DNA of 51,608 nucleotides, from the NCBI GenBank assembly GCA_012729145.1, contig JAAYDT010000085.1:1-51608 (forward strand), read 5' to 3'. The position numbers and the translations under genes are program-made. This stretch comes from Synergistaceae bacterium (GTDB taxonomy: Bacteria; Synergistota; Synergistia; Synergistales; Thermovirgaceae). The notes below the pieces were generated by a model. The model did not search any database. It saw only the letters and a program-made list of their open reading frames with translations, and was not told where the DNA came from. Below, piece by piece: positions 1-51,608 of the stretch; the first letter of the stretch is position 1, and every line of letters starts with the position of its first letter.

Positions 1-170
1 TCAGACCAGACCTTTGCCTCTACCGATCCCTCGGAGTCCACAAGAACGACCTCCCAGAAGGGCTTGTTGTTCTTGTCCGATCTCGACTTTATCTGCTGAA
101 GAACACCCATTATCTTGAAACGTTCACCGGGAACAAGTCCACGGAGCTGTGAAGTGGTGGCCGGTATCAT
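1..170 (-). CDS. Partial: OB-fold nucleic-acid-binding N-terminus, probably YhaM-like 3'-5' exoribonuclease
   Basis: Only the first 56 codons are in the window; the gene runs off the left edge. The ATG at 170-168 opens a reverse frame with no stop to base 1. The visible part holds a short N-terminal strand and then an OB-fold-like segment (MGVLQQIKSR, then KPFWEVVLVDSEGSVEAKVW). The same pattern of 'basic loop, then LxDxxGxxxAKxW' begins YhaM-family exoribonucleases, where an OB fold precedes an HD nuclease domain. The family assignment rests on this N-terminus alone; the HD domain would lie outside the window. A G-rich stretch about 14 bases upstream is a weak ribosome site. Another OB-fold protein is possible. 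Confidence 0.6.
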   Translation of the reverse strand, partial: MIPATTSQLRGLVPGERFKIMGVLQQIKSRSDKNNKPFWEVVLVDSEGSVEAKVWS

Positions 171-281
171 ACCTGACAAGACTATCCCCCCATTTGAAGA
201 CTATCACGACTTACCTTGTCCGGGCTTTGTCGGTACCCGCCCGGGATCGCTGGACGTTCCATCATCATTGAATAAGGAAGA

Positions 282-1490
282 TCATGCCCCGTACTTCGAA
301 AGTCTCCCCGCATGGGCGAGCAAAAGCCCCATCAGCTTGTGGGCCGGTATGACCCCCAGGCTCCCCCTTGCGCAGTTCCTCTCTCCGAAGGAGGCAGATC
401 CGTCTGGCCTCACCAGGCTGCTTGCCAGCAAAAAGGGCGAGGGGTGCCAGGAATGGGATGCCATAACGCTGGGAGTGCTGTGGTCACCTGTAACGGCGAG
501 AACATCAGGCCCTAGGTCGAGGACTTCGGGGACCAGGCTGTCGACTTTCTCTATGACCTCCCGTTTTGAATCGAAGTCGCCATCCTCTCCCCGACTGTCG
601 GTGTATTTTACATGAACAAAAAAGAAATCGAAAGCCGCCCAGTTAGCCCTCAGGGCCTGGAAGAGCCCCTCTATGGTCTTACCCGCAGGCAGTACCTCCA
701 TTCCCACTATCCTTGCAAGTCCCTTGTACATCGGGTATGTAGCGATCGCCGCGGGGCGGAAGTGATAAAGGTCAGGCATAAGAGGTATACCGGGGGTTCC
801 AGATACTCCCCTGAGGAGGCATCCGTTGGCCTTGATCTCATCAGAAAGTGTTTCCCTCACCTTCCGGATAAGGTCGTTTAGCAGAAAGGCTGTCTTACCG
901 GCACCGGGTGCCAGCGCCTTGCTCCACACCATCGGTCTTCCATCGACCTGCGGGTCGGCGTCGCTGACCTGGTCGCTTAGGCCCTCTCCTGAAAGGACGA
1001 CGGCGAAACGATGTTCGATACCCGGGTAGAATCGAACCCCGTTCCCGTCGATGCTCCTGATCTTTTCGGAGAGTTTGCCGACAACCCTGGAGCTGGTCTC
1101 CGTGTCCACCCGGCCCGCTCTTCGGTCGAGGATAAGATCCCTTTCGCCCCAGGTACAAAGATTCCCCCTTGCGCATATCTCCCCTGGATTGACCTCGGCG
1201 CCTACACCTATCGCCTCCAGGATCCCTCTGCCTATCTGGTGTTTCAAAGGATCGTAGCCAAACAGACCGAGGTGCCCGGGTCCACTCCCGGGTGTGATCC
1301 CCGTATCAACCATCTCGAGAAGACCCGTGTCCGAACGGGAGGCCAGAAGGTCAAGATTAGGAGTGTACGCTGCCTCCAGCTCCGTCTCGCCTCCGGGCCC
1401 CGGAAGTCCTCCTAGTCCATCCATGACGAGAAGCACAATTTTCGTACCGTTCTCCACGGCCAGATTTTTCAGGATATCCAGTCTTTCCAT
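282..1490 (-). CDS. apgM: 2,3-bisphosphoglycerate-independent phosphoglycerate mutase, archaeal (ApgM) type
   Basis: Interconverts 3- and 2-phosphoglycerate in glycolysis and gluconeogenesis, using two metal ions and a phosphoserine intermediate. The 402-residue protein has the alkaline-phosphatase-superfamily features of the archaeal-type enzyme: N-terminal metal site LLVMDGLGG (Asp24), catalytic serine region TPGSGPGHLGLFGYD (Ser69), HVKYTD in the middle and TGDHSTP plus HSWHPSPF near the C-terminus. Length (about 400) fits ApgM, not the 510-residue GpmI form. I chose the ATG at 1490 over an in-frame start at 1526 because GGGAGG lies 10 bases before it. It diverges from the M48 protease gene. 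Confidence 0.9.
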   Translation of the reverse strand: MERLDILKNLAVENGTKIVLLVMDGLGGLPGPGGETELEAAYTPNLDLLASRSDTGLLEMVDTGITPGSGPGHLGLFGYDPLKHQIGRGILEAIGVGAEVNPGEICARGNLCTWGERDLILDRRAGRVDTETSSRVVGKLSEKIRSIDGNGVRFYPGIEHRFAVVLSGEGLSDQVSDADPQVDGRPMVWSKALAPGAGKTAFLLNDLIRKVRETLSDEIKANGCLLRGVSGTPGIPLMPDLYHFRPAAIATYPMYKGLARIVGMEVLPAGKTIEGLFQALRANWAAFDFFFVHVKYTDSRGEDGDFDSKREVIEKVDSLVPEVLDLGPDVLAVTGDHSTPSVMASHSWHPSPFLLASSLVRPDGSASFGERNCARGSLGVIPAHKLMGLLLAHAGRLSKYGA

Positions 1491-1599
1491 CAGCGTTGTT
1501 CCTCCCTCGCGAAGGGACCTCCCCATGGAAGGCGAAGCCTCCCTTGCCTTTTTTCCCTCTCTTGCTGAATAATATAATAAGCCATTTAGCCCTTTCTTT

Positions 1600-1619
1600 C
1601 TGCAGCTGTCCAGCTGCAG
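1600..1619. promoter_or_regulatory. Perfect 9-bp inverted repeat in divergent promoter region
   Basis: CTGCAGCTG (1600-1608) and CAGCTGCAG (1611-1619) are separated by 2 bases. The palindrome lies between the divergent apgM and M48 genes, 35 bases before the M48 start codon and next to the AT-rich run AATATAATAAG at about 1571-1581, which could hold a -10 element. It has no U-run, so an operator is more likely than a terminator. No binding protein can be named. Confidence 0.45.
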
Positions 1620-1654
1620 AATGGTCGGAGGCTAGCCGAAGGGAGGTATGCCCC

Positions 1655-2293
1655 ATGATCAGAAAGATCACTTTCCCATTGCTTCTTCTCATGTTCCTGG
1701 CAGCAGTCGCTGTCCCCTGTGATGCGGCCCTTGCCCCGGAGACAGTGGACAGAATATGGCGCGACCTTACCTCGACGGCTTCACTGGATGACGCCGGCCC
1801 CGTGAACATAGAGGAAAAGGAAGAGCCCAACGCGTGGGTCTCTTTCAGCATGAACAAATACTCCGTTCATGCCACGACCGGTCTCCTTCAGACCCTCAGA
1901 TCCCCCGATGAAGTGGCCGGAGTACTGGCCCATGAGATAGGACATATCAAACTGGGACACTACGACGACACCATCAAGAGAAACCTTCTCTGGATGTTAC
2001 TCTACAAGGCCCTGGGAGAAAGGAGGCTGGGCGGAATCGATGTGGTAGGCACGGGGATGGTGCTAGCCGAAGCCGGTTTCAGCCGTGAGCAGGAGATAGC
2101 CGCTGACGACTACGGAGTGGCTTTGGCAGCAAAAGCGGGTTACGACCCCTGGGGACTTTTCGATGCCTTTCAGAGCATGGTTGGGGCGGGATTCAAGACC
2201 ACACCAAGCGGTTTTAACTCCCACCCCCCGACGGAGCGTCGCATGGCCCATATCAGGGAGACCACTGAAAGGATAAGCGGAGAGAAAAGGTAG
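1655..2293 (+). CDS. Secreted M48-family metalloprotease
   Basis: Zinc peptidase of 212 residues, probably acting in the periplasm on misfolded or envelope proteins. It has a cleavable-looking signal peptide (residues 1-24, hydrophobic LLLLMFLAAVAV), the zinc motif HEIGH (93-97) and the third ligand region REQEIAAD (Glu147). The C-terminal SHPPTERRM is usual for the family. There are no further membrane helices and no TPR domain, so it resembles small soluble members such as YcaL/LoiP rather than HtpX or full BepA. The ATG at 1655 has GGAGGT seven bases upstream; a nearer ATG at 1649 is too close to that site. Confidence 0.88.
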   Translation: MIRKITFPLLLLMFLAAVAVPCDAALAPETVDRIWRDLTSTASLDDAGPVNIEEKEEPNAWVSFSMNKYSVHATTGLLQTLRSPDEVAGVLAHEIGHIKLGHYDDTIKRNLLWMLLYKALGERRLGGIDVVGTGMVLAEAGFSREQEIAADDYGVALAAKAGYDPWGLFDAFQSMVGAGFKTTPSGFNSHPPTERRMAHIRETTERISGEKR

Positions 2294-2371
2294 GAAGCGG
2301 ATAATGATATACAATATCGATGGGGATAGGGTCCATGGCCCTCCCCCTTACCTAGACGGGAGGTGCTGGGA

Positions 2372-3580
2372 GTGGAGGACATACTTGCCGATCTTTACAG
2401 TCTTGCGGCAAAGAGCATCAGACCCTCTCCCATCCGGGAGATGTTGCATCTTGTCAGAAAGCCGGGAATGATATCCTTCGCCGGGGGGATGCCCGATCCG
2501 GACATCTTCCCTGTGGAGCAGTTCCAGCAGGCCGCCTCGATAATCTCAAGGGAGGGGAAGGATATTCTCCAGTACGGAACGACCGAGGGTTATCCCCCCC
2601 TCAAGGAATTTATCTCGGAATGGACCGCCCCCAGGATGGGGCGGAAGCTTCTTCCGGAAGAACTGTTGATCACCACGGGATCTTCTCAGGTTATAGATCT
2701 TCTCTGCTGGGCCCTCCTCGACAGGGGGGACTGGGTCATCTGCGAGGAGCCGACCTTCCTGGGAGCGACGGGGACCATGTACAACCACGGGGCCAGGTTC
2801 CTGACGGTCCCCTGCGACAGCGAAGGCATGAAGGTGGAACTGCTCCCGGATCTTATCGAAAAAGCCCTGGCCTCCGGGAACCGTATCAAGTTCATTTACA
2901 CCATTGTCAACTTCCACAACCCCCTTGGCTGCGACCTGTCTCTGGAGAGAAGGAAGAGGCTCCTGGAGATCGCCAGGACCTACGGGATAATGATCCTCGA
3001 GGATGACCCCTACGGATGGGTAAGGTTCGATGGGGAGGAGATCCCGTCTCTTTTCTCCATGGACGAACAGGGACTGGTGGTCTTCGCGTCAAGCTTCTCG
3101 AAGATACTTGCCCCCGGTACCCGTGTTGCCTGGTGTGCGGGGAACAGTGAGATCATAAGGAAAATGGCCGTTTTCAAGCAAGGCACTGACACCTGCACCA
3201 GCGTTGTGGTGCAGGCAATAGTATGGGAGTACTGCAGGCTTGGACACCTCGACTCCTTTCTCCCCCGTATTGTTAGCCACTACAGGAACAAGAGGGACGG
3301 AATGGAGGCTGCCCTGCAAAAAAACATGCCCGTCGGAAGGATCTCCTGGCAAAAACCAAGGGGGGGATTCTTCTACTGGATCACGGCCCCGGGGATCCCC
3401 GCCGTGAAGCTGCTGGAAAGAGCTGTCGAGAAAAAGGTCGCCTTCGTCCCCGGGAACGCCTTCTATCCGACCGGTACGGGAGGCCGTGATAATTTCAGGA
3501 TGTGCTTTACCTTCGCATCTCCCGAAATGACAGATCTGGGCGTGAAAAAGCTCTGTGAAGCAATCAGCGAGTTCGAGTGA
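2372..3580 (+). CDS. PLP-dependent aminotransferase, MocR/LysN-like class I fold (first tandem copy)
   Basis: Fold-type I aminotransferase of 402 residues, related to 2-aminoadipate and branched/aromatic amino acid transaminases. Visible are the N-terminal IRPSPIREML motif, LQYGTTEGYPPL (about 67-78), NFHNPLG (Asn183), EDDPYG (Asp211) and the PLP lysine in SFSKILAPG (Lys244). GTG at 2372 is preferred because GGGAGG lies 8 bases upstream and because it makes the N-terminus equal in length to the next gene; GTG at 2363 overlaps that site. It lacks the DNA-binding domain of true MocR regulators. First gene of a forward operon (aminotransferase, aminotransferase, mnmE, tautomerase). The amino-acid substrate cannot be told. 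Confidence 0.88.
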   Translation: MEDILADLYSLAAKSIRPSPIREMLHLVRKPGMISFAGGMPDPDIFPVEQFQQAASIISREGKDILQYGTTEGYPPLKEFISEWTAPRMGRKLLPEELLITTGSSQVIDLLCWALLDRGDWVICEEPTFLGATGTMYNHGARFLTVPCDSEGMKVELLPDLIEKALASGNRIKFIYTIVNFHNPLGCDLSLERRKRLLEIARTYGIMILEDDPYGWVRFDGEEIPSLFSMDEQGLVVFASSFSKILAPGTRVAWCAGNSEIIRKMAVFKQGTDTCTSVVVQAIVWEYCRLGHLDSFLPRIVSHYRNKRDGMEAALQKNMPVGRISWQKPRGGFFYWITAPGIPAVKLLERAVEKKVAFVPGNAFYPTGTGGRDNFRMCFTFASPEMTDLGVKKLCEAISEFE

Positions 3581-3633
3581 GAGCCTGTCCCCAAGAAGAG
3601 CAGAGGCATCCGATCCTTAGGGAGGAGATTGAA

Positions 3634-4839
3634 TTGGGCAAGGTTTGGGAACCGAACTTCAGCGGAAAGGCACAGAATGTCCGACCTTCACCGATACGGG
3701 AGATGCTGAGTGTCATCCGCCAGCCGGGAATGATATCCTTTGCGGGAGGAATGCCGGCCCCGGATGTCTTCCCGGTAAAGGAGTTCCACGAAGGGGCAGA
3801 GGTCCTACTCCGGGATGGTCAGAACCTCCTGCAGTACGGGACCACAGAGGGTTACACACCCCTGAAGGAATTTCTGGCCCATTGGACGGCGCCAAGGATG
3901 GGCAGGAAGGTATCTTCGGAGGAAATGCTCCTTACTTCGGGCTCGCAGCAGGTCCTGGACCTTATGGGTTGGGCAATGATCGATCCCGGCGACTATATAA
4001 TCACCGAGGACCCCTCCTACCTGGCGGCCCTCACCGCCTTTCACAACCACGGCTCCCGGTTCATCGGGATCCCCACCGACGCGGAAGGCATGGTCGTTGA
4101 CATACTTCCCGAGAAGATCGAGAAGGCCCGTTCAGAAGGCAAGAAGATCAAGTTCATCTACACCATAGTCAACTTCCAGAACCCCGCCGGGTGCACCTTG
4201 ACCCTGGAAAGAAGGAAGAAACTGGTAGAAATCTCTCACAGGTACGGGATCCCCATATTCGAGGACGACCCATACGGGTACGTCCGCTTTGACGGCGAGC
4301 ACCTTCCCTCCATCTTTTCTCTTGACCCTGAGGGTGGAGTGATCTATGCAGGTTCCTTCTCGAAGATCCTTGCCCCGGGAACGAGGATCGGGTGGTGTAC
4401 AGGCAGCATGGATATCATCAGGAAACTGACGGTCTTCAAACAGGCATTGGACCTCTGTTCAAGCCCCATATCCCAGGCGCTGATCTACGAGTACTGCAGA
4501 AAAGGCTACCTTGACAGACACCTCCCCAATATCATCGCCGACTACCGGACCAAAAGGGATGCAATGGAGGAAAGCTTCAGGAAGTACCTCCCCCTGGATG
4601 AAGTCACCTGGGTTAAACCCGAAGGAGGTTTCTTCTACTGGATCCATATGCCCAGGATCGACGCCGGTGAACTTTTCACAAAGGCCATCGAGAAGAAGGT
4701 GGCCTTTGTGACCGGATCCCCCTTCTTCGCCAACGGAGGCGGTGAGCATAATGCAAGGATCAACTACACCTACTCCAGACCGGATGTTATCGAGGAAGGG
4801 GTCAAACGTCTCGGCGAAGCCATAAGGGAGATGCTCTGA
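3634..4839 (+). CDS. PLP-dependent aminotransferase, MocR/LysN-like class I fold (second tandem copy)
   Basis: Paralogue of the gene just upstream; the two align without a gap over at least the first 250 residues, with RPSP at 17-20 and the PLP lysine (SFSKILAPG) at 244 in both. The protein has 401 residues. I take the TTG at 3634 as start: GGAGG stands 8 bases upstream and the length then matches the paralogue. A GTG at 3577 overlapping the previous stop gives 19 extra residues without such a site. Differences around the substrate pocket (for example HNPLG versus QNPAG) suggest different amino-acid preferences. Both are probably used in amino-acid catabolism; direction and substrate are inference. 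Confidence 0.86.
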   Translation: MGKVWEPNFSGKAQNVRPSPIREMLSVIRQPGMISFAGGMPAPDVFPVKEFHEGAEVLLRDGQNLLQYGTTEGYTPLKEFLAHWTAPRMGRKVSSEEMLLTSGSQQVLDLMGWAMIDPGDYIITEDPSYLAALTAFHNHGSRFIGIPTDAEGMVVDILPEKIEKARSEGKKIKFIYTIVNFQNPAGCTLTLERRKKLVEISHRYGIPIFEDDPYGYVRFDGEHLPSIFSLDPEGGVIYAGSFSKILAPGTRIGWCTGSMDIIRKLTVFKQALDLCSSPISQALIYEYCRKGYLDRHLPNIIADYRTKRDAMEESFRKYLPLDEVTWVKPEGGFFYWIHMPRIDAGELFTKAIEKKVAFVTGSPFFANGGGEHNARINYTYSRPDVIEEGVKRLGEAIREML

Positions 4840-4876
4840 TAGAGATCTTTGAAGAACAGGAGGACCCGTACCTTCC

Positions 4877-6241
4877 ATGAAGGATATTATTACAGCCATT
4901 TCCACAGCCTGGGGCGAATCGGGCATAGCCATCGTCCGTCTCTCCGGGGGCGGGTCCAGGGACCTGGTGAACTCCATCTTCAGGGGCGGAGAGGGCCTGA
5001 GCCTCTCTCCGCCCCGTTTTATGAAACACGGCTTTATTCTGGATAATGAAGGCGATCCCGTAGACGAGGTCCTGGCGGTCTGGTTCAGGAGGCCCGGCAG
5101 CTACACCGGTGAGGAAGCTGCAGAGATCCACTGTCATGGAGGCACCGTTGCAGCAAGGAAATGCCTGGAGCTCTGCCTTGCCGGAGGAGCCCGGATGGCC
5201 CGACCGGGAGAGTTCACGAGGCGGGCCTTTATGAACGGCAGGATCGACCTGGCAGAGGCGGAATCGGTACTTGGGGTGATCAGATCCCGTTCCGACCAAG
5301 CACTCAGGGCGGCAGTCAAATGCCTCCGGGGCCATTTCTCCGCCAGAGTGAAAAGCGTCAACGATGACATGGCCGATCTCTCTGCCTTTGCAGAAGCCGG
5401 CCTGGACCACCCGGACGAGGACATCCCGGAATTGACGCCTGATGACTACCTTCACCGTCTCTACGAGGTGGCACAGCGTATAAGGGACCTCCTTTCGTCG
5501 GCCCGTTCGGGTCGGTTTCTTCGTGAAGGGATCAGGGTCGCGATCTCCGGCCGTCCGAACGTAGGAAAATCCTCCCTGATGAACGCCTTCCTCGAAGAAG
5601 CACGCTCCATCGTCACTTCAATGCCCGGTACCACAAGGGACCTTATCGAGGAAGTGGTAACCCACAAGGGGGTTCCTCTCAGGCTGATAGATACCGCCGG
5701 GATAAGGGACCCGGGAGACCTTGCCGAAGAGGAAGGAGTACGACGTGCCATGGAGGCCATCCGCGACGCCGACATCAGGGTATGGGTGATCGACGGAAGC
5801 GAGCCCATCACCGATGACGACAGGAGGATCGCCATGTCCCTCCGTGGAAGCTGCTGTATTGTAGCGCTGAACAAATCGGACCTTCCAGTGGCGTTGGAGA
5901 TCGATGACGTCAAGGACCTTCTGCCAGGGCACGAGATCAGGGTTACATCAGCTGCGACAGGGCATGGGCTGGAAGAGCTGAAGGACCTGATCGTCCTCTC
6001 CGTATCGGGGAGTACATCCGTTGACGAAGATTTCAACACCACGGAACGGCAGGTCGAGGAGTTGAGAAAAGCCCTCGAACTGGCAGAGGGGGCTATGGAC
6101 GCAGTCTCCTCCGGGGCCGGTCTGGACGCTTCCCTTGAGATGCTCTCCCGTTCAAGGAAGTGCCTCTCAAGGATCCTTGGGACATCAGCCGATGAGGAAC
6201 TTCTTGAAAGGATCTTTTCCGGTTTTTGTATCGGAAAGTGA
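4877..6241 (+). CDS. mnmE: tRNA uridine-5-carboxymethylaminomethyl modification GTPase MnmE
   Basis: With MnmG, installs the cmnm5 group on the wobble uridine of certain tRNAs. The 454-residue protein has the whole family layout: N-terminal formyl-THF-binding domain (1-118, start MKDIITAIST), helical domain, and an inserted G domain with GRPNVGKS (225-232), GTTRD (251-255), DTAG (272-275) and NKSD (332-335). It ends in the diagnostic FCIGK, whose Cys takes part in the reaction. It lies 37 bases after the second aminotransferase, so it is probably cotranscribed. MnmG is not in this window. Confidence 0.97.
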   Translation: MKDIITAISTAWGESGIAIVRLSGGGSRDLVNSIFRGGEGLSLSPPRFMKHGFILDNEGDPVDEVLAVWFRRPGSYTGEEAAEIHCHGGTVAARKCLELCLAGGARMARPGEFTRRAFMNGRIDLAEAESVLGVIRSRSDQALRAAVKCLRGHFSARVKSVNDDMADLSAFAEAGLDHPDEDIPELTPDDYLHRLYEVAQRIRDLLSSARSGRFLREGIRVAISGRPNVGKSSLMNAFLEEARSIVTSMPGTTRDLIEEVVTHKGVPLRLIDTAGIRDPGDLAEEEGVRRAMEAIRDADIRVWVIDGSEPITDDDRRIAMSLRGSCCIVALNKSDLPVALEIDDVKDLLPGHEIRVTSAATGHGLEELKDLIVLSVSGSTSVDEDFNTTERQVEELRKALELAEGAMDAVSSGAGLDASLEMLSRSRKCLSRILGTSADEELLERIFSGFCIGK

Positions 6242-6275
6242 ACAGATCGATCCGGTGAACCGAGGAGGTGAAAAT

Positions 6276-6467
6276 ATGCCGATAGTCCAGGTACACCTGC
6301 TGGAGGGCAGGTCCACGGAGCAGAAGAAGAGGCTCGTCAGCGAAATGACCGCTTCCATCTGTCTTGCACTTGGGGTCAGACCTGAGCAGGTCAGGATAAT
6401 CCTCTCCGAAATGTCTCGCGGTGACTATGCTGTCGGAGGGGAACTCTTCTCGGAAAAGAAGATTTAG
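6276..6467 (+). CDS. 4-oxalocrotonate tautomerase family protein
   Basis: A 63-residue protein of the 4-OT/DmpI type: after the start methionine comes Pro2, the catalytic base of this family, followed by IVQVHLLEGRSTEQKK, the usual beta-alpha opening. These enzymes are hexamers or trimers-of-dimers that tautomerise enol/keto acids. The start ATG has GAGGAGGTG 6 bases upstream. It follows mnmE by 34 bases as the last gene of the forward operon. The natural substrate of stand-alone members in amino-acid fermenters is not known; keto acids made by the upstream aminotransferases are a guess. Confidence 0.85.
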   Translation: MPIVQVHLLEGRSTEQKKRLVSEMTASICLALGVRPEQVRIILSEMSRGDYAVGGELFSEKKI

Positions 6468-6480
6468 TTTCCAGGCTGTC

Positions 6481-7335
6481 TCAGTCCCGCCAGCGCCGGT
6501 GCATCCACAGCCACTGCTCCGGCGCTTTCCTTATCATTCTTTCTGTCCAGAGGCTTGCTTCCCGTGTCATTATGAGCATCTTCTCTTCCCTGGTCCCATC
6601 GCCGGGTTCGTCTATGGGGGGACCGATATCTATCCTGTACCGGAAAGAACCCAGCCTGGTGGCTGCGACGGGGATAAGCGGAACTTCGGCCATTATCGCG
6701 AACGCGGCCGGGCCTCCGGCGGTCTGGCAATCTTTCCCGAAAAAGGGTATCCTTAGCGCTCCCTTTCCGCCCCAGTTCTGGTCTCCGGCTATCACGACCA
6801 TTCCGCCCTCCCGGAGTCTCCTGACAGGCTCCTTGAGAGCGGATTGCTTGGAGATGGGTCTCCCCCCTATATTTCTTCGGTACTTCTCGATCAGTTCGGC
6901 CAGGTCCCTGTCATCGGGGTCCTTGATGATCCCGTAGATAGGGAAACCTCTCCGGGCCAGCCAGGCCGCCATTAGCTCCCAGCTTCCAAAGTGGGCCATG
7001 AGGATAACGGCGCCCCTGCCTCTGGATGCCTGTTCCCGGAGCCACTCGAGACCGCTGGAATCGATGAACCATTTATCCACCAGGGAGGGGTCGTTCTGGA
7101 CCACCAGATATTCAGCCAGTGAGGCAGCGAAGTGCCTGTAAACCCTTGAAAGGTTCTCTCTCCTCCAGGACGGGGAGGACTTGGGAAAGGCGATCTCCAT
7201 GTTCCCTAGGGCTACTTTCCTTCGTGGTGCGACCACTCTCAGAAGTCCATAGAGCACTCCCGAGGCCAGGGCGGCTCTCCACCCGGGCCGGATCCATTTC
7301 CTGACTGCTTCCAGGGCATGGGCCTGAAGGGACAT
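6481..7335 (-). CDS. Lysophospholipid/lipid A-type acyltransferase (LpxL/HtrB family)
   Basis: Membrane-associated acyltransferase of 284 residues that should transfer a secondary acyl chain to a lipid A precursor or related glycolipid at the inner membrane. The family signature is present: H-x4-E as HFGSWE (115-120), then the central DQNWGGKGALRIPFFGK and the GGPAAFA segment. An N-terminal hydrophobic stretch (about 20-36) fits membrane attachment. It lies 15 bases after tyrS and is probably cotranscribed; its 3' end faces the tautomerase gene with 13 bases between. Presence of this family supports a diderm cell. Confidence 0.85.
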   Translation of the reverse strand: MSLQAHALEAVRKWIRPGWRAALASGVLYGLLRVVAPRRKVALGNMEIAFPKSSPSWRRENLSRVYRHFAASLAEYLVVQNDPSLVDKWFIDSSGLEWLREQASRGRGAVILMAHFGSWELMAAWLARRGFPIYGIIKDPDDRDLAELIEKYRRNIGGRPISKQSALKEPVRRLREGGMVVIAGDQNWGGKGALRIPFFGKDCQTAGGPAAFAIMAEVPLIPVAATRLGSFRYRIDIGPPIDEPGDGTREEKMLIMTREASLWTERMIRKAPEQWLWMHRRWRD

Positions 7336-7350
7336 GCTTCTCCACCCACT

Positions 7351-8628
7351 CTAGCCCTTGCTGGCCGCAAAGAAGCGCTTCTTCCCCAATCGGAAAAATA
7401 GATGCCTTCCTTCGATCAGGTTCCCTTCCTCGATCTCGTCGGATGGACCCATCCGTCTTCCGTTGAGGTAGACCCCCCCACCCTGGATGAGCCTCCTGGC
7501 TTCGCTCTTGCTTTTGCAGGCCCCGGAGGATGAGAGAACCTCCACCGGAGAAGGCAGGAGCTCCTGGGGGAAAGCTCCCGTCGGTACTTCAGACATAAGG
7601 ATCCGGAGCATATCAGGTGTGAGCTCCGAGGGCTCGAAACCCTCACCGAAAAGAATGGCACTGGCCCTCTCTGCGGCCCTTAAGGCACCCTCCCCGTGAA
7701 GTCTCTCCGTTACCTCCCTTGCCAGTCTCTTCTGGGCCTTCCTCTTCTCAGGCCTGGTCTCGTGGGTTTCCATTATGTCCCTGATCTCGTCGAGGGGAAG
7801 AAAGGTGAAGAGCTTCAGCAGCTTCTCAACATCACGGTCGTCAGTGTTGATCCAGAACTGGTAGAACCTGTATGGTGATGTCCTTTCAGGGGAGAGCCAC
7901 ACCGTCCCGCCTTCTGTCTTCCCGAACTTCTGGCCCGAGGCGCTCAGCAGGAGCGGGTAGGTTATCCCGTATGCCTGACCTCCGGCCTTCTTCCTTATCA
8001 GGTCGATCCCGGCGATTATATTGCCCTGCTGGTCGTTCCCACCCATCTGGAGCTTGCAGCCGTGGCTTTCGTAAAGATGGCAGAAATCAAAGGCCTGTAG
8101 AAGCATATAGGAGAACTCGGTGTAGGAGATGGACTTCTCAGGGTCATCAAGGCGACTTTTGACGTACTCCCTTCCTATCATGTAATTCACGCTGAAGTGC
8201 TTGCCTGTGTCCCTCAGGAACTCAAGCAGGGTCTGTTTGCCCAGCCAGTCGTAGTTGTTGATTATCAGAGCCGAGTTGGCACCGCAGTCGAAGTCAAGGA
8301 ACTGTCCAAGCTGCTCCTTTACGGTCACCAGGTTCTTTTCGACCTGCTCCAGGGTAAGAAGGTTCCTCTCCTTGCTCTTTCCGGAAGGGTCACCGATAAG
8401 CCCCGTGCCCATACCGGCTATGGCAATAGGCCTATGACCGAAGCTCTGCATCCAGGCCAGCCCCATCATCGGGATAAGGTGTCCTACGTGAAGGCTGTCC
8501 GCGGTCGGATCGAACCCGATGTAACCGGTTACCATCTCGCTGTCGAACAGGGATGACAGTTCCTCGGGATGACTGCACCACTCAACGCAGCCTCGTTCCA
8601 TCATTACGGCCAGGGGGTTTCCCTGCAT
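7351..8628 (-). CDS. tyrS: Tyrosyl-tRNA synthetase
   Basis: Class I synthetase of 425 residues charging tRNA-Tyr. Seen are the HIGH-type motif HVGH (47-50) after YIGFDPTADSL, the tyrosine-binding QMGGNDQQGN (about 194-203), the KMSKS-type motif KFGKT (234-238) and a C-terminal S4 RNA-binding domain. The ATG at 8628 was chosen since AGGAGG is 7-8 bases upstream; an upstream in-frame ATG at 8733 would add a non-conserved 35 residues that overlap the preceding gene. No T-box leader is visible: only 49 bases separate it from the upstream gene, so it seems to be read from the pump operon. Confidence 0.96.
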   Translation of the reverse strand: MQGNPLAVMMERGCVEWCSHPEELSSLFDSEMVTGYIGFDPTADSLHVGHLIPMMGLAWMQSFGHRPIAIAGMGTGLIGDPSGKSKERNLLTLEQVEKNLVTVKEQLGQFLDFDCGANSALIINNYDWLGKQTLLEFLRDTGKHFSVNYMIGREYVKSRLDDPEKSISYTEFSYMLLQAFDFCHLYESHGCKLQMGGNDQQGNIIAGIDLIRKKAGGQAYGITYPLLLSASGQKFGKTEGGTVWLSPERTSPYRFYQFWINTDDRDVEKLLKLFTFLPLDEIRDIMETHETRPEKRKAQKRLAREVTERLHGEGALRAAERASAILFGEGFEPSELTPDMLRILMSEVPTGAFPQELLPSPVEVLSSSGACKSKSEARRLIQGGGVYLNGRRMGPSDEIEEGNLIEGRHLFFRLGKKRFFAASKG

Positions 8629-8677
8629 TGCGATTCCTCCTTGTCCTGAACCTTCTATGGTCCTTCCGTTCCGGACC

Positions 8678-10174
8678 TTACTGGGCCGGAACTTCAGCTC
8701 CCTTCCAGCTGCCCATCCCTGACCCCAGATCATGGACCACCAGGGTTACCTGCCCCATGGACCGCAACTCTCCGATCAGACTGGCAAGATCCTCGGGATC
8801 GGGTGTCTCGTCAACCCCGAAACGATCTGCAAGATCAGTTATCCTCGAAAGGCTTTCGAGAGCATCAGCGGCTTTCGGCAGATCGGCGAAAAACCAGAGT
8901 ACAGCATCTTTCTTGCCGACAGGGACAACCTGGTCCACAGGTACCGGTCTCCCCAGTGTCGAATCGTTTATCACACCCGCCAGAGCCAAATCTTCATTAG
9001 CTGCAGCTATCATCGTAAATGGAATGGAAAGTCTCCCTCCGGAATTGAAACCCCGGACGGGCTGGGGAGAGAAGGCAAACCTGGCCCACTTGTTGCTCCA
9101 GAGACCTTCGATCCATCTGATCCCTTCGGCACCCCTTGAAGGGAGCTGCAGAAGAATGCCGGGGAGACTGAAAAGAAGGACCCTGCTCTGACCTCCGACG
9201 GAGGCCACCAATGGACCCTCGATCAGGTCGGCCAGTGAACTGCGGTCAAATCCGGCCTCCTCCATCCAGTCAGGAACCGAAAGGTCTTTCTCGATCAGTC
9301 CTCCCAGACCCTCCGGTACGGAGACTCCCAAGGCAGCTATAAGGGGCTCCGGGAAATGTACCGGGCCGCCCCATGCCATGGGGGTGATCTTTTCGCGGAT
9401 CTGCTCAGGCAACCATTCCTTTAGACCCTCTGCCTTCCATGCTATCCCGCCGCTATCCGGTCGACGGTTCCATGCCAGCTCCAGCGCAATGGGGACATCG
9501 GGGGCTTTTAACCCTCTCAGGGAGGCGGCCTGGGCGATCATTTTCCCGTCAAATAAAGCAAGGTGAGCAGGCCATAAGGGCTCGACGCTGAGATCTGCCT
9601 TGAACCTTTCCTGCAAGCCTTCAAGGGCTTTCGCCATTCTATCGAGACCTTCGAAGGAATGGGAGGCGAGAAGGAATTCCCTGTCGCCGCGAAGAAAGAG
9701 GACCACTCTCCCTTTACCGGCGGTCAGGCGCAGGATCCCTTCTCTTTCAGATGGGCCCAGGGTCAGGCCCGAGGAACTTTCAAGCCAGGGGCCGGGTATC
9801 CTTCCTTCCTGAATATCCTTAAGGTGCTTGGGCTGTAAAAGGAAGGAACCATAAAAGACGGGCTCGTTGGCGACCCAGGCTCCCAGGACCGATGATCTTT
9901 CTGCCATGGTGGCCAGCGGGAGAAGGTCCGAGAGGCCTGAGACCAGAGACCGGACGCTCTCCTCTGCCTCCTCGACCATCTTCTCTGGCAGCTCCGGTCC
10001 CAGCTGTCCGGGTCCTGCCTCGAAAAAGAACCTTGGTGAATCCATATCTATTGCCGGAATGGCCATTGCGGTATCAACGACCCTTTCCGGAACTTTGCCG
10101 AAGAAGAAGACCGTTCCGGCGATAATGCCAGCCGCGACGAGGATGGAGAACCAGAAGAACAACCCCTTACGCAT
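8678..10174 (-). CDS. Membrane-anchored extracytoplasmic protein of unknown function, coupled to RND pump
   Basis: Not recognised with certainty. The 498-residue product has a positively charged N-terminus and one membrane helix (about 5-25, FFWFSILVAAGIIAGTVFFFG); the rest appears soluble and periplasmic. A segment such as VVLFLRGDREFLLASHSFEGLDRM followed by an ALEGL helix recalls DUF3352-like anchored proteins, but the likeness is weak. Its ATG overlaps the stop codon of the RND gene by 8 bases (ATGCGTAA), so translation is coupled; GGAGGG lies 6 bases before it. The tight coupling suggests a part played with the pump or in the envelope. No catalytic motif is seen. Confidence 0.6.
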   Translation of the reverse strand: MRKGLFFWFSILVAAGIIAGTVFFFGKVPERVVDTAMAIPAIDMDSPRFFFEAGPGQLGPELPEKMVEEAEESVRSLVSGLSDLLPLATMAERSSVLGAWVANEPVFYGSFLLQPKHLKDIQEGRIPGPWLESSSGLTLGPSEREGILRLTAGKGRVVLFLRGDREFLLASHSFEGLDRMAKALEGLQERFKADLSVEPLWPAHLALFDGKMIAQAASLRGLKAPDVPIALELAWNRRPDSGGIAWKAEGLKEWLPEQIREKITPMAWGGPVHFPEPLIAALGVSVPEGLGGLIEKDLSVPDWMEEAGFDRSSLADLIEGPLVASVGGQSRVLLFSLPGILLQLPSRGAEGIRWIEGLWSNKWARFAFSPQPVRGFNSGGRLSIPFTMIAAANEDLALAGVINDSTLGRPVPVDQVVPVGKKDAVLWFFADLPKAADALESLSRITDLADRFGVDETPDPEDLASLIGELRSMGQVTLVVHDLGSGMGSWKGAEVPAQ

Positions 10175-13100
10175 TTTCATCCCTCCTCTGGAATCGGTTC
10201 TTGATATCCCAAATGACCTTGTAGACGGGAGGTATAAGGAAAATGGCCATGGTCCCGCCAGCAAGAAGACCCCCTATCAGCACTATGGCGAGTGGGGCCC
10301 TGTACTGCCCCCCCTCGCCCAGACCGAGGGCCAGGGGGAGCATCGCGACCAGGGTCGTAACGTCGGCCATGATGATCGGCCTGAACCGCACCCTGCAGGC
10401 CTCGACCACCGCCTCGGCCGCCTCGTGCCCCTTCTTCCTTACCACTTCAGCGTAGTCGACCACCACAATTGCGTTATTGACCACCAGGCCGACAATCATC
10501 ACCAGACCGAGAAGACCGTAGATGGAAAGGGTCGTTCCCGTGAGAAGGAGCGTGGGGATGACCCCGATCACCGACAGGGGTATGGTCAGCATTATCACCA
10601 GGGAGAAAAGGTACGACTCCAGTATGCCTGCTATCATGAGAAAGGTCAGCACTATCGCCATGGAGAAGGCCACAAGCATTCTCTGGAAGTTCTCCTGAAT
10701 GTTCTGCATCTCACCTTCTATCATGAACCGGTACCCCGCCGGAAGCTGGATCTCATCCATTCTGGGCGTGATATCCCGAAAGACGTCACCCACCGTGCGA
10801 CCGGCCACATCTGCCTGTACGCTGACCTTGCGCTGCCTGTCAACCCTGTAAATGGCCGTCGGGGAGGGCTCATAGGTAACTGCAGCCAGCTCGTTGACGG
10901 GGACGAAACCGGAAGGCGTCCACATCGGCAGTTCCGGGACGCTTGTGGGTGAGTCGACCCATCGATCGGCAAGTTTCACAAGTATGTCGTATTCGTTGCC
11001 CTGTTCCCTGTAGACCCCGGCGTTGATCCCGCTCAGGTAGCCCCTGAGTTCCTCGGACACATCGGCAAGGGTCACCCCCATGGAGGTCAGCTTGTAGTTG
11101 TCAGGGGTAAGCTTGAGGTCAAACCTTCCTACCTTCCAGTCGGTATCCAGGTCGGCCAGTCCCGGAATATCTCTGATCTTCTCGATCAGCTCCTTGGAGA
11201 TACCGTCAAGCACATCAAGGTCGGGCCCGCTAATTGTTATCTGGACTGGTCTGCTCATTCCTCCTCCCCCCTGGCCCGATGCCACGTTGATGGTCACGTT
11301 CGTGTCAGGGAGACCTGCGAACCTTCTCCTGAGGTCCGATGCCAGGGCAAAAGCGCTCTTCCTTTCGCTCTCATCAACAAGGTAGACCCTGATGGTACCG
11401 CTGTTGACACCGGAAAGCCTCCTGCCTCCAACGGTGGTGCTGATGGACTTGACATAGGGCTGTTCCCGCAGGAAGGCCTCAACTTTCCTGATCTGTTCGT
11501 CGGTGGCCTCCAGCGAAGCCGTGCTGGAAAGTTCAAGATTGACCCTGATCACACCCTCGTCGACTTTTGGGAAGAACTCGAAGCCCACCCTCGGCACCAG
11601 CAAAAGCGATCCCACAAAGAGGAGACCGAAGAAACCTATGGTCAGCCATGGATGCCTTACGGCCTTCTCTACATAGATGTGGTGAAAAACCTCGACCTCG
11701 CGGTAAAGCCAATGCCACCAGGCGGTTGCCTTCTTGGCGAAGGATGAGACATGTATGGAGCCGCCGAGTCTTGCGGCGGCCATTGGTGTAACTGTGAACG
11801 CACCCCAGAGGGAGAACAGTGTCGAGAATACCACCGTAAGGGCGAACTGGTTGAAGAACTGACCCACGATCCCCCCCATGAAGGCAATGGGGATGAAGAC
11901 ACCCAGGTTGGTGGCCGTCGTCGAGAGGACTGCCAGGGAGATCTCTCTTGTACCCTCCTCCGCCGCGGTAATAGGGTCCATGCCAAGCTCCCTGTAACGG
12001 TAGATGTTCTCCAGAACGAGAATGGCGTTGTTTACCAGGACCCCCACCGAGATGGCAAGCCCCAGTGTGCTCATTACGTTAAGCGTGTACTGGAAGAAGA
12101 ACATGGGGATAAAGGTGGCAATTATGGATGTCGGCATCGCTATTGCCACGGCCAGGGTCGAACCGAACTGCCTGAGGAACAGGTATATGAAGAAGGCTGT
12201 CAGGAGGGTCCCTATGACCATGTCCCTAATGACGTTCTTGACGGCTTTCTCTACGAACTCGCTGGAATCGTATACCACTTCGAGTTCGACGCTGTTCCCG
12301 AGTGAGGGGGCTATCCTCTCCAGTTCAGTCCTGACAGCCTTTGAGACCCTTACGATATTTGCGTTGGGCCTTGCTATCAGTTCCAGAAGAATGGAGTCCT
12401 TCCCGTCGAACCTGGCACGGTTCCTCTCATCCGCCAGGCCGTCAACGACGTTGACAACGTTCCCCAGCCTGACTACCCGGCCCTCACCCATGGGGATCCC
12501 GATATCACCGAACTGGCTTGACTGGGAAGGCTCGCCCACGATACGGACCGAAGTCTCCCTCCCTCCCAGGGTAATGTTCCCCGAAGGTGAGCTGAAATTG
12601 GAAGCCTTGACAAGGGATGCAAGCCTCCGAAGGCTCAGGTTGTGGGCCATCAGGCTGGAAGGGTCGGCGTCGAGATGGATCTCCCTTACTCTTCCTCCGC
12701 TTATGTCCACGCTGGCCATCCCGATTATCTGGGTCAGCCTTTTTGCCACCTGGTCCTCCACTATATCCCTGGCCTGGTATGAGGGAAGTCCTGTCTTGGC
12801 GACAAGCATCATGAAGGGCTGGGCATTAATGTCGATCTTGTCAACCACCGGTTCATCGGCATCGTCGGGCAGATCTGAGGTGATCGCCTTCACTCTGGTC
12901 GATATGTCAAGCGTGGCCTGGGTGACGTCGACCTCGTACTCAAGAACGGCCACAACGAAGCCGGTGCCCTCCAGGGCGTAACCGTTAATCTCCTTGACAC
13001 CCTCCACGGAGGCAATGGCGTCTTCTACGGGCTGGACTATCAGCCTCTCGATCTCCAGGGGGCCTGCTCCCCTGTAGGCGACCCGAACAAGGACCACCGG

Positions 13101-13226
13101 AATGTCCATCTTCGGGAGAAGGGCCACTCCAAGTTGATAGAAAGAGTAAAGTCCCAGAAGGACCAGGATCGTCATAATAACCGTCGTCAGGACCGGTCTT
13201 CTGACGGAGTTGCCGATAAGGTTCAT
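10167..13226 (-). CDS. RND-family efflux permease (AcrB/HAE-like)
   Basis: Inner-membrane pump of 1019 residues that, with the adaptor and TolC encoded just upstream, should export drugs, lipids or other hydrophobic compounds. Layout is standard: TM1 at about 12-30, large periplasmic domain, TM2-6 (about 335-560), and a second half repeating it. The N-terminal IGNSVRRPVLTTVIM is typical. Odd point: the TM4 motif reads VGVLVNNAILVLENIYR, with Asn399-Asn400 where AcrB has Asp407-Asp408 of the proton relay; TM10 has the matching VVNNAIVVVDY (Asn917-918). The DNA codons there are AAC AAC. It overlaps the upstream adaptor stop by one base. Confidence 0.93.
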   Translation of the reverse strand: MNLIGNSVRRPVLTTVIMTILVLLGLYSFYQLGVALLPKMDIPVVLVRVAYRGAGPLEIERLIVQPVEDAIASVEGVKEINGYALEGTGFVVAVLEYEVDVTQATLDISTRVKAITSDLPDDADEPVVDKIDINAQPFMMLVAKTGLPSYQARDIVEDQVAKRLTQIIGMASVDISGGRVREIHLDADPSSLMAHNLSLRRLASLVKASNFSSPSGNITLGGRETSVRIVGEPSQSSQFGDIGIPMGEGRVVRLGNVVNVVDGLADERNRARFDGKDSILLELIARPNANIVRVSKAVRTELERIAPSLGNSVELEVVYDSSEFVEKAVKNVIRDMVIGTLLTAFFIYLFLRQFGSTLAVAIAMPTSIIATFIPMFFFQYTLNVMSTLGLAISVGVLVNNAILVLENIYRYRELGMDPITAAEEGTREISLAVLSTTATNLGVFIPIAFMGGIVGQFFNQFALTVVFSTLFSLWGAFTVTPMAAARLGGSIHVSSFAKKATAWWHWLYREVEVFHHIYVEKAVRHPWLTIGFFGLLFVGSLLLVPRVGFEFFPKVDEGVIRVNLELSSTASLEATDEQIRKVEAFLREQPYVKSISTTVGGRRLSGVNSGTIRVYLVDESERKSAFALASDLRRRFAGLPDTNVTINVASGQGGGGMSRPVQITISGPDLDVLDGISKELIEKIRDIPGLADLDTDWKVGRFDLKLTPDNYKLTSMGVTLADVSEELRGYLSGINAGVYREQGNEYDILVKLADRWVDSPTSVPELPMWTPSGFVPVNELAAVTYEPSPTAIYRVDRQRKVSVQADVAGRTVGDVFRDITPRMDEIQLPAGYRFMIEGEMQNIQENFQRMLVAFSMAIVLTFLMIAGILESYLFSLVIMLTIPLSVIGVIPTLLLTGTTLSIYGLLGLVMIVGLVVNNAIVVVDYAEVVRKKGHEAAEAVVEACRVRFRPIIMADVTTLVAMLPLALGLGEGGQYRAPLAIVLIGGLLAGGTMAIFLIPPVYKVIWDIKNRFQRRDENA

Positions 13227-14305
13227 TACTGATCCTCCTGGACCCAGATCCTGGCATTGGGGAACATCCTGTCTGAACCCTTTACTACTACCTTCTGACC
13301 TGGTTCCACTCCTGACAGGATCCGGACCGACCCTTCGTAGGATCCCCCGGTGATAACATCCCTCTCCTCCGCCACTCCATCCGTCTCTACATAGACGACG
13401 GTCCTTTCGCCGCCTATCTGCTTGAGTGCCTCGTAGGGGACGACGATGGCATCGGCAATGTCCTCATCCTGAACCTGGGCCTCCAGCGCCTGTCCCGGGC
13501 TCAGCCCGGAACCGGGAGGGACCGAAAGGATCACTGAAAAAAGGCCAGTTGAGCTGTCCGCAACAGGATCTACCCTCTTGATCCCTGCCTTGATCCATCC
13601 ATTTGGAGTCCTCACCCTCGCAGGCATGCCCCTTACTATCTTGAATATGTCCTTGGGGGAGACGTCGAGCACCACTTCGATGGCTTCAAGGTCCGCCACG
13701 GAGAAGAGCGTCTGTCCCGGTGATACAAGGTTGCCAGTCTCCACTGAACGGCCGGTAACGATTCCATCCAGGGGTGACGTGATGGTCATTCTCGAAAGGG
13801 ACATCTGGATATCCTTGAGGGAGGCCTGGGCTGACTTGGCATCAGAGAGAGCGGCCTCAACTTCCTGGACGCTCGCCCCTCCTGCTGACCGAAGGGCCGA
13901 AAGACGCCTGTACCTCCCCTGTTTCTCGGCCACAGAGGCTTCCTGTGCGGCCAGCCTCTCCCTTGTGACACGGACGTCCAGGGTGGCAAGAACCTGCCCA
14001 TTCCTGACTTGGTCACCAACGTCAACGTTGACAGAAGAGACGTACTCCTGGCGTTCTGCTGCTATTGTTACTTCTGAGGACGCCTGGGCCCTTCCGAAGA
14101 AGTTTATCCAGTGCTCCCAGTGCGAGGAGGCTACCTCGTGTACGGTCACGGGGATACCCTCCCGGGACCGGATCTCAGCAACGCTTACAGGGGGTTGAGG
14201 TACAGGCCTGAAGAAGATCCTCCAGGCCCCGAAGGCGACCAGCAATATTAAAAGGAGCCACCAGATCCATCTGTAGGAAGTCTTTCCCTTCTTCATACTG
14301 TTCAT
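13226..14305 (-). CDS. RND efflux periplasmic adaptor (HlyD/MFP family)
   Basis: Links the RND permease to TolC across the periplasm. The 359-residue protein has a membrane helix or signal anchor near the start (WIWWLLLILLVAFGAWRIFF), an N-terminal barrel/lipoyl half (AQASSEVTIAAERQEYV, VDVGDQVRNGQVLATLD), a helical hairpin (about 110-165), the second lipoyl half (ITSPLDGIVTGRSVETGNLV) and C-terminal beta-barrel and membrane-proximal domains (PYEALKQIGGERTVVYV). There is no lipobox cysteine. ATG at 14305 has GGAGG 6 bases upstream and begins 1 base after the TolC stop. Confidence 0.92.
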   Translation of the reverse strand: MNSMKKGKTSYRWIWWLLLILLVAFGAWRIFFRPVPQPPVSVAEIRSREGIPVTVHEVASSHWEHWINFFGRAQASSEVTIAAERQEYVSSVNVDVGDQVRNGQVLATLDVRVTRERLAAQEASVAEKQGRYRRLSALRSAGGASVQEVEAALSDAKSAQASLKDIQMSLSRMTITSPLDGIVTGRSVETGNLVSPGQTLFSVADLEAIEVVLDVSPKDIFKIVRGMPARVRTPNGWIKAGIKRVDPVADSSTGLFSVILSVPPGSGLSPGQALEAQVQDEDIADAIVVPYEALKQIGGERTVVYVETDGVAEERDVITGGSYEGSVRILSGVEPGQKVVVKGSDRMFPNARIWVQEDQ

Positions 14306-14306
14306 G

Positions 14307-15593
14307 CTATTCCTCCATCGGTAACTTGCCTTCGGCAGAAGCCAGGGCTGCCTCAGCCACAAGAAGCCCCCGTCTTGCGTTGATAAGCGAGGCCACTGAA
14401 CTCGCAAAACGGGTCTGTGCGTCCAGTACCTCTATCTGGTTGGCCAGCCCCTCCCTGTATCGGAGGAGGACGATCTCTCTCTCCCTTGAGACCGTGCTGA
14501 ACCTGGACCTCTCGGCTTCGAAACCCTTGATGGCTGCGGTGTAATCCTCCCAGGCCGACAGGAGGTTCATCATTACTTCAGCAGTGGCAGACCCCACGGA
14601 GGCCTCGGCAGAGGCCAGTGCTGCCCTGGCCCTCTCCGTTGTCCACCGGGCTTGCCCTCCGTCGATAACGGGGATCGTGAGAGTGGCCCTCCCCCACCAT
14701 TCATCCTGGCTATACTGCTGTGAGGCCGTCCCGTCGGTCAGGAGGGTCATCGTCGCCGACATTCCAAGGGTGGGCAGTGAGATCATCTCGGCAACCCTCA
14801 GCATGTGCTCCGCTCTCTCCATTCCCCACCGTGCCCTTACAACTGAGGGGTGATCCCTGGCGACAGATTCGAAGTCAGGCCGGTCTCGTTCTGGCTCAAC
14901 GGGGAGATCCACCTCGAAAAGGCCTTCCGCCGGGCGGATATCCCTCCATCCCGCAAGACCTTTCAACATAGCCTCAAACCCTGACCTGGAAGCCTGTTGG
15001 AGGGCCAGAGAGTGCCTGGCTTCAGCGAGGGCGCTTTCGGCCCGCATGACGTCGAGCTCCGGGACCATGCCCTGTTCGTACCTTAGCCTGGCATCCTGAA
15101 GAAAGGCCTCCCTCTTGACGATCTCATCCTCGGCGGCCCTGACTGAGGCCTCCCCGGCGGCAGCTCCCCAGAATGCCATGGCAGCGTTATGGTAGAGCCT
15201 CAGAACAGCAGCATCAAGGGCGGTCTCCGCCTCTCTCAGTCCTGCCGTCTCGGCCCGGATGGCCTCTTTCTCCCGCCCGAAGAGGCTGGTGTTGTAAGAA
15301 AGGGTGAGCCCCGCGCTGGAAGATGAATTGATCCCCTCATTCTTGGTCGTGGTTCCCGAGAGCCCAGCGGTGACCTTTGTCGGCACCGCGGTAAGCTTCA
15401 GGGAAGCGTGGGCCGCTGAAACTGTCTCTTTTGCCGCTTTGATCCCGGGATTGTTCTGCAGGATGATGTTCCAGGCCTCTTCCCAGGTCATCCCCACTGC
15501 ACCGGCCCTTCCCGGAATGGACAGGGAGAACAGGACCAGGCCGAAAGCGATCAGTACCTTTGTAGCGTGACTTTCTCTAAAGAATGAGATCAT
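14307..15593 (-). CDS. TolC-like outer-membrane efflux protein
   Basis: Forms the outer-membrane channel of the tripartite pump encoded downstream. The 428-residue protein has a signal peptide (KVLIAFGLVLFSLSIPGRAGA) and the internally duplicated OEP layout with long alpha-helical stretches rich in Ala, Glu and Arg, for example ALAEARHSLALQQASRSG and ARAALASAEASVGSATAEV. Start ATG at 15593 is preferred because a GGTGGTG element stands 9 bases before it and it gives a proper signal peptide; the upstream ATG at 15644 does not. First gene of the tolC-adaptor-RND-unknown-tyrS-acyltransferase run. Confidence 0.9.
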   Translation of the reverse strand: MISFFRESHATKVLIAFGLVLFSLSIPGRAGAVGMTWEEAWNIILQNNPGIKAAKETVSAAHASLKLTAVPTKVTAGLSGTTTKNEGINSSSSAGLTLSYNTSLFGREKEAIRAETAGLREAETALDAAVLRLYHNAAMAFWGAAAGEASVRAAEDEIVKREAFLQDARLRYEQGMVPELDVMRAESALAEARHSLALQQASRSGFEAMLKGLAGWRDIRPAEGLFEVDLPVEPERDRPDFESVARDHPSVVRARWGMERAEHMLRVAEMISLPTLGMSATMTLLTDGTASQQYSQDEWWGRATLTIPVIDGGQARWTTERARAALASAEASVGSATAEVMMNLLSAWEDYTAAIKGFEAERSRFSTVSREREIVLLRYREGLANQIEVLDAQTRFASSVASLINARRGLLVAEAALASAEGKLPMEE

Positions 15594-15677
15594 TATCGTT
15601 ATCACCACCAGTCTTTCAAAAAAGGGTCCACAGAATTCTAGCACAGGGGGGGGGCTGCTGTTCCATGGGAACAGGGC

Positions 15678-17303
15678 TCACTCGCTGACCTTTTTAACCT
15701 CTTTCTCTCTCTTCAACGACCTCAGGAGCGTTCTCGCGGAGACGGCGAGGTTCAGGGCCTCGTCTCCCCGGGCGGTTGAACCGTCCTCTCTCAGCTCCGT
15801 GGCAATGGAGACGATCTCGCAGAGAACGGCCTCCACTGCCCCAAGCCCCCTGCAGGGGACACCGGGGCTCACGGCGACCCTCTCGGGCGCCTTCGCCACG
15901 GTCAGGTCTTTTTCCTCTTCCCCTGTCAGATCGTACTCCCTCCCGGCTTCTGGCACGACGGACCTTATCCCGTTCTCCTCGAAAGTCTTGGCCAGGGCCT
16001 GGGAAGACTCGAGCTCTCCATGAGTAATGAAGAACACCGGATCGGTCCTGAACTGCGTGGCCCAGGCAAGAAGATCCCGGCGGTCTGCATGGGCCGAGAA
16101 GCCGTTGATGGTATGGATCTTGGCCTTTACGGCCACTTCCTCTCCTGCAACACGGACCACCTTCTCTCCCTCCACAATGCGCCTCCCAAGGGTACCTCTG
16201 GCCTGGTAGCCTACGAAAACAACGTCGGTCGTCTCCATGAACAGGTTGTTCTTGAGATGGTGAACGATCCTGCCTCCGTTGCACATTCCGCTTCCGGCGA
16301 GGACAACCGCTTCTCCTATTTCGTTAATATTCTTGGATTCTTCCACGTCGGAGACGATCCTGAGGTTATCGGGGGAGAAGGGATCGTTGCCCGCCCTTAT
16401 CTGCTCCTGTATCTCCGACGAAAGCAGTGAGAGGTGCTTGTTGTAGACCTCTGTTGCTTTCAGGCCCATGGGAGAGTCGAAGAATATGGGAACGCTGGAG
16501 GGAAGGATACCTTCCTTCTGCATGAGCATCAGTTCGTAGAGGACCCTCTGTGCCCTGTCGACGACGAATGTAGGGATAAGGACCTTGCCATGATCCTGGA
16601 TCATTATCTTCATGGCTTCCCTGAACTCTTGACGGCTCTCCTCGTTGGTCCTGTGCTCCCTGTCCCCGTAGGTAGACTCGATAACCACGTAATCTGCATC
16701 TTCAATGACCGAAGGGGTTCTCTCCATGACCGTCTTCTGGGGTCCCAGGTCACCCGAGAAGACGACCTTTACCTCGCGACCCTCTGAGTCGCCCCATATC
16801 TCGAGATTAGCGCTGCCAAGGATATGCCCTGCATCCCGGAAACGTACCCTGAAGCCCGGGGCAGGCTCAATGATATCATCGTATGCCACTGGAACAAGCA
16901 TGGCTGTAGCCTTATCGACATCTTCATCGGAGAAGAGGGGCTCTTCAGGTGGTAGCCCCTTTCGCTTGTTCTTGCGGGACTTCCATTCGGCATCCTCTTT
17001 CTGGATCTTGGCGGAGTCCCTCCAGAGAACATCCGTCAGCTCGACGGTGGGCGTTGTGGCGATGACCTTACCGTTGAACCCCATCTTCACAAGCAGAGGC
17101 ACCCTGCCAGTGTGATCCAGATGGGCATGTGTCAGTATGACCGCGTCGATCGTGGAGGGATCGAAGTCCAGGGGCTCACTGTTCCTGTCTTCGTTGCCTC
17201 CCTGAAAGATACCGCAGTCGATCATAAGCCTGGAGGTCCCTGTCTCCAGGATATAGTTGGATCCTGTAACCTCTCCAGCTGCTCCCAGTATGCGAAGTCT
17301 CAT
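15678..17303 (-). CDS. Metallo-beta-lactamase/beta-CASP hydrolase (RNA-processing type)
   Basis: A 541-residue predicted zinc ribonuclease of the CPSF-73/YSH1-like group found in bacteria. The MBL zinc motif is THAHLDHTG (58-66), with FSGDLG and further His residues (AHADRR, and ITHGELES, motif C type) in the beta-CASP part, along with GSGMCNGGRIVHHL. The last 70 residues form an extra, charged tail beyond the usual 460-470. Target RNA is unknown. The ATG at 17303 opens with MRLRILGAAGEVTGS, the conserved first strand, so the start is firm. It is followed after 84 bases by tolC; it diverges from the UPF0316 gene. Confidence 0.88.
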   Translation of the reverse strand: MRLRILGAAGEVTGSNYILETGTSRLMIDCGIFQGGNEDRNSEPLDFDPSTIDAVILTHAHLDHTGRVPLLVKMGFNGKVIATTPTVELTDVLWRDSAKIQKEDAEWKSRKNKRKGLPPEEPLFSDEDVDKATAMLVPVAYDDIIEPAPGFRVRFRDAGHILGSANLEIWGDSEGREVKVVFSGDLGPQKTVMERTPSVIEDADYVVIESTYGDREHRTNEESRQEFREAMKIMIQDHGKVLIPTFVVDRAQRVLYELMLMQKEGILPSSVPIFFDSPMGLKATEVYNKHLSLLSSEIQEQIRAGNDPFSPDNLRIVSDVEESKNINEIGEAVVLAGSGMCNGGRIVHHLKNNLFMETTDVVFVGYQARGTLGRRIVEGEKVVRVAGEEVAVKAKIHTINGFSAHADRRDLLAWATQFRTDPVFFITHGELESSQALAKTFEENGIRSVVPEAGREYDLTGEEEKDLTVAKAPERVAVSPGVPCRGLGAVEAVLCEIVSIATELREDGSTARGDEALNLAVSARTLLRSLKREKEVKKVSE

Positions 17304-17428
17304 CGGTTTGCCCCTGGGGGCTCCCTCCTTTCGAATATCCTTTCAATTATTCCCATTCTATACTAGAATCGCATGACGGGGTCGTACGGCCTGTCACGAT
17401 CACCATAATCCACCGGGAGGTAACCCCA

Positions 17429-17944
17429 ATGGATCCTTTGGGCGCCATCCTCATCCTTGGAGCACGACTTCTTGACGTTTCACTTGGCACATTCAGGATC
17501 CTTCTCCTCGTAAGGGGGAAGAAACTCCATGCTTCCATGACGGCTTTCTTCGAATCGGCTATCTACCTTGTAGCCCTGGGGTATGTCCTTCAACAGGGGG
17601 TCAGGGGATGGCTGCAGATAGCAGCTTACGCCGGAGGCTATGCGCTGGGCAACTTCCTCGGGGCTACCCTGGAGGAAAAGATCCTCAGCTCCTTCGTACT
17701 TGTCGAGGTGGTCGGGCCCGTCACCGATGAAATGCTCGAGACCGTCGAGAACCTCAGGGAAGAGGGTTACGGAACGACCGTCGTGACAGGTTCAGGGAAA
17801 ACGGGCGAGAGGATCATCCTCAAGATCATCTGTCAGCGGAACGACATAGGCCACGTTGCGCAGATGATCGGCAACAGGGGCTTTGTTTTCACCTCCGAGG
17901 TAAAAGCGGTATGGGGCGGGTACTTCAGGCAAAAGAGGAAGTGA
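17429..17944 (+). CDS. UPF0316 / DUF2179-type membrane protein
   Basis: A 171-residue protein with three predicted membrane helices (about 7-23, 37-56 and 62-82) followed by a soluble DUF2179 domain (about 85-165, TVVTGSGKTGERIILKIICQRN). The N-terminal GARLLDVSLGTFRILLLVRGKK is the family signature of UPF0316. Function is not established; the soluble domain is shared with YitT-type proteins. GGGAGGT sits 8 bases before the ATG. Its last 20 bases overlap the 3' end of the histidine kinase gene on the other strand. Confidence 0.88.
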   Translation: MDPLGAILILGARLLDVSLGTFRILLLVRGKKLHASMTAFFESAIYLVALGYVLQQGVRGWLQIAAYAGGYALGNFLGATLEEKILSSFVLVEVVGPVTDEMLETVENLREEGYGTTVVTGSGKTGERIILKIICQRNDIGHVAQMIGNRGFVFTSEVKAVWGGYFRQKRK

Positions 17945-19295
17945 GCGACCAGCTGCACCGGACAAGGGTCCCGCCTTCCTGTGATCTTGAGACTTCAAGC
18001 TTCCCTCCGATGAGGGACATTCTTTCGGACATATTGGCCAGGCCCCTGTGCCCCCTGACGCGAAGCTCCTCGAAATCGGCGGGGGGGTCGAACCCTTTAC
18101 CGTTGTCGGTTACTTCGAGAACAGCAGCCCCTCCCTCCCGGAGGAACCTGACGTTCACCCTTGAGGCCTCCCCGTGACGGACAGAGTTGTGGACCGATTC
18201 CTGAACCACCCTGAAAAAGGCAAGCGTAACATCGGGTGGCAGATCCTCTTCGGTATGTACTTCCACGGATATTTCCACCCCCAGGTGCCTCGAAAGCCTC
18301 TCTGCCAGTTCGTCCAGGGCCTGTGAAAGGCCCAGGTCGAGCCACGGCGGCGAGAGTTCGTCGCAGAGAGCTCTCATCTCGTTTACGGCATGTCGGGCAC
18401 CCTCCTCGGCGTTCTCCAGGCGGACAAGACCACCACTTCGCTCGGTTCCCTCCATCCTCGCCAGCCTTATCTGGTGGATAAGGGCTGTTACGTCCTGCAG
18501 GGGGCCGTCATGGATATCCCTGGCTATTCGGGACCGCTCTTCCTCCTGTACCCTGACTATATCCCCGACATATCTTTTCATAAGTTCCGCCCTCTCCACG
18601 GCCCCCCTGGCCAGATGGTGGAGAACCTGCCTGAGCCTCCTGATCTCGAAAACCGCGCTGGGGTCGTCTTCTTCAGGGATCTCCTTGCCGAGCTGGAGGG
18701 TAGAGACCTCTGTACCCAGGACTCTCAGGGGGGCCACAAGCCATTTCCAGAGGGCGAGAACGGATATCAGTCCCAAAAGACCGGTCATTCCGACGAGAAT
18801 GGGCCATCGGCTGAAACGGAGCATCGGACCGAGAAGCTTGTCCCATGAGACCGCTGCCACCACGTACCATCCGGTCTCCCCGGCAGGATAGGCAGCAAGA
18901 GTAAACTTCTCGCCCTCTCTGCTTTCTACCTCTATGGCGGCACCTATGGGGATGCCCCTTTCCCAAAGGAGAGGCAGGGCGTTGGCGTCACCAGTGGACA
19001 ACAGGATGTTGCCCTGAACGTCCACTACGGCCACCCAGCCTGGTATCGAAAGATCCCAGGTAAGCTGCCTCAGCCTCATGAACCTCTCACGATCAGCGAG
19101 AGGGAATGTCCTTGTTCTGCTCCAGCTCAGGTCAAGCCTGGACGCAAAGCTCTCGGCGATGTCCACAACGTATGACCGTGCCACCATCTCCATGGTCTTT
19201 TCGTGCTGGATAAGACCTGCCCCACCCAGGAGAAGAGCAGAAAGGGAGGGGATCATTATGGCAACGGTGAGGAGGATCAGAAGGTGCCTCCTCAT
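17925..19295 (-). CDS. Sensor histidine kinase, NarL/DegS (HPK7) type
   Basis: Membrane kinase of 456 residues pairing with the response regulator whose stop it overlaps (ATGA). Domains: TM1 (about 5-28), an extracytoplasmic sensor region of about 130 residues with a PAS/Cache-like feel (VAVVDVQGNILLSTGDANALP), TM2 (about 164-187), HAMP-like linker, HisKA_3 box with the phospho-acceptor His262 in RDIHDGPLQD, and ATPase motifs ESVHNSVRHGEAS (Asn370), DNGKGFD (397-403) and GHRGLANM. The signal is unknown. The adjacent peptide peptidase and OPT transporter might be its targets, but no shared site was found. Confidence 0.93.
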   Translation of the reverse strand: MRRHLLILLTVAIMIPSLSALLLGGAGLIQHEKTMEMVARSYVVDIAESFASRLDLSWSRTRTFPLADRERFMRLRQLTWDLSIPGWVAVVDVQGNILLSTGDANALPLLWERGIPIGAAIEVESREGEKFTLAAYPAGETGWYVVAAVSWDKLLGPMLRFSRWPILVGMTGLLGLISVLALWKWLVAPLRVLGTEVSTLQLGKEIPEEDDPSAVFEIRRLRQVLHHLARGAVERAELMKRYVGDIVRVQEEERSRIARDIHDGPLQDVTALIHQIRLARMEGTERSGGLVRLENAEEGARHAVNEMRALCDELSPPWLDLGLSQALDELAERLSRHLGVEISVEVHTEEDLPPDVTLAFFRVVQESVHNSVRHGEASRVNVRFLREGGAAVLEVTDNGKGFDPPADFEELRVRGHRGLANMSERMSLIGGKLEVSRSQEGGTLVRCSWSLTSSFA

Positions 19296-19927
19296 TCAAT
19301 TAACTCCTCCAGTGCAACAATGCCGTATTTAAGGGCCAGTAGCATTGCCTCTGTCTTGTTCCTGGCCCCTAGCTTGTCGTAGATCGAAGCCAGATGGGTC
19401 TGGACAGTTCTCTCACTGATTATGAGAACTCCGGCGATCTCCTTGCTGGAGAGACCCCGGGCAGCGTGGAGGAGGACCTCCCTCTCCCTTGCCGACAGTG
19501 TCTCGAAGGCTGAATCGCCGTCCTCGATGCTGCGTGCCACCTCTCCATCAAGATAAAGACCTCCGCGGGCGACTACCCTGATGGCCCGGGAGAGCTCCTC
19601 AGGAGTCACTGTCTTGAGAATGTACCCCCTTGCCCCTGCTCTCAGGGATGCCATAACGTACTGCTGTGCATCGAAGGAGGTGAGCATCACAGGCACGACG
19701 GGAAGGGATGACCCCTTGATCCTTCTTGCCAGGGAAACCCCGTTCTCGCCGGGCATCCTGATATCCAGCAGTGCGACATCAGGCTTCTCCCTCTCGATGA
19801 TCTTCCAGGCCTCCAGACCGTCGCTGGCCTCCCCGACCAGCTCAAGGTCCTTCTCCTTGGCTATGTAGTCCCTCAACCCTGCCCGGGTGAGGGGGTGATC
19901 ATCGGCAAGGAATACCCTTATCGTCAT
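19292..19927 (-). CDS. Response regulator, NarL/FixJ family
   Basis: DNA-binding regulator of 211 residues. Receiver domain (1-120) has the acidic pair DD (9-10), phospho-acceptor Asp55 in LLDIRMPG, Thr/Ser in MLTSFDA and Lys in YILKTVTPEE. The C-terminal LuxR-type helix-turn-helix (about 140-205) reads LSAREREVLLHAARGLSSKEIA followed by SERTVQTHL. GGAGGT stands 7 bases before the ATG at 19927. It precedes and overlaps the kinase gene by 4 bases, so the two form a coupled pair. It lies 106 bases downstream of the P1 peptidase gene on the same strand. Confidence 0.94.
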   Translation of the reverse strand: MTIRVFLADDHPLTRAGLRDYIAKEKDLELVGEASDGLEAWKIIEREKPDVALLDIRMPGENGVSLARRIKGSSLPVVPVMLTSFDAQQYVMASLRAGARGYILKTVTPEELSRAIRVVARGGLYLDGEVARSIEDGDSAFETLSAREREVLLHAARGLSSKEIAGVLIISERTVQTHLASIYDKLGARNKTEAMLLALKYGIVALEELIE

Positions 19928-20033
19928 TGGACCCACCTCCGTGACCCCTGTCGGGGTTTTACTGCACAAGTATGCTTCAGAAAATGACGGAACGTATCCG
20001 CAGCCTTACCTATTTGCCAGGGGCAGGGGAAAC

Positions 20034-20954
20034 TCAGCCCAGATCCGAAAAGGATACGAATCCGTAGGCCGACCGTGCGTAGAGAACCGCGTTCCTGACG
20101 GCCTCTTCAAGAGCTGAGGCGGCCAGCCAACCAACAAGGACCGTCGGGAATTCCCATTCACCCACTGAGGCACAGAAGACCGTATCTCCGTCAAAGGGGG
20201 TGTTGAAGGGGAAGATGACGCCGGCCAGACCGGCCTGGCCCATAATGGCGATGCGCCTGCAGGCGGCTTTGCTCAGTCTCGCGTTGGTCACAACGGCAGC
20301 GAGGGTGGTACTTTTCCCCCATTCATTCCATACCTCCCCCGAACCCGACATCGTTCCGGGGTCAATGATATTGTCTTCTACGAGTGATCCGGCCATAAAA
20401 CCGCCCGAAAGATCCCTGACGGCACCGAAGGCATTCACCACAGCGACAGCGAACACCTCCAGCTCCCCTGACGCCTTCCTGGCCCAACCCAAACCCGATT
20501 TCATGGACCTTTCAATGCCGGAGTACTTGCCGACGGTGGCCCCAGTACCTGCTCCACAGTTACCCATGGGGGACTCCTGGATGGAACGCGCCTCGAGACA
20601 GGCCTCCATTCCCATGGAAGGGTCTGGCCACGCCGAGGATCCCCCGCAGGAAAGATCGAAAAGACAGGCGGCGGGAACAATGGGTATAACCCCGAACCCC
20701 GAATCGAAACCCCACCCTCTCTCCTCGCAGTATCGCATGACCCCGTCGGCTGCAGAAAGCCCCCTGGCGCTCCCCCCCGAAAGCACCAGGGCGTTGATCC
20801 TTTCAACAGTGCACTCAGGTCCCAACAGGGCTGTCTCCCTTGTTCCTGGCGCGCCTCCTCTTATGTCGCAGGAGGCGGTGGCACCTTCGGGGAAGACCAG
20901 GACAGTGCACCCGGTCCCCTTCTCATGATCCTGGGCATGCCCTATCCGCCACAT
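20034..20954 (-). CDS. P1-family peptidase homologue (DmpA/S58-like)
   Basis: A 306-residue member of the DmpA N-terminal-nucleophile aminopeptidase family, which release N-terminal residues from small peptides after self-cleavage. Family motifs: DIRGGAPGTRET (30-41), NALVLSGGSARGL (54-66), GNCGAGTGATVGK (131-143) and AVVNAFGAVRD. The self-processing site, usually of the type KGGIGTSS, here reads KSGLGWARKAS (152-162), so no Ser stands where the nucleophile is expected; the nearest is Ser162. It may be inactive or shifted. It begins 13 bases after the OPT transporter, which suggests shared use of imported peptides. Confidence 0.82.
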   Translation of the reverse strand: MWRIGHAQDHEKGTGCTVLVFPEGATASCDIRGGAPGTRETALLGPECTVERINALVLSGGSARGLSAADGVMRYCEERGWGFDSGFGVIPIVPAACLFDLSCGGSSAWPDPSMGMEACLEARSIQESPMGNCGAGTGATVGKYSGIERSMKSGLGWARKASGELEVFAVAVVNAFGAVRDLSGGFMAGSLVEDNIIDPGTMSGSGEVWNEWGKSTTLAAVVTNARLSKAACRRIAIMGQAGLAGVIFPFNTPFDGDTVFCASVGEWEFPTVLVGWLAASALEEAVRNAVLYARSAYGFVSFSDLG

Positions 20955-20967
20955 TTTCTATCACCTC

Positions 20968-22527
20968 TCATCCCAAGGTAAGGACCTTCCAGATAGCAAA
21001 AAGTACCCCCGCAATACCCTCTCCTCCGAGAAAACCCGAGGCCACGAGGGCCAAACCTTCTTCTCCGCGGGGGAAGAATCTGTCAGACAATGCCCTGAAG
21101 AGCCCCCCTGCACCTGCCGCAAGGGATATGGCAACGGGAAGATATATCCCTATCCCCACCGTCATGCAGGGAACTCCCATCAGGGACAGGATCGATCCGC
21201 CGGCCAGCCCTGCCAGGAAAGCTCCTCTGTCGGGGAGACCGTCGATCATGCTCTTGACGGCGAATGCCTGGGGAGCGGTCAGGTCCGTTCCAGGACCCAT
21301 GGCGCCAAAAGCCTCCCTTAGCAGAAAGACCGTGAGGGTTGCGGCTATCGCCCCTGCAATTCCCCCGGCGGCTTCACTGGCAAGTTGTGCCCGCGGATCC
21401 GTTCCAAGGATCGAACCGGCCCTGAAATCCTGCATGGCATCTCCCGCCAACCCTGTGGCTACCGCAACGACAGCTGTCACCAGAAAGGCCTCCTGGCCTC
21501 CTATATGCCAGAAAGTTCTAATTGCCAGAAGCACCAGGATCCCGAAGATCTCCATGGGGTCGATACCCGTCTGGCCCGTTATGGTGGCAGCCATGACTAC
21601 GGTTACCCAGACGCCTGCCGTCGCTAACAGTGAGGGGACAAGCGGAATACCCGCTCCAAAGGTCAACACAAGTGCCGAGACAGCAGCCACCATCGCCACC
21701 ATCCTCAAGTTCTCCCGGGAAGAAGAGAGACTCTGGAAAAAGGACCTTGCAGCCCCCCTGAACAGAACTGCCACTCCCGCACCCACGATGACCCCGATCC
21801 CGAGGCTCCCCCTGAAAGCTTCGGCGGTGGCCCCGTCGGGGAAAAAGCCCGAGGAGAGACCTATGGGGACAAGAAACCAGTGGGCCGCCACCGCCCCCAG
21901 GGCCCAGGAGCCCATGTAGAGTGGGCCAATGATGAACCCTATTCCAAGGGCCATGGGCGATACCCAGACGCTGAAAAGCGGACCTCTCCCCAGAATTGGC
22001 GGTATAATGCCTGAGGCGTCACGAAGCCAGGTCAGGATCCCCGAAAACCCGCATGATGCGAAGAGGATCCCCGCTTTTCTTCCACCCCTGTCCCCCGCCT
22101 GAAGGGTTCTCGCCGCAGCTACTCCCATCGGGAAGGGCAGGTCCAGATCCTGAACGAAATGCCTTCTCAAAAGACCTGTAAAGGCTACCCCCAGAACTGT
22201 TCCCACCAGGGCGACCACGACCGCGTTACCGACACCCAGGTTAGATCCCGGGTCGGACATCCAGACCCCCGGCAGCGTGAAGGCCAGCCCCCCAGCCACC
22301 AGTCCTCCCGCTGACATGCCGGTATGGGCCACGTTGATCTCCCTCAGGGAGGCACCCAGAGGTCTCAGAACGGCCATGGACAGCACTGCGACAAAGATAG
22401 TAGGCCATGGAAGGGCTCCGATCCTGAGGGCTACGTATGTGCTGCTTCCTGCTATCAGAACGGAACCTGCCACGGCAAGGACCATCGCACGGACCGTCAA
22501 TTCTGGAGCTGTCAGAGGTTTCTTCAT
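20968..22527 (-). CDS. OPT-family oligopeptide transporter
   Basis: Integral membrane protein of 519 residues with about 12-14 hydrophobic helices. The N-terminal LTVRAMVLAVAGSVLIAGSSTYVALRIG form and motifs such as PFPMGVAAARTLQAGD and DLTAPQAFAVKSMI place it in the OPT superfamily (peptides or metal chelates taken up with protons). It is shorter than typical members (600+). GAGAGG lies about 7-8 bases before the ATG. First gene of a probable operon with the P1 peptidase; together they look like peptide uptake and trimming in an amino-acid user. Confidence 0.87.
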   Translation of the reverse strand: MKKPLTAPELTVRAMVLAVAGSVLIAGSSTYVALRIGALPWPTIFVAVLSMAVLRPLGASLREINVAHTGMSAGGLVAGGLAFTLPGVWMSDPGSNLGVGNAVVVALVGTVLGVAFTGLLRRHFVQDLDLPFPMGVAAARTLQAGDRGGRKAGILFASCGFSGILTWLRDASGIIPPILGRGPLFSVWVSPMALGIGFIIGPLYMGSWALGAVAAHWFLVPIGLSSGFFPDGATAEAFRGSLGIGVIVGAGVAVLFRGAARSFFQSLSSSRENLRMVAMVAAVSALVLTFGAGIPLVPSLLATAGVWVTVVMAATITGQTGIDPMEIFGILVLLAIRTFWHIGGQEAFLVTAVVAVATGLAGDAMQDFRAGSILGTDPRAQLASEAAGGIAGAIAATLTVFLLREAFGAMGPGTDLTAPQAFAVKSMIDGLPDRGAFLAGLAGGSILSLMGVPCMTVGIGIYLPVAISLAAGAGGLFRALSDRFFPRGEEGLALVASGFLGGEGIAGVLFAIWKVLTLG

Positions 22528-22630
22528 TCCGGGGCCTCTCTCCTTTACAGTTCGATGTTACACTATTAGAGTATCTTAATATGAGACAATACCACAAATA
22601 CCCTAGGATTTGGTCTGGGAGGGCAAGGCT

Positions 22631-23101
22631 ATGAAAGAAAAGGTCCCCGTCCTTCTTGCGCTGCTGATGATCTTGCTGATGGGGGTTTCAGGTGTGATCT
22701 TCATGAGATACCTTGAAGTCAGCGAACAGAACAGGGTACTCCGGGAAGAACTGCTGCAAGCCACCGGGGAGATCCACAGGATCAGGGAGGAGATGCCCTC
22801 GGAAAGCCTGCCCGAAGGCTTCCCCCAACCGGATTGGGATGATCTCAGGAAAAGGAAGATCCCCGACCCGAGGTCCTGGTTGGTGGAAAGCCTCGTCTCA
22901 AGGAGGGACCTGATCCCCTGGGAGGGGATCCACGGCGGGACTATGAAGATATATGACCCCTCAGGGGTATGGTTCATCGGGCCCAGGTGGTGCATCGCCT
23001 GGGTAGAGGACGGACACATGGGAGGCTATATGCTCCTCCGGTTCCAGGAGGATGATGGCAAACCCCAATGGCAATTGCTGGATTCCGAGTTGTCCGATTA
23101 G
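22631..23101 (+). CDS. Small membrane-anchored protein of unknown function
   Basis: Not recognised. The 156-residue product has an N-terminal membrane helix (about 5-26, LALLMILLMGVSGVIFM), a short predicted coiled coil (about 33-56, SEQNRVLREELLQATGEI) and a soluble part rich in Trp and Pro (DPRSWLVE, PWEGIHGGTM, GPRWCIAWVED) that may form a small beta domain outside the membrane. GGGAGGG is 7-8 bases before the ATG. It diverges from the OPT gene, and its last four bases overlap the HD-hydrolase gene on the other strand. Confidence 0.65.
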   Translation: MKEKVPVLLALLMILLMGVSGVIFMRYLEVSEQNRVLREELLQATGEIHRIREEMPSESLPEGFPQPDWDDLRKRKIPDPRSWLVESLVSRRDLIPWEGIHGGTMKIYDPSGVWFIGPRWCIAWVEDGHMGGYMLLRFQEDDGKPQWQLLDSELSD

Positions 23102-23679
23102 GCTTCCTCGCCCAGGCCTATCTCCTTTTCAACAGGTCTCAGGGCTTCGATAACGCCCTCTATCAGTTCCTCCAGGGGTTTTTCCAGCATGGCCGTACCC
23201 TTTTCGATGACATCCCTGTCAACCCCCCTGGCGAAGGCCTTGTCCTTCCATTTCTTCTTTACAGACTTGACCGTCAGGTCCTGCAAAGACCTTCCAGGCC
23301 TTACCAGGGCAACGGCAGTGACGAAACCGGTCAATTCATCTATGGCAAACAGATACTTCTCCATGAGAGAGACAGGCTCCACGTCGGAGCAGATCCCCCA
23401 GCCATGGGCCAGCACAGCCCTCACGATACTGTCAGGATACCCGGCATCCCTCAGCCAGGAAGCGCCAAGGTGCGTGTGCCTGGACGGATCGTTGTTGGTG
23501 GTCTCCCAGTCTATGTCGTGCACAAGCCCGGCGAGCCCCCACTCCTCCTCGTTCTCTCCGTTGAGCCTGGCGAAAAACCTCATGGCAGATTCAACGGCAA
23601 GGGCGTGGCGGATGTGGCTGATCTCACTGTTGTGCTCCTGAAGAATTTCCATTGCATCATTTCTGTCAAACTGTTTCAC
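23098..23679 (-). CDS. HD-domain phosphohydrolase
   Basis: A 193-residue protein of the HDIG-type metal-dependent phosphohydrolases. Ligand motifs are visible: His23-24 region SHIRHALAVE, the HD doublet LVHDIDWE, HTHLGASWLRDAGYP, AHGWG and AIDELTGF. Stand-alone members of this size act on nucleotides or small phosphate esters; the exact substrate cannot be told. It is the last gene of a reverse run (dCMP deaminase, AAA+/TPR protein, HD hydrolase), 52 bases after the ATPase. Confidence 0.85.
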   Translation of the reverse strand: MKQFDRNDAMEILQEHNSEISHIRHALAVESAMRFFARLNGENEEEWGLAGLVHDIDWETTNNDPSRHTHLGASWLRDAGYPDSIVRAVLAHGWGICSDVEPVSLMEKYLFAIDELTGFVTAVALVRPGRSLQDLTVKSVKKKWKDKAFARGVDRDVIEKGTAMLEKPLEELIEGVIEALRPVEKEIGLGEEA

Positions 23680-23731
23680 GAGCTGTGGCCTCCCTTTTTA
23701 TCATCATTGTTACCATCGATCCCTTGGGACA

Positions 23732-26362
23732 TCAGATGATCGCGTATAGGTCAAGAAGCCCTGGATCGACCGGATCGGCCAGCATCTTCCTTATGCCGCT
23801 GTTCTGGACGATCAGTTCCTCCAGTTTTTTGGACAGGTTTACCGAAGAGGATCTCAACTGACCCTGTATGACCTTTGCCTCATCTATCTTGCCAAGGGCT
23901 ACCAGCGAAACCCCCAGGGCAAAGACCGGCCCGGGGTGCCTGAGGTTGGAGGCGCTTCTCCTGAAGCCATCCCGTGCCGCGGACCAATCTCCAAGATGAG
24001 CCTCTGCTATGGAAGCCATGTACCCGGCCTCTTCACGGGACCTTCTTGCCTGTCTCTCCCACATGAAGGGACCGTTCTCGCTGTTAAGTGCCATTCGCCC
24101 CATCCTTCTGGCCTCTTCCCAATCCCTGATAGAGGCCCTGGCCGAACACAGCATGGCTTGGGCATCCCCGCCCATGCCCTGGGCGGGCAGGCCAGAAAGG
24201 GTCTCTGTTGCCTGGTGGTTCCCTGAAAGCGCCTCCACAACACCCCTGACGAGGCGAATATAAGGGCTTGACATGTCCTTCCACTCAAGGTTTCTGGCGC
24301 TGAACAGGTCTTTTCTCGCGATGAAGAGACGTCCCAGCCAGTATAAACGGGGTATCTCCAACTCATGGTCATCGAAGGGTGTCATAAGTAGGCCCTCGGC
24401 CTCCTGCCACTTTTCGTCCTCGATCAGAGACCTGGCCAGCCAGAAGGAGGCCGCTGGATCTCCTGCCAGGCTTCCGGCCTCGCCAAAAAACCTGAGAGCC
24501 TCACCGGAACGGCCTGAAGACGCCGAGAAGAAGCCAAGCTTCCTTGCGCAAAGTGAACGTTCCTCTCCGCAAACTCCTGCTTCCCAGGCCTTTCGGTAGA
24601 GGTCCTCTGCATCCCTGAGGTCACCTTTGGCCTCTGCGGTCAGGGCCAGCCTTATTCCTGCTCCTCCCGTGGGGTCCTCCTCGAGGATGTCCCGGAAGAT
24701 CTCCACTGCCCTCTCCGACTGCCCCAGCTGTTCGAGCAGATCTGCAAGCCTTCGCCAGTCTTCGGTATTTCTCGGCTCAAGCTCCAGAGCAATATCCAGG
24801 GAGGCTGCCGCGTCGCTTATCCTGCCCGACGCCTCGTGGATCATTGACATGAGACGGTGTGCCCCCGGCTCGTCGGGTATACGGTCAATGGAGGTCATAA
24901 CGACATCTTCCGCTGGACCCAGGGCTTCCTTCTCACCGGTTTCGATCATGGCTTCGGCGAAGAGAAGTCTCGACCGGTCGGGGTAACCGTAGGCGAAAAA
25001 GAGAGCACTCTTGAGGGCCTGAGAACTCTGGGGCCACTTGAGCTGCTCCCAGGGGAGATCCCTGAGTACCGCCGGGGGCAGCTTCTCTCCTGTTAACTCC
25101 ACCCCCGCCATGAAGGACTCCGCGGCACCATGGAAGTCACCGGTGAAGAACCTCGCTGCCGATCTTGCCAGAAGAACGTCGGGCGAATCCGGGTCCATCG
25201 ATGATGCCAGGTCCAGCATCGTTGTCGCCATAGGGAGATCCCCCGCCCAAAGGGCGGAAAGCCCCCTGTAGAAGGAGCCGTATGACGATTCACCCATCGA
25301 AGAGAAGACATCCCAGGACCTTTTCCTCTCTCCTGTAGTGTAAAGGGCTCTCCCCAACAGGGCCCTGTATTCGGGCGAGATCTTCCCCTCCACCGTCTCA
25401 AGCGCCGCTGCGGCATCGGACCACATACCCGCCTTGACGCACTCCGAGGCAAAGAAAGATCTGGTCTCCGGGTTCGATGGAGCCCTGAACATCTCCTTTC
25501 GGGCAGCCTCCAGAGAGGATGCCAGTTTTGGAACATCCTGCTCAAGATCCACAGCAGTGATCACCCTCATGTCCCATCGGGAGACCTTCCTCCGGGTCTG
25601 CAGACGCCTGGAAAGTTTTCCCTTGGCCTGATCGAGGAGGTTCCTGACCTCTCTGGCGTTGCTGAAATCTCGAAGACCTACCCGTCCCTCCATCATAAGA
25701 AGGAACTTCCCGGCCGCTTCATCGGAAAGTTCAAGATTCTCGGAGGCCGCCATGAACAACATGATGTCGAGAAGCTCTCTCGGTGAGTAATCGGGAAAAT
25801 CAAGGTGGAACGGGACCCTGCTCTTCAATCCGGTCACGGCCTCGAAAAGAGCGTCCATCTCCGAGGGGTACCCCGCGAAGATAACTATCAGGACATCCCG
25901 ATAGTCCTCCATCCCCTTGAGGATAACTTCCAGGGCCCTCATGCCAGGGTCGGAGCTGTCCCCTGATCCAAGGAGCGTATAGGCCTCGTCCACGAAGAGA
26001 ACACCGTCCAGCGCACTCCTGATGGCCTTTCCGGCCTTGATCTCCGCCTCACCGGGAGTAGGTCCGATAAGCTTGGCCCTGTCGACTTCAACAACATCTC
26101 CTACCCGCAGGATCCCGTACCTGTGAAAGATATCTCCAATAAGCCTTGCTACCGTCGTCTTTCCCGTCCCCGGATTACCCCTGAAGCAGAAGTGGAAAGA
26201 CTGGAGCCTGAGTTCGCTGAGATCCCCGCTCCTGCGGTGCTGGTTCAGCCACAGGATGGCCTCGATCTTGCGCAGCTCTCTCTTGATCGGATCAAGCCCT
26301 ATGAGATCTTCAAGCAGGACCCCTGGGCCGCTCTTCTTTCTCCCCGATATCTCGATTGCCAA
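23732..26362 (-). CDS. CbxX/CfxQ-type AAA+ ATPase fused to a long TPR-like repeat array
   Basis: An 876-residue two-part protein. The N-terminal part (about 15-270) is an AAA+ module of the CbxX/CfqX/EccA clade: Walker A GNPGTGKT (62-69), GPTPGEAE pore-loop region, Walker B VLFVDEAY (121-128), sensor-1 IFAGYP (161-166) and LKSRVPFHLDFPDY. The rest (about 285-865) is helical and TPR-like, for example WRRLADLLEQLGQSERAVEIF. In EccA of type VII secretion the TPRs come first; here the order is reversed, and no secretion or Rubisco genes are near. It lies 6 bases after dCMP deaminase. Role unknown: perhaps remodelling of protein complexes bound by the repeats. Confidence 0.85.
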   Translation of the reverse strand: MAIEISGRKKSGPGVLLEDLIGLDPIKRELRKIEAILWLNQHRRSGDLSELRLQSFHFCFRGNPGTGKTTVARLIGDIFHRYGILRVGDVVEVDRAKLIGPTPGEAEIKAGKAIRSALDGVLFVDEAYTLLGSGDSSDPGMRALEVILKGMEDYRDVLIVIFAGYPSEMDALFEAVTGLKSRVPFHLDFPDYSPRELLDIMLFMAASENLELSDEAAGKFLLMMEGRVGLRDFSNAREVRNLLDQAKGKLSRRLQTRRKVSRWDMRVITAVDLEQDVPKLASSLEAARKEMFRAPSNPETRSFFASECVKAGMWSDAAAALETVEGKISPEYRALLGRALYTTGERKRSWDVFSSMGESSYGSFYRGLSALWAGDLPMATTMLDLASSMDPDSPDVLLARSAARFFTGDFHGAAESFMAGVELTGEKLPPAVLRDLPWEQLKWPQSSQALKSALFFAYGYPDRSRLLFAEAMIETGEKEALGPAEDVVMTSIDRIPDEPGAHRLMSMIHEASGRISDAAASLDIALELEPRNTEDWRRLADLLEQLGQSERAVEIFRDILEEDPTGGAGIRLALTAEAKGDLRDAEDLYRKAWEAGVCGEERSLCARKLGFFSASSGRSGEALRFFGEAGSLAGDPAASFWLARSLIEDEKWQEAEGLLMTPFDDHELEIPRLYWLGRLFIARKDLFSARNLEWKDMSSPYIRLVRGVVEALSGNHQATETLSGLPAQGMGGDAQAMLCSARASIRDWEEARRMGRMALNSENGPFMWERQARRSREEAGYMASIAEAHLGDWSAARDGFRRSASNLRHPGPVFALGVSLVALGKIDEAKVIQGQLRSSSVNLSKKLEELIVQNSGIRKMLADPVDPGLLDLYAII

Positions 26363-26368
26363 TCCAGA

Positions 26369-26848
26369 TCACCTCTCAGAACGGTCCTTGGTCGGCGTTC
26401 CCGGCAGTCGCTCGGCATCTACACCTGCTTCTGCCCGGAGAATAGACGCAATAGCATCGGGGTAGGAATCTACGTAGACTATCCTCCTGATCCCCGCATT
26501 GATTATGGCCTTGGTACAGAAAGAACAGGGTTCGTGGGTGCAGTAGATAACGCTCCCCAAGGTCGATGCCCCTATGGCTGCCGCCTGGGCAATGGCGTTG
26601 ATCTCGGCGTGGGAACCCCGGCATATCTCGTGCCGTTCACCGGCAGGGATACCCATCTTCTCCCTGAGACAACCCGTCACCGAGCAGTGAGGGGCACCTC
26701 TGGGGGCTCCGTTGTAACCGGTGCTCACTATCTGACGGTCCCTGACAATGACAGCTCCGACCTTTCTCCTGAGGCAGGTGCTCCTGGTCGAGACCACTGA
26801 CGCTATGGAAATGAAGTATTCATCCCAGCCCGGACGATCGTCCACCAT
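26369..26848 (-). CDS. dCMP deaminase (ComEB-like)
   Basis: Zinc enzyme of 159 residues making dUMP from dCMP for dTTP synthesis. The zinc and proton-shuttle motifs of the cytidine/deoxycytidylate deaminase fold are present: [11 protein letters not shown] and the paired Cys motif [11 protein letters not shown], preceded by a region with Cys residues ([12 protein letters not shown]) that in dCMP deaminases helps a second zinc or substrate site. Start ATG at 26848 opens [12 protein letters not shown], the usual N-terminus. First gene of the deaminase-ATPase-HD run. Confidence 0.93.
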
Positions 26849-26989
26849 TCCCTTGCACCTCCACGACGAAACCTATTATAGCGGGAACCACAGCCCCTGG
26901 TCTCTACTTGGGCACAATGACGAAGCTGACCGATCCCTCTCTATGGATCATGGCGGAAGTCCTTTATCCAGCCGAGGGGTCGTCCTGTT

Positions 26990-27769
26990 CTACTGACCCT
27001 CCCATTGGGGTTCCCTCTTCTCGAAGAACGCCGATACTCCCTCGTGGGCGTCCTTTGAGGTACACAGCCTGGCAAAGGCCTCGTTCATGAAGGCGAACTG
27101 TTTTTCGTACTCCATGTCCTCGGCGGTGTAGAAGGAGCTTTTGGCCAACTGAAGGGCCAGAGGGCTTTTTGAAGCAAAACCGGCGGCCCATTTCCTGGCT
27201 TCCTCCTCGAGGTTCTCGCCTGGCACGACCCTGTTGACGAGGCCCATAGCCATGGCCTCGGGTGCCTTCACCAGTGCTCCTGAGAGGAGAAATTCCAGGG
27301 CTCGCTTGCGGCCCACGCAACGGAGAACTGGCAGTACCGGTCCAACACAGTTAAGACCCAGGTTTATCGCGGTCAGGCCCATTCTGGCATCCTCGGAAGC
27401 AATGACAAGATCTGACGACGCCGCAAGACCCAGTCCGTTTGCGGCAGCTACGCCTTGCACCTGGCATATAACGGGTTTTTGCATTCTGGATATACAGAAA
27501 AGAGGCCTTTCCATCTTCTCCACCCACCGGCGGTACTCAATTGCACTCTTTCCGGAGATCTCGGAAACATCGATGCCGGCACAGAAATTCCGTCCGGCTC
27601 CCTTCAACAGTATCACCCTGGTACTTTCGCATGAGTCCAGTTCCATGAAAGCGGCATGTAGCTCCTCGGCCAGAATGCTGTCAAAGGCGTTCATCTTGTC
27701 GGGCCTGTTAAGGGTGACCCTGGTCACATGGTCCTTGCCCCTCTCTACTATCAGCCTTTCATACTCCAT
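26990..27769 (-). CDS. Crotonase-fold protein, ECHDC3-like (enoyl-CoA hydratase/isomerase family)
   Basis: A 259-residue crotonase-fold protein. The CoA/oxyanion parts are kept (FCAGIDV at 62-68; QGVAAANGLGLAASSD), but the two catalytic glutamates of classical enoyl-CoA hydratase are replaced: by my alignment Glu144 corresponds to Gly114 and Glu164 to Ala134. The phrase NLGLNCVGPVLPVLRCVGRKRALEFLLSG matches the ECHDC3 subgroup (typically NIGLFCSTPxVALSRxVGRK). The reaction is therefore uncertain. Start ATG at 27769 has GGGAGG 8 bases upstream; a GTG at 27778 is too near that site. No fatty-acid oxidation genes are adjacent. Confidence 0.83.
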   Translation of the reverse strand: MEYERLIVERGKDHVTRVTLNRPDKMNAFDSILAEELHAAFMELDSCESTRVILLKGAGRNFCAGIDVSEISGKSAIEYRRWVEKMERPLFCISRMQKPVICQVQGVAAANGLGLAASSDLVIASEDARMGLTAINLGLNCVGPVLPVLRCVGRKRALEFLLSGALVKAPEAMAMGLVNRVVPGENLEEEARKWAAGFASKSPLALQLAKSSFYTAEDMEYEKQFAFMNEAFARLCTSKDAHEGVSAFFEKREPQWEGQ

Positions 27770-27924
27770 CCGAAGCACCTCCCGATCATAAGGACCTCAC
27801 CTTTGAGGCTCTTTCGGACCAACTTATTGCATACGAGGGACCAGGTCAACCTGATCTATTGAAAACCCGGGGACACAAAAAAAGGTTCTTTCGCCCTTCT
27901 CAAAACTGACCTTGAATATCATTA

Positions 27925-27956
27925 AGGGGGAGCTCCCCTTTTCGGGACCTCCCCCT
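27925..27956 (-). terminator. Probable terminator hairpin downstream of rocD
   Basis: AGGGGGAG (27925-27932) and CTCCCCCT (27949-27956) form an 8-bp GC-rich stem with a 16-base loop, 39 bases beyond the stop of the reverse-strand ornithine aminotransferase gene. On the reverse strand it is followed by TTAATGATATT rather than a clean U-run, so termination may be weak. Confidence 0.5.
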
Positions 27957-27994
27957 CCTGTTGTCCTGACTTTTGCTCAAGGTAACGAATGCTG

Positions 27995-29203
27995 TTAACC
28001 CAGAACCCCCCTGATGATCTCCAGCGCCCTGTCGATCTCCTCTCTGGTGATCACCAGAGGAGGCGCGAAACGAATGATCCAGTCGTGGGTCTCCTTGCAG
28101 AGCAGTCCCCTCTCTTTCAGGGCTGTCGTATACTTTCTGGCCTTTCCGGCCGACTCTTCCAGGACAACGCCAATAAGCAGCCCCTTACCCCTGACATGCC
28201 TGACCTTCGGCGACTTGATGGCCTTGAGCCCATCCATGAAGTATGCTCCCAGTTCTTCGGCTCTTTCAGACATCTTTTCATCAACAAGAACGTCGATGGC
28301 CTCCATGGCGACAGCGCAGGCAAGGGGGTTGCCCCCGAAGGTCGAACCGTGGCTTCCCGGCTCGAAGACACCCAGCACATCCTTGTCGGCGGCTATGGCG
28401 GATACGGGAAAGACGCCCCCACCAAGGGCCTTGCCCATGATTATGATATCCGGGTCAACCCCCTCGTGCTGGAAGGCAAAAGTCTTCCCGGTTCTGCAGA
28501 AACCGGTCTGGATCTCGTCCATGGCCAGAAGGACGTTGTTCTCACGGGCGATCTTCTCAAGACCCTTGAGGAAACCCTCGCTTGGTACTGCGACCCCGGC
28601 TTCGCCCTGTATGGGTTCCACGAGTATCCCGACGGTGTTGCTGTTAACCGCTTTCTTGACGGCATCCAGGTCGTCGTAGGGGACGACTACGAAGCCGGGG
28701 GTATAGGGACCGTAGTTGTCCCTGGCTACGGGATCGACGGAAAAGGATACTATGGTCACGGTACGGCCGTGGAAGTTGTCCAAGAAGACTATTATCTCGG
28801 CCTTGTCCTTCTCAACTCCCTTGACAAGGTAACCCCACTTCCTCATCGTTTTTATGGCGGTCTCGACGGCCTCCGCCCCGGTGTTCATGGGGAGGATCAT
28901 CTCTTTCCCGGTCAGTTCCGACATTTTTTTCGCAAAGAGCGGCCACCGATCGTTAAAAAATGCCCTTGAGGTCAGGGTCAGCAGATCTGCCTGGTCCTTG
29001 AGGGCCTTGATTATCCGGGGATGGCGGTGCCCCTGGTTTACGGCCGAATAGGCAGAGAGCATGTCCATGTAACGTCTCCCCTCAGGGTCCTCCACCCAGA
29101 TGCCTTCAGCCCTGGAAATGACAACCTCCAAAGGATGGTAGTTGTGCGCACCGTATTTGTGTTCCATCTCCATAAGTTGCTGTGAACTTAAACGAACCAT
29201 CAT
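27995..29203 (-). CDS. rocD: Ornithine--oxo-acid aminotransferase
   Basis: Class III PLP aminotransferase of 402 residues that moves the delta-amino group of ornithine to 2-oxoglutarate, giving glutamate semialdehyde. The close family match is shown by AHNYHPLEVVISRAEG at the start, YSAVNQGHRHP, MNTGAEAVETA, FHGRT, VEPIQGEAGV, MDEIQTG (Asp229) and the PLP lysine in IIMGKALGGG (Lys258). Length is as usual. AGGAG lies 6-7 bases before the first of two adjacent ATGs. It is transcribed alone, diverging from the acyl-adenylating enzyme across an AT-rich promoter region. Role: arginine/ornithine breakdown or proline link. Confidence 0.93.
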   Translation of the reverse strand: MMVRLSSQQLMEMEHKYGAHNYHPLEVVISRAEGIWVEDPEGRRYMDMLSAYSAVNQGHRHPRIIKALKDQADLLTLTSRAFFNDRWPLFAKKMSELTGKEMILPMNTGAEAVETAIKTMRKWGYLVKGVEKDKAEIIVFLDNFHGRTVTIVSFSVDPVARDNYGPYTPGFVVVPYDDLDAVKKAVNSNTVGILVEPIQGEAGVAVPSEGFLKGLEKIARENNVLLAMDEIQTGFCRTGKTFAFQHEGVDPDIIIMGKALGGGVFPVSAIAADKDVLGVFEPGSHGSTFGGNPLACAVAMEAIDVLVDEKMSERAEELGAYFMDGLKAIKSPKVRHVRGKGLLIGVVLEESAGKARKYTTALKERGLLCKETHDWIIRFAPPLVITREEIDRALEIIRGVLG

Positions 29204-29236
29204 TGAACACTCCTCTCCCCTCGAAAAATAAACCCT

Positions 29237-29294
29237 GGGATTTTTTTATTTACTGTTTGCCCTGTTTAAAACTATTGTTTATTTTTCAAATCCC
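29237..29294. promoter_or_regulatory. AT-rich divergent promoter region with inverted repeat GGGATTT / AAATCCC
   Basis: Between rocD and the AMP-ligase gene the base composition drops sharply to AT-rich (TTTTTTTATTTACTG and similar). A 7-bp inverted repeat, GGGATTT at 29237-29243 and AAATCCC at 29288-29294, brackets this stretch with a 44-bp centre. It could place two dimers of a regulator, or be chance; no -35/-10 pair stands out strongly on either strand. Confidence 0.35.
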
Positions 29295-29513
29295 ATGTTC
29301 AATCAAAAAAATATTAGCTTTGTAGGGATATTTTGTCAAATGCTTTTTCCTTCCAGAAATATTCCCAGGAAACCTTTTTATTTAAAAGGTTTATTTTCCT
29401 TCATTTCACTTCTGCGAACCGGCTTTGCGGCCCTCTTCTTATCGGGATGGGGTAAGATAGCTCCTGATGACAGTGATCGAAATGAACATCGCCATCTCAG
29501 GAGGTCTCAGATA

Positions 29514-31259
29514 TTGACAGAACACAGATTACCCTCAGGTACGGACCCTCCCATGCCCTTGCTCCCCGAACCTTACAGGATAGCCTTCGAGGACACTGAT
29601 TCCCCCTTTATCTTCTATTACGGTGATCCGGGAAGGGCAGGGATCTCCCCCCGAAAGATATCCCGGGGCGACTTCCTTTTACTGACCCTCAAGGCCACAG
29701 GTATCTTTTCAAGACTGAAAATGCAAAAGGGCGAACGTTTCCTTAACGGTTTCGGTGCCAACTCCCCCGAAGACCTCGTCTTTCGCCTGGCAGCAACCCT
29801 TTCCGGTACCACGCCGGTAACCCTTAACTGGCAGACGGACACTCCGGAGAGGGCCGCCTACAAGGCTTCGGTTTCCAGCGCCAGACTGATGTTGACCGAC
29901 GGAAACCTTGACCCGTCCCTGGTCGATGCCATAAGGGAGGTTCGCCCGGATATGGCATTCTACGATACGGCCCGACTGAGGACGGAACCTCTCCCTCACT
30001 CTGCTTTTTTCCAGGAAGGACCGGAAAAGGAAAGCGAAAAGATCGTGATCTTTACCTCCGGTACTACAGGCGACCCCAAAGGGGTTATCCTGACCTGGGA
30101 AAATTTCAACGTCAACTCAAATGCCCTGAGACAACTGTTCTCTGGAATGCGCAAAGACCCAATGCAGCTTGTCATGGTCAACCCTCTTCACCATACCAAT
30201 TCGACTGCCCTTTCGGACTGGTTCTTCCGTGAGCCCGGGGCCGTCATACACTTGCTTCCACGCTACACAACGCCCTACTGGCGCATCCTTGCGGAAACTT
30301 CCGAACAGGCCAAAGGATCAGTTATCGCCCCCTGCGTCTCCAGGCACTTTGATTTTCTCGAAGAACTAAACACAAAGGGGGAACTACCCATACCTGGAGA
30401 AAGGCTGGAAAAGGCTCTTTCCAGGGTCTCGTTCCTTATGGGTTCCGCTCCGGTAGGACCAATAACGGTCGAGAGGATCCTCAGGTGGACGGGTCATCTC
30501 CCCGTCATAAGATTCGGATCCACCGAGACCTGCCTCCAGGTTCTGGGCACACCGCCAGAGCTGACGGAAGATCAGGTTGTGAAAGCCCTTGAGGCAGGAT
30601 GGGAGAAAAAACCCTCTCCAGGGTACTACATAGGGCGTCCCCATGAGCCTTTCACCCTGGCTGCCGTTGTGAAAAGCGTCGTCCCCGGAGAAGAAAGGTT
30701 CATGGAACCCTGCCGATCAGGCGAGGAGGGATATCTTGTAGCCCGGGGGAGGAATTTGATGAAGGGCTACCTTGATGATCCGGGAGCTACTGCGAAGGTT
30801 CTCAAGAACGGCTGGTATCTCGGTTTCGGGGACATCTGTTTCACACTGAAGAACGATCAGGACGGCCGCGAAGACTTTTACTGGCTAGGAAGAGAGTCAG
30901 CGCTGCTTATCAGGGGTGGTGCCAACTATTCCTGTGAGCAGATCGCAACGGAATTATCCGGATTCGTCCGCTCCCGCTACGGCCTGGAAGAGGGAGCTTT
31001 CGACCTTGCCGTGGTGGGGCTGAGGATCGACAGCGAGCACGAGGACTCCTGCTGCGTAACAATGGAGGTCTCCGATCTGCCATCTGGAGTTCGGACAGAG
31101 ATCGGGAGAACTTTCATTCGCGAAGCCCGGGGACATGTATCGAAGGGTTCCCGCCCCGACATGCTGCGCTTCGGGAAAATTCCCCGTAACTTCAAGGGCG
31201 GGGTAAGCATCAAGGAATTGAAAAGGGAATGGACTGATGAACTGGGACTGACCAAATGA
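29514..31259 (+). CDS. AMP-dependent synthetase/ligase (ANL superfamily)
   Basis: Adenylate-forming enzyme of 581 residues that should activate a carboxylic acid as acyl-AMP and then make a thioester. Core motifs: the P-loop-like A3 motif IFTSGTTGDPKGV (about 179-191), HHTNS, FGSTETC (A5), GGANYSCEQIATEL (A8 region) and the C-terminal NFKGGVSIKELKREW, whose Lys corresponds to A10. I take the TTG at 29514 as start, with AGGAGGT 8 bases before it; the open frame extends upstream to 29295, but that part (hydrophobic, AT-rich) has no ribosome site. Substrate unknown; the sequence is divergent from acetyl- and long-chain acyl-CoA synthetases. Confidence 0.82.
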   Translation: MTEHRLPSGTDPPMPLLPEPYRIAFEDTDSPFIFYYGDPGRAGISPRKISRGDFLLLTLKATGIFSRLKMQKGERFLNGFGANSPEDLVFRLAATLSGTTPVTLNWQTDTPERAAYKASVSSARLMLTDGNLDPSLVDAIREVRPDMAFYDTARLRTEPLPHSAFFQEGPEKESEKIVIFTSGTTGDPKGVILTWENFNVNSNALRQLFSGMRKDPMQLVMVNPLHHTNSTALSDWFFREPGAVIHLLPRYTTPYWRILAETSEQAKGSVIAPCVSRHFDFLEELNTKGELPIPGERLEKALSRVSFLMGSAPVGPITVERILRWTGHLPVIRFGSTETCLQVLGTPPELTEDQVVKALEAGWEKKPSPGYYIGRPHEPFTLAAVVKSVVPGEERFMEPCRSGEEGYLVARGRNLMKGYLDDPGATAKVLKNGWYLGFGDICFTLKNDQDGREDFYWLGRESALLIRGGANYSCEQIATELSGFVRSRYGLEEGAFDLAVVGLRIDSEHEDSCCVTMEVSDLPSGVRTEIGRTFIREARGHVSKGSRPDMLRFGKIPRNFKGGVSIKELKREWTDELGLTK

Positions 31260-31596
31260 TCAACTGCCTCATCTTCGATCCCGGTTCCACACGCTGACCT
31301 GAAAATATGACGAAACCCTTTCAGCAACGTCTTCGGCGAAACATTGACGTCCCATTCGCTGTTTGTTTCCATAAGTCTTTAAGAGCAGTCGGCATTTAGG
31401 TTCATGCGGCCCACAGGGGGGCTCCAATTAAGGCATGGTAGGCCAGGACATGGCCATAACGTTCCTTTTGTTATCCCTCCCTTGCGTCTATTATCGCTGG
31501 GCACATCAGGCAGACCATTAGGAGGGTATTAAAACCCGCTGAGCCTTTCTCGGAAGAAGACCTTCTTAATGATGATCCCTTGATCCTCCAGCCCTG
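31260..31596. other. Gene-free stretch of 337 bp
   Basis: Lies between two convergent genes. I see no convincing reading frame with a ribosome site, no tRNA cloverleaf and no strong hairpin with a U-run. Short local inverted segments (for example GGGGGG near 31423) are not enough for a call. Confidence 0.5.
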
Positions 31597-32163
31597 TCAA
31601 AGCATTTCCAGAACTTTATTCGCCACTTCCATCGATAGTCCCATGTCCTGTTCTTCCTGTGCGGCGTTCATTTCATCCATGCTGCTGAAAGAACCTTGAA
31701 GCAGGGAATGGACAGTAATTATAACGAGATGGTCCCCCTGCAGGGTCCAAAGGCTCGTCCCCTCCCAGAAGGACCCCTCACCCAGACCATCTATCACCTT
31801 AAGTTTCTTCGCAGCTTTTTCGTTTGATCTCTGTGCCTTGACCATACGGCTAAAAACATCCTTTGCGGAGTCATGGATGCCTTCTTTCTCGATGGAGTCG
31901 CTGGTGGCCAACCTGACCGTGACACCGTAAACACTCCCACCCTTGCTGAAGGTATATCTGCAGGACATACCCGCGGGGAGGGAAACTTCACGGGGCTTGC
32001 CGTCCGATAGGGGCTCTTTGAACAGGGATTCTGCATCCGTTTTCGTAAATAACCCGCAGGGATCAGGGGTGGCTGAGGCTAATACCGGACCCCCTGCCAG
32101 CAGGATCAAAAGCACTGCCAGGACCCGGAAGAGAGCCGGGACCAGATATTTTCCATGGCTCAT
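31597..32163 (-). CDS. Secreted protein of unknown function (DUF3558-like pattern)
   Basis: A 188-residue exported protein with a clear signal peptide (FRVLAVLLILLAGGPVLASA, cleavage near residue 30). The mature part starts DPCGLFTKTDAESLF, followed by CRYTF about 34 residues later; this 'PCxL...A..L ... C.Y' spacing occurs in DUF3558-like envelope proteins, where the two Cys may be bridged. The protein may bind a ligand but no catalytic motif is seen. It is monocistronic, diverging from the AEC carrier gene. Confidence 0.65.
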   Translation of the reverse strand: MSHGKYLVPALFRVLAVLLILLAGGPVLASATPDPCGLFTKTDAESLFKEPLSDGKPREVSLPAGMSCRYTFSKGGSVYGVTVRLATSDSIEKEGIHDSAKDVFSRMVKAQRSNEKAAKKLKVIDGLGEGSFWEGTSLWTLQGDHLVIITVHSLLQGSFSSMDEMNAAQEEQDMGLSMEVANKVLEML

Positions 32164-32345
32164 CAGGAACCACCCCTCACCGTAGAAATGATCAAAGGAT
32201 CACTTTTTCTGTTTTTAATGATATTTGGCTAAAGATGGGTTGTCAATCCAGAGAAAGGTCGTTACTGGCATCAGGTACTCTTCGGGTCCTTTGGCTTTAC
32301 TGCTAGAATTCTGAAGTATCAAGTCCCTTGTCTGGAGGCATTCAA

Positions 32346-33251
32346 GTGGGGAACCTGGTTCTGATGGCTCTCTGTTTTATTGCTGGTGTCGTTCTTCGCC
32401 GGACCGGACGTCTCCCGGGGTCGGCCCCGTCGGTGCTGAACTCCTACGTCATACACGTTGCACTTCCGGCCATGGCCCTGCTCCATATCCACGGCCTGGA
32501 GTTCTCCCCGGAACTTATCTATTCCGTCGGATCGGCCTGGATCCTCTTCGGAGTAGGTTATCTTCTTTTCCGGCAGGCAGGAAGGATAGCAAATTACTCG
32601 TCAGGGACGTTGGGAGCCCTCATCCTTACTGGCGGGCTGGGGAATACGTCCTTCGTGGGATTGCCCATGATAGAGGTGTTCTATGGTGCGGAGTTCCTTG
32701 GGGTAGGGATCCTGATCGATCAACTGGGATCCTTTCTGATTCTCTCGACGGCAGGAATAGCACTGGCCGCCTCCTGCTCCTCCGGAAAAGTGACCGCTTC
32801 CGGCATGATCAGGAAGGTCCTGGTCTTCCCCCCCTTTGTGGCCATGATCATAGCCTTTGCGATGATGCCTCTCCCATTCCCGGCATGGGCGGAAGAGGTC
32901 CTTGGCAGGATCGGCGGCACCCTGGCACCGGTGGCGCTCCTGTCGGTGGGTTTCCAGCTCAGGCTAGATCACATACGAAATAACATCGGCCCCCTGGCAG
33001 TAGGACTTTCCTACAAGCTTCTTTTCGGACCAGCCATCGTTGCATTGCTTTTCCTGGTTATCCTTGGCGCCAGGGGACCGTTGATACAGGTCTCCATCTT
33101 CGAGACCGCCATGGCCCCAATGATCACGGGAAGCATATTGGCTGCTGAACACGACCTTGATCCTTCCCTTTCAGCTCTTATGGTCGGCTTGGGGATCCCC
33201 CTTTCATTCCTGACCCTGCCCCTCTGGTGGTGGGTCCTTTCCCTGGTCTGA
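32346..33251 (+). CDS. AEC-family (auxin efflux carrier-like) transporter
   Basis: Membrane protein of 301 residues with about 10 helices in two inverted halves, as in bacterial AEC carriers that move organic or amino acids. Characteristic are RRTGRLPGSAPSVLNSYVIHVALPAMAL at the start (usual 'lnxyvxxvalPal' pattern), GNTSFVGLPM (family motif with Asn and Pro in the crossover helix) and the final GLGIPLSFLTLPLWW. The GTG at 32346 has GGAGG 7 bases upstream and is preferred over TTG at 32328. Substrate unknown; in amino-acid fermenters a carboxylate product is a guess. Confidence 0.87.
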   Translation: MGNLVLMALCFIAGVVLRRTGRLPGSAPSVLNSYVIHVALPAMALLHIHGLEFSPELIYSVGSAWILFGVGYLLFRQAGRIANYSSGTLGALILTGGLGNTSFVGLPMIEVFYGAEFLGVGILIDQLGSFLILSTAGIALAASCSSGKVTASGMIRKVLVFPPFVAMIIAFAMMPLPFPAWAEEVLGRIGGTLAPVALLSVGFQLRLDHIRNNIGPLAVGLSYKLLFGPAIVALLFLVILGARGPLIQVSIFETAMAPMITGSILAAEHDLDPSLSALMVGLGIPLSFLTLPLWWWVLSLV

Positions 33252-33273
33252 TCCCTTGTGGCATGACGAGGCC

Positions 33274-34212
33274 CTAGCTCGAAAATGCCAATAGATACCC
33301 CGTAACAATGGATACGCCCCAAAGGATCACTCCGAAGAGGATCCCCCTGGCTCCAGCTTGTCTCACCACAGAACGGTGAAGACCGAAGCCAACCATGAAA
33401 AGCGCTGCGGCCATGAAAACTTTTCCCGCGGAGGCAAGTGCCTTGAAGAGGGAAGGGAAGGGAAGCACCGAGGAAAGAATGGAAGCAATAAGAAACAAAA
33501 CAATAAAGGCAGGGACAGATATTTTCCCCTTTTCTCCCTGCCTGATCGAGACAAGAAAGACGATCGGTGTTATCCAGAGCGTTCTGGTCAGTTTCATGAT
33601 AGTTGCTGTCTGAAGGGATACATCACCAACAATGGCGGCGGCGCCGACCACGGAGCTCGTATCATGGATGCTCAGGGCACACCAGATGCCGTACTGTTCA
33701 GGTGAAAGGGGAATCACTCTGGCCAGGAGCGGGAAGACAAAAAGGGCCACTGTGTTTAGAAGGAACACTACTCCCATGGAAATACCGATCTGCTCATCCC
33801 TGGCTTTCATCACCGAGGAAACTGCAGCAATTGCGCTTCCACCACAAATAGAGGTACCGTAAGTTATCAGTTTCAGTGTCGTTGGTTCCAGCCTGAAAAA
33901 CCTGAGAAGGGAAAACCCCAGTGAAATAATAATCAACAGGCTTACCGCGGTTTGCCAGAATCCCTGGCCTCCGACAACGATAACCTGCCTGATATTAAGC
34001 CCGAATCCGAATAGTACTACTGCCGTATTAAGGGTGATCTTCCTGATCTTCCCCAGGAAGGGGGGGGCCGATGAAGGGAAAGTATTGCTGACGGCAGCAC
34101 CAAGCAGAAGGGCAAGGCCTACTGCCCAGGTCCTGGTAAAAGGAAGCAATGCAATTATGACCGAAAGGGCAAGAAACAGAATGAAAGGAACGCTGACCTG
34201 CCGGATCTTCAC
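33274..34212 (-). CDS. YeiH/UPF0324-family membrane transporter
   Basis: Integral membrane protein of 312 residues with 9-10 helices. The motifs LNTAVVLFGFGLNIRQ, YGTSICGGSAIAAVSSV and IWCALSIHDTSSVVGAAAIVG are diagnostic for the YeiH/PSE (putative sulfate exporter) family. Sulfate or sulfonate-breakdown anions have been suggested as substrates for the family; this gene's context does not settle it. Monocistronic on the reverse strand; converges on the AEC gene with 22 bases between. Confidence 0.9.
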   Translation of the reverse strand: MKIRQVSVPFILFLALSVIIALLPFTRTWAVGLALLLGAAVSNTFPSSAPPFLGKIRKITLNTAVVLFGFGLNIRQVIVVGGQGFWQTAVSLLIIISLGFSLLRFFRLEPTTLKLITYGTSICGGSAIAAVSSVMKARDEQIGISMGVVFLLNTVALFVFPLLARVIPLSPEQYGIWCALSIHDTSSVVGAAAIVGDVSLQTATIMKLTRTLWITPIVFLVSIRQGEKGKISVPAFIVLFLIASILSSVLPFPSLFKALASAGKVFMAAALFMVGFGLHRSVVRQAGARGILFGVILWGVSIVTGYLLAFSS

Positions 34213-34239
34213 TTTCCTGCCCTCCTGTGTTTTCTGAAA

Positions 34240-34260
34240 GGATCATTCATTTTATGATCC
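34240..34260. promoter_or_regulatory. Inverted repeat upstream of the YeiH gene
   Basis: GGATCAT (34240-34246) and ATGATCC (34254-34260) form a 7-bp inverted repeat with a 7-base centre, 28 bases before the YeiH start codon on the reverse strand. The place suits an operator, or a weak hairpin ending the PII/DUF1538 transcript; there is no U-run. The rest of the 274-bp gap (34213-34486) shows nothing recognisable. Confidence 0.35.
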
Positions 34261-34486
34261 AGACAAACTGAAATTGAAAAAATCGAAACGGCGAAACCGG
34301 TGTCCTGTCACCTTTCCTGAACCTTTCGAACGGTCAACAAGATATTCGGCAATACCTTCCATCTATTCCGTGGAGAGAGCCTCGCTCCTCCCCCATGCCG
34401 CAAGGTTCCATGTGCTATTGACGGTAGCCGCCAGGAAACTTGAACCCGGTTTTCCTGGTACCTTCCGGCGTTCTGTCTTCCCAGGC

Positions 34487-35185
34487 CTATTCAAGAACCT
34501 TCTCGATCCAGACCAGATCTTCCACAGCGATAGAGAAAGCTATCCCGCCACCGGGTCGGGTGATGCAATCGCAATCTTTCAAAGCGTTGAATATGTTGGC
34601 CGACCGTTCTGTCTCTGCAAGAATGATCAGGATCTCCTTCTCTGGGAAAAGGGGAATGCCGAGAAACTGGACATCCTTTTCACTGGCCGTACCCCTCGCG
34701 TTAAGAATCGTCCCTCCGGTGGCCCCGGCTTTGCGAGCTACGGACATAACGTCGTCCGCACACCCCCTGTTCACTATGACGGTTATCATGACCTGCTCTG
34801 TTCTCTTTTCCATGGGTCCGCTCCTCTCCAGAAGATCACAGGTGGCTGAGCCCTTTCCTGCCCGATGGAGTATCTGGGAAACATCAAGCTGGACAGCAAC
34901 GCCTAGCCTGTGTTTTCCAGAGGTGCCTCCAAAGGCTCTTAAGGCGTCCATCACGTTGCGGACGTGTTCCCCCCTTACAAGGGTCAGGACGATCTCTTCC
35001 TTGAAGTCACCGACGCAGAAGAATCCCGCTACAGGGTTCTCCGATCTGCCCCTTCCGGGTGCCAGAGTGCCCCCTTTTGCGCCGGCATTGCGGGTTATAT
35101 CCACCACGCGGTCCCCAAGGCCTTCCCTTACGATAGTGAGAAGAAGCTTGCCGCAGGATCCATGCATCTCATCCTTGACAGTCAT
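34487..35185 (-). CDS. Tandem PII-like regulatory protein
   Basis: A 232-residue protein made of two PII-like (GlnB-fold) domains in a row. The copies share the pattern I-V-x-x-G-x-x-D-x-V followed by R-x-AGA-x-GGT-x-x-x-x-RG: AGAKGGT at 34-40 and AGATGGT at 153-159, an offset of 119 residues. Each then has a T-loop-like stretch and a strand with KEEIVLTLV or EKEILIILA. PII proteins usually form trimers of single domains and control ammonium or carbon transport by binding nucleotides. It overlaps the DUF1538 gene by 4 bases (ATGA), so it is most likely that membrane protein's regulator. Ligand unknown. Confidence 0.83.
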   Translation of the reverse strand: MTVKDEMHGSCGKLLLTIVREGLGDRVVDITRNAGAKGGTLAPGRGRSENPVAGFFCVGDFKEEIVLTLVRGEHVRNVMDALRAFGGTSGKHRLGVAVQLDVSQILHRAGKGSATCDLLERSGPMEKRTEQVMITVIVNRGCADDVMSVARKAGATGGTILNARGTASEKDVQFLGIPLFPEKEILIILAETERSANIFNALKDCDCITRPGGGIAFSIAVEDLVWIEKVLE

Positions 35186-36681
35186 GGAGCGACCTCCTCT
35201 TCCGTTCTGCTTGCAAACTCTTTTTCTGACTCTGTTTCCTTGTGTTTTAGCACAAGTCCCAGTATCTGGATGGTGATAAGGGGTACCATAGCGATCATGG
35301 CAACAACACCGAAAGCATCCCTGAGAGGGTCACCTCCGGATGAAGCTGATGCCCCAAGTGTAAATGCCAGAATGAAGGTCGATGACATCGGACCCGAGGC
35401 AACCCCACCGGAATCGAAGGCTATTGCAGTGAACAGGGGCGGGCAGAAAAAGGTCAAGGCAAGCGCGATACCGTATCCCGGTATCAGGAACCACCAGATA
35501 CTGGTCCCTGAAAGGACCCGGAACATTGACATTGCTACTGCGATCGCAACTCCTGTAGAGAAGGCGATAAGCATGAATCGTCTGTTGACATGCCCTCCAG
35601 AGACCTCCTCTATCTGGTCGTTCAGGACCCAAACGGCCGGCTCGGCAAGGACAACCACCGCCCCAAGCACGAAACCGATGGGAATTAGGACCCAATTGTA
35701 GGGAGAGGATCCGATCATCCCTCCGATGACGGATCCCGCAGGAAGGAACCCCCCCTTCACCCCCACGAGAAAGATCACCAGCCCCAGGAAGGTATAGACG
35801 AGGCCTTTGATCATCCTTACGACCTGGTGTCTGTTCATGCGAAGAAGGACCAGCTGGAATATGGCCAGTATGACTGCGATCGGCGCCAGGGCCAGAAAGG
35901 CCTCGTGAACTGTCTCGCCGAGGACACCCAGAAATGCCTCGCCCAGGGGGAGCGAAACTACAGTCGTTCCCTTTGCCACAGTTGACGCTTCGCCTCCTTT
36001 GTCGATGACACCCATGGCCAGGACCGCCATTATGGGCCCTACGGAGGCAAGACCTACCAGCCCGAAGCTGTTGCTCTCGGCCTCCCTGGTACCGCGAACG
36101 GCTGCGACGCCGACCCCGAGGGCGATAATGAAGGGTACCGTCATCGGTCCCGTTGTCGCACCACCTGCATCAAAGGCGATCCCCAGGTACTCGGGAGCGG
36201 AAAAATAGGCCAGACCAAATACCAGGAGGTAGAAGCCTATAAGGAGAAAGTGATAGGGAGCCCTTAGAAGTATCCTTCCAAGCCCGACGGAGACGAAGAA
36301 GCCCACCCCCAGCGCGATCATGGATATAAGCATCGTCTTGGGTATTGAAGGGGCTACGCTGGCGACCTGGTCGGCAAGTACCCTGACGTCCGGTTCGGCG
36401 ACGGTGATGAAAAAACCCACGAAAAAGCCTGTCGCCAGCATGAGCATGACGCTCCTCTTGTGGATCAGTGCTGCGCCTATGCTGTGCCCCATGGGGAGGA
36501 TCCCCACGTCAGTACCCAGAAGGAAGATACTCAGGCCGGTTATTATCAGAAGGCCACCAACAAGGAACTGCAGCAGAAGACCCGCACCTATGGGGGCCAC
36601 GGTGGGGTAGAATACAAGGACCAGAAGCATGATTGGGATAACGGATATGCTTGTCTCTCTGAACTTTTCAAGAAGGTTCAT
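35182..36681 (-). CDS. DUF1538 membrane protein with two fused repeats (UmpAB-like)
   Basis: A 499-residue membrane protein with about 12-14 helices in two homologous halves. Matching motifs sit about 251 residues apart: AEPDVRVLADQ (95-105) and AEPAVWVLNDQ (346-356); FDAGGATTGPM (170-180) and FDSGGVASGPM (422-432); FLLGTDVGILPMG and FLVGVKGGFLPAG. DUF1538 proteins have, as I recall, been reported as two-subunit cation/proton antiporters (UmpA/UmpB); here the halves are one chain. ATG at 36681 has AGGAG 8 bases upstream; the ATG at 36732 adds non-conserved residues. Operon with the tandem PII-like gene. Transport of Na+ or H+ is inference. Confidence 0.85.
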   Translation of the reverse strand: MNLLEKFRETSISVIPIMLLVLVFYPTVAPIGAGLLLQFLVGGLLIITGLSIFLLGTDVGILPMGHSIGAALIHKRSVMLMLATGFFVGFFITVAEPDVRVLADQVASVAPSIPKTMLISMIALGVGFFVSVGLGRILLRAPYHFLLIGFYLLVFGLAYFSAPEYLGIAFDAGGATTGPMTVPFIIALGVGVAAVRGTREAESNSFGLVGLASVGPIMAVLAMGVIDKGGEASTVAKGTTVVSLPLGEAFLGVLGETVHEAFLALAPIAVILAIFQLVLLRMNRHQVVRMIKGLVYTFLGLVIFLVGVKGGFLPAGSVIGGMIGSSPYNWVLIPIGFVLGAVVVLAEPAVWVLNDQIEEVSGGHVNRRFMLIAFSTGVAIAVAMSMFRVLSGTSIWWFLIPGYGIALALTFFCPPLFTAIAFDSGGVASGPMSSTFILAFTLGASASSGGDPLRDAFGVVAMIAMVPLITIQILGLVLKHKETESEKEFASRTEEEVAP

Positions 36682-36828
36682 CCATGAAGCTCCTTTTATG
36701 TGCCGCCAGATGGGAACTTTGACTTTACCCACCCTACAGGCAAGGATATCTCAATATGATGGTCTGTTCCACCTCTTTTCGTCGCAAACAGGAAAGGCAT
36801 CGAGGAAACTGAAAGGAGAAGAAATGAA

Positions 36829-38046
36829 ATGGCAGTCTTCGCAAAGAGAATGAGGACCATGGAAAGAACGGCATCAATTATCCGGGGTCTCTTTGGGACA
36901 ATGAATGACCCCGGGATCATTTCCTTCGGCGGGGGTTCCCCCGCAAGGGAAGCACTCCCGGTGGACATTGTAAGGGAGATAGCCAACGACGTTATCAGGA
37001 CCGACAGCCGCGGAGTGGAGGCCTTGCAGTACGGCAGCGTCCCTGGGCTCATGGACCTTCGACAGGCCGTATCGACAGAGCTGCTCACCCCCAGGGGCGT
37101 ACCTGCGAACCCTTCCAACATTCTGATAACCAGTGGCGGCCTTGAGGGCATTAACCTTCTCTGCCAGGTCTTTATCGATCCCGGCGACGTCATCCTTGTC
37201 GAATCTCCCACCTTCGTTCACTGTGTGGAGATATTCGAGATGTTCCAGGCAAGGTGCATAAGTGTTGCCATGGACGAAGACGGCATGATCCCTGAGGACC
37301 TGGAGGAAAAGATCAGAAGGCACTCCCCGAAGATGATCTATCTTGTCCCCACCTTCCACAACCCGACGGGGAGGACCCTGTCCCTTGAAAGAAGAAGAAT
37401 TATTGCCCGGATAGGTAGCGCATGTGACGTGATCATCCTCGAAGATGATCCCTACAGGGATATACGTTATAGCGGTTCAGATCTCCCTCCCATCAAGGCA
37501 TTCGACACGACGGACCATACTGTTCTCGCCAACAGCTTTTCCAAGATCTTCTCGCCCGGGAGCAGGCTGGGATACGTTCTCTCCTCCGGCGAGATCAACT
37601 CCAGGCTGCTTGACGCCAAGACGGCTACTAATTCCCACACCTCCATGCTTCCCCAGGTCATCTGCGCTGAATTCTTCAAACGTGGACACTACCCTTCCCA
37701 TCACAAGATGATATGCGACCTCTACCGAAAGAGGCGTGACACCATGATAGAAAGCATTGACAGGTTCTTCCCTCCTGGAACGAAAAGGGTCTTCCCCGAC
37801 GGTGGGCTCTTCACCTGGGTGGAACTGCCGGGAGATATCAACACCACGGAACTGCTTGCGGAATCCCTTGCAGATCCTGATGTCAGGGTTGCCTTCGTTG
37901 CCGGCGAAGGTTTCTTCATTGAAGGAAACGGGATGGGCAAAAACTGCATGAGGATCAGCTTCGGCAGCGTTACCCCGGAGAAGATCAGGACAGGAGCGGA
38001 GCGTCTGGGAAAACTGATAAGACAAAAGCTGGAACGCAAACCTTGA
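36829..38046 (+). CDS. PLP-dependent aminotransferase, MocR/LysN-like class I fold (third copy)
   Basis: A 405-residue fold-type I aminotransferase of the same broad clade as the pair at 2372-4839 but clearly more distant. Motifs: ISFGGGSPAREALP (31-44), ALQYGSVPGLMDLR, TFHNPTGRTLS (about 175-185), LEDDPYRDIRYSG and the PLP lysine in NSFSKIFSPGSRLGY (Lys239). AGGAG lies 6 bases before the ATG at 36829. It is a single gene between the divergent DUF1538 operon and the convergent acid-sugar operon. Substrate cannot be read from the sequence. Confidence 0.87.
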   Translation: MAVFAKRMRTMERTASIIRGLFGTMNDPGIISFGGGSPAREALPVDIVREIANDVIRTDSRGVEALQYGSVPGLMDLRQAVSTELLTPRGVPANPSNILITSGGLEGINLLCQVFIDPGDVILVESPTFVHCVEIFEMFQARCISVAMDEDGMIPEDLEEKIRRHSPKMIYLVPTFHNPTGRTLSLERRRIIARIGSACDVIILEDDPYRDIRYSGSDLPPIKAFDTTDHTVLANSFSKIFSPGSRLGYVLSSGEINSRLLDAKTATNSHTSMLPQVICAEFFKRGHYPSHHKMICDLYRKRRDTMIESIDRFFPPGTKRVFPDGGLFTWVELPGDINTTELLAESLADPDVRVAFVAGEGFFIEGNGMGKNCMRISFGSVTPEKIRTGAERLGKLIRQKLERKP

Positions 38047-38123
38047 GGTTTGTCCCCAGACTGTCTCTGTTCGGTGGGATGAGCGGACCAGGGTGGTGAA
38101 AGGTCAAGAGAGAAACCGCCCTT

Positions 38124-39158
38124 TTATCTTTTATATGGTGGATCTGTGAAGTACGCAGGTTGATATTTTGAGGAGAGAGTTCCACAAGCTGCCAATGCCT
38201 CCTCCATGCTGACGGGATTGGCTATCCCCTTCCAGGCAATGTCAAAGGCAGTTCCATGGTCCACCGATGTGCGAATGAAGGGCAGCCCCAGGGTGACGCT
38301 CACGGTCCGATAGAAATCATAGGTCTTTGCGGCAATGTGCCCCTGATCATGGTAAAGGGAAACAACTGCGTCGTAAACCCCGCTCAGTGCCATATGGAAG
38401 ACACTGTCGGCCGGGACGGGGCCGGATACAAGAATACCCTCTCTTGTCGCCTGCTGGATCCCTGGTATAAGAAACCGGTGCTCTTCATCCCCGAAAAGAC
38501 CCCCATCAGATCCATGGGGGTTCAGGGCCGCGAGAGCCATTCTTCCGTTCTCGATGCCAATGGATTTTAGAGACTTGTCGGCGAGTCTTATTGATCGGAC
38601 TATACCATCGACGGAAAGACCGTTGATCATGTCCTTGACGGATTGATGCCTGCTATGGAAGAAGATCTTCAGGTTATCAACAAGGAACATGGTAACACTT
38701 TCCCTGCTCTTGGTCATTTCTGAGAACATCTCGGTATGACCTATGTAATCAAATCCGGCTTTTCTGACAGATTCCTTGTTGATCGGGGCAGTGACTACAC
38801 CTTTTGCGACTCCCCCCGCGGCCAATTCCACCGATCTGACTATAGATTCCACCGCCAGGCGGCCGGAAAGGGAAGATATCTGCCCAACCTCGATCTCTTC
38901 AGGGCTGGTTAGCATTCCGATATCCATCACCGGCAACGACGTATGATCTCCCTCAATACGGTCCCTATAGGGGTCTATCGTTCTGAGCTCCAGCCCCGGG
39001 ACCATCCTGTCCCTTACGGCCCTTAAAACCTGAATATCGCCGACGACCATATAATGGCATTCTTTCCAGACCCTCTCCCTTGAAAGACCACGAATGACTA
39101 CCTCCGGTCCTACCCCGGCAGGGTCTCCCATGGTAACAGCTATACAGGGAATACTCAT
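38124..39158 (-). CDS. pdxA2: 4-phospho-D-threonate/D-erythronate-type dehydrogenase (PdxA2)
   Basis: A 344-residue member of the PdxA family (MGDPAGVGPEV at 10-20, TAPINKESV, GHTEMF, HQSVKDMI, LNPHGSDGGLFG, LYHDQGHIAAK and the C-terminal GTAFDIAWKG). Classical PdxA works in vitamin B6 synthesis, but genes paired with a DUF1537 kinase encode PdxA2, which oxidises and decarboxylates 4-phospho-threonate or -erythronate to dihydroxyacetone phosphate. The start ATG overlaps the kinase stop (ATGA), with AGGAGAG 5 bases upstream. The context is what supports the PdxA2 call. Confidence 0.85.
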   Translation of the reverse strand: MSIPCIAVTMGDPAGVGPEVVIRGLSRERVWKECHYMVVGDIQVLRAVRDRMVPGLELRTIDPYRDRIEGDHTSLPVMDIGMLTSPEEIEVGQISSLSGRLAVESIVRSVELAAGGVAKGVVTAPINKESVRKAGFDYIGHTEMFSEMTKSRESVTMFLVDNLKIFFHSRHQSVKDMINGLSVDGIVRSIRLADKSLKSIGIENGRMALAALNPHGSDGGLFGDEEHRFLIPGIQQATREGILVSGPVPADSVFHMALSGVYDAVVSLYHDQGHIAAKTYDFYRTVSVTLGLPFIRTSVDHGTAFDIAWKGIANPVSMEEALAACGTLSSKYQPAYFTDPPYKR

Positions 39159-40393
39159 TTGGACTCTCCTTCCCTGATCCATTTTACGGCCCTGTAGAGG
39201 CCATCGTGACCTCCGATCAAGCCGCCTTTTGTTACCACTCTCATCCCATCGAAAACTGTCCCCTTTATTAACCCCCCCATCATCAATGGAGCGATCTCGA
39301 TCTCGGGCTCAAGGAACCAGGCTCCTATATGTTCGAAAAACCCGATCGCTGTGTCACCGCCGGAGAGGATGATCCCGGAAACTTCCTGGTCCATCCACAC
39401 GAGAGAGTGGGAGCCAATTTTTGCAAGGTTCTTCACAACCTCTTTTTCCCTACCCCTTACAACATTTCCCGAAGGCCTTGCCACCAGTACGTCCGTCCCT
39501 TTTCCTTTGAGTTCGTCGATCATTTTCCTACACCGGGCAAGAATATCTTGGGGTTCTTCTCCTATGGTGAAAAAGAAATAGGTTACATTGAATCTGTTTT
39601 CAAGGTACCTGAGCTGTTCCATGGTTATATCTGAAACACTTCCAACCAGTGCAAGAACCACCCCTCTCCTTTTGCCCGAGAACAGATGGAAGAGGTATGA
39701 AGCTGTAAAGGGACCGGGATCAACGGGAATGAAACTTACAGGAATAGAGGCAGCTGCTTTCGCTATGGTCTCTATGTCCTCATCACTCTGTGCGTCAACA
39801 ATTATGATGCGACTGTAGCCTGACTGGTCGAGCAGCCTCCTGGAGATCTCATGGAACCCGCTGTTAACATGATCAATGGCAATGCAAGATAACGGGAAAT
39901 TCCCATTGAAAAATGAGGGCAGATAACTGGTCGATATCGGCCATGTCGGATCCCTGCCGACCTCAGTCTCCTCAAGAAGACTTCCGTTCAGAAGCTGGTA
40001 ACCGCCTATGGTGGTCCTTCCTGAGGCCGGGTAGGCAGGCACTACCAACGCAACCGTATCGGGCTTCATCTCAAGCAGGATCGAGGTTTCATCATATAGA
40101 TGCCCTCTAAGGGTAGTGTCAATACGCTTTGCGAAACGATCCTGGGGATCCGCAGACAGAACCGCCGAACGTACCCGTTCTCTTGCAACTTCGGGAGTAC
40201 TCATCCTGGTGTTGATATTCACCACCATGATCGGCGGATAGCCTTCCTTTCGGGATGGATCCGGGCCTTCGTGGCGGATCTTCTGCACCGGGGAAAAACC
40301 GCGGCTTTTCAGCTGTATCGACTGGACCGAGGAACCTGTCAGGTCATCGCAAAGAACTACGTAACCGTGATCTTTTACTCTACCATCTGCCAT
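39155..40393 (-). CDS. Four-carbon acid sugar kinase (DUF1537 family)
   Basis: A 412-residue kinase that phosphorylates a C4 acid sugar such as D-threonate or an erythronate, making the substrate for PdxA2 encoded next. Family motifs are clear: CDDLTGSS near the N-terminus, RIDTTLRGHL (the K/R-x-D-S/T-T-L-R-G site), VPAYPASGRT in the middle, and the C-terminal nucleotide motif SGGDTAIGF. ATG at 40393 has GGAGGAG just upstream. First gene of the two-gene operon, with a repeat-bearing promoter region 100 bases before it. No transcription factor gene or dedicated transporter is adjacent. Which epimer is used cannot be told. Confidence 0.88.
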   Translation of the reverse strand: MADGRVKDHGYVVLCDDLTGSSVQSIQLKSRGFSPVQKIRHEGPDPSRKEGYPPIMVVNINTRMSTPEVARERVRSAVLSADPQDRFAKRIDTTLRGHLYDETSILLEMKPDTVALVVPAYPASGRTTIGGYQLLNGSLLEETEVGRDPTWPISTSYLPSFFNGNFPLSCIAIDHVNSGFHEISRRLLDQSGYSRIIIVDAQSDEDIETIAKAAASIPVSFIPVDPGPFTASYLFHLFSGKRRGVVLALVGSVSDITMEQLRYLENRFNVTYFFFTIGEEPQDILARCRKMIDELKGKGTDVLVARPSGNVVRGREKEVVKNLAKIGSHSLVWMDQEVSGIILSGGDTAIGFFEHIGAWFLEPEIEIAPLMMGGLIKGTVFDGMRVVTKGGLIGGHDGLYRAVKWIREGESK

Positions 40394-40710
40394 AACTCCT
40401 CCATCCACCCTGAACTGAAAGGACCGGTTATCCCGGACCGGCAAGTAGAAAGCCTTTGTTTCCCCGTATTTTATCTTCTACACATTTTGGACGATAATGT
40501 CAAAGACGATAATGTCAAAATAGACAAAAACAAGATATTCTGATAAATCCTGTCCAGATTTCCTATGATGGGAAGGGATTCTCTACCCGTCACGCCGTGC
40601 TTCCGCAATGTTCCTGTTGAAAAACAAAAGGAAGGAACGGAGAAATGCATATCGATCGGTGAACCGGAAAGGATGTCGTTCCAATCGAGCAGAATAAGGA
40701 GGTTCCAACG
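40394..40710. other. Divergent intergenic region (317 bp) of the acid-sugar operon and secreted amidase
   Basis: Besides the tandem repeat at 40490-40519, I see no gene or stable hairpin. The part next to the amidase gene holds its ribosome site (AAGGAGG, about 40699-40705) and a possible -35-like TTGAAA near 40617 without a good partner. Confidence 0.4.
40490..40519 (-). promoter_or_regulatory. Exact 15-bp tandem direct repeat with TTGACA hexamers (promoter/operator of the acid-sugar kinase operon)
   Basis: GACGATAATGTCAAA occurs twice back to back (40490-40504 and 40505-40519). Read on the reverse strand each copy starts TTTGACATTATCGTC, so each holds a perfect -35 hexamer TTGACA. The copy nearer the kinase gene is followed after 17 bases by TAGAAG, a possible -10, about 80 bases before the kinase start. 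Repeats at this place and spacing suggest sites for a regulator; 15 bp is about 1.5 turns of DNA. Confidence 0.5.
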
Positions 40711-41829
40711 ATGATAGCGAAAAACTGGAAACCATATACTTCTTTTCTTGCCTTTTTTATCTTGATACTCACGCCCCTTTCTTCGGAGAAGGCATGGGGT
40801 TGCACCGTTATCAGCCTGACGGCATCCGACGGGACCATTGTCTACGGAAGGACCATGGAGTGGAGCTCCTCGGACCTCCAGACCAAGGCGGTGGTAGTCC
40901 CACGGGGAAGCAACTTCCAGTCCGAGACACCTGACGGGAAACTGGGCATGAAATGGAGTGCCAGTTTCGGTTTCCTTGGCTTTGAGGTGCTGGACCGGGA
41001 GATAGTTGACGGAATGAACGAGGCCGGTCTTGCTGTGGGACTCTTTTTCGAAAAAGGACCGGCCGGTTTCGCGGACTTCGATACCAAACGTTCCGAAAGG
41101 ACCCTGGATCCGGCCAGTCTTGTCCCCTACATCCTTTCCAGTTTTTCCGACCTGGAAGAAGTGAAAGAAGGACTGATGCAGATAGATGTCGTTCCCGTTG
41201 AGGATCCCTCCGGGGAGAACTCTATCGCAGGAAGCTTTATGGTCACTGCACCCTCCGGAGGATCCATGGTAATCGAGTTCTCGGGGGGGAAGCCTGTGTT
41301 TTCCGACAACCCCCTGGGTGTTTCCACGGACAGCCTGTCGTTCGAATGGCAAGTGACCAATCTGTCCAACTATGGATTCGTTACCGGAAATCCCTTTGAA
41401 CAGGTCAGGGCAGGCGACATTGAAATACAGCCTCTCTCTGAAGGTTCGGGACTGCTTGGAACACCCGGGGATTTCACTTCTCCGTCAAGATTCGTAAGGG
41501 CCTCAATCTTCTCTCGGTATGCCAGACCTACCCGAATGGGTATTGATACTGTACAGGAAATTTTCAGGATCATGGACAGTTTCAACTTGCCTCCATGGCA
41601 CGAGACGGGCACCGATCTTTCATACGTGGAGAACCTTCCCTCAGGGACATCATGGACCGTATGCCATGACACAAGGAACAGACTGACCTATTACCACACA
41701 GCTTTCAACAGGCGGGTAAGGATGATCGATCTGGGCCGCCTGGACTTCGAAGCAGACTTCATGAAGAAAATCCCTCTCGACGCTACCAGGGCGCAGGATC
41801 TGGACGACGTAACCGAAAAATTCCGTTAA
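40711..41829 (+). CDS. Secreted linear-amide C-N hydrolase (choloylglycine hydrolase/penicillin amidase V-like)
   Basis: N-terminal-nucleophile hydrolase of 372 residues with a signal peptide (SFLAFFILILTPLSS) that ends just before Cys31 in AWGCTVISL. Cleavage there would free Cys31 as the nucleophile, as expected for the family; GRTMEWSS (Arg and the acidic pocket residue) follows at the usual distance, and NYGFVTGNPF carries family Asn residues. Members split bile-salt conjugates, penicillin V or N-acyl amino acids. In an amino-acid user N-acyl amino acids are plausible; this is inference. AAGGAGG is 7 bases before the ATG. It converges on the dehydrogenase gene with 11 bases between. Confidence 0.85.
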   Translation: MIAKNWKPYTSFLAFFILILTPLSSEKAWGCTVISLTASDGTIVYGRTMEWSSSDLQTKAVVVPRGSNFQSETPDGKLGMKWSASFGFLGFEVLDREIVDGMNEAGLAVGLFFEKGPAGFADFDTKRSERTLDPASLVPYILSSFSDLEEVKEGLMQIDVVPVEDPSGENSIAGSFMVTAPSGGSMVIEFSGGKPVFSDNPLGVSTDSLSFEWQVTNLSNYGFVTGNPFEQVRAGDIEIQPLSEGSGLLGTPGDFTSPSRFVRASIFSRYARPTRMGIDTVQEIFRIMDSFNLPPWHETGTDLSYVENLPSGTSWTVCHDTRNRLTYYHTAFNRRVRMIDLGRLDFEADFMKKIPLDATRAQDLDDVTEKFR

Positions 41830-41840
41830 AAGCCCAGACT

Positions 41841-42836
41841 TCACCGGTCGCTCTGGAAGCCCCGGAACTCCGGGTTGATCAAACCTGGTATATCCTCTCC
41901 CCTGAAAAGGGCGACAACTGAATCGACTGCACCTCGGACCTCCCTGAAAAGTGCCTCCGGCGTCCAGGAGGCAAGGTGGGGTGTAAGGATAACGTTCTCC
42001 AGTCCCAGAAGCGGATGGTCAGGTCCGGGCGGTTCAACGGTAAAAACATCCAGCGCCGCAAAAGCCAGCCTCCTCTCCTTTAGCGCCCTTTCAAGGGCCT
42101 TATCGTCGATCAGCTGTGCCCGGGCTGTGTTGATAATACCGGCCGAGTGTTTCATCATCCCCAGTTCCCGGTCCCCGATCATCTCCCTCGTGGATCCGTT
42201 CAGCGTGCAGTGGAGGCTGAGGATGTCCACTTCGGGAAGAAGATCCTCGATCCTGCCCCTGAAAGAAAGGTGCTCCGGCTCACTTCCACGGGGTTTGTAA
42301 AAAGGATCGAAGATCTCCATCCTGCAATCGAAACCGGCCAGTCGTCTCGAGACCTCCCTCCCGATCGCCCCGAAGCCGATGATCCCTACCGTTTTGTCCC
42401 TGAGTTCTTTGCCGAACATGTCCGTTGTATTGCGGTTGAGACCTTTCCCGATGGATGAAGATATAAAAGGGAAACGCCTCAGGCAATCAAGCATGAGCAT
42501 GACCGTGAACTCTGCCACCGTGGATGAATTGGCCTCCGGAACGTAGGTCACTGCCACACCCCTCGCGGTAGCGGCATCAATATCCACGCTCGAGGGTTTC
42601 CCTCCGCATTTGGCAATGATCTTCAATGAGGGGAGGGCGTCCATATCGTCAGCGGAAAGACCACAACTGGAGGTAATGACAACTGCATCCGCGCCCCGGG
42701 CCACCTCCCTGACAAGTCCAGGCCCTATCGGACCTTCAGGACAAAAGAATTCCACACTTCCGTAGTCTTCAAGGGGTCGATACCATTCATTTGGTCCTTC
42801 CGGTTCGATAATAACTGTCTTCCTTTCCGCTGGCAT
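41841..42836 (-). CDS. D-isomer-specific 2-hydroxyacid dehydrogenase
   Basis: NAD-dependent dehydrogenase of 331 residues acting between a 2-oxo acid and the D-2-hydroxy acid. The Rossmann motif is GIIGFGAIGREV (151-162), the substrate Arg is in NTARAQLIDD, and the catalytic His in LTPHLASWT; the N-terminal substrate domain reads KIIAKCGGKPSSVDIDAA, where Cys-Gly-Gly replaces the more usual R.G.G.D pattern. ATG at 42836 has GGAGG about 9 bases upstream (GGAGGAGGATAACC). It could reduce keto acids from transamination as an electron sink. Exact substrate unknown. Confidence 0.88.
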   Translation of the reverse strand: MPAERKTVIIEPEGPNEWYRPLEDYGSVEFFCPEGPIGPGLVREVARGADAVVITSSCGLSADDMDALPSLKIIAKCGGKPSSVDIDAATARGVAVTYVPEANSSTVAEFTVMLMLDCLRRFPFISSSIGKGLNRNTTDMFGKELRDKTVGIIGFGAIGREVSRRLAGFDCRMEIFDPFYKPRGSEPEHLSFRGRIEDLLPEVDILSLHCTLNGSTREMIGDRELGMMKHSAGIINTARAQLIDDKALERALKERRLAFAALDVFTVEPPGPDHPLLGLENVILTPHLASWTPEALFREVRGAVDSVVALFRGEDIPGLINPEFRGFQSDR

Positions 42837-42911
42837 GGTTATCCTCCTCCGCAAGACCGGACAATTTCCCGACCCTTTTATTATGCATCAATCCTCCACG
42901 ACAGCAAACAG

Positions 42912-42944
42912 AAATGGCCCGCCTCCTCAGGGGGCGGGCCATTT
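42912..42944 (-). terminator. Rho-independent terminator of the CARDB gene
   Basis: AAATGGCCCGCC (42912-42923) pairs perfectly with GGCGGGCCATTT (42933-42944) around a 9-base loop. It starts 11 bases beyond the stop of the reverse-strand CARDB gene and on that strand runs into TTTCTGTTTGCTG. It may also shield the downstream dehydrogenase gene. Confidence 0.8.
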
Positions 42945-42955
42945 ACAGATCCTGC

Positions 42956-44635
42956 CTAGGGCTCAACTTCATATGAAATTGTCAATGCATCCCCAGTAAC
43001 ACGGACCGATGTAAGCTTTTTTATCCTCATGGATACCCTGGAAGGGGCAATGATCCTTTCCATCTCATCCTCTGCCAGCCTCCTTATCTCCTCGGACATA
43101 AGCAGCGCTTCGAACTTGTTCCTGATCTCGGTATGCATCATGTTCCTGAGCGGGTCCTGGATACCCCGGCTCAGGAAAGCTTCGTCAATGAACTCCCAGA
43201 AACCGTGAAGCGTCAATTCTATTGTAGGTGCAACGGTGACCCTGTCGTAACTTAGGCGCCCGTCGCGAATAATGGGTCTTAATGCGACGACCAGTTCTAT
43301 CCTTGTCAGATCAACATCCGGCGGAGAATCATACCAATTGGGCCAGGTATACTCCCACCCTCGTATCTCGTGATCGCCACCGGTCTCAAAGACTGTTTTC
43401 ATGGCGATCTTTTCGCCCCAGAAATACATTGCCCCGGGACCACCGAAATCACCGTTGATATCGTTCAGGTAATACCTGCTTTCTGTCGCACCTGAACCGT
43501 AAATGAACCTTTCCGGGGTAAAGCGCTCCTCCCAGGACCCTACCCTTATCCAGGAATCGTTCTCGCGGAAAGGTTCGTTATCCAGTTGGAAATCACTGGT
43601 TGGGCCAGCAAAGTTGTTCAGGTGGATTGACCCCCTCAACGCTGCTCCGAGACTCCTCAGCAGCAGCGTCCCCGGTATGGTCCTGGACTCGATCCGTCGG
43701 GGGAGAAAGAATAACGGGCTCCAGGGTCCTTCATTATTGAACTCGTCCGTCTCATTCACGGCGTTCGCATCGTCGATCCTTATTCTTATCTTGATGCGGC
43801 TTCCGACAAGAGTATCGGGAAACCTGAGCACCAGGTTGTTGAAAGTATGAGTTCCCCCTACCATGAGACCTTCGACGGATCGGTCCTCCATGGGGATGAT
43901 CGCCACAAGTCCGTGCGTGGGAACTTCGGGCTCCCCGGCCTGCACTACCTCGTATTCCACGGCAATGCTGAAAGGCCCCGCCGGTGCGTTGCCCCTGTTC
44001 TCTATGGTTGCGGAATATCCTCCACCCCTGGATCTGTCCTCTACAATATTTCTTCCTTCGATATTGAAATAGGCGGGTCTGGTCTGACTACGAAGGACAA
44101 GATCCGGGCTCCCTGTAGTGGGTCGCAGGTCGACCCAGGGGGTGTGGTTGTTGGTCTCATCCGATTCGCGGACCCTTCCGACCGGGTCGGCGAACTCCTC
44201 TCCAGCCGTCGAATCAGCCAATGCCCTTATCCTGATCTCCGCTCCCGAAAGGGTACTGGTGAGTATGACCTCCCCCGTAAAGGTGACCGTACTTGCCGGG
44301 GGTGGTCCATTGGGAAGTGGGGATGTTGTACGGGGGTGCCAGGGATCGCTCTGCCCTGAAACAGTGAAAGGCACAGCCCCTGACCTGAGGGTTGCCATTC
44401 CTCCGGAAACAACTTCATACTCTACGCTGATCTTGAAAGGCGGGGCGGGTTCGGTACCCCTGTTCTGAACGGTCACTGAGAATGGTATGACTATCTGGTC
44501 ACCCCTCTCCACTGGAACGCCCCTGTGACCTACCCAGGCGACCAGGTCAGGCAGCGCAAAAGCCGTGGCAGCTGAGAGGACCGTCATAACCACGGCAACC
44601 AGGAGTATCTCTCCTGTCTTCACTCTCCTTGTCAT
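42956..44635 (-). CDS. Secreted protein with two CARDB-type adhesion-like domains
   Basis: A 559-residue exported protein: signal peptide (ILLVAVVMTVLSAATAFA), then two Ig-like CARDB domains with matching cores, NRGTEPAPPFKISVEYEVV and NRGNAPAGPFSIAVEYEVV, each ending in a strand with SGAEIRIRA or GSRIKIRIRIDD and E-x-x-E-x-N-N (RESDETNNHTPW, NETDEFNNEGPW). The last 250 residues have no motif I recognise and end in charged helices. CARDB domains are common in surface and cell-adhesion proteins. ATG at 44635 has GGAGG 8 bases upstream. Function unknown; it diverges from the secreted peptidase gene. Confidence 0.78.
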   Translation of the reverse strand: MTRRVKTGEILLVAVVMTVLSAATAFALPDLVAWVGHRGVPVERGDQIVIPFSVTVQNRGTEPAPPFKISVEYEVVSGGMATLRSGAVPFTVSGQSDPWHPRTTSPLPNGPPPASTVTFTGEVILTSTLSGAEIRIRALADSTAGEEFADPVGRVRESDETNNHTPWVDLRPTTGSPDLVLRSQTRPAYFNIEGRNIVEDRSRGGGYSATIENRGNAPAGPFSIAVEYEVVQAGEPEVPTHGLVAIIPMEDRSVEGLMVGGTHTFNNLVLRFPDTLVGSRIKIRIRIDDANAVNETDEFNNEGPWSPLFFLPRRIESRTIPGTLLLRSLGAALRGSIHLNNFAGPTSDFQLDNEPFRENDSWIRVGSWEERFTPERFIYGSGATESRYYLNDINGDFGGPGAMYFWGEKIAMKTVFETGGDHEIRGWEYTWPNWYDSPPDVDLTRIELVVALRPIIRDGRLSYDRVTVAPTIELTLHGFWEFIDEAFLSRGIQDPLRNMMHTEIRNKFEALLMSEEIRRLAEDEMERIIAPSRVSMRIKKLTSVRVTGDALTISYEVEP

Positions 44636-44784
44636 TACCACCGCCTCCATAAAAGGAACTTTTTCTCCATTTATTATACTACTTTGATGACTCCCTATTT
44701 GTTTGCTGTTTGACCATAAAGATATCGGACCAGAGAATCGGTCATAGATCATACAGGTTATCCAACATAGAAATACCATGGCCT

Positions 44785-44797
44785 AAATACTGTATTT
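44785..44797. promoter_or_regulatory. Short palindrome in the CARDB/peptidase divergent region
   Basis: AAATAC-T-GTATTT, a 6-bp inverted repeat around one base, about 85 bases before the S41 peptidase GTG. It could be an operator, but a palindrome this short and AT-rich is not rare by chance. Confidence 0.2.
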
Positions 44798-44881
44798 ATG
44801 CGATTATCTCTCTGTAGCTTTTCAACTTTCCCGTTTATCCGACCTGTTCTTTCCTACCTGATCCAAGGGAGGCATTCAACT

Positions 44882-46363
44882 GTGAGATCTTTCCCCCGAT
44901 TTCTAAGGTTCATCCCGGTTTTCCTGATGCTCCTGACCGTTTGCTCACCATTACCCGCAGAATCCCTGGTTCCTCCGGAACGGGCCGACTTCACCGGTTT
45001 GAACTGGACTGTTGCTTTTCGGCAGGCCCACCAGAAGCTTTCTAAGGAGTATGCCTTCACAGAGTGGAAAGGGATAGACTGGGATTACCTTTACGAACAC
45101 TTTTTCCCCCAGGTTGAACTTGCCTCTGCCGCAGGGGACGAAAGAACCTTTTATCTTCTCCTCCGCCAGTACGTCTTTTCAATACCCGACGGCCATATGG
45201 CTCTGGTCTCAGAGAAACTCGACGTCCCGGCAGCCCTTGCGCGGGAAGAGGCTGGGGGAGGCTTCGGACTTTCGGTAGCGGAGCTGGATAATACCAGGGT
45301 CATAGCCGCAGCAGTTGTGCCCGGAGGACAGGCGGCTCTGGGCGGTATTGAACCAGGAGCTGAGATCATCACCTGGAACTGTCTTCCCATAGGGATGGCC
45401 ATATCGGGGGTAGCCGTCGACAGCATTCCCTACAGGACACTATGGACACACAGCTTCGCAGATACCGAAAGCCCACAGGCTACCAGCGAGAACCATCGCC
45501 TGGAGCAGGCAAAGCTCCTTGTTAGAGGTCCTGTGGGAAGCAAGGCTACGCTGGTGTTCAGGAACCCCGATACTGACAACCTTCAGGTTGCCATCCTCAC
45601 GGCTATGGAGGACAACGGGGCCACCTTTGATCTCCTTGATCTCGGAGAACGCCTGGTCCCTTCTGACATGATCGACTTCTGGATGCTCCCGGAAGGCTAC
45701 GGCTACATAAGACTCAGACCTCGGATCGATCCTGGGAACACGGGTGCCTACCCCGTTCACATTCTGGAAAGGTTCAGGGAAGCTATCCTTTTCTTCAGAA
45801 GATCCGCCGTTCCAGGTCTGATAATTGACATCAGGGGCAACTATGGGGGGATCGATGAACTGGCCGCGGACCTCTGCGGCTTCTTCTTCACTGACGAGGA
45901 GCTCTACGGATCTCTGGATATCTTCGACCCGGAGAAAGAGACCTTCATCAGGGCAGGGGAACTGGCCATCACCCCCAAGGATCCGCACTATGACGGATAT
46001 GTGGTAGCGCTGATCAACCCGGGAACGAAAAGCTCCGGCGAGGGCATAGCCTCTTCTCTTTCCAGGTCGCCCAAGGGAAGTACCCTCGGGTTCTTCGGCA
46101 CCAACGGGTCCTTCGGAGTGACAGGTGGAGAGATCATCATGCCAGGAGGTTACATGATCAGATACCCCTTCGGCCGTTCCCTCGACCGGAACGAACAGAT
46201 CCAGATCGACAGCCGTCTGGGGGAAGGGAGCGTAACTCCGGATCTCAGGGTCCCCAGGGACGTCGAGAACATCCTGGCATTTGCGGAGGGGATCGATGTT
46301 GAACTCAAGTACGCTGTGGATCATCTGGATAGATTGACCTCAGGAGATAACATCAACAACTAG
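44882..46363 (+). CDS. Exported S41-family (tricorn/CPAF-like) peptidase with PDZ-like domain
   Basis: A 493-residue exported protein with an N-terminal signal sequence ending LLTVC21, an imperfect lipobox, so it may be a lipoprotein. An N-terminal domain with DGHMAL (His105) precedes a PDZ-like segment (about 128-225, VVPGGQAALGGIEPGAEI) and the S41 fold (about 270-440) with LIIDIRGNYGG and INPGTKSSGEGIAS (candidate nucleophile Ser384). The Lys 25 residues after the Ser in Tsp/CtpA is not present (Gly there), while His105 matches the Ser/His pair of tricorn-type members. GTG at 44882 has GGGAGG 9 bases upstream; the frame extends to 44798 without a ribosome site. Confidence 0.78.
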   Translation: MRSFPRFLRFIPVFLMLLTVCSPLPAESLVPPERADFTGLNWTVAFRQAHQKLSKEYAFTEWKGIDWDYLYEHFFPQVELASAAGDERTFYLLLRQYVFSIPDGHMALVSEKLDVPAALAREEAGGGFGLSVAELDNTRVIAAAVVPGGQAALGGIEPGAEIITWNCLPIGMAISGVAVDSIPYRTLWTHSFADTESPQATSENHRLEQAKLLVRGPVGSKATLVFRNPDTDNLQVAILTAMEDNGATFDLLDLGERLVPSDMIDFWMLPEGYGYIRLRPRIDPGNTGAYPVHILERFREAILFFRRSAVPGLIIDIRGNYGGIDELAADLCGFFFTDEELYGSLDIFDPEKETFIRAGELAITPKDPHYDGYVVALINPGTKSSGEGIASSLSRSPKGSTLGFFGTNGSFGVTGGEIIMPGGYMIRYPFGRSLDRNEQIQIDSRLGEGSVTPDLRVPRDVENILAFAEGIDVELKYAVDHLDRLTSGDNINN

Positions 46364-46422
46364 CCTCAGATGGTACAATATGATCACTGATCGCACTTTT
46401 ACAAAAACAAGAGGGTGAAGAG

Positions 46423-49400
46423 ATGAATAAAAAGAGGACGACCATGTTCCTCCTGGCAGGTGCGATCCTGGCGGTGGCTTTTTTCGCCCTGGGAGCGAAC
46501 ATTGCCACGGATCTTGTAAGGGAGAAATTTACCGAAGCGGTTAAGGAAAGCCTTGACTCCCAGATAACTCTCGGTGAAGTAAAGGGGAACCCCTTCAGAG
46601 GCTACAGGATAGAAGATGTGAGCCTCTCCGCCGACGGATCCGAGCTATTTTCAGCGCGCAGGATCAAAGCAAAGGTGTCTCTTATCTCGCTTATTACAGG
46701 AGGTGCTCCTGTCTCCCTGCTGGAGATAGTGGGCTTCAGCTCCGATGTGGAGAGGATCAACCGGCTGATCCCCAGGATCAAGCCTGGCGAAGAAGGAGGC
46801 CAGCTTCCCTTCGAAAAGGTGCGCCTGACCGACAGTCAATTCGGCACCTCCTGGGCGCAAGCAACTATCAGGGCCGTTACCCTTTCTTTGGACGGGGACC
46901 GAATCGACACGAACCTGGACATATCGGTCAATGACCTTCCCGTTAGAGGGGACCTTGATGTCTCGATGGCCGATAAGGTTTCAGCCATAAGAAGAATGGA
47001 CCTCAGGATCGGTGAGGGGAAAATTTCTGCATCTGGAGAGGTAATGCCTGAACTGTTCCTGAAGGGTAATGCCAAAGACCTTGACGTTTCAAGGCTTGTC
47101 TCCTTCTGGCCCGACGCTGACCCTGAGCTTTACAACGGGCTTGTTTCGCTCGAATTCACAGCGGAGAGAACCTGGCAGGATCCAGAGATATCAGGAGACT
47201 TTCTTTTTTCGGGCAGCCTTTTGTCGGGTATCCCCGTAGAAAAGGCGTCAGCCCGATGGAGATTCCTCAACAATCGTCTTGACGTTGCCGATCTCGACGT
47301 CTTTATCCTGGGCTTTCCCCTGAACGGTTCGCTGGCTTTTGTTTTTGACCCAAAATCACCCCCGCGGATGCGGGTGGACCTCAAAGGGGCAGCAGCGAAC
47401 CTTGAGGCCCTCTCTCGAATATCCGAAAAACTGCAAGGCATGAGCGGGACCCTGGACAATTTTTCCGTATTCCTCGAGGGACAGGTTTCCAACCCCGAAG
47501 GACAGATATCCTTCGAGGCCCGGGAGCTGGGTTACAGGGATCTTTCGACCAGCAACACAAGCATCAACGCCAGGATAAGGGGCGGAAACATTAATATCAC
47601 GGGCAAGAGCAACTTCGAGGGAGCTCCATTGACCCTCGGAGGAACTGTCTCCAATTTCATGAGAAGTCCCGTAACAGCCTTGCAGGGAACATTAAGATCC
47701 CTCTCACTGGGATCATTGGATAAACTGGTACCCGCCATGCAGGAGTTGGACTTAAGGGGAAGTGTCAACTCCGATTACAGGATCTCAGGACCCGTGCAGG
47801 CAATGTCGGTGTCAGGCAAATTATGGTCCGACAAAATATCTGTCGGGCAACACTCGCTGGAAAGACCTTCTTCCTTCTTTGATTACGACCTGAAGGAGGA
47901 TGCTCTCTCCTTCTCCGACATGAAAGCCTCATGGAAAAAGGCCGCCATCTCAGGGAAGGGCAAGATCACAAGCCTGACCTCCGACGAAAGGGCAGGCGAT
48001 CTCTCACTGCAGGCATCGAACCTCGACTCCGCCTTCTTCTCCTCCTTCTATCCCCAGATCTCCGAATACCGCCTGAAGGGAGAAATGTCCGTCGAGGCTC
48101 TGGTCAAAGGCCCCCTTTCTGGTCCTTCTGTAAGGGTCGGTCTACTGTCCAGATCTTTATCTTTAATGGACAGCTACAGTTTCACGAACCTGAAGGCAGG
48201 AACGAATATCAACGATCTAAAGGCCGGGATCCCTTCAGACCTTCAGCTTGATATAACAGCTGATTCCGCATCAATTGCCGGAGCCGAGCTAAAGACCCTG
48301 GATCTGGAACTCGAAAAGAAGGCGAAGGTCTTGACAGTAAAGAAAGGGAACGCGTCGATCGGTGAAGGATCCCTGTCTGCAGGGGGCAGCGCCACTTTAG
48401 AGGATCCTGCCGAGAGGACGACCCTGAACCTTACCTTGAAAGCAGCGAACATCGACCTTGAAAAGGTGAAACTCAAGGGCGGAGAAGCTCTTCCCCTGGC
48501 AGGGACCCTTAACGGGGATGTGGCAGTCACCGGCAGGGTTGATGATCCCCGGGTTTCTGTCAACGCAGCGGCGCCTTTCATAGCAGCGGCAGGACTTAAG
48601 ATAGACAGCGTTAAAATGAAGGTCTCCGGAAATACTTCAACCCTGAAGATAGAGGACATTTCCGGCAAGGTCGGTGAAGGTTCAATGGCTGTCACCGGCG
48701 ACGTGGGTCTTGCCCCCTTTGCCGCCGACCTGGCGATCAACGGGAAGAGCCTTGAACTGAACCCCCTGCTTTCGAGATTTGAGAAACTGAAATCATTGAA
48801 TATAACAGGAAAGGCAGATCTGGAATTCAGGGGCCTTTTCAGTGAAGGCAAGAACAACGGCTCGGGGAAGGCCACTTCGCCCTCGGTACGTGTAATGGGA
48901 ATGGAGATCACCAATGTTGTCATTCCCCTGGTTCTTGACGGCAACAGGCTGACCTCACCTGACGGAACAGGAAGGATTTACGGAGGACAGCTGATGAATG
49001 ATCTCGCACTGAACCTTTCCGGCATGACCTTCTACAACGAGATCGAAGTAAAGGACACCGATGTCAATGCCCTTCTGAAAGACGCCTTCAAGCTCCAGGG
49101 AAACATTACCGGCAAGGCAGAGCTCTTCGCCAAGATCAACGGATCCCTGGGTAAAGAATTCAAATACACCGGTAAAGGGCTTTTCAAGACAGGTCAGGGG
49201 ATGATAACCGGGTTCAAAATAATAGACCTTGTGGCCGCAGTTCACCGTTCCAGGGGGCTTCATTTCGCTTCCGTATATGCACCATTCGACCTTCAGACGG
49301 GGAAACTCATTCTTGCTGAGGATACCCTTGTTAAGGCTCCGGAGGGTGACCCTCTCTATGAATTCCTGGTGGCCTCGGGGGGGATCGGACCGGGAAAAAA

Positions 49401-50277
49401 ACTTGACCTGGCATGCAACGGCAAGATAAACGTAAAGGTTATCAACGCCCTCCTTGGCGGAGCCACGGGAGGTCTGGGCGGGCTGGCCTCAACACAGAAC
49501 CTCGCCGGTATCCTTACGGGAGTGCTGGAAGGAGCTGGTTCAAGCCTTCGGGACGATGATTTCAGGGACGTACGCTTTAACCTGGGCGGCACTTTCGACA
49601 AGCCCAGCGTCTCCAACATAAAGGTATCTCCGGGAGAAAAGCAGGAAACCACCCAACAAGCAGATCAGGAAGAAAAGACACTCCAGGAAAAGATCCTGGA
49701 GCAGGTCATTCCCGGAGCAACACCTGCACTTCCGCAACAACAGCAGCCAGAGCCGACAGAACCGGAGCAGACAATAAAGGAAAAAATCCTTGAGCAGTTG
49801 ATCCCAGGTACCAAACCGGCCCCGAAACAAGCTCCGGAGCAGCCGGCTGTGCAAACTGGAACCTCTCCCCTCCAGAAGACTGAACCAGAGATCAAACCGT
49901 CCCAGGAACCGGCTAAACCAGAACCTGTGGAAAAAAGCGGGCCGGAACCGAAACCGGAATCAAAACCGGAACCCAAGCAGGAACCTGGACCTGAGCCAGA
50001 ACCAGAACCAGAACCAGTGATCGAAGTCATACAGGAACCATCAGAAACACCAACGCCCGAAACCCAGCCTTCGTCAGTAACTACAGAAGGTACTGCCGAG
50101 GAACCGGCTCCCGAACCTGAGTTAAAACCTGAGACCGAAACTCCTGCGGAACCCCCGTCAGAGTTGCCGGTGGAAAAACCGGTTGGAGAAGCTCCGGCAA
50201 CTGTACCAAAGCCTCCTTTGGAAGAACCTGTCATTGAGCAGCCCCAGGAGGTTGTATCGGAAGACATGATTGAATGA
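46423..50277 (+). CDS. AsmA-like (TamB/YhdP-type) envelope protein with Pro/Glu-rich C-terminal tail
   Basis: A 1284-residue protein anchored by one N-terminal helix (7-27) and otherwise periplasmic. After LDSQITLGEVKGNPFRGYRIEDVSLS-type opening, typical of AsmA/TamB proteins, it is a long run of beta-rich repeats (many 'GxxxIxGxxxL..P.v' units), then an AsmA C-terminal domain (about 880-1060). Proteins of this kind are thought to bridge membranes and move phospholipids. Unusual is the last 210 residues: two copies of EKILEQ(V/L)IPG (near 1089 and 1120) followed by about 150 residues rich in Pro, Glu and Lys. It has its own start 59 bases after the peptidase gene and a strong terminator after it. 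Confidence 0.82.
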   Translation: MNKKRTTMFLLAGAILAVAFFALGANIATDLVREKFTEAVKESLDSQITLGEVKGNPFRGYRIEDVSLSADGSELFSARRIKAKVSLISLITGGAPVSLLEIVGFSSDVERINRLIPRIKPGEEGGQLPFEKVRLTDSQFGTSWAQATIRAVTLSLDGDRIDTNLDISVNDLPVRGDLDVSMADKVSAIRRMDLRIGEGKISASGEVMPELFLKGNAKDLDVSRLVSFWPDADPELYNGLVSLEFTAERTWQDPEISGDFLFSGSLLSGIPVEKASARWRFLNNRLDVADLDVFILGFPLNGSLAFVFDPKSPPRMRVDLKGAAANLEALSRISEKLQGMSGTLDNFSVFLEGQVSNPEGQISFEARELGYRDLSTSNTSINARIRGGNINITGKSNFEGAPLTLGGTVSNFMRSPVTALQGTLRSLSLGSLDKLVPAMQELDLRGSVNSDYRISGPVQAMSVSGKLWSDKISVGQHSLERPSSFFDYDLKEDALSFSDMKASWKKAAISGKGKITSLTSDERAGDLSLQASNLDSAFFSSFYPQISEYRLKGEMSVEALVKGPLSGPSVRVGLLSRSLSLMDSYSFTNLKAGTNINDLKAGIPSDLQLDITADSASIAGAELKTLDLELEKKAKVLTVKKGNASIGEGSLSAGGSATLEDPAERTTLNLTLKAANIDLEKVKLKGGEALPLAGTLNGDVAVTGRVDDPRVSVNAAAPFIAAAGLKIDSVKMKVSGNTSTLKIEDISGKVGEGSMAVTGDVGLAPFAADLAINGKSLELNPLLSRFEKLKSLNITGKADLEFRGLFSEGKNNGSGKATSPSVRVMGMEITNVVIPLVLDGNRLTSPDGTGRIYGGQLMNDLALNLSGMTFYNEIEVKDTDVNALLKDAFKLQGNITGKAELFAKINGSLGKEFKYTGKGLFKTGQGMITGFKIIDLVAAVHRSRGLHFASVYAPFDLQTGKLILAEDTLVKAPEGDPLYEFLVASGGIGPGKKLDLACNGKINVKVINALLGGATGGLGGLASTQNLAGILTGVLEGAGSSLRDDDFRDVRFNLGGTFDKPSVSNIKVSPGEKQETTQQADQEEKTLQEKILEQVIPGATPALPQQQQPEPTEPEQTIKEKILEQLIPGTKPAPKQAPEQPAVQTGTSPLQKTEPEIKPSQEPAKPEPVEKSGPEPKPESKPEPKQEPGPEPEPEPEPVIEVIQEPSETPTPETQPSSVTTEGTAEEPAPEPELKPETETPAEPPSELPVEKPVGEAPATVPKPPLEEPVIEQPQEVVSEDMIE
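49990..50015 (+). repeat. Short hexamer repeat coding for Pro-Glu
   Basis: Inside the AsmA-like gene tail the hexamer GAACCA or close variants (GAGCCA, GAACCT) repeats about four to five times, coding for alternating Glu and Pro. Slippage here could change tail length in steps of two residues without a frameshift. Confidence 0.5.
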
Positions 50278-50292
50278 ACGGACCGCTATATC

Positions 50293-50326
50293 GCAAAGGG
50301 CCGGGCGTTCTGTCCCGGCCCTTTGC
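50293..50326 (+). terminator. Terminator hairpin after the AsmA-like gene
   Basis: GCAAAGGGCCGGG (50293-50305) pairs perfectly over 13 bp with CCCGGCCCTTTGC (50314-50326) around an 8-base loop, 16 bases beyond the stop codon, and is followed by CTTTAC. The U-run is short but the stem is very stable. The 297 bases from 50278 to 50574 hold no other feature I can support. Confidence 0.78.
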
Positions 50327-50574
50327 CTTTACAGCCTGGGAAGTGGCACCAGGCCTCCAGAATGATCCCTGACCCCGCCTTCGGTTAACAATGGACAAAA
50401 CCAGTTGCCACCCTTCGTCGGTAGCCTCTTCAGTCACGGATCCTTTATCATCTTTTCCGTAATTCCCGTCTGTAACACATGGAAGCTACACTTCGCAATT
50501 TTCTCATTTCCTGTGTATCCTGAACTTTCCTCTGGTTTTATCCCGTTCACTCGTTCCGGCTCGTTGACCACCCG

Positions 50575-51102
50575 CTAGCCCATATATTGCGGTGTCCTCA
50601 GTACCGGTTCTTTCCCCAGTAACATAATACCGAAATGATCGAATACTTCACCGGTCATTGCATCCCTGTCATGCCAGCGGACCAGGAACTCCTTCTCCCT
50701 GAGCCAGGTCCTTCGGAAGGAAGAGGGATCCTCGAAGAGAAGTACGCCCCTGGCGTGCCCGATAACGATGGCGTAGTGGCCGTCTTCATAGTCGATCTCC
50801 CACTCCCTTAGTGTCTTGGGCCGTTCCGCCCAGGCCTGGAGGAGGACGATCACCGGTATCCCTTGGTCGATCTTCTTTTGCAGCTCCTTCAGTGTCCATC
50901 CGGAACGGGCATGAACGTTGAAGCCATACCTCTGCGCGGTCCTGATGATACTGTAAACGTCAGTCCCTTCTTCATCGGTCCCCAGGGTCTCCATCAGTTC
51001 GTCCAGGCGGACCTCCACTCCGTAGTATGCCATTACGGTCTGGAGAGCTGTGGCTCCACAATCGAAATCGAAGGCTTGCCTTCCATAGTGAAGATCTATC
51101 AT
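50575..51102 (-). CDS. Stand-alone C39-like cysteine peptidase domain protein
   Basis: A 175-residue protein that is little more than a papain-like C39 domain: Cys15 in FDFDCGATALQTVMAYYG, His109 in DGHYAIVIG and Asp125 in LLFEDPSS form the likely triad. In ABC exporters this domain cuts leader peptides at double-glycine sites; here no membrane or ATPase part is attached and there is no signal peptide, so it should be cytosolic. AGAGGGTG lies 5 bases before the ATG. Possible roles are peptide trimming or an isopeptidase-like task; unknown. No exporter or bacteriocin genes are nearby. Confidence 0.8.
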   Translation of the reverse strand: MIDLHYGRQAFDFDCGATALQTVMAYYGVEVRLDELMETLGTDEEGTDVYSIIRTAQRYGFNVHARSGWTLKELQKKIDQGIPVIVLLQAWAERPKTLREWEIDYEDGHYAIVIGHARGVLLFEDPSSFRRTWLREKEFLVRWHDRDAMTGEVFDHFGIMLLGKEPVLRTPQYMG

Positions 51103-51135
51103 GAGAACACCCTCTTTCGCAATAGGACCGTATTA

Positions 51136-51141
51136 ATTATA
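51136..51141 (-). promoter_or_regulatory. Possible -10 element of the C39-like gene
   Basis: On the reverse strand this reads TATAAT, 33 bases before the start codon. No good -35 hexamer stands 17 bases upstream, so the promoter call is weak. CAATAGGAC just beside it (51120-51128) resembles the half-sites of the antitoxin operator 140 bases away. Confidence 0.35.
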
Positions 51142-51266
51142 GATCCATAAAAACCCCGGTTGATACTGATCTGCCCTGCCCCTTCGACGTTGACACCTCT
51201 GAACCTTTCGATCCACGCTTCACGGTTCACGACCCACGTATCTCAAACCGGAGACGGGAGGGGTTG

Positions 51267-51297
51267 ACAATAGGTGTATAATTTGAGGACCTATTGT
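51267..51297 (+). promoter_or_regulatory. Palindromic operator over the -10 element of the Phd/YefM-like antitoxin gene
   Basis: ACAATAGGT (51267-51275) and ACCTATTGT (51289-51297) form a perfect 9-bp inverted repeat with a 13-base centre that contains TATAAT (51277-51282). A further half-site-like AATAGGAC lies at 51319-51326, before the start codon. Phd/YefM antitoxins repress their own operon by binding such palindromes at the promoter; this fits well. A TTGACA at 51264 is too close to the TATAAT to be its -35. Confidence 0.65.
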
Positions 51298-51343
51298 AGG
51301 ACTCTAAGTATGATTTCAAATAGGACGTTTTGGGGGACTTAAA

Positions 51344-51608
51344 TTGAATTCTGTCTCAAGCAGGGATCTGAAGAACAACCCCGGGATCCTGTCCGACTCT
51401 GATATTACCGTAGTCTATTCCCGGTCGAGACCTATGGCAGTTTGCGTTTCGGTGACGGAAGGTGAGGATGTACTCTCCCTTGCCGACACCATCCTTCGTA
51501 TCAGGGCCCAGAGAGCCCTTGAAAAGGCACGTATCAGGTCAGGATCGAAGAGAATGGACAACTTGTCAAAAGCAGATATCGATTCAGAGATCCTTTCCCT
51601 GAGAAAAA
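51344..51608 (+). CDS. Partial: Phd/YefM-type antitoxin
   Basis: The gene runs off the right edge; 88 codons are visible from a TTG start (51344) with a G-rich site (GGGGGA, about 51332-51337) 7 bases upstream. The product opens MNSVSSRDLKNNPGILSDSD, the usual Phd/YefM N-terminus (V-S-x-R-D-L-x-x-N-P), followed by ITVVYSRSRPMAVCVS (the 'V-x-R-x-x-x-P-x-A-V' strand) and a C-terminal helix with MDNLSKADIDSEILSLRK, like the toxin-binding tail of antitoxins paired with PIN-domain toxins. The toxin gene would lie just outside the window. The palindromic operator upstream supports the call. Confidence 0.75.
   Translation, partial: MNSVSSRDLKNNPGILSDSDITVVYSRSRPMAVCVSVTEGEDVLSLADTILRIRAQRALEKARIRSGSKRMDNLSKADIDSEILSLRK

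Follow-up and report, generated by a model that had tools for sequence, protein, structure and literature searches.

How does a PII-like protein with two domains in one chain complete a trimer, and what is its role beside a membrane protein that is itself double? The question is raised by two overlapping minus-strand genes in a Synergistaceae contig of 51,608 nucleotides, referred to below as the window, in which the following features were located.

35182 to 36681, minus strand: fused DUF1538 gene, encoding an UmpA-UmpB-like membrane transporter of 499 aa (ATG start at 36681, stop at 35182)
36690 to 36696, minus strand: Shine-Dalgarno (SD) sequence AAAGGAG of the DUF1538 gene, upstream of the ATG at 36681
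36004 to 36633, minus strand: N-terminal DUF1538 domain, UmpA-like (220.7 bits), grouping with split UmpA in the tree
35251 to 35880, minus strand: C-terminal DUF1538 domain, UmpB-like (237.5 bits), grouping with split UmpB in the tree; predicted to be inverted relative to the N domain, on the basis of its inverted K/R pattern
34487 to 35185, minus strand: tandem PII-like gene, 232 aa, with an ATGA overlap with the DUF1538 gene (35182-35185)
35192 to 35199, minus strand: SD GAGGAGGT of the tandem PII gene
34880 to 35149, minus strand: N-terminal PII-like domain, matching PF00543
34505 to 34789, minus strand: C-terminal PII-like domain, matching PF00543
34821 to 34829, minus strand: internal SD GGAGAGGAG at the PII domain junction, duplex energy -8.7 kcal/mol
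34811 to 34813, minus strand: internal ATG (Met125), predicted start of a separate 108-aa product, the free C-terminal PII domain (34487-34813)

Both genes are internally duplicated, as the preliminary description of the locus had stated: PF07556 is found twice in the larger product and PF00543 twice in the smaller, each half matching alone. The whole DUF1538 protein scores 445.3 bits against PF07556 (curated cut-off 22.6, E 3e-134, two domains), and its motifs recur about 251 residues apart, with EPD at 113 and EPA at 364, along with D188 and D440 (P0002 numbering). PF00543 scores 37.3 bits over two stretches of the PII protein (curated cut-off 25 bits, E 3.7e-9) and is found in each half searched singly (E 0.012 and 2.2e-5), so that the small protein is not a one-domain PII. 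Its halves are 34% identical to each other (E 2e-11), and their core motifs, AGAKGGT (33-39) and AGATGGT (152-158), lie 119 residues apart; both spacings agree with those first reported.

Among NCBIfam models, the nearest ones are UmpA for the N half and UmpB for the C half of the DUF1538 protein, which misses both equivalog cut-offs (NF041627, 181.3 vs 490 bits; NF041628, 157.5 vs 500 bits). For the PII protein the nearest model is the PG0541 family of transporter-associated PII-like proteins (NF045581); its score of 15 bits, the cut-off being 45, places it outside that family. AlphaFold models the fused DUF1538 protein with a pLDDT of 92.3 and a pTM of 0.91, and the tandem PII as two ferredoxin-like domains, whose relative placement is fairly confident (pTM 0.80). 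Foldseek matches the latter to GlnK, TTHA0516 and SbtB, one domain per match, with target TM of 0.6-0.7; for the fused DUF1538 model no PDB fold match was found below E 0.01, and DUF1538 proteins have no solved structure resembling them. Each gene of the overlapping pair has its own SD; a second in-frame start of the DUF1538 gene, a GTG at 36732, has no evident one. In the genome (1.78 Mb, 89.9% complete) the tandem PII is the sole PF00543 protein, and there is no second DUF1538.

The association of the two genes is tight. DUF1538 occurs in 64 of 188 Synergistota genomes, and a tandem-PII profile matches 65; when coordinates were paired, a full-length tandem PII was found directly downstream of nearly all fused DUF1538 genes. 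The G133 pair is missing from this pairing, where only its N half is listed, and the partial copies in G121 and G162 are truncated where their contigs end. Each of the seven single-domain DUF1538 genes of these genomes has a one-domain PII beside it. A profile search of the 188 genomes and of 22 from other phyla found no full tandem PII away from DUF1538, in accordance with the suggestion that the doubled regulator would accompany the fused transporter. Otherwise the profile picks up, in the phylum, only fragments on separate contigs and, weakly, a single half (G187); in the 22 other genomes its matches all lie next to DUF1538 or are a further copy of such a gene. Two fused genes, L010 (G165 contig 23) and L017 (G125 contig 25), have no PII within 1.4 kb downstream, and regulation by an adjacent PII is therefore not universal. 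G165 also carries a second fused copy, with a tandem PII, and the Treponema genome G191 carries two tandem PII copies with equal scores on separate contigs (L063, L205).

Beyond Synergistota, the pair ranges over Spirochaetota, Clostridia, Desulfovibrionaceae and Planctomycetota. RefSeq annotates it on plasmids of Paraclostridium, Vescimonas and Peptoclostridium, where the products are named 'DUF1538 domain-containing protein / P-II family nitrogen regulator'. The initial impression of an undescribed system was thus right in that the pair is undiscussed in the open-access papers found, and wrong in that the neighborhood is common, visible in RefSeq annotation and not unique to this contig.

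Four architectures were recognized among all fetched loci. A fused DUF1538 gene accompanies a tandem PII at 112 loci, many of them mutually related, with a risk of frame errors in those from metagenome assemblies, and two separate PII genes at seven clostridial loci (L065, L066, L074, L077, L090, L120, L124), where the PII domains are thus able to exist as separate chains. Split umpA and umpB genes with one one-domain PII are found at three loci (L053, L054, L059), from Alphaproteobacteria and one wastewater contig, the split status of L053 being taken from annotation. Five Synergistota loci (L032-L036) combine a single DUF1538 gene with one PII; independent non-fused loci are few, three split and five single. 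At L053, on an alphaproteobacterial plasmid, UmpA is annotated at just 90 aa, and UmpB and the PII are intact. The survey bears out the expectation that fused forms would go with two PII domains and single forms with one. What the doubled PII tracks is the fusion, not the number of DUF1538 domains, because split UmpA/UmpB, also with two such domains, comes with one PII.

Trees of the domains indicate how this arose. In that of PII, tandem N domains cluster with the first genes of the two-gene loci (98/83), and the C domains lie elsewhere; in that of DUF1538, the C halves of fused proteins are one clade (97/88) neighbored by UmpB, the fused N halves go with UmpA, and the single-domain form falls outside. 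On this evidence each of the two duplications is an old, single event, both being inherited together, and the pair is not a recent duplication. The single-domain DUF1538 with a one-domain PII (L032-L036) is likely the ancestral form. Duplication of the regulator would then be tied to fusion of the transporter in one series: single with one PII, split pair with one PII, fused with two.

The two halves of the transporter are predicted to be antiparallel. In the AlphaFold model each has an odd number of crossings, and two broken-helix hairpins surround the invariant EP and DxGG motifs (E113, D188, E364, D440). In 68 non-redundant proteins, the K+R count of the N half is 7.7 on the predicted cytoplasmic side vs 2.5 on the outer, that of the C half 6.6 vs 2.9, and the bias is as an inverted repeat predicts in 67 N halves and 63 C halves, the prediction using the odd crossings of the model. 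Single-domain DUF1538 proteins are nearly even (3-5 vs 5-6), like dual-topology proteins, which makes those of L032-L036 candidate dual-topology homodimers. A comparable series of single, split and fused genes is known for DUF606 (PMC3962082), with opposite charge bias of the halves and single-gene forms near balance; that is another family, and in DUF1538 systems it is a soluble regulator that doubles with the fusion.

Opposite charge patterns imply that the halves would show different faces to the cytoplasm. Together with the single PII of the split UmpA/UmpB pairs, this leaves unsupported the earlier idea of one PII domain reading each transporter half.

As to transport, UmpAB of Halomonas zhaodongensis is a pH-dependent Na+(Li+,K+)/H+ antiporter (PMC5484666), and a model predicting growth pH from genomes counts DUF1538 among its informative families (PMC13255231). 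UmpAB belongs to the same Pfam family and has the same order of halves, the fused N half being nearest to UmpA and the C half to UmpB, which suggests by analogy that the fused protein is an antiporter too. However, antiport was shown for the split pair only; the fused form is one chain, far below the NCBIfam equivalog cut-offs, and the paper characterizing the Halomonas pair (PMC5484666) makes no mention of a PII partner.

A possible answer to how a two-domain PII completes a trimer is found at its domain junction, which in the window reads GGAGAGGAG-cggaccc-ATG. The site was scored as the best duplex energy of a start plus SD within 17 codons around the start of the C domain, values of -6 kcal/mol or below being considered strong. 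Over 79 non-redundant tandem loci the mean is -8.7 kcal/mol and 89% are strong. The share is 14% for 3101 windows slid along these genes and 12% for the DUF1538 fusion junction; the median for true gene starts at the same loci is -9.8 kcal/mol. Synonymous recoding with the codon usage of each locus gives -3.65 +/- 0.43, and none of 200 draws reaches the observed value. The signal is collective: 21 of the 79 loci pass p 0.05 when recoded singly, few being significant alone because the E/G-rich residues of the linker and the Met already favor an SD.

Other features of the junction point the same way. Its residue alternates between Met, Leu and Val in two groups, the codon being always ATG, TTG or GTG; all 27 codons for Leu or Val are NTG, vs 21% at other Leu/Met/Val columns. 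The mRNA is more unpaired around the site than elsewhere in the gene (0.54 vs 0.41), and 18 of 20 held-out tandem loci, outside the discovery set, have a strong site. Within the genus, G180 (L049) has a GTG and a stronger SD; L108 (Synergistaceae) and L015 (Synergistota) have identical junction sequences. Sites are weak or misplaced in a few tandem genes: that of L062 scores -3.3, and L055 and L190 have none within the tested span. Taken together, the codon data indicate that the internal start is under selection beyond the constraint on the protein. A conserved SD with a start codon implies that the tandem gene probably makes two products, the full-length N-C chain and a free C domain, in which case annotation would be missing a predicted protein in very many genomes.

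A literature parallel is offered by SctQ/Spa33/SpaO, where one gene yields the full-length protein and a C-terminal domain from an internal start, and the two co-assemble; full-length Spa33 and its own C-fragment form a heterotrimer (PMC8211105). That system differs in being a type III secretion sorting platform, unrelated in family and role.

The conserved ligand-site motifs are unevenly divided between the PII domains. GxxGGT is kept in 76 of 79 C domains and 20 of 79 N domains. In the commonest class (46 of the 79 loci) the N domain has no GGT and the C domain no B-loop motif, so that both halves of a site would be present in an N-C cleft and in neither domain alone. The clade of the window differs: its N domain has GGT without the B-loop motif, and its C domain has both. 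Covariation of N-domain GGT with the C-domain B-loop is strong by count (20/20 vs 7/59, Fisher 3e-13), but the tree accounts for it with about three changes, and it does not survive an independent-pairs test; the division of site halves over N and C fits a mixed ring, and for this reason is only suggestive.

We consider it fairly probable that the two genes form an operon for a PII-regulated cation/proton antiporter, whose regulator is made from one frame as N-C plus free C. The DUF1538 protein would be one chain in which an UmpA-type and an UmpB-type half are fused antiparallel. One N-C chain and one free C would supply three ferredoxin-like domains, giving a complete PII ring (N, C, C) with no odd domains; the ring would lie against the cytoplasmic side of the transporter, as in AmtB-GlnK and SbtA-SbtB, and open or close it as a small ligand binds in the inter-domain clefts, an adenine nucleotide being plausible. 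We infer the short product, the composition of the ring, its binding to the transporter, the ligand and the direction of control. More tentatively, and with nearly as much confidence as doubt, we propose a class of PII proteins defined by nested translation, with an asymmetric N:C:C ring carrying one or two ligand sites and matched to the antiparallel antiporter. If true, this would be a PII system with asymmetry built in by translation.

PII proteins function as trimers that bind their ligands between subunits. SbtA-SbtB is an established case of a PII acting on a transporter, the SbtB trimer holding its nucleotide between neighboring subunits (PMC8352866). The present pair resembles it, and GlnK-AmtB, in that a PII-fold protein is encoded beside a membrane transporter and a cytoplasmic regulator is expected. 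It differs in having two domains per chain with a shorter T-loop region, in a transporter unrelated to those two, and in a regulator gene with two probable products. The GDGK nucleotide motif of canonical GlnB/GlnK is found at none of 115 tandem loci, in either domain, and the ligand may therefore differ.

Alternatively, only the full-length tandem PII might be made, as stacked N3 and C3 rings or as a pseudo-dimer, with a domain for each transporter half. This is unlikely: the co-occurrence of the fused transporter with two PII domains and the fair AlphaFold placement of the latter would suit it, but it is opposed by the conservation of the internal start, by the split UmpAB with its single PII domain, by the opposite orientation of the DUF1538 halves and by the 46 loci at which homotypic rings would have no complete site. 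The preliminary description had rightly seen the problem of odd domains; its solutions, a pseudo-dimer or a six-domain trimer of tandem units, are less simple than an internal start or two PII genes.

It is quite improbable that the internal SD and start are an inactive relic of a two-gene ancestor, left by repeated fusion through loss of a stop codon. Two-gene forms do exist in Clostridia, but the site is kept across phyla while the surrounding linker diverges, the transporter tree requires nine or more switches of its codon, all of them within ATG, TTG and GTG, and no comparable relic marks the corresponding fusion junction of DUF1538. Very unlikely is a co-transcribed PII signaling elsewhere, for instance on nitrogen enzymes, rather than regulating the transporter post-translationally, since the RefSeq name and the status of sole PF00543 protein in an 89.9% complete genome, which would suit it, are set against a full tandem PII never seen apart from DUF1538, a duplication state that follows the transporter, and ATGA stop-start coupling.

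A two-product regulator would matter for the family as a whole: the open-access papers found give a function for one DUF1538 member only, the PII-regulated fused form is apparently the common bacterial one, and the pairing provides a testable mechanism of control.

Some minor observations were also made. Scans of the operon for promoters and terminators gave no signal beyond shuffles, and no riboswitch or other Rfam element, sought as a clue to the substrate, was found in the window or in common to 14 loci. Viral-contig scans gave no relatives. Some DUF1538-PII operons (L059, L190-L193) are in records named Listeria phage or Bacteriophage sp., which look like bacterial contaminant contigs. Free canonical GlnB/GlnK is apparently rare in Synergistota, and at L184-L188, in this phylum, a canonical PII domain ends open frames of 575-625 aa, probably ammonium transporter-GlnK fusions. 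In the window, two membrane protein genes adjoin the operon, at 33274-34212 (minus strand) and 32328-33251 (plus strand); judging by eye, we take them to resemble YeiH/UPF0324-type and auxin-efflux-carrier-type permeases.
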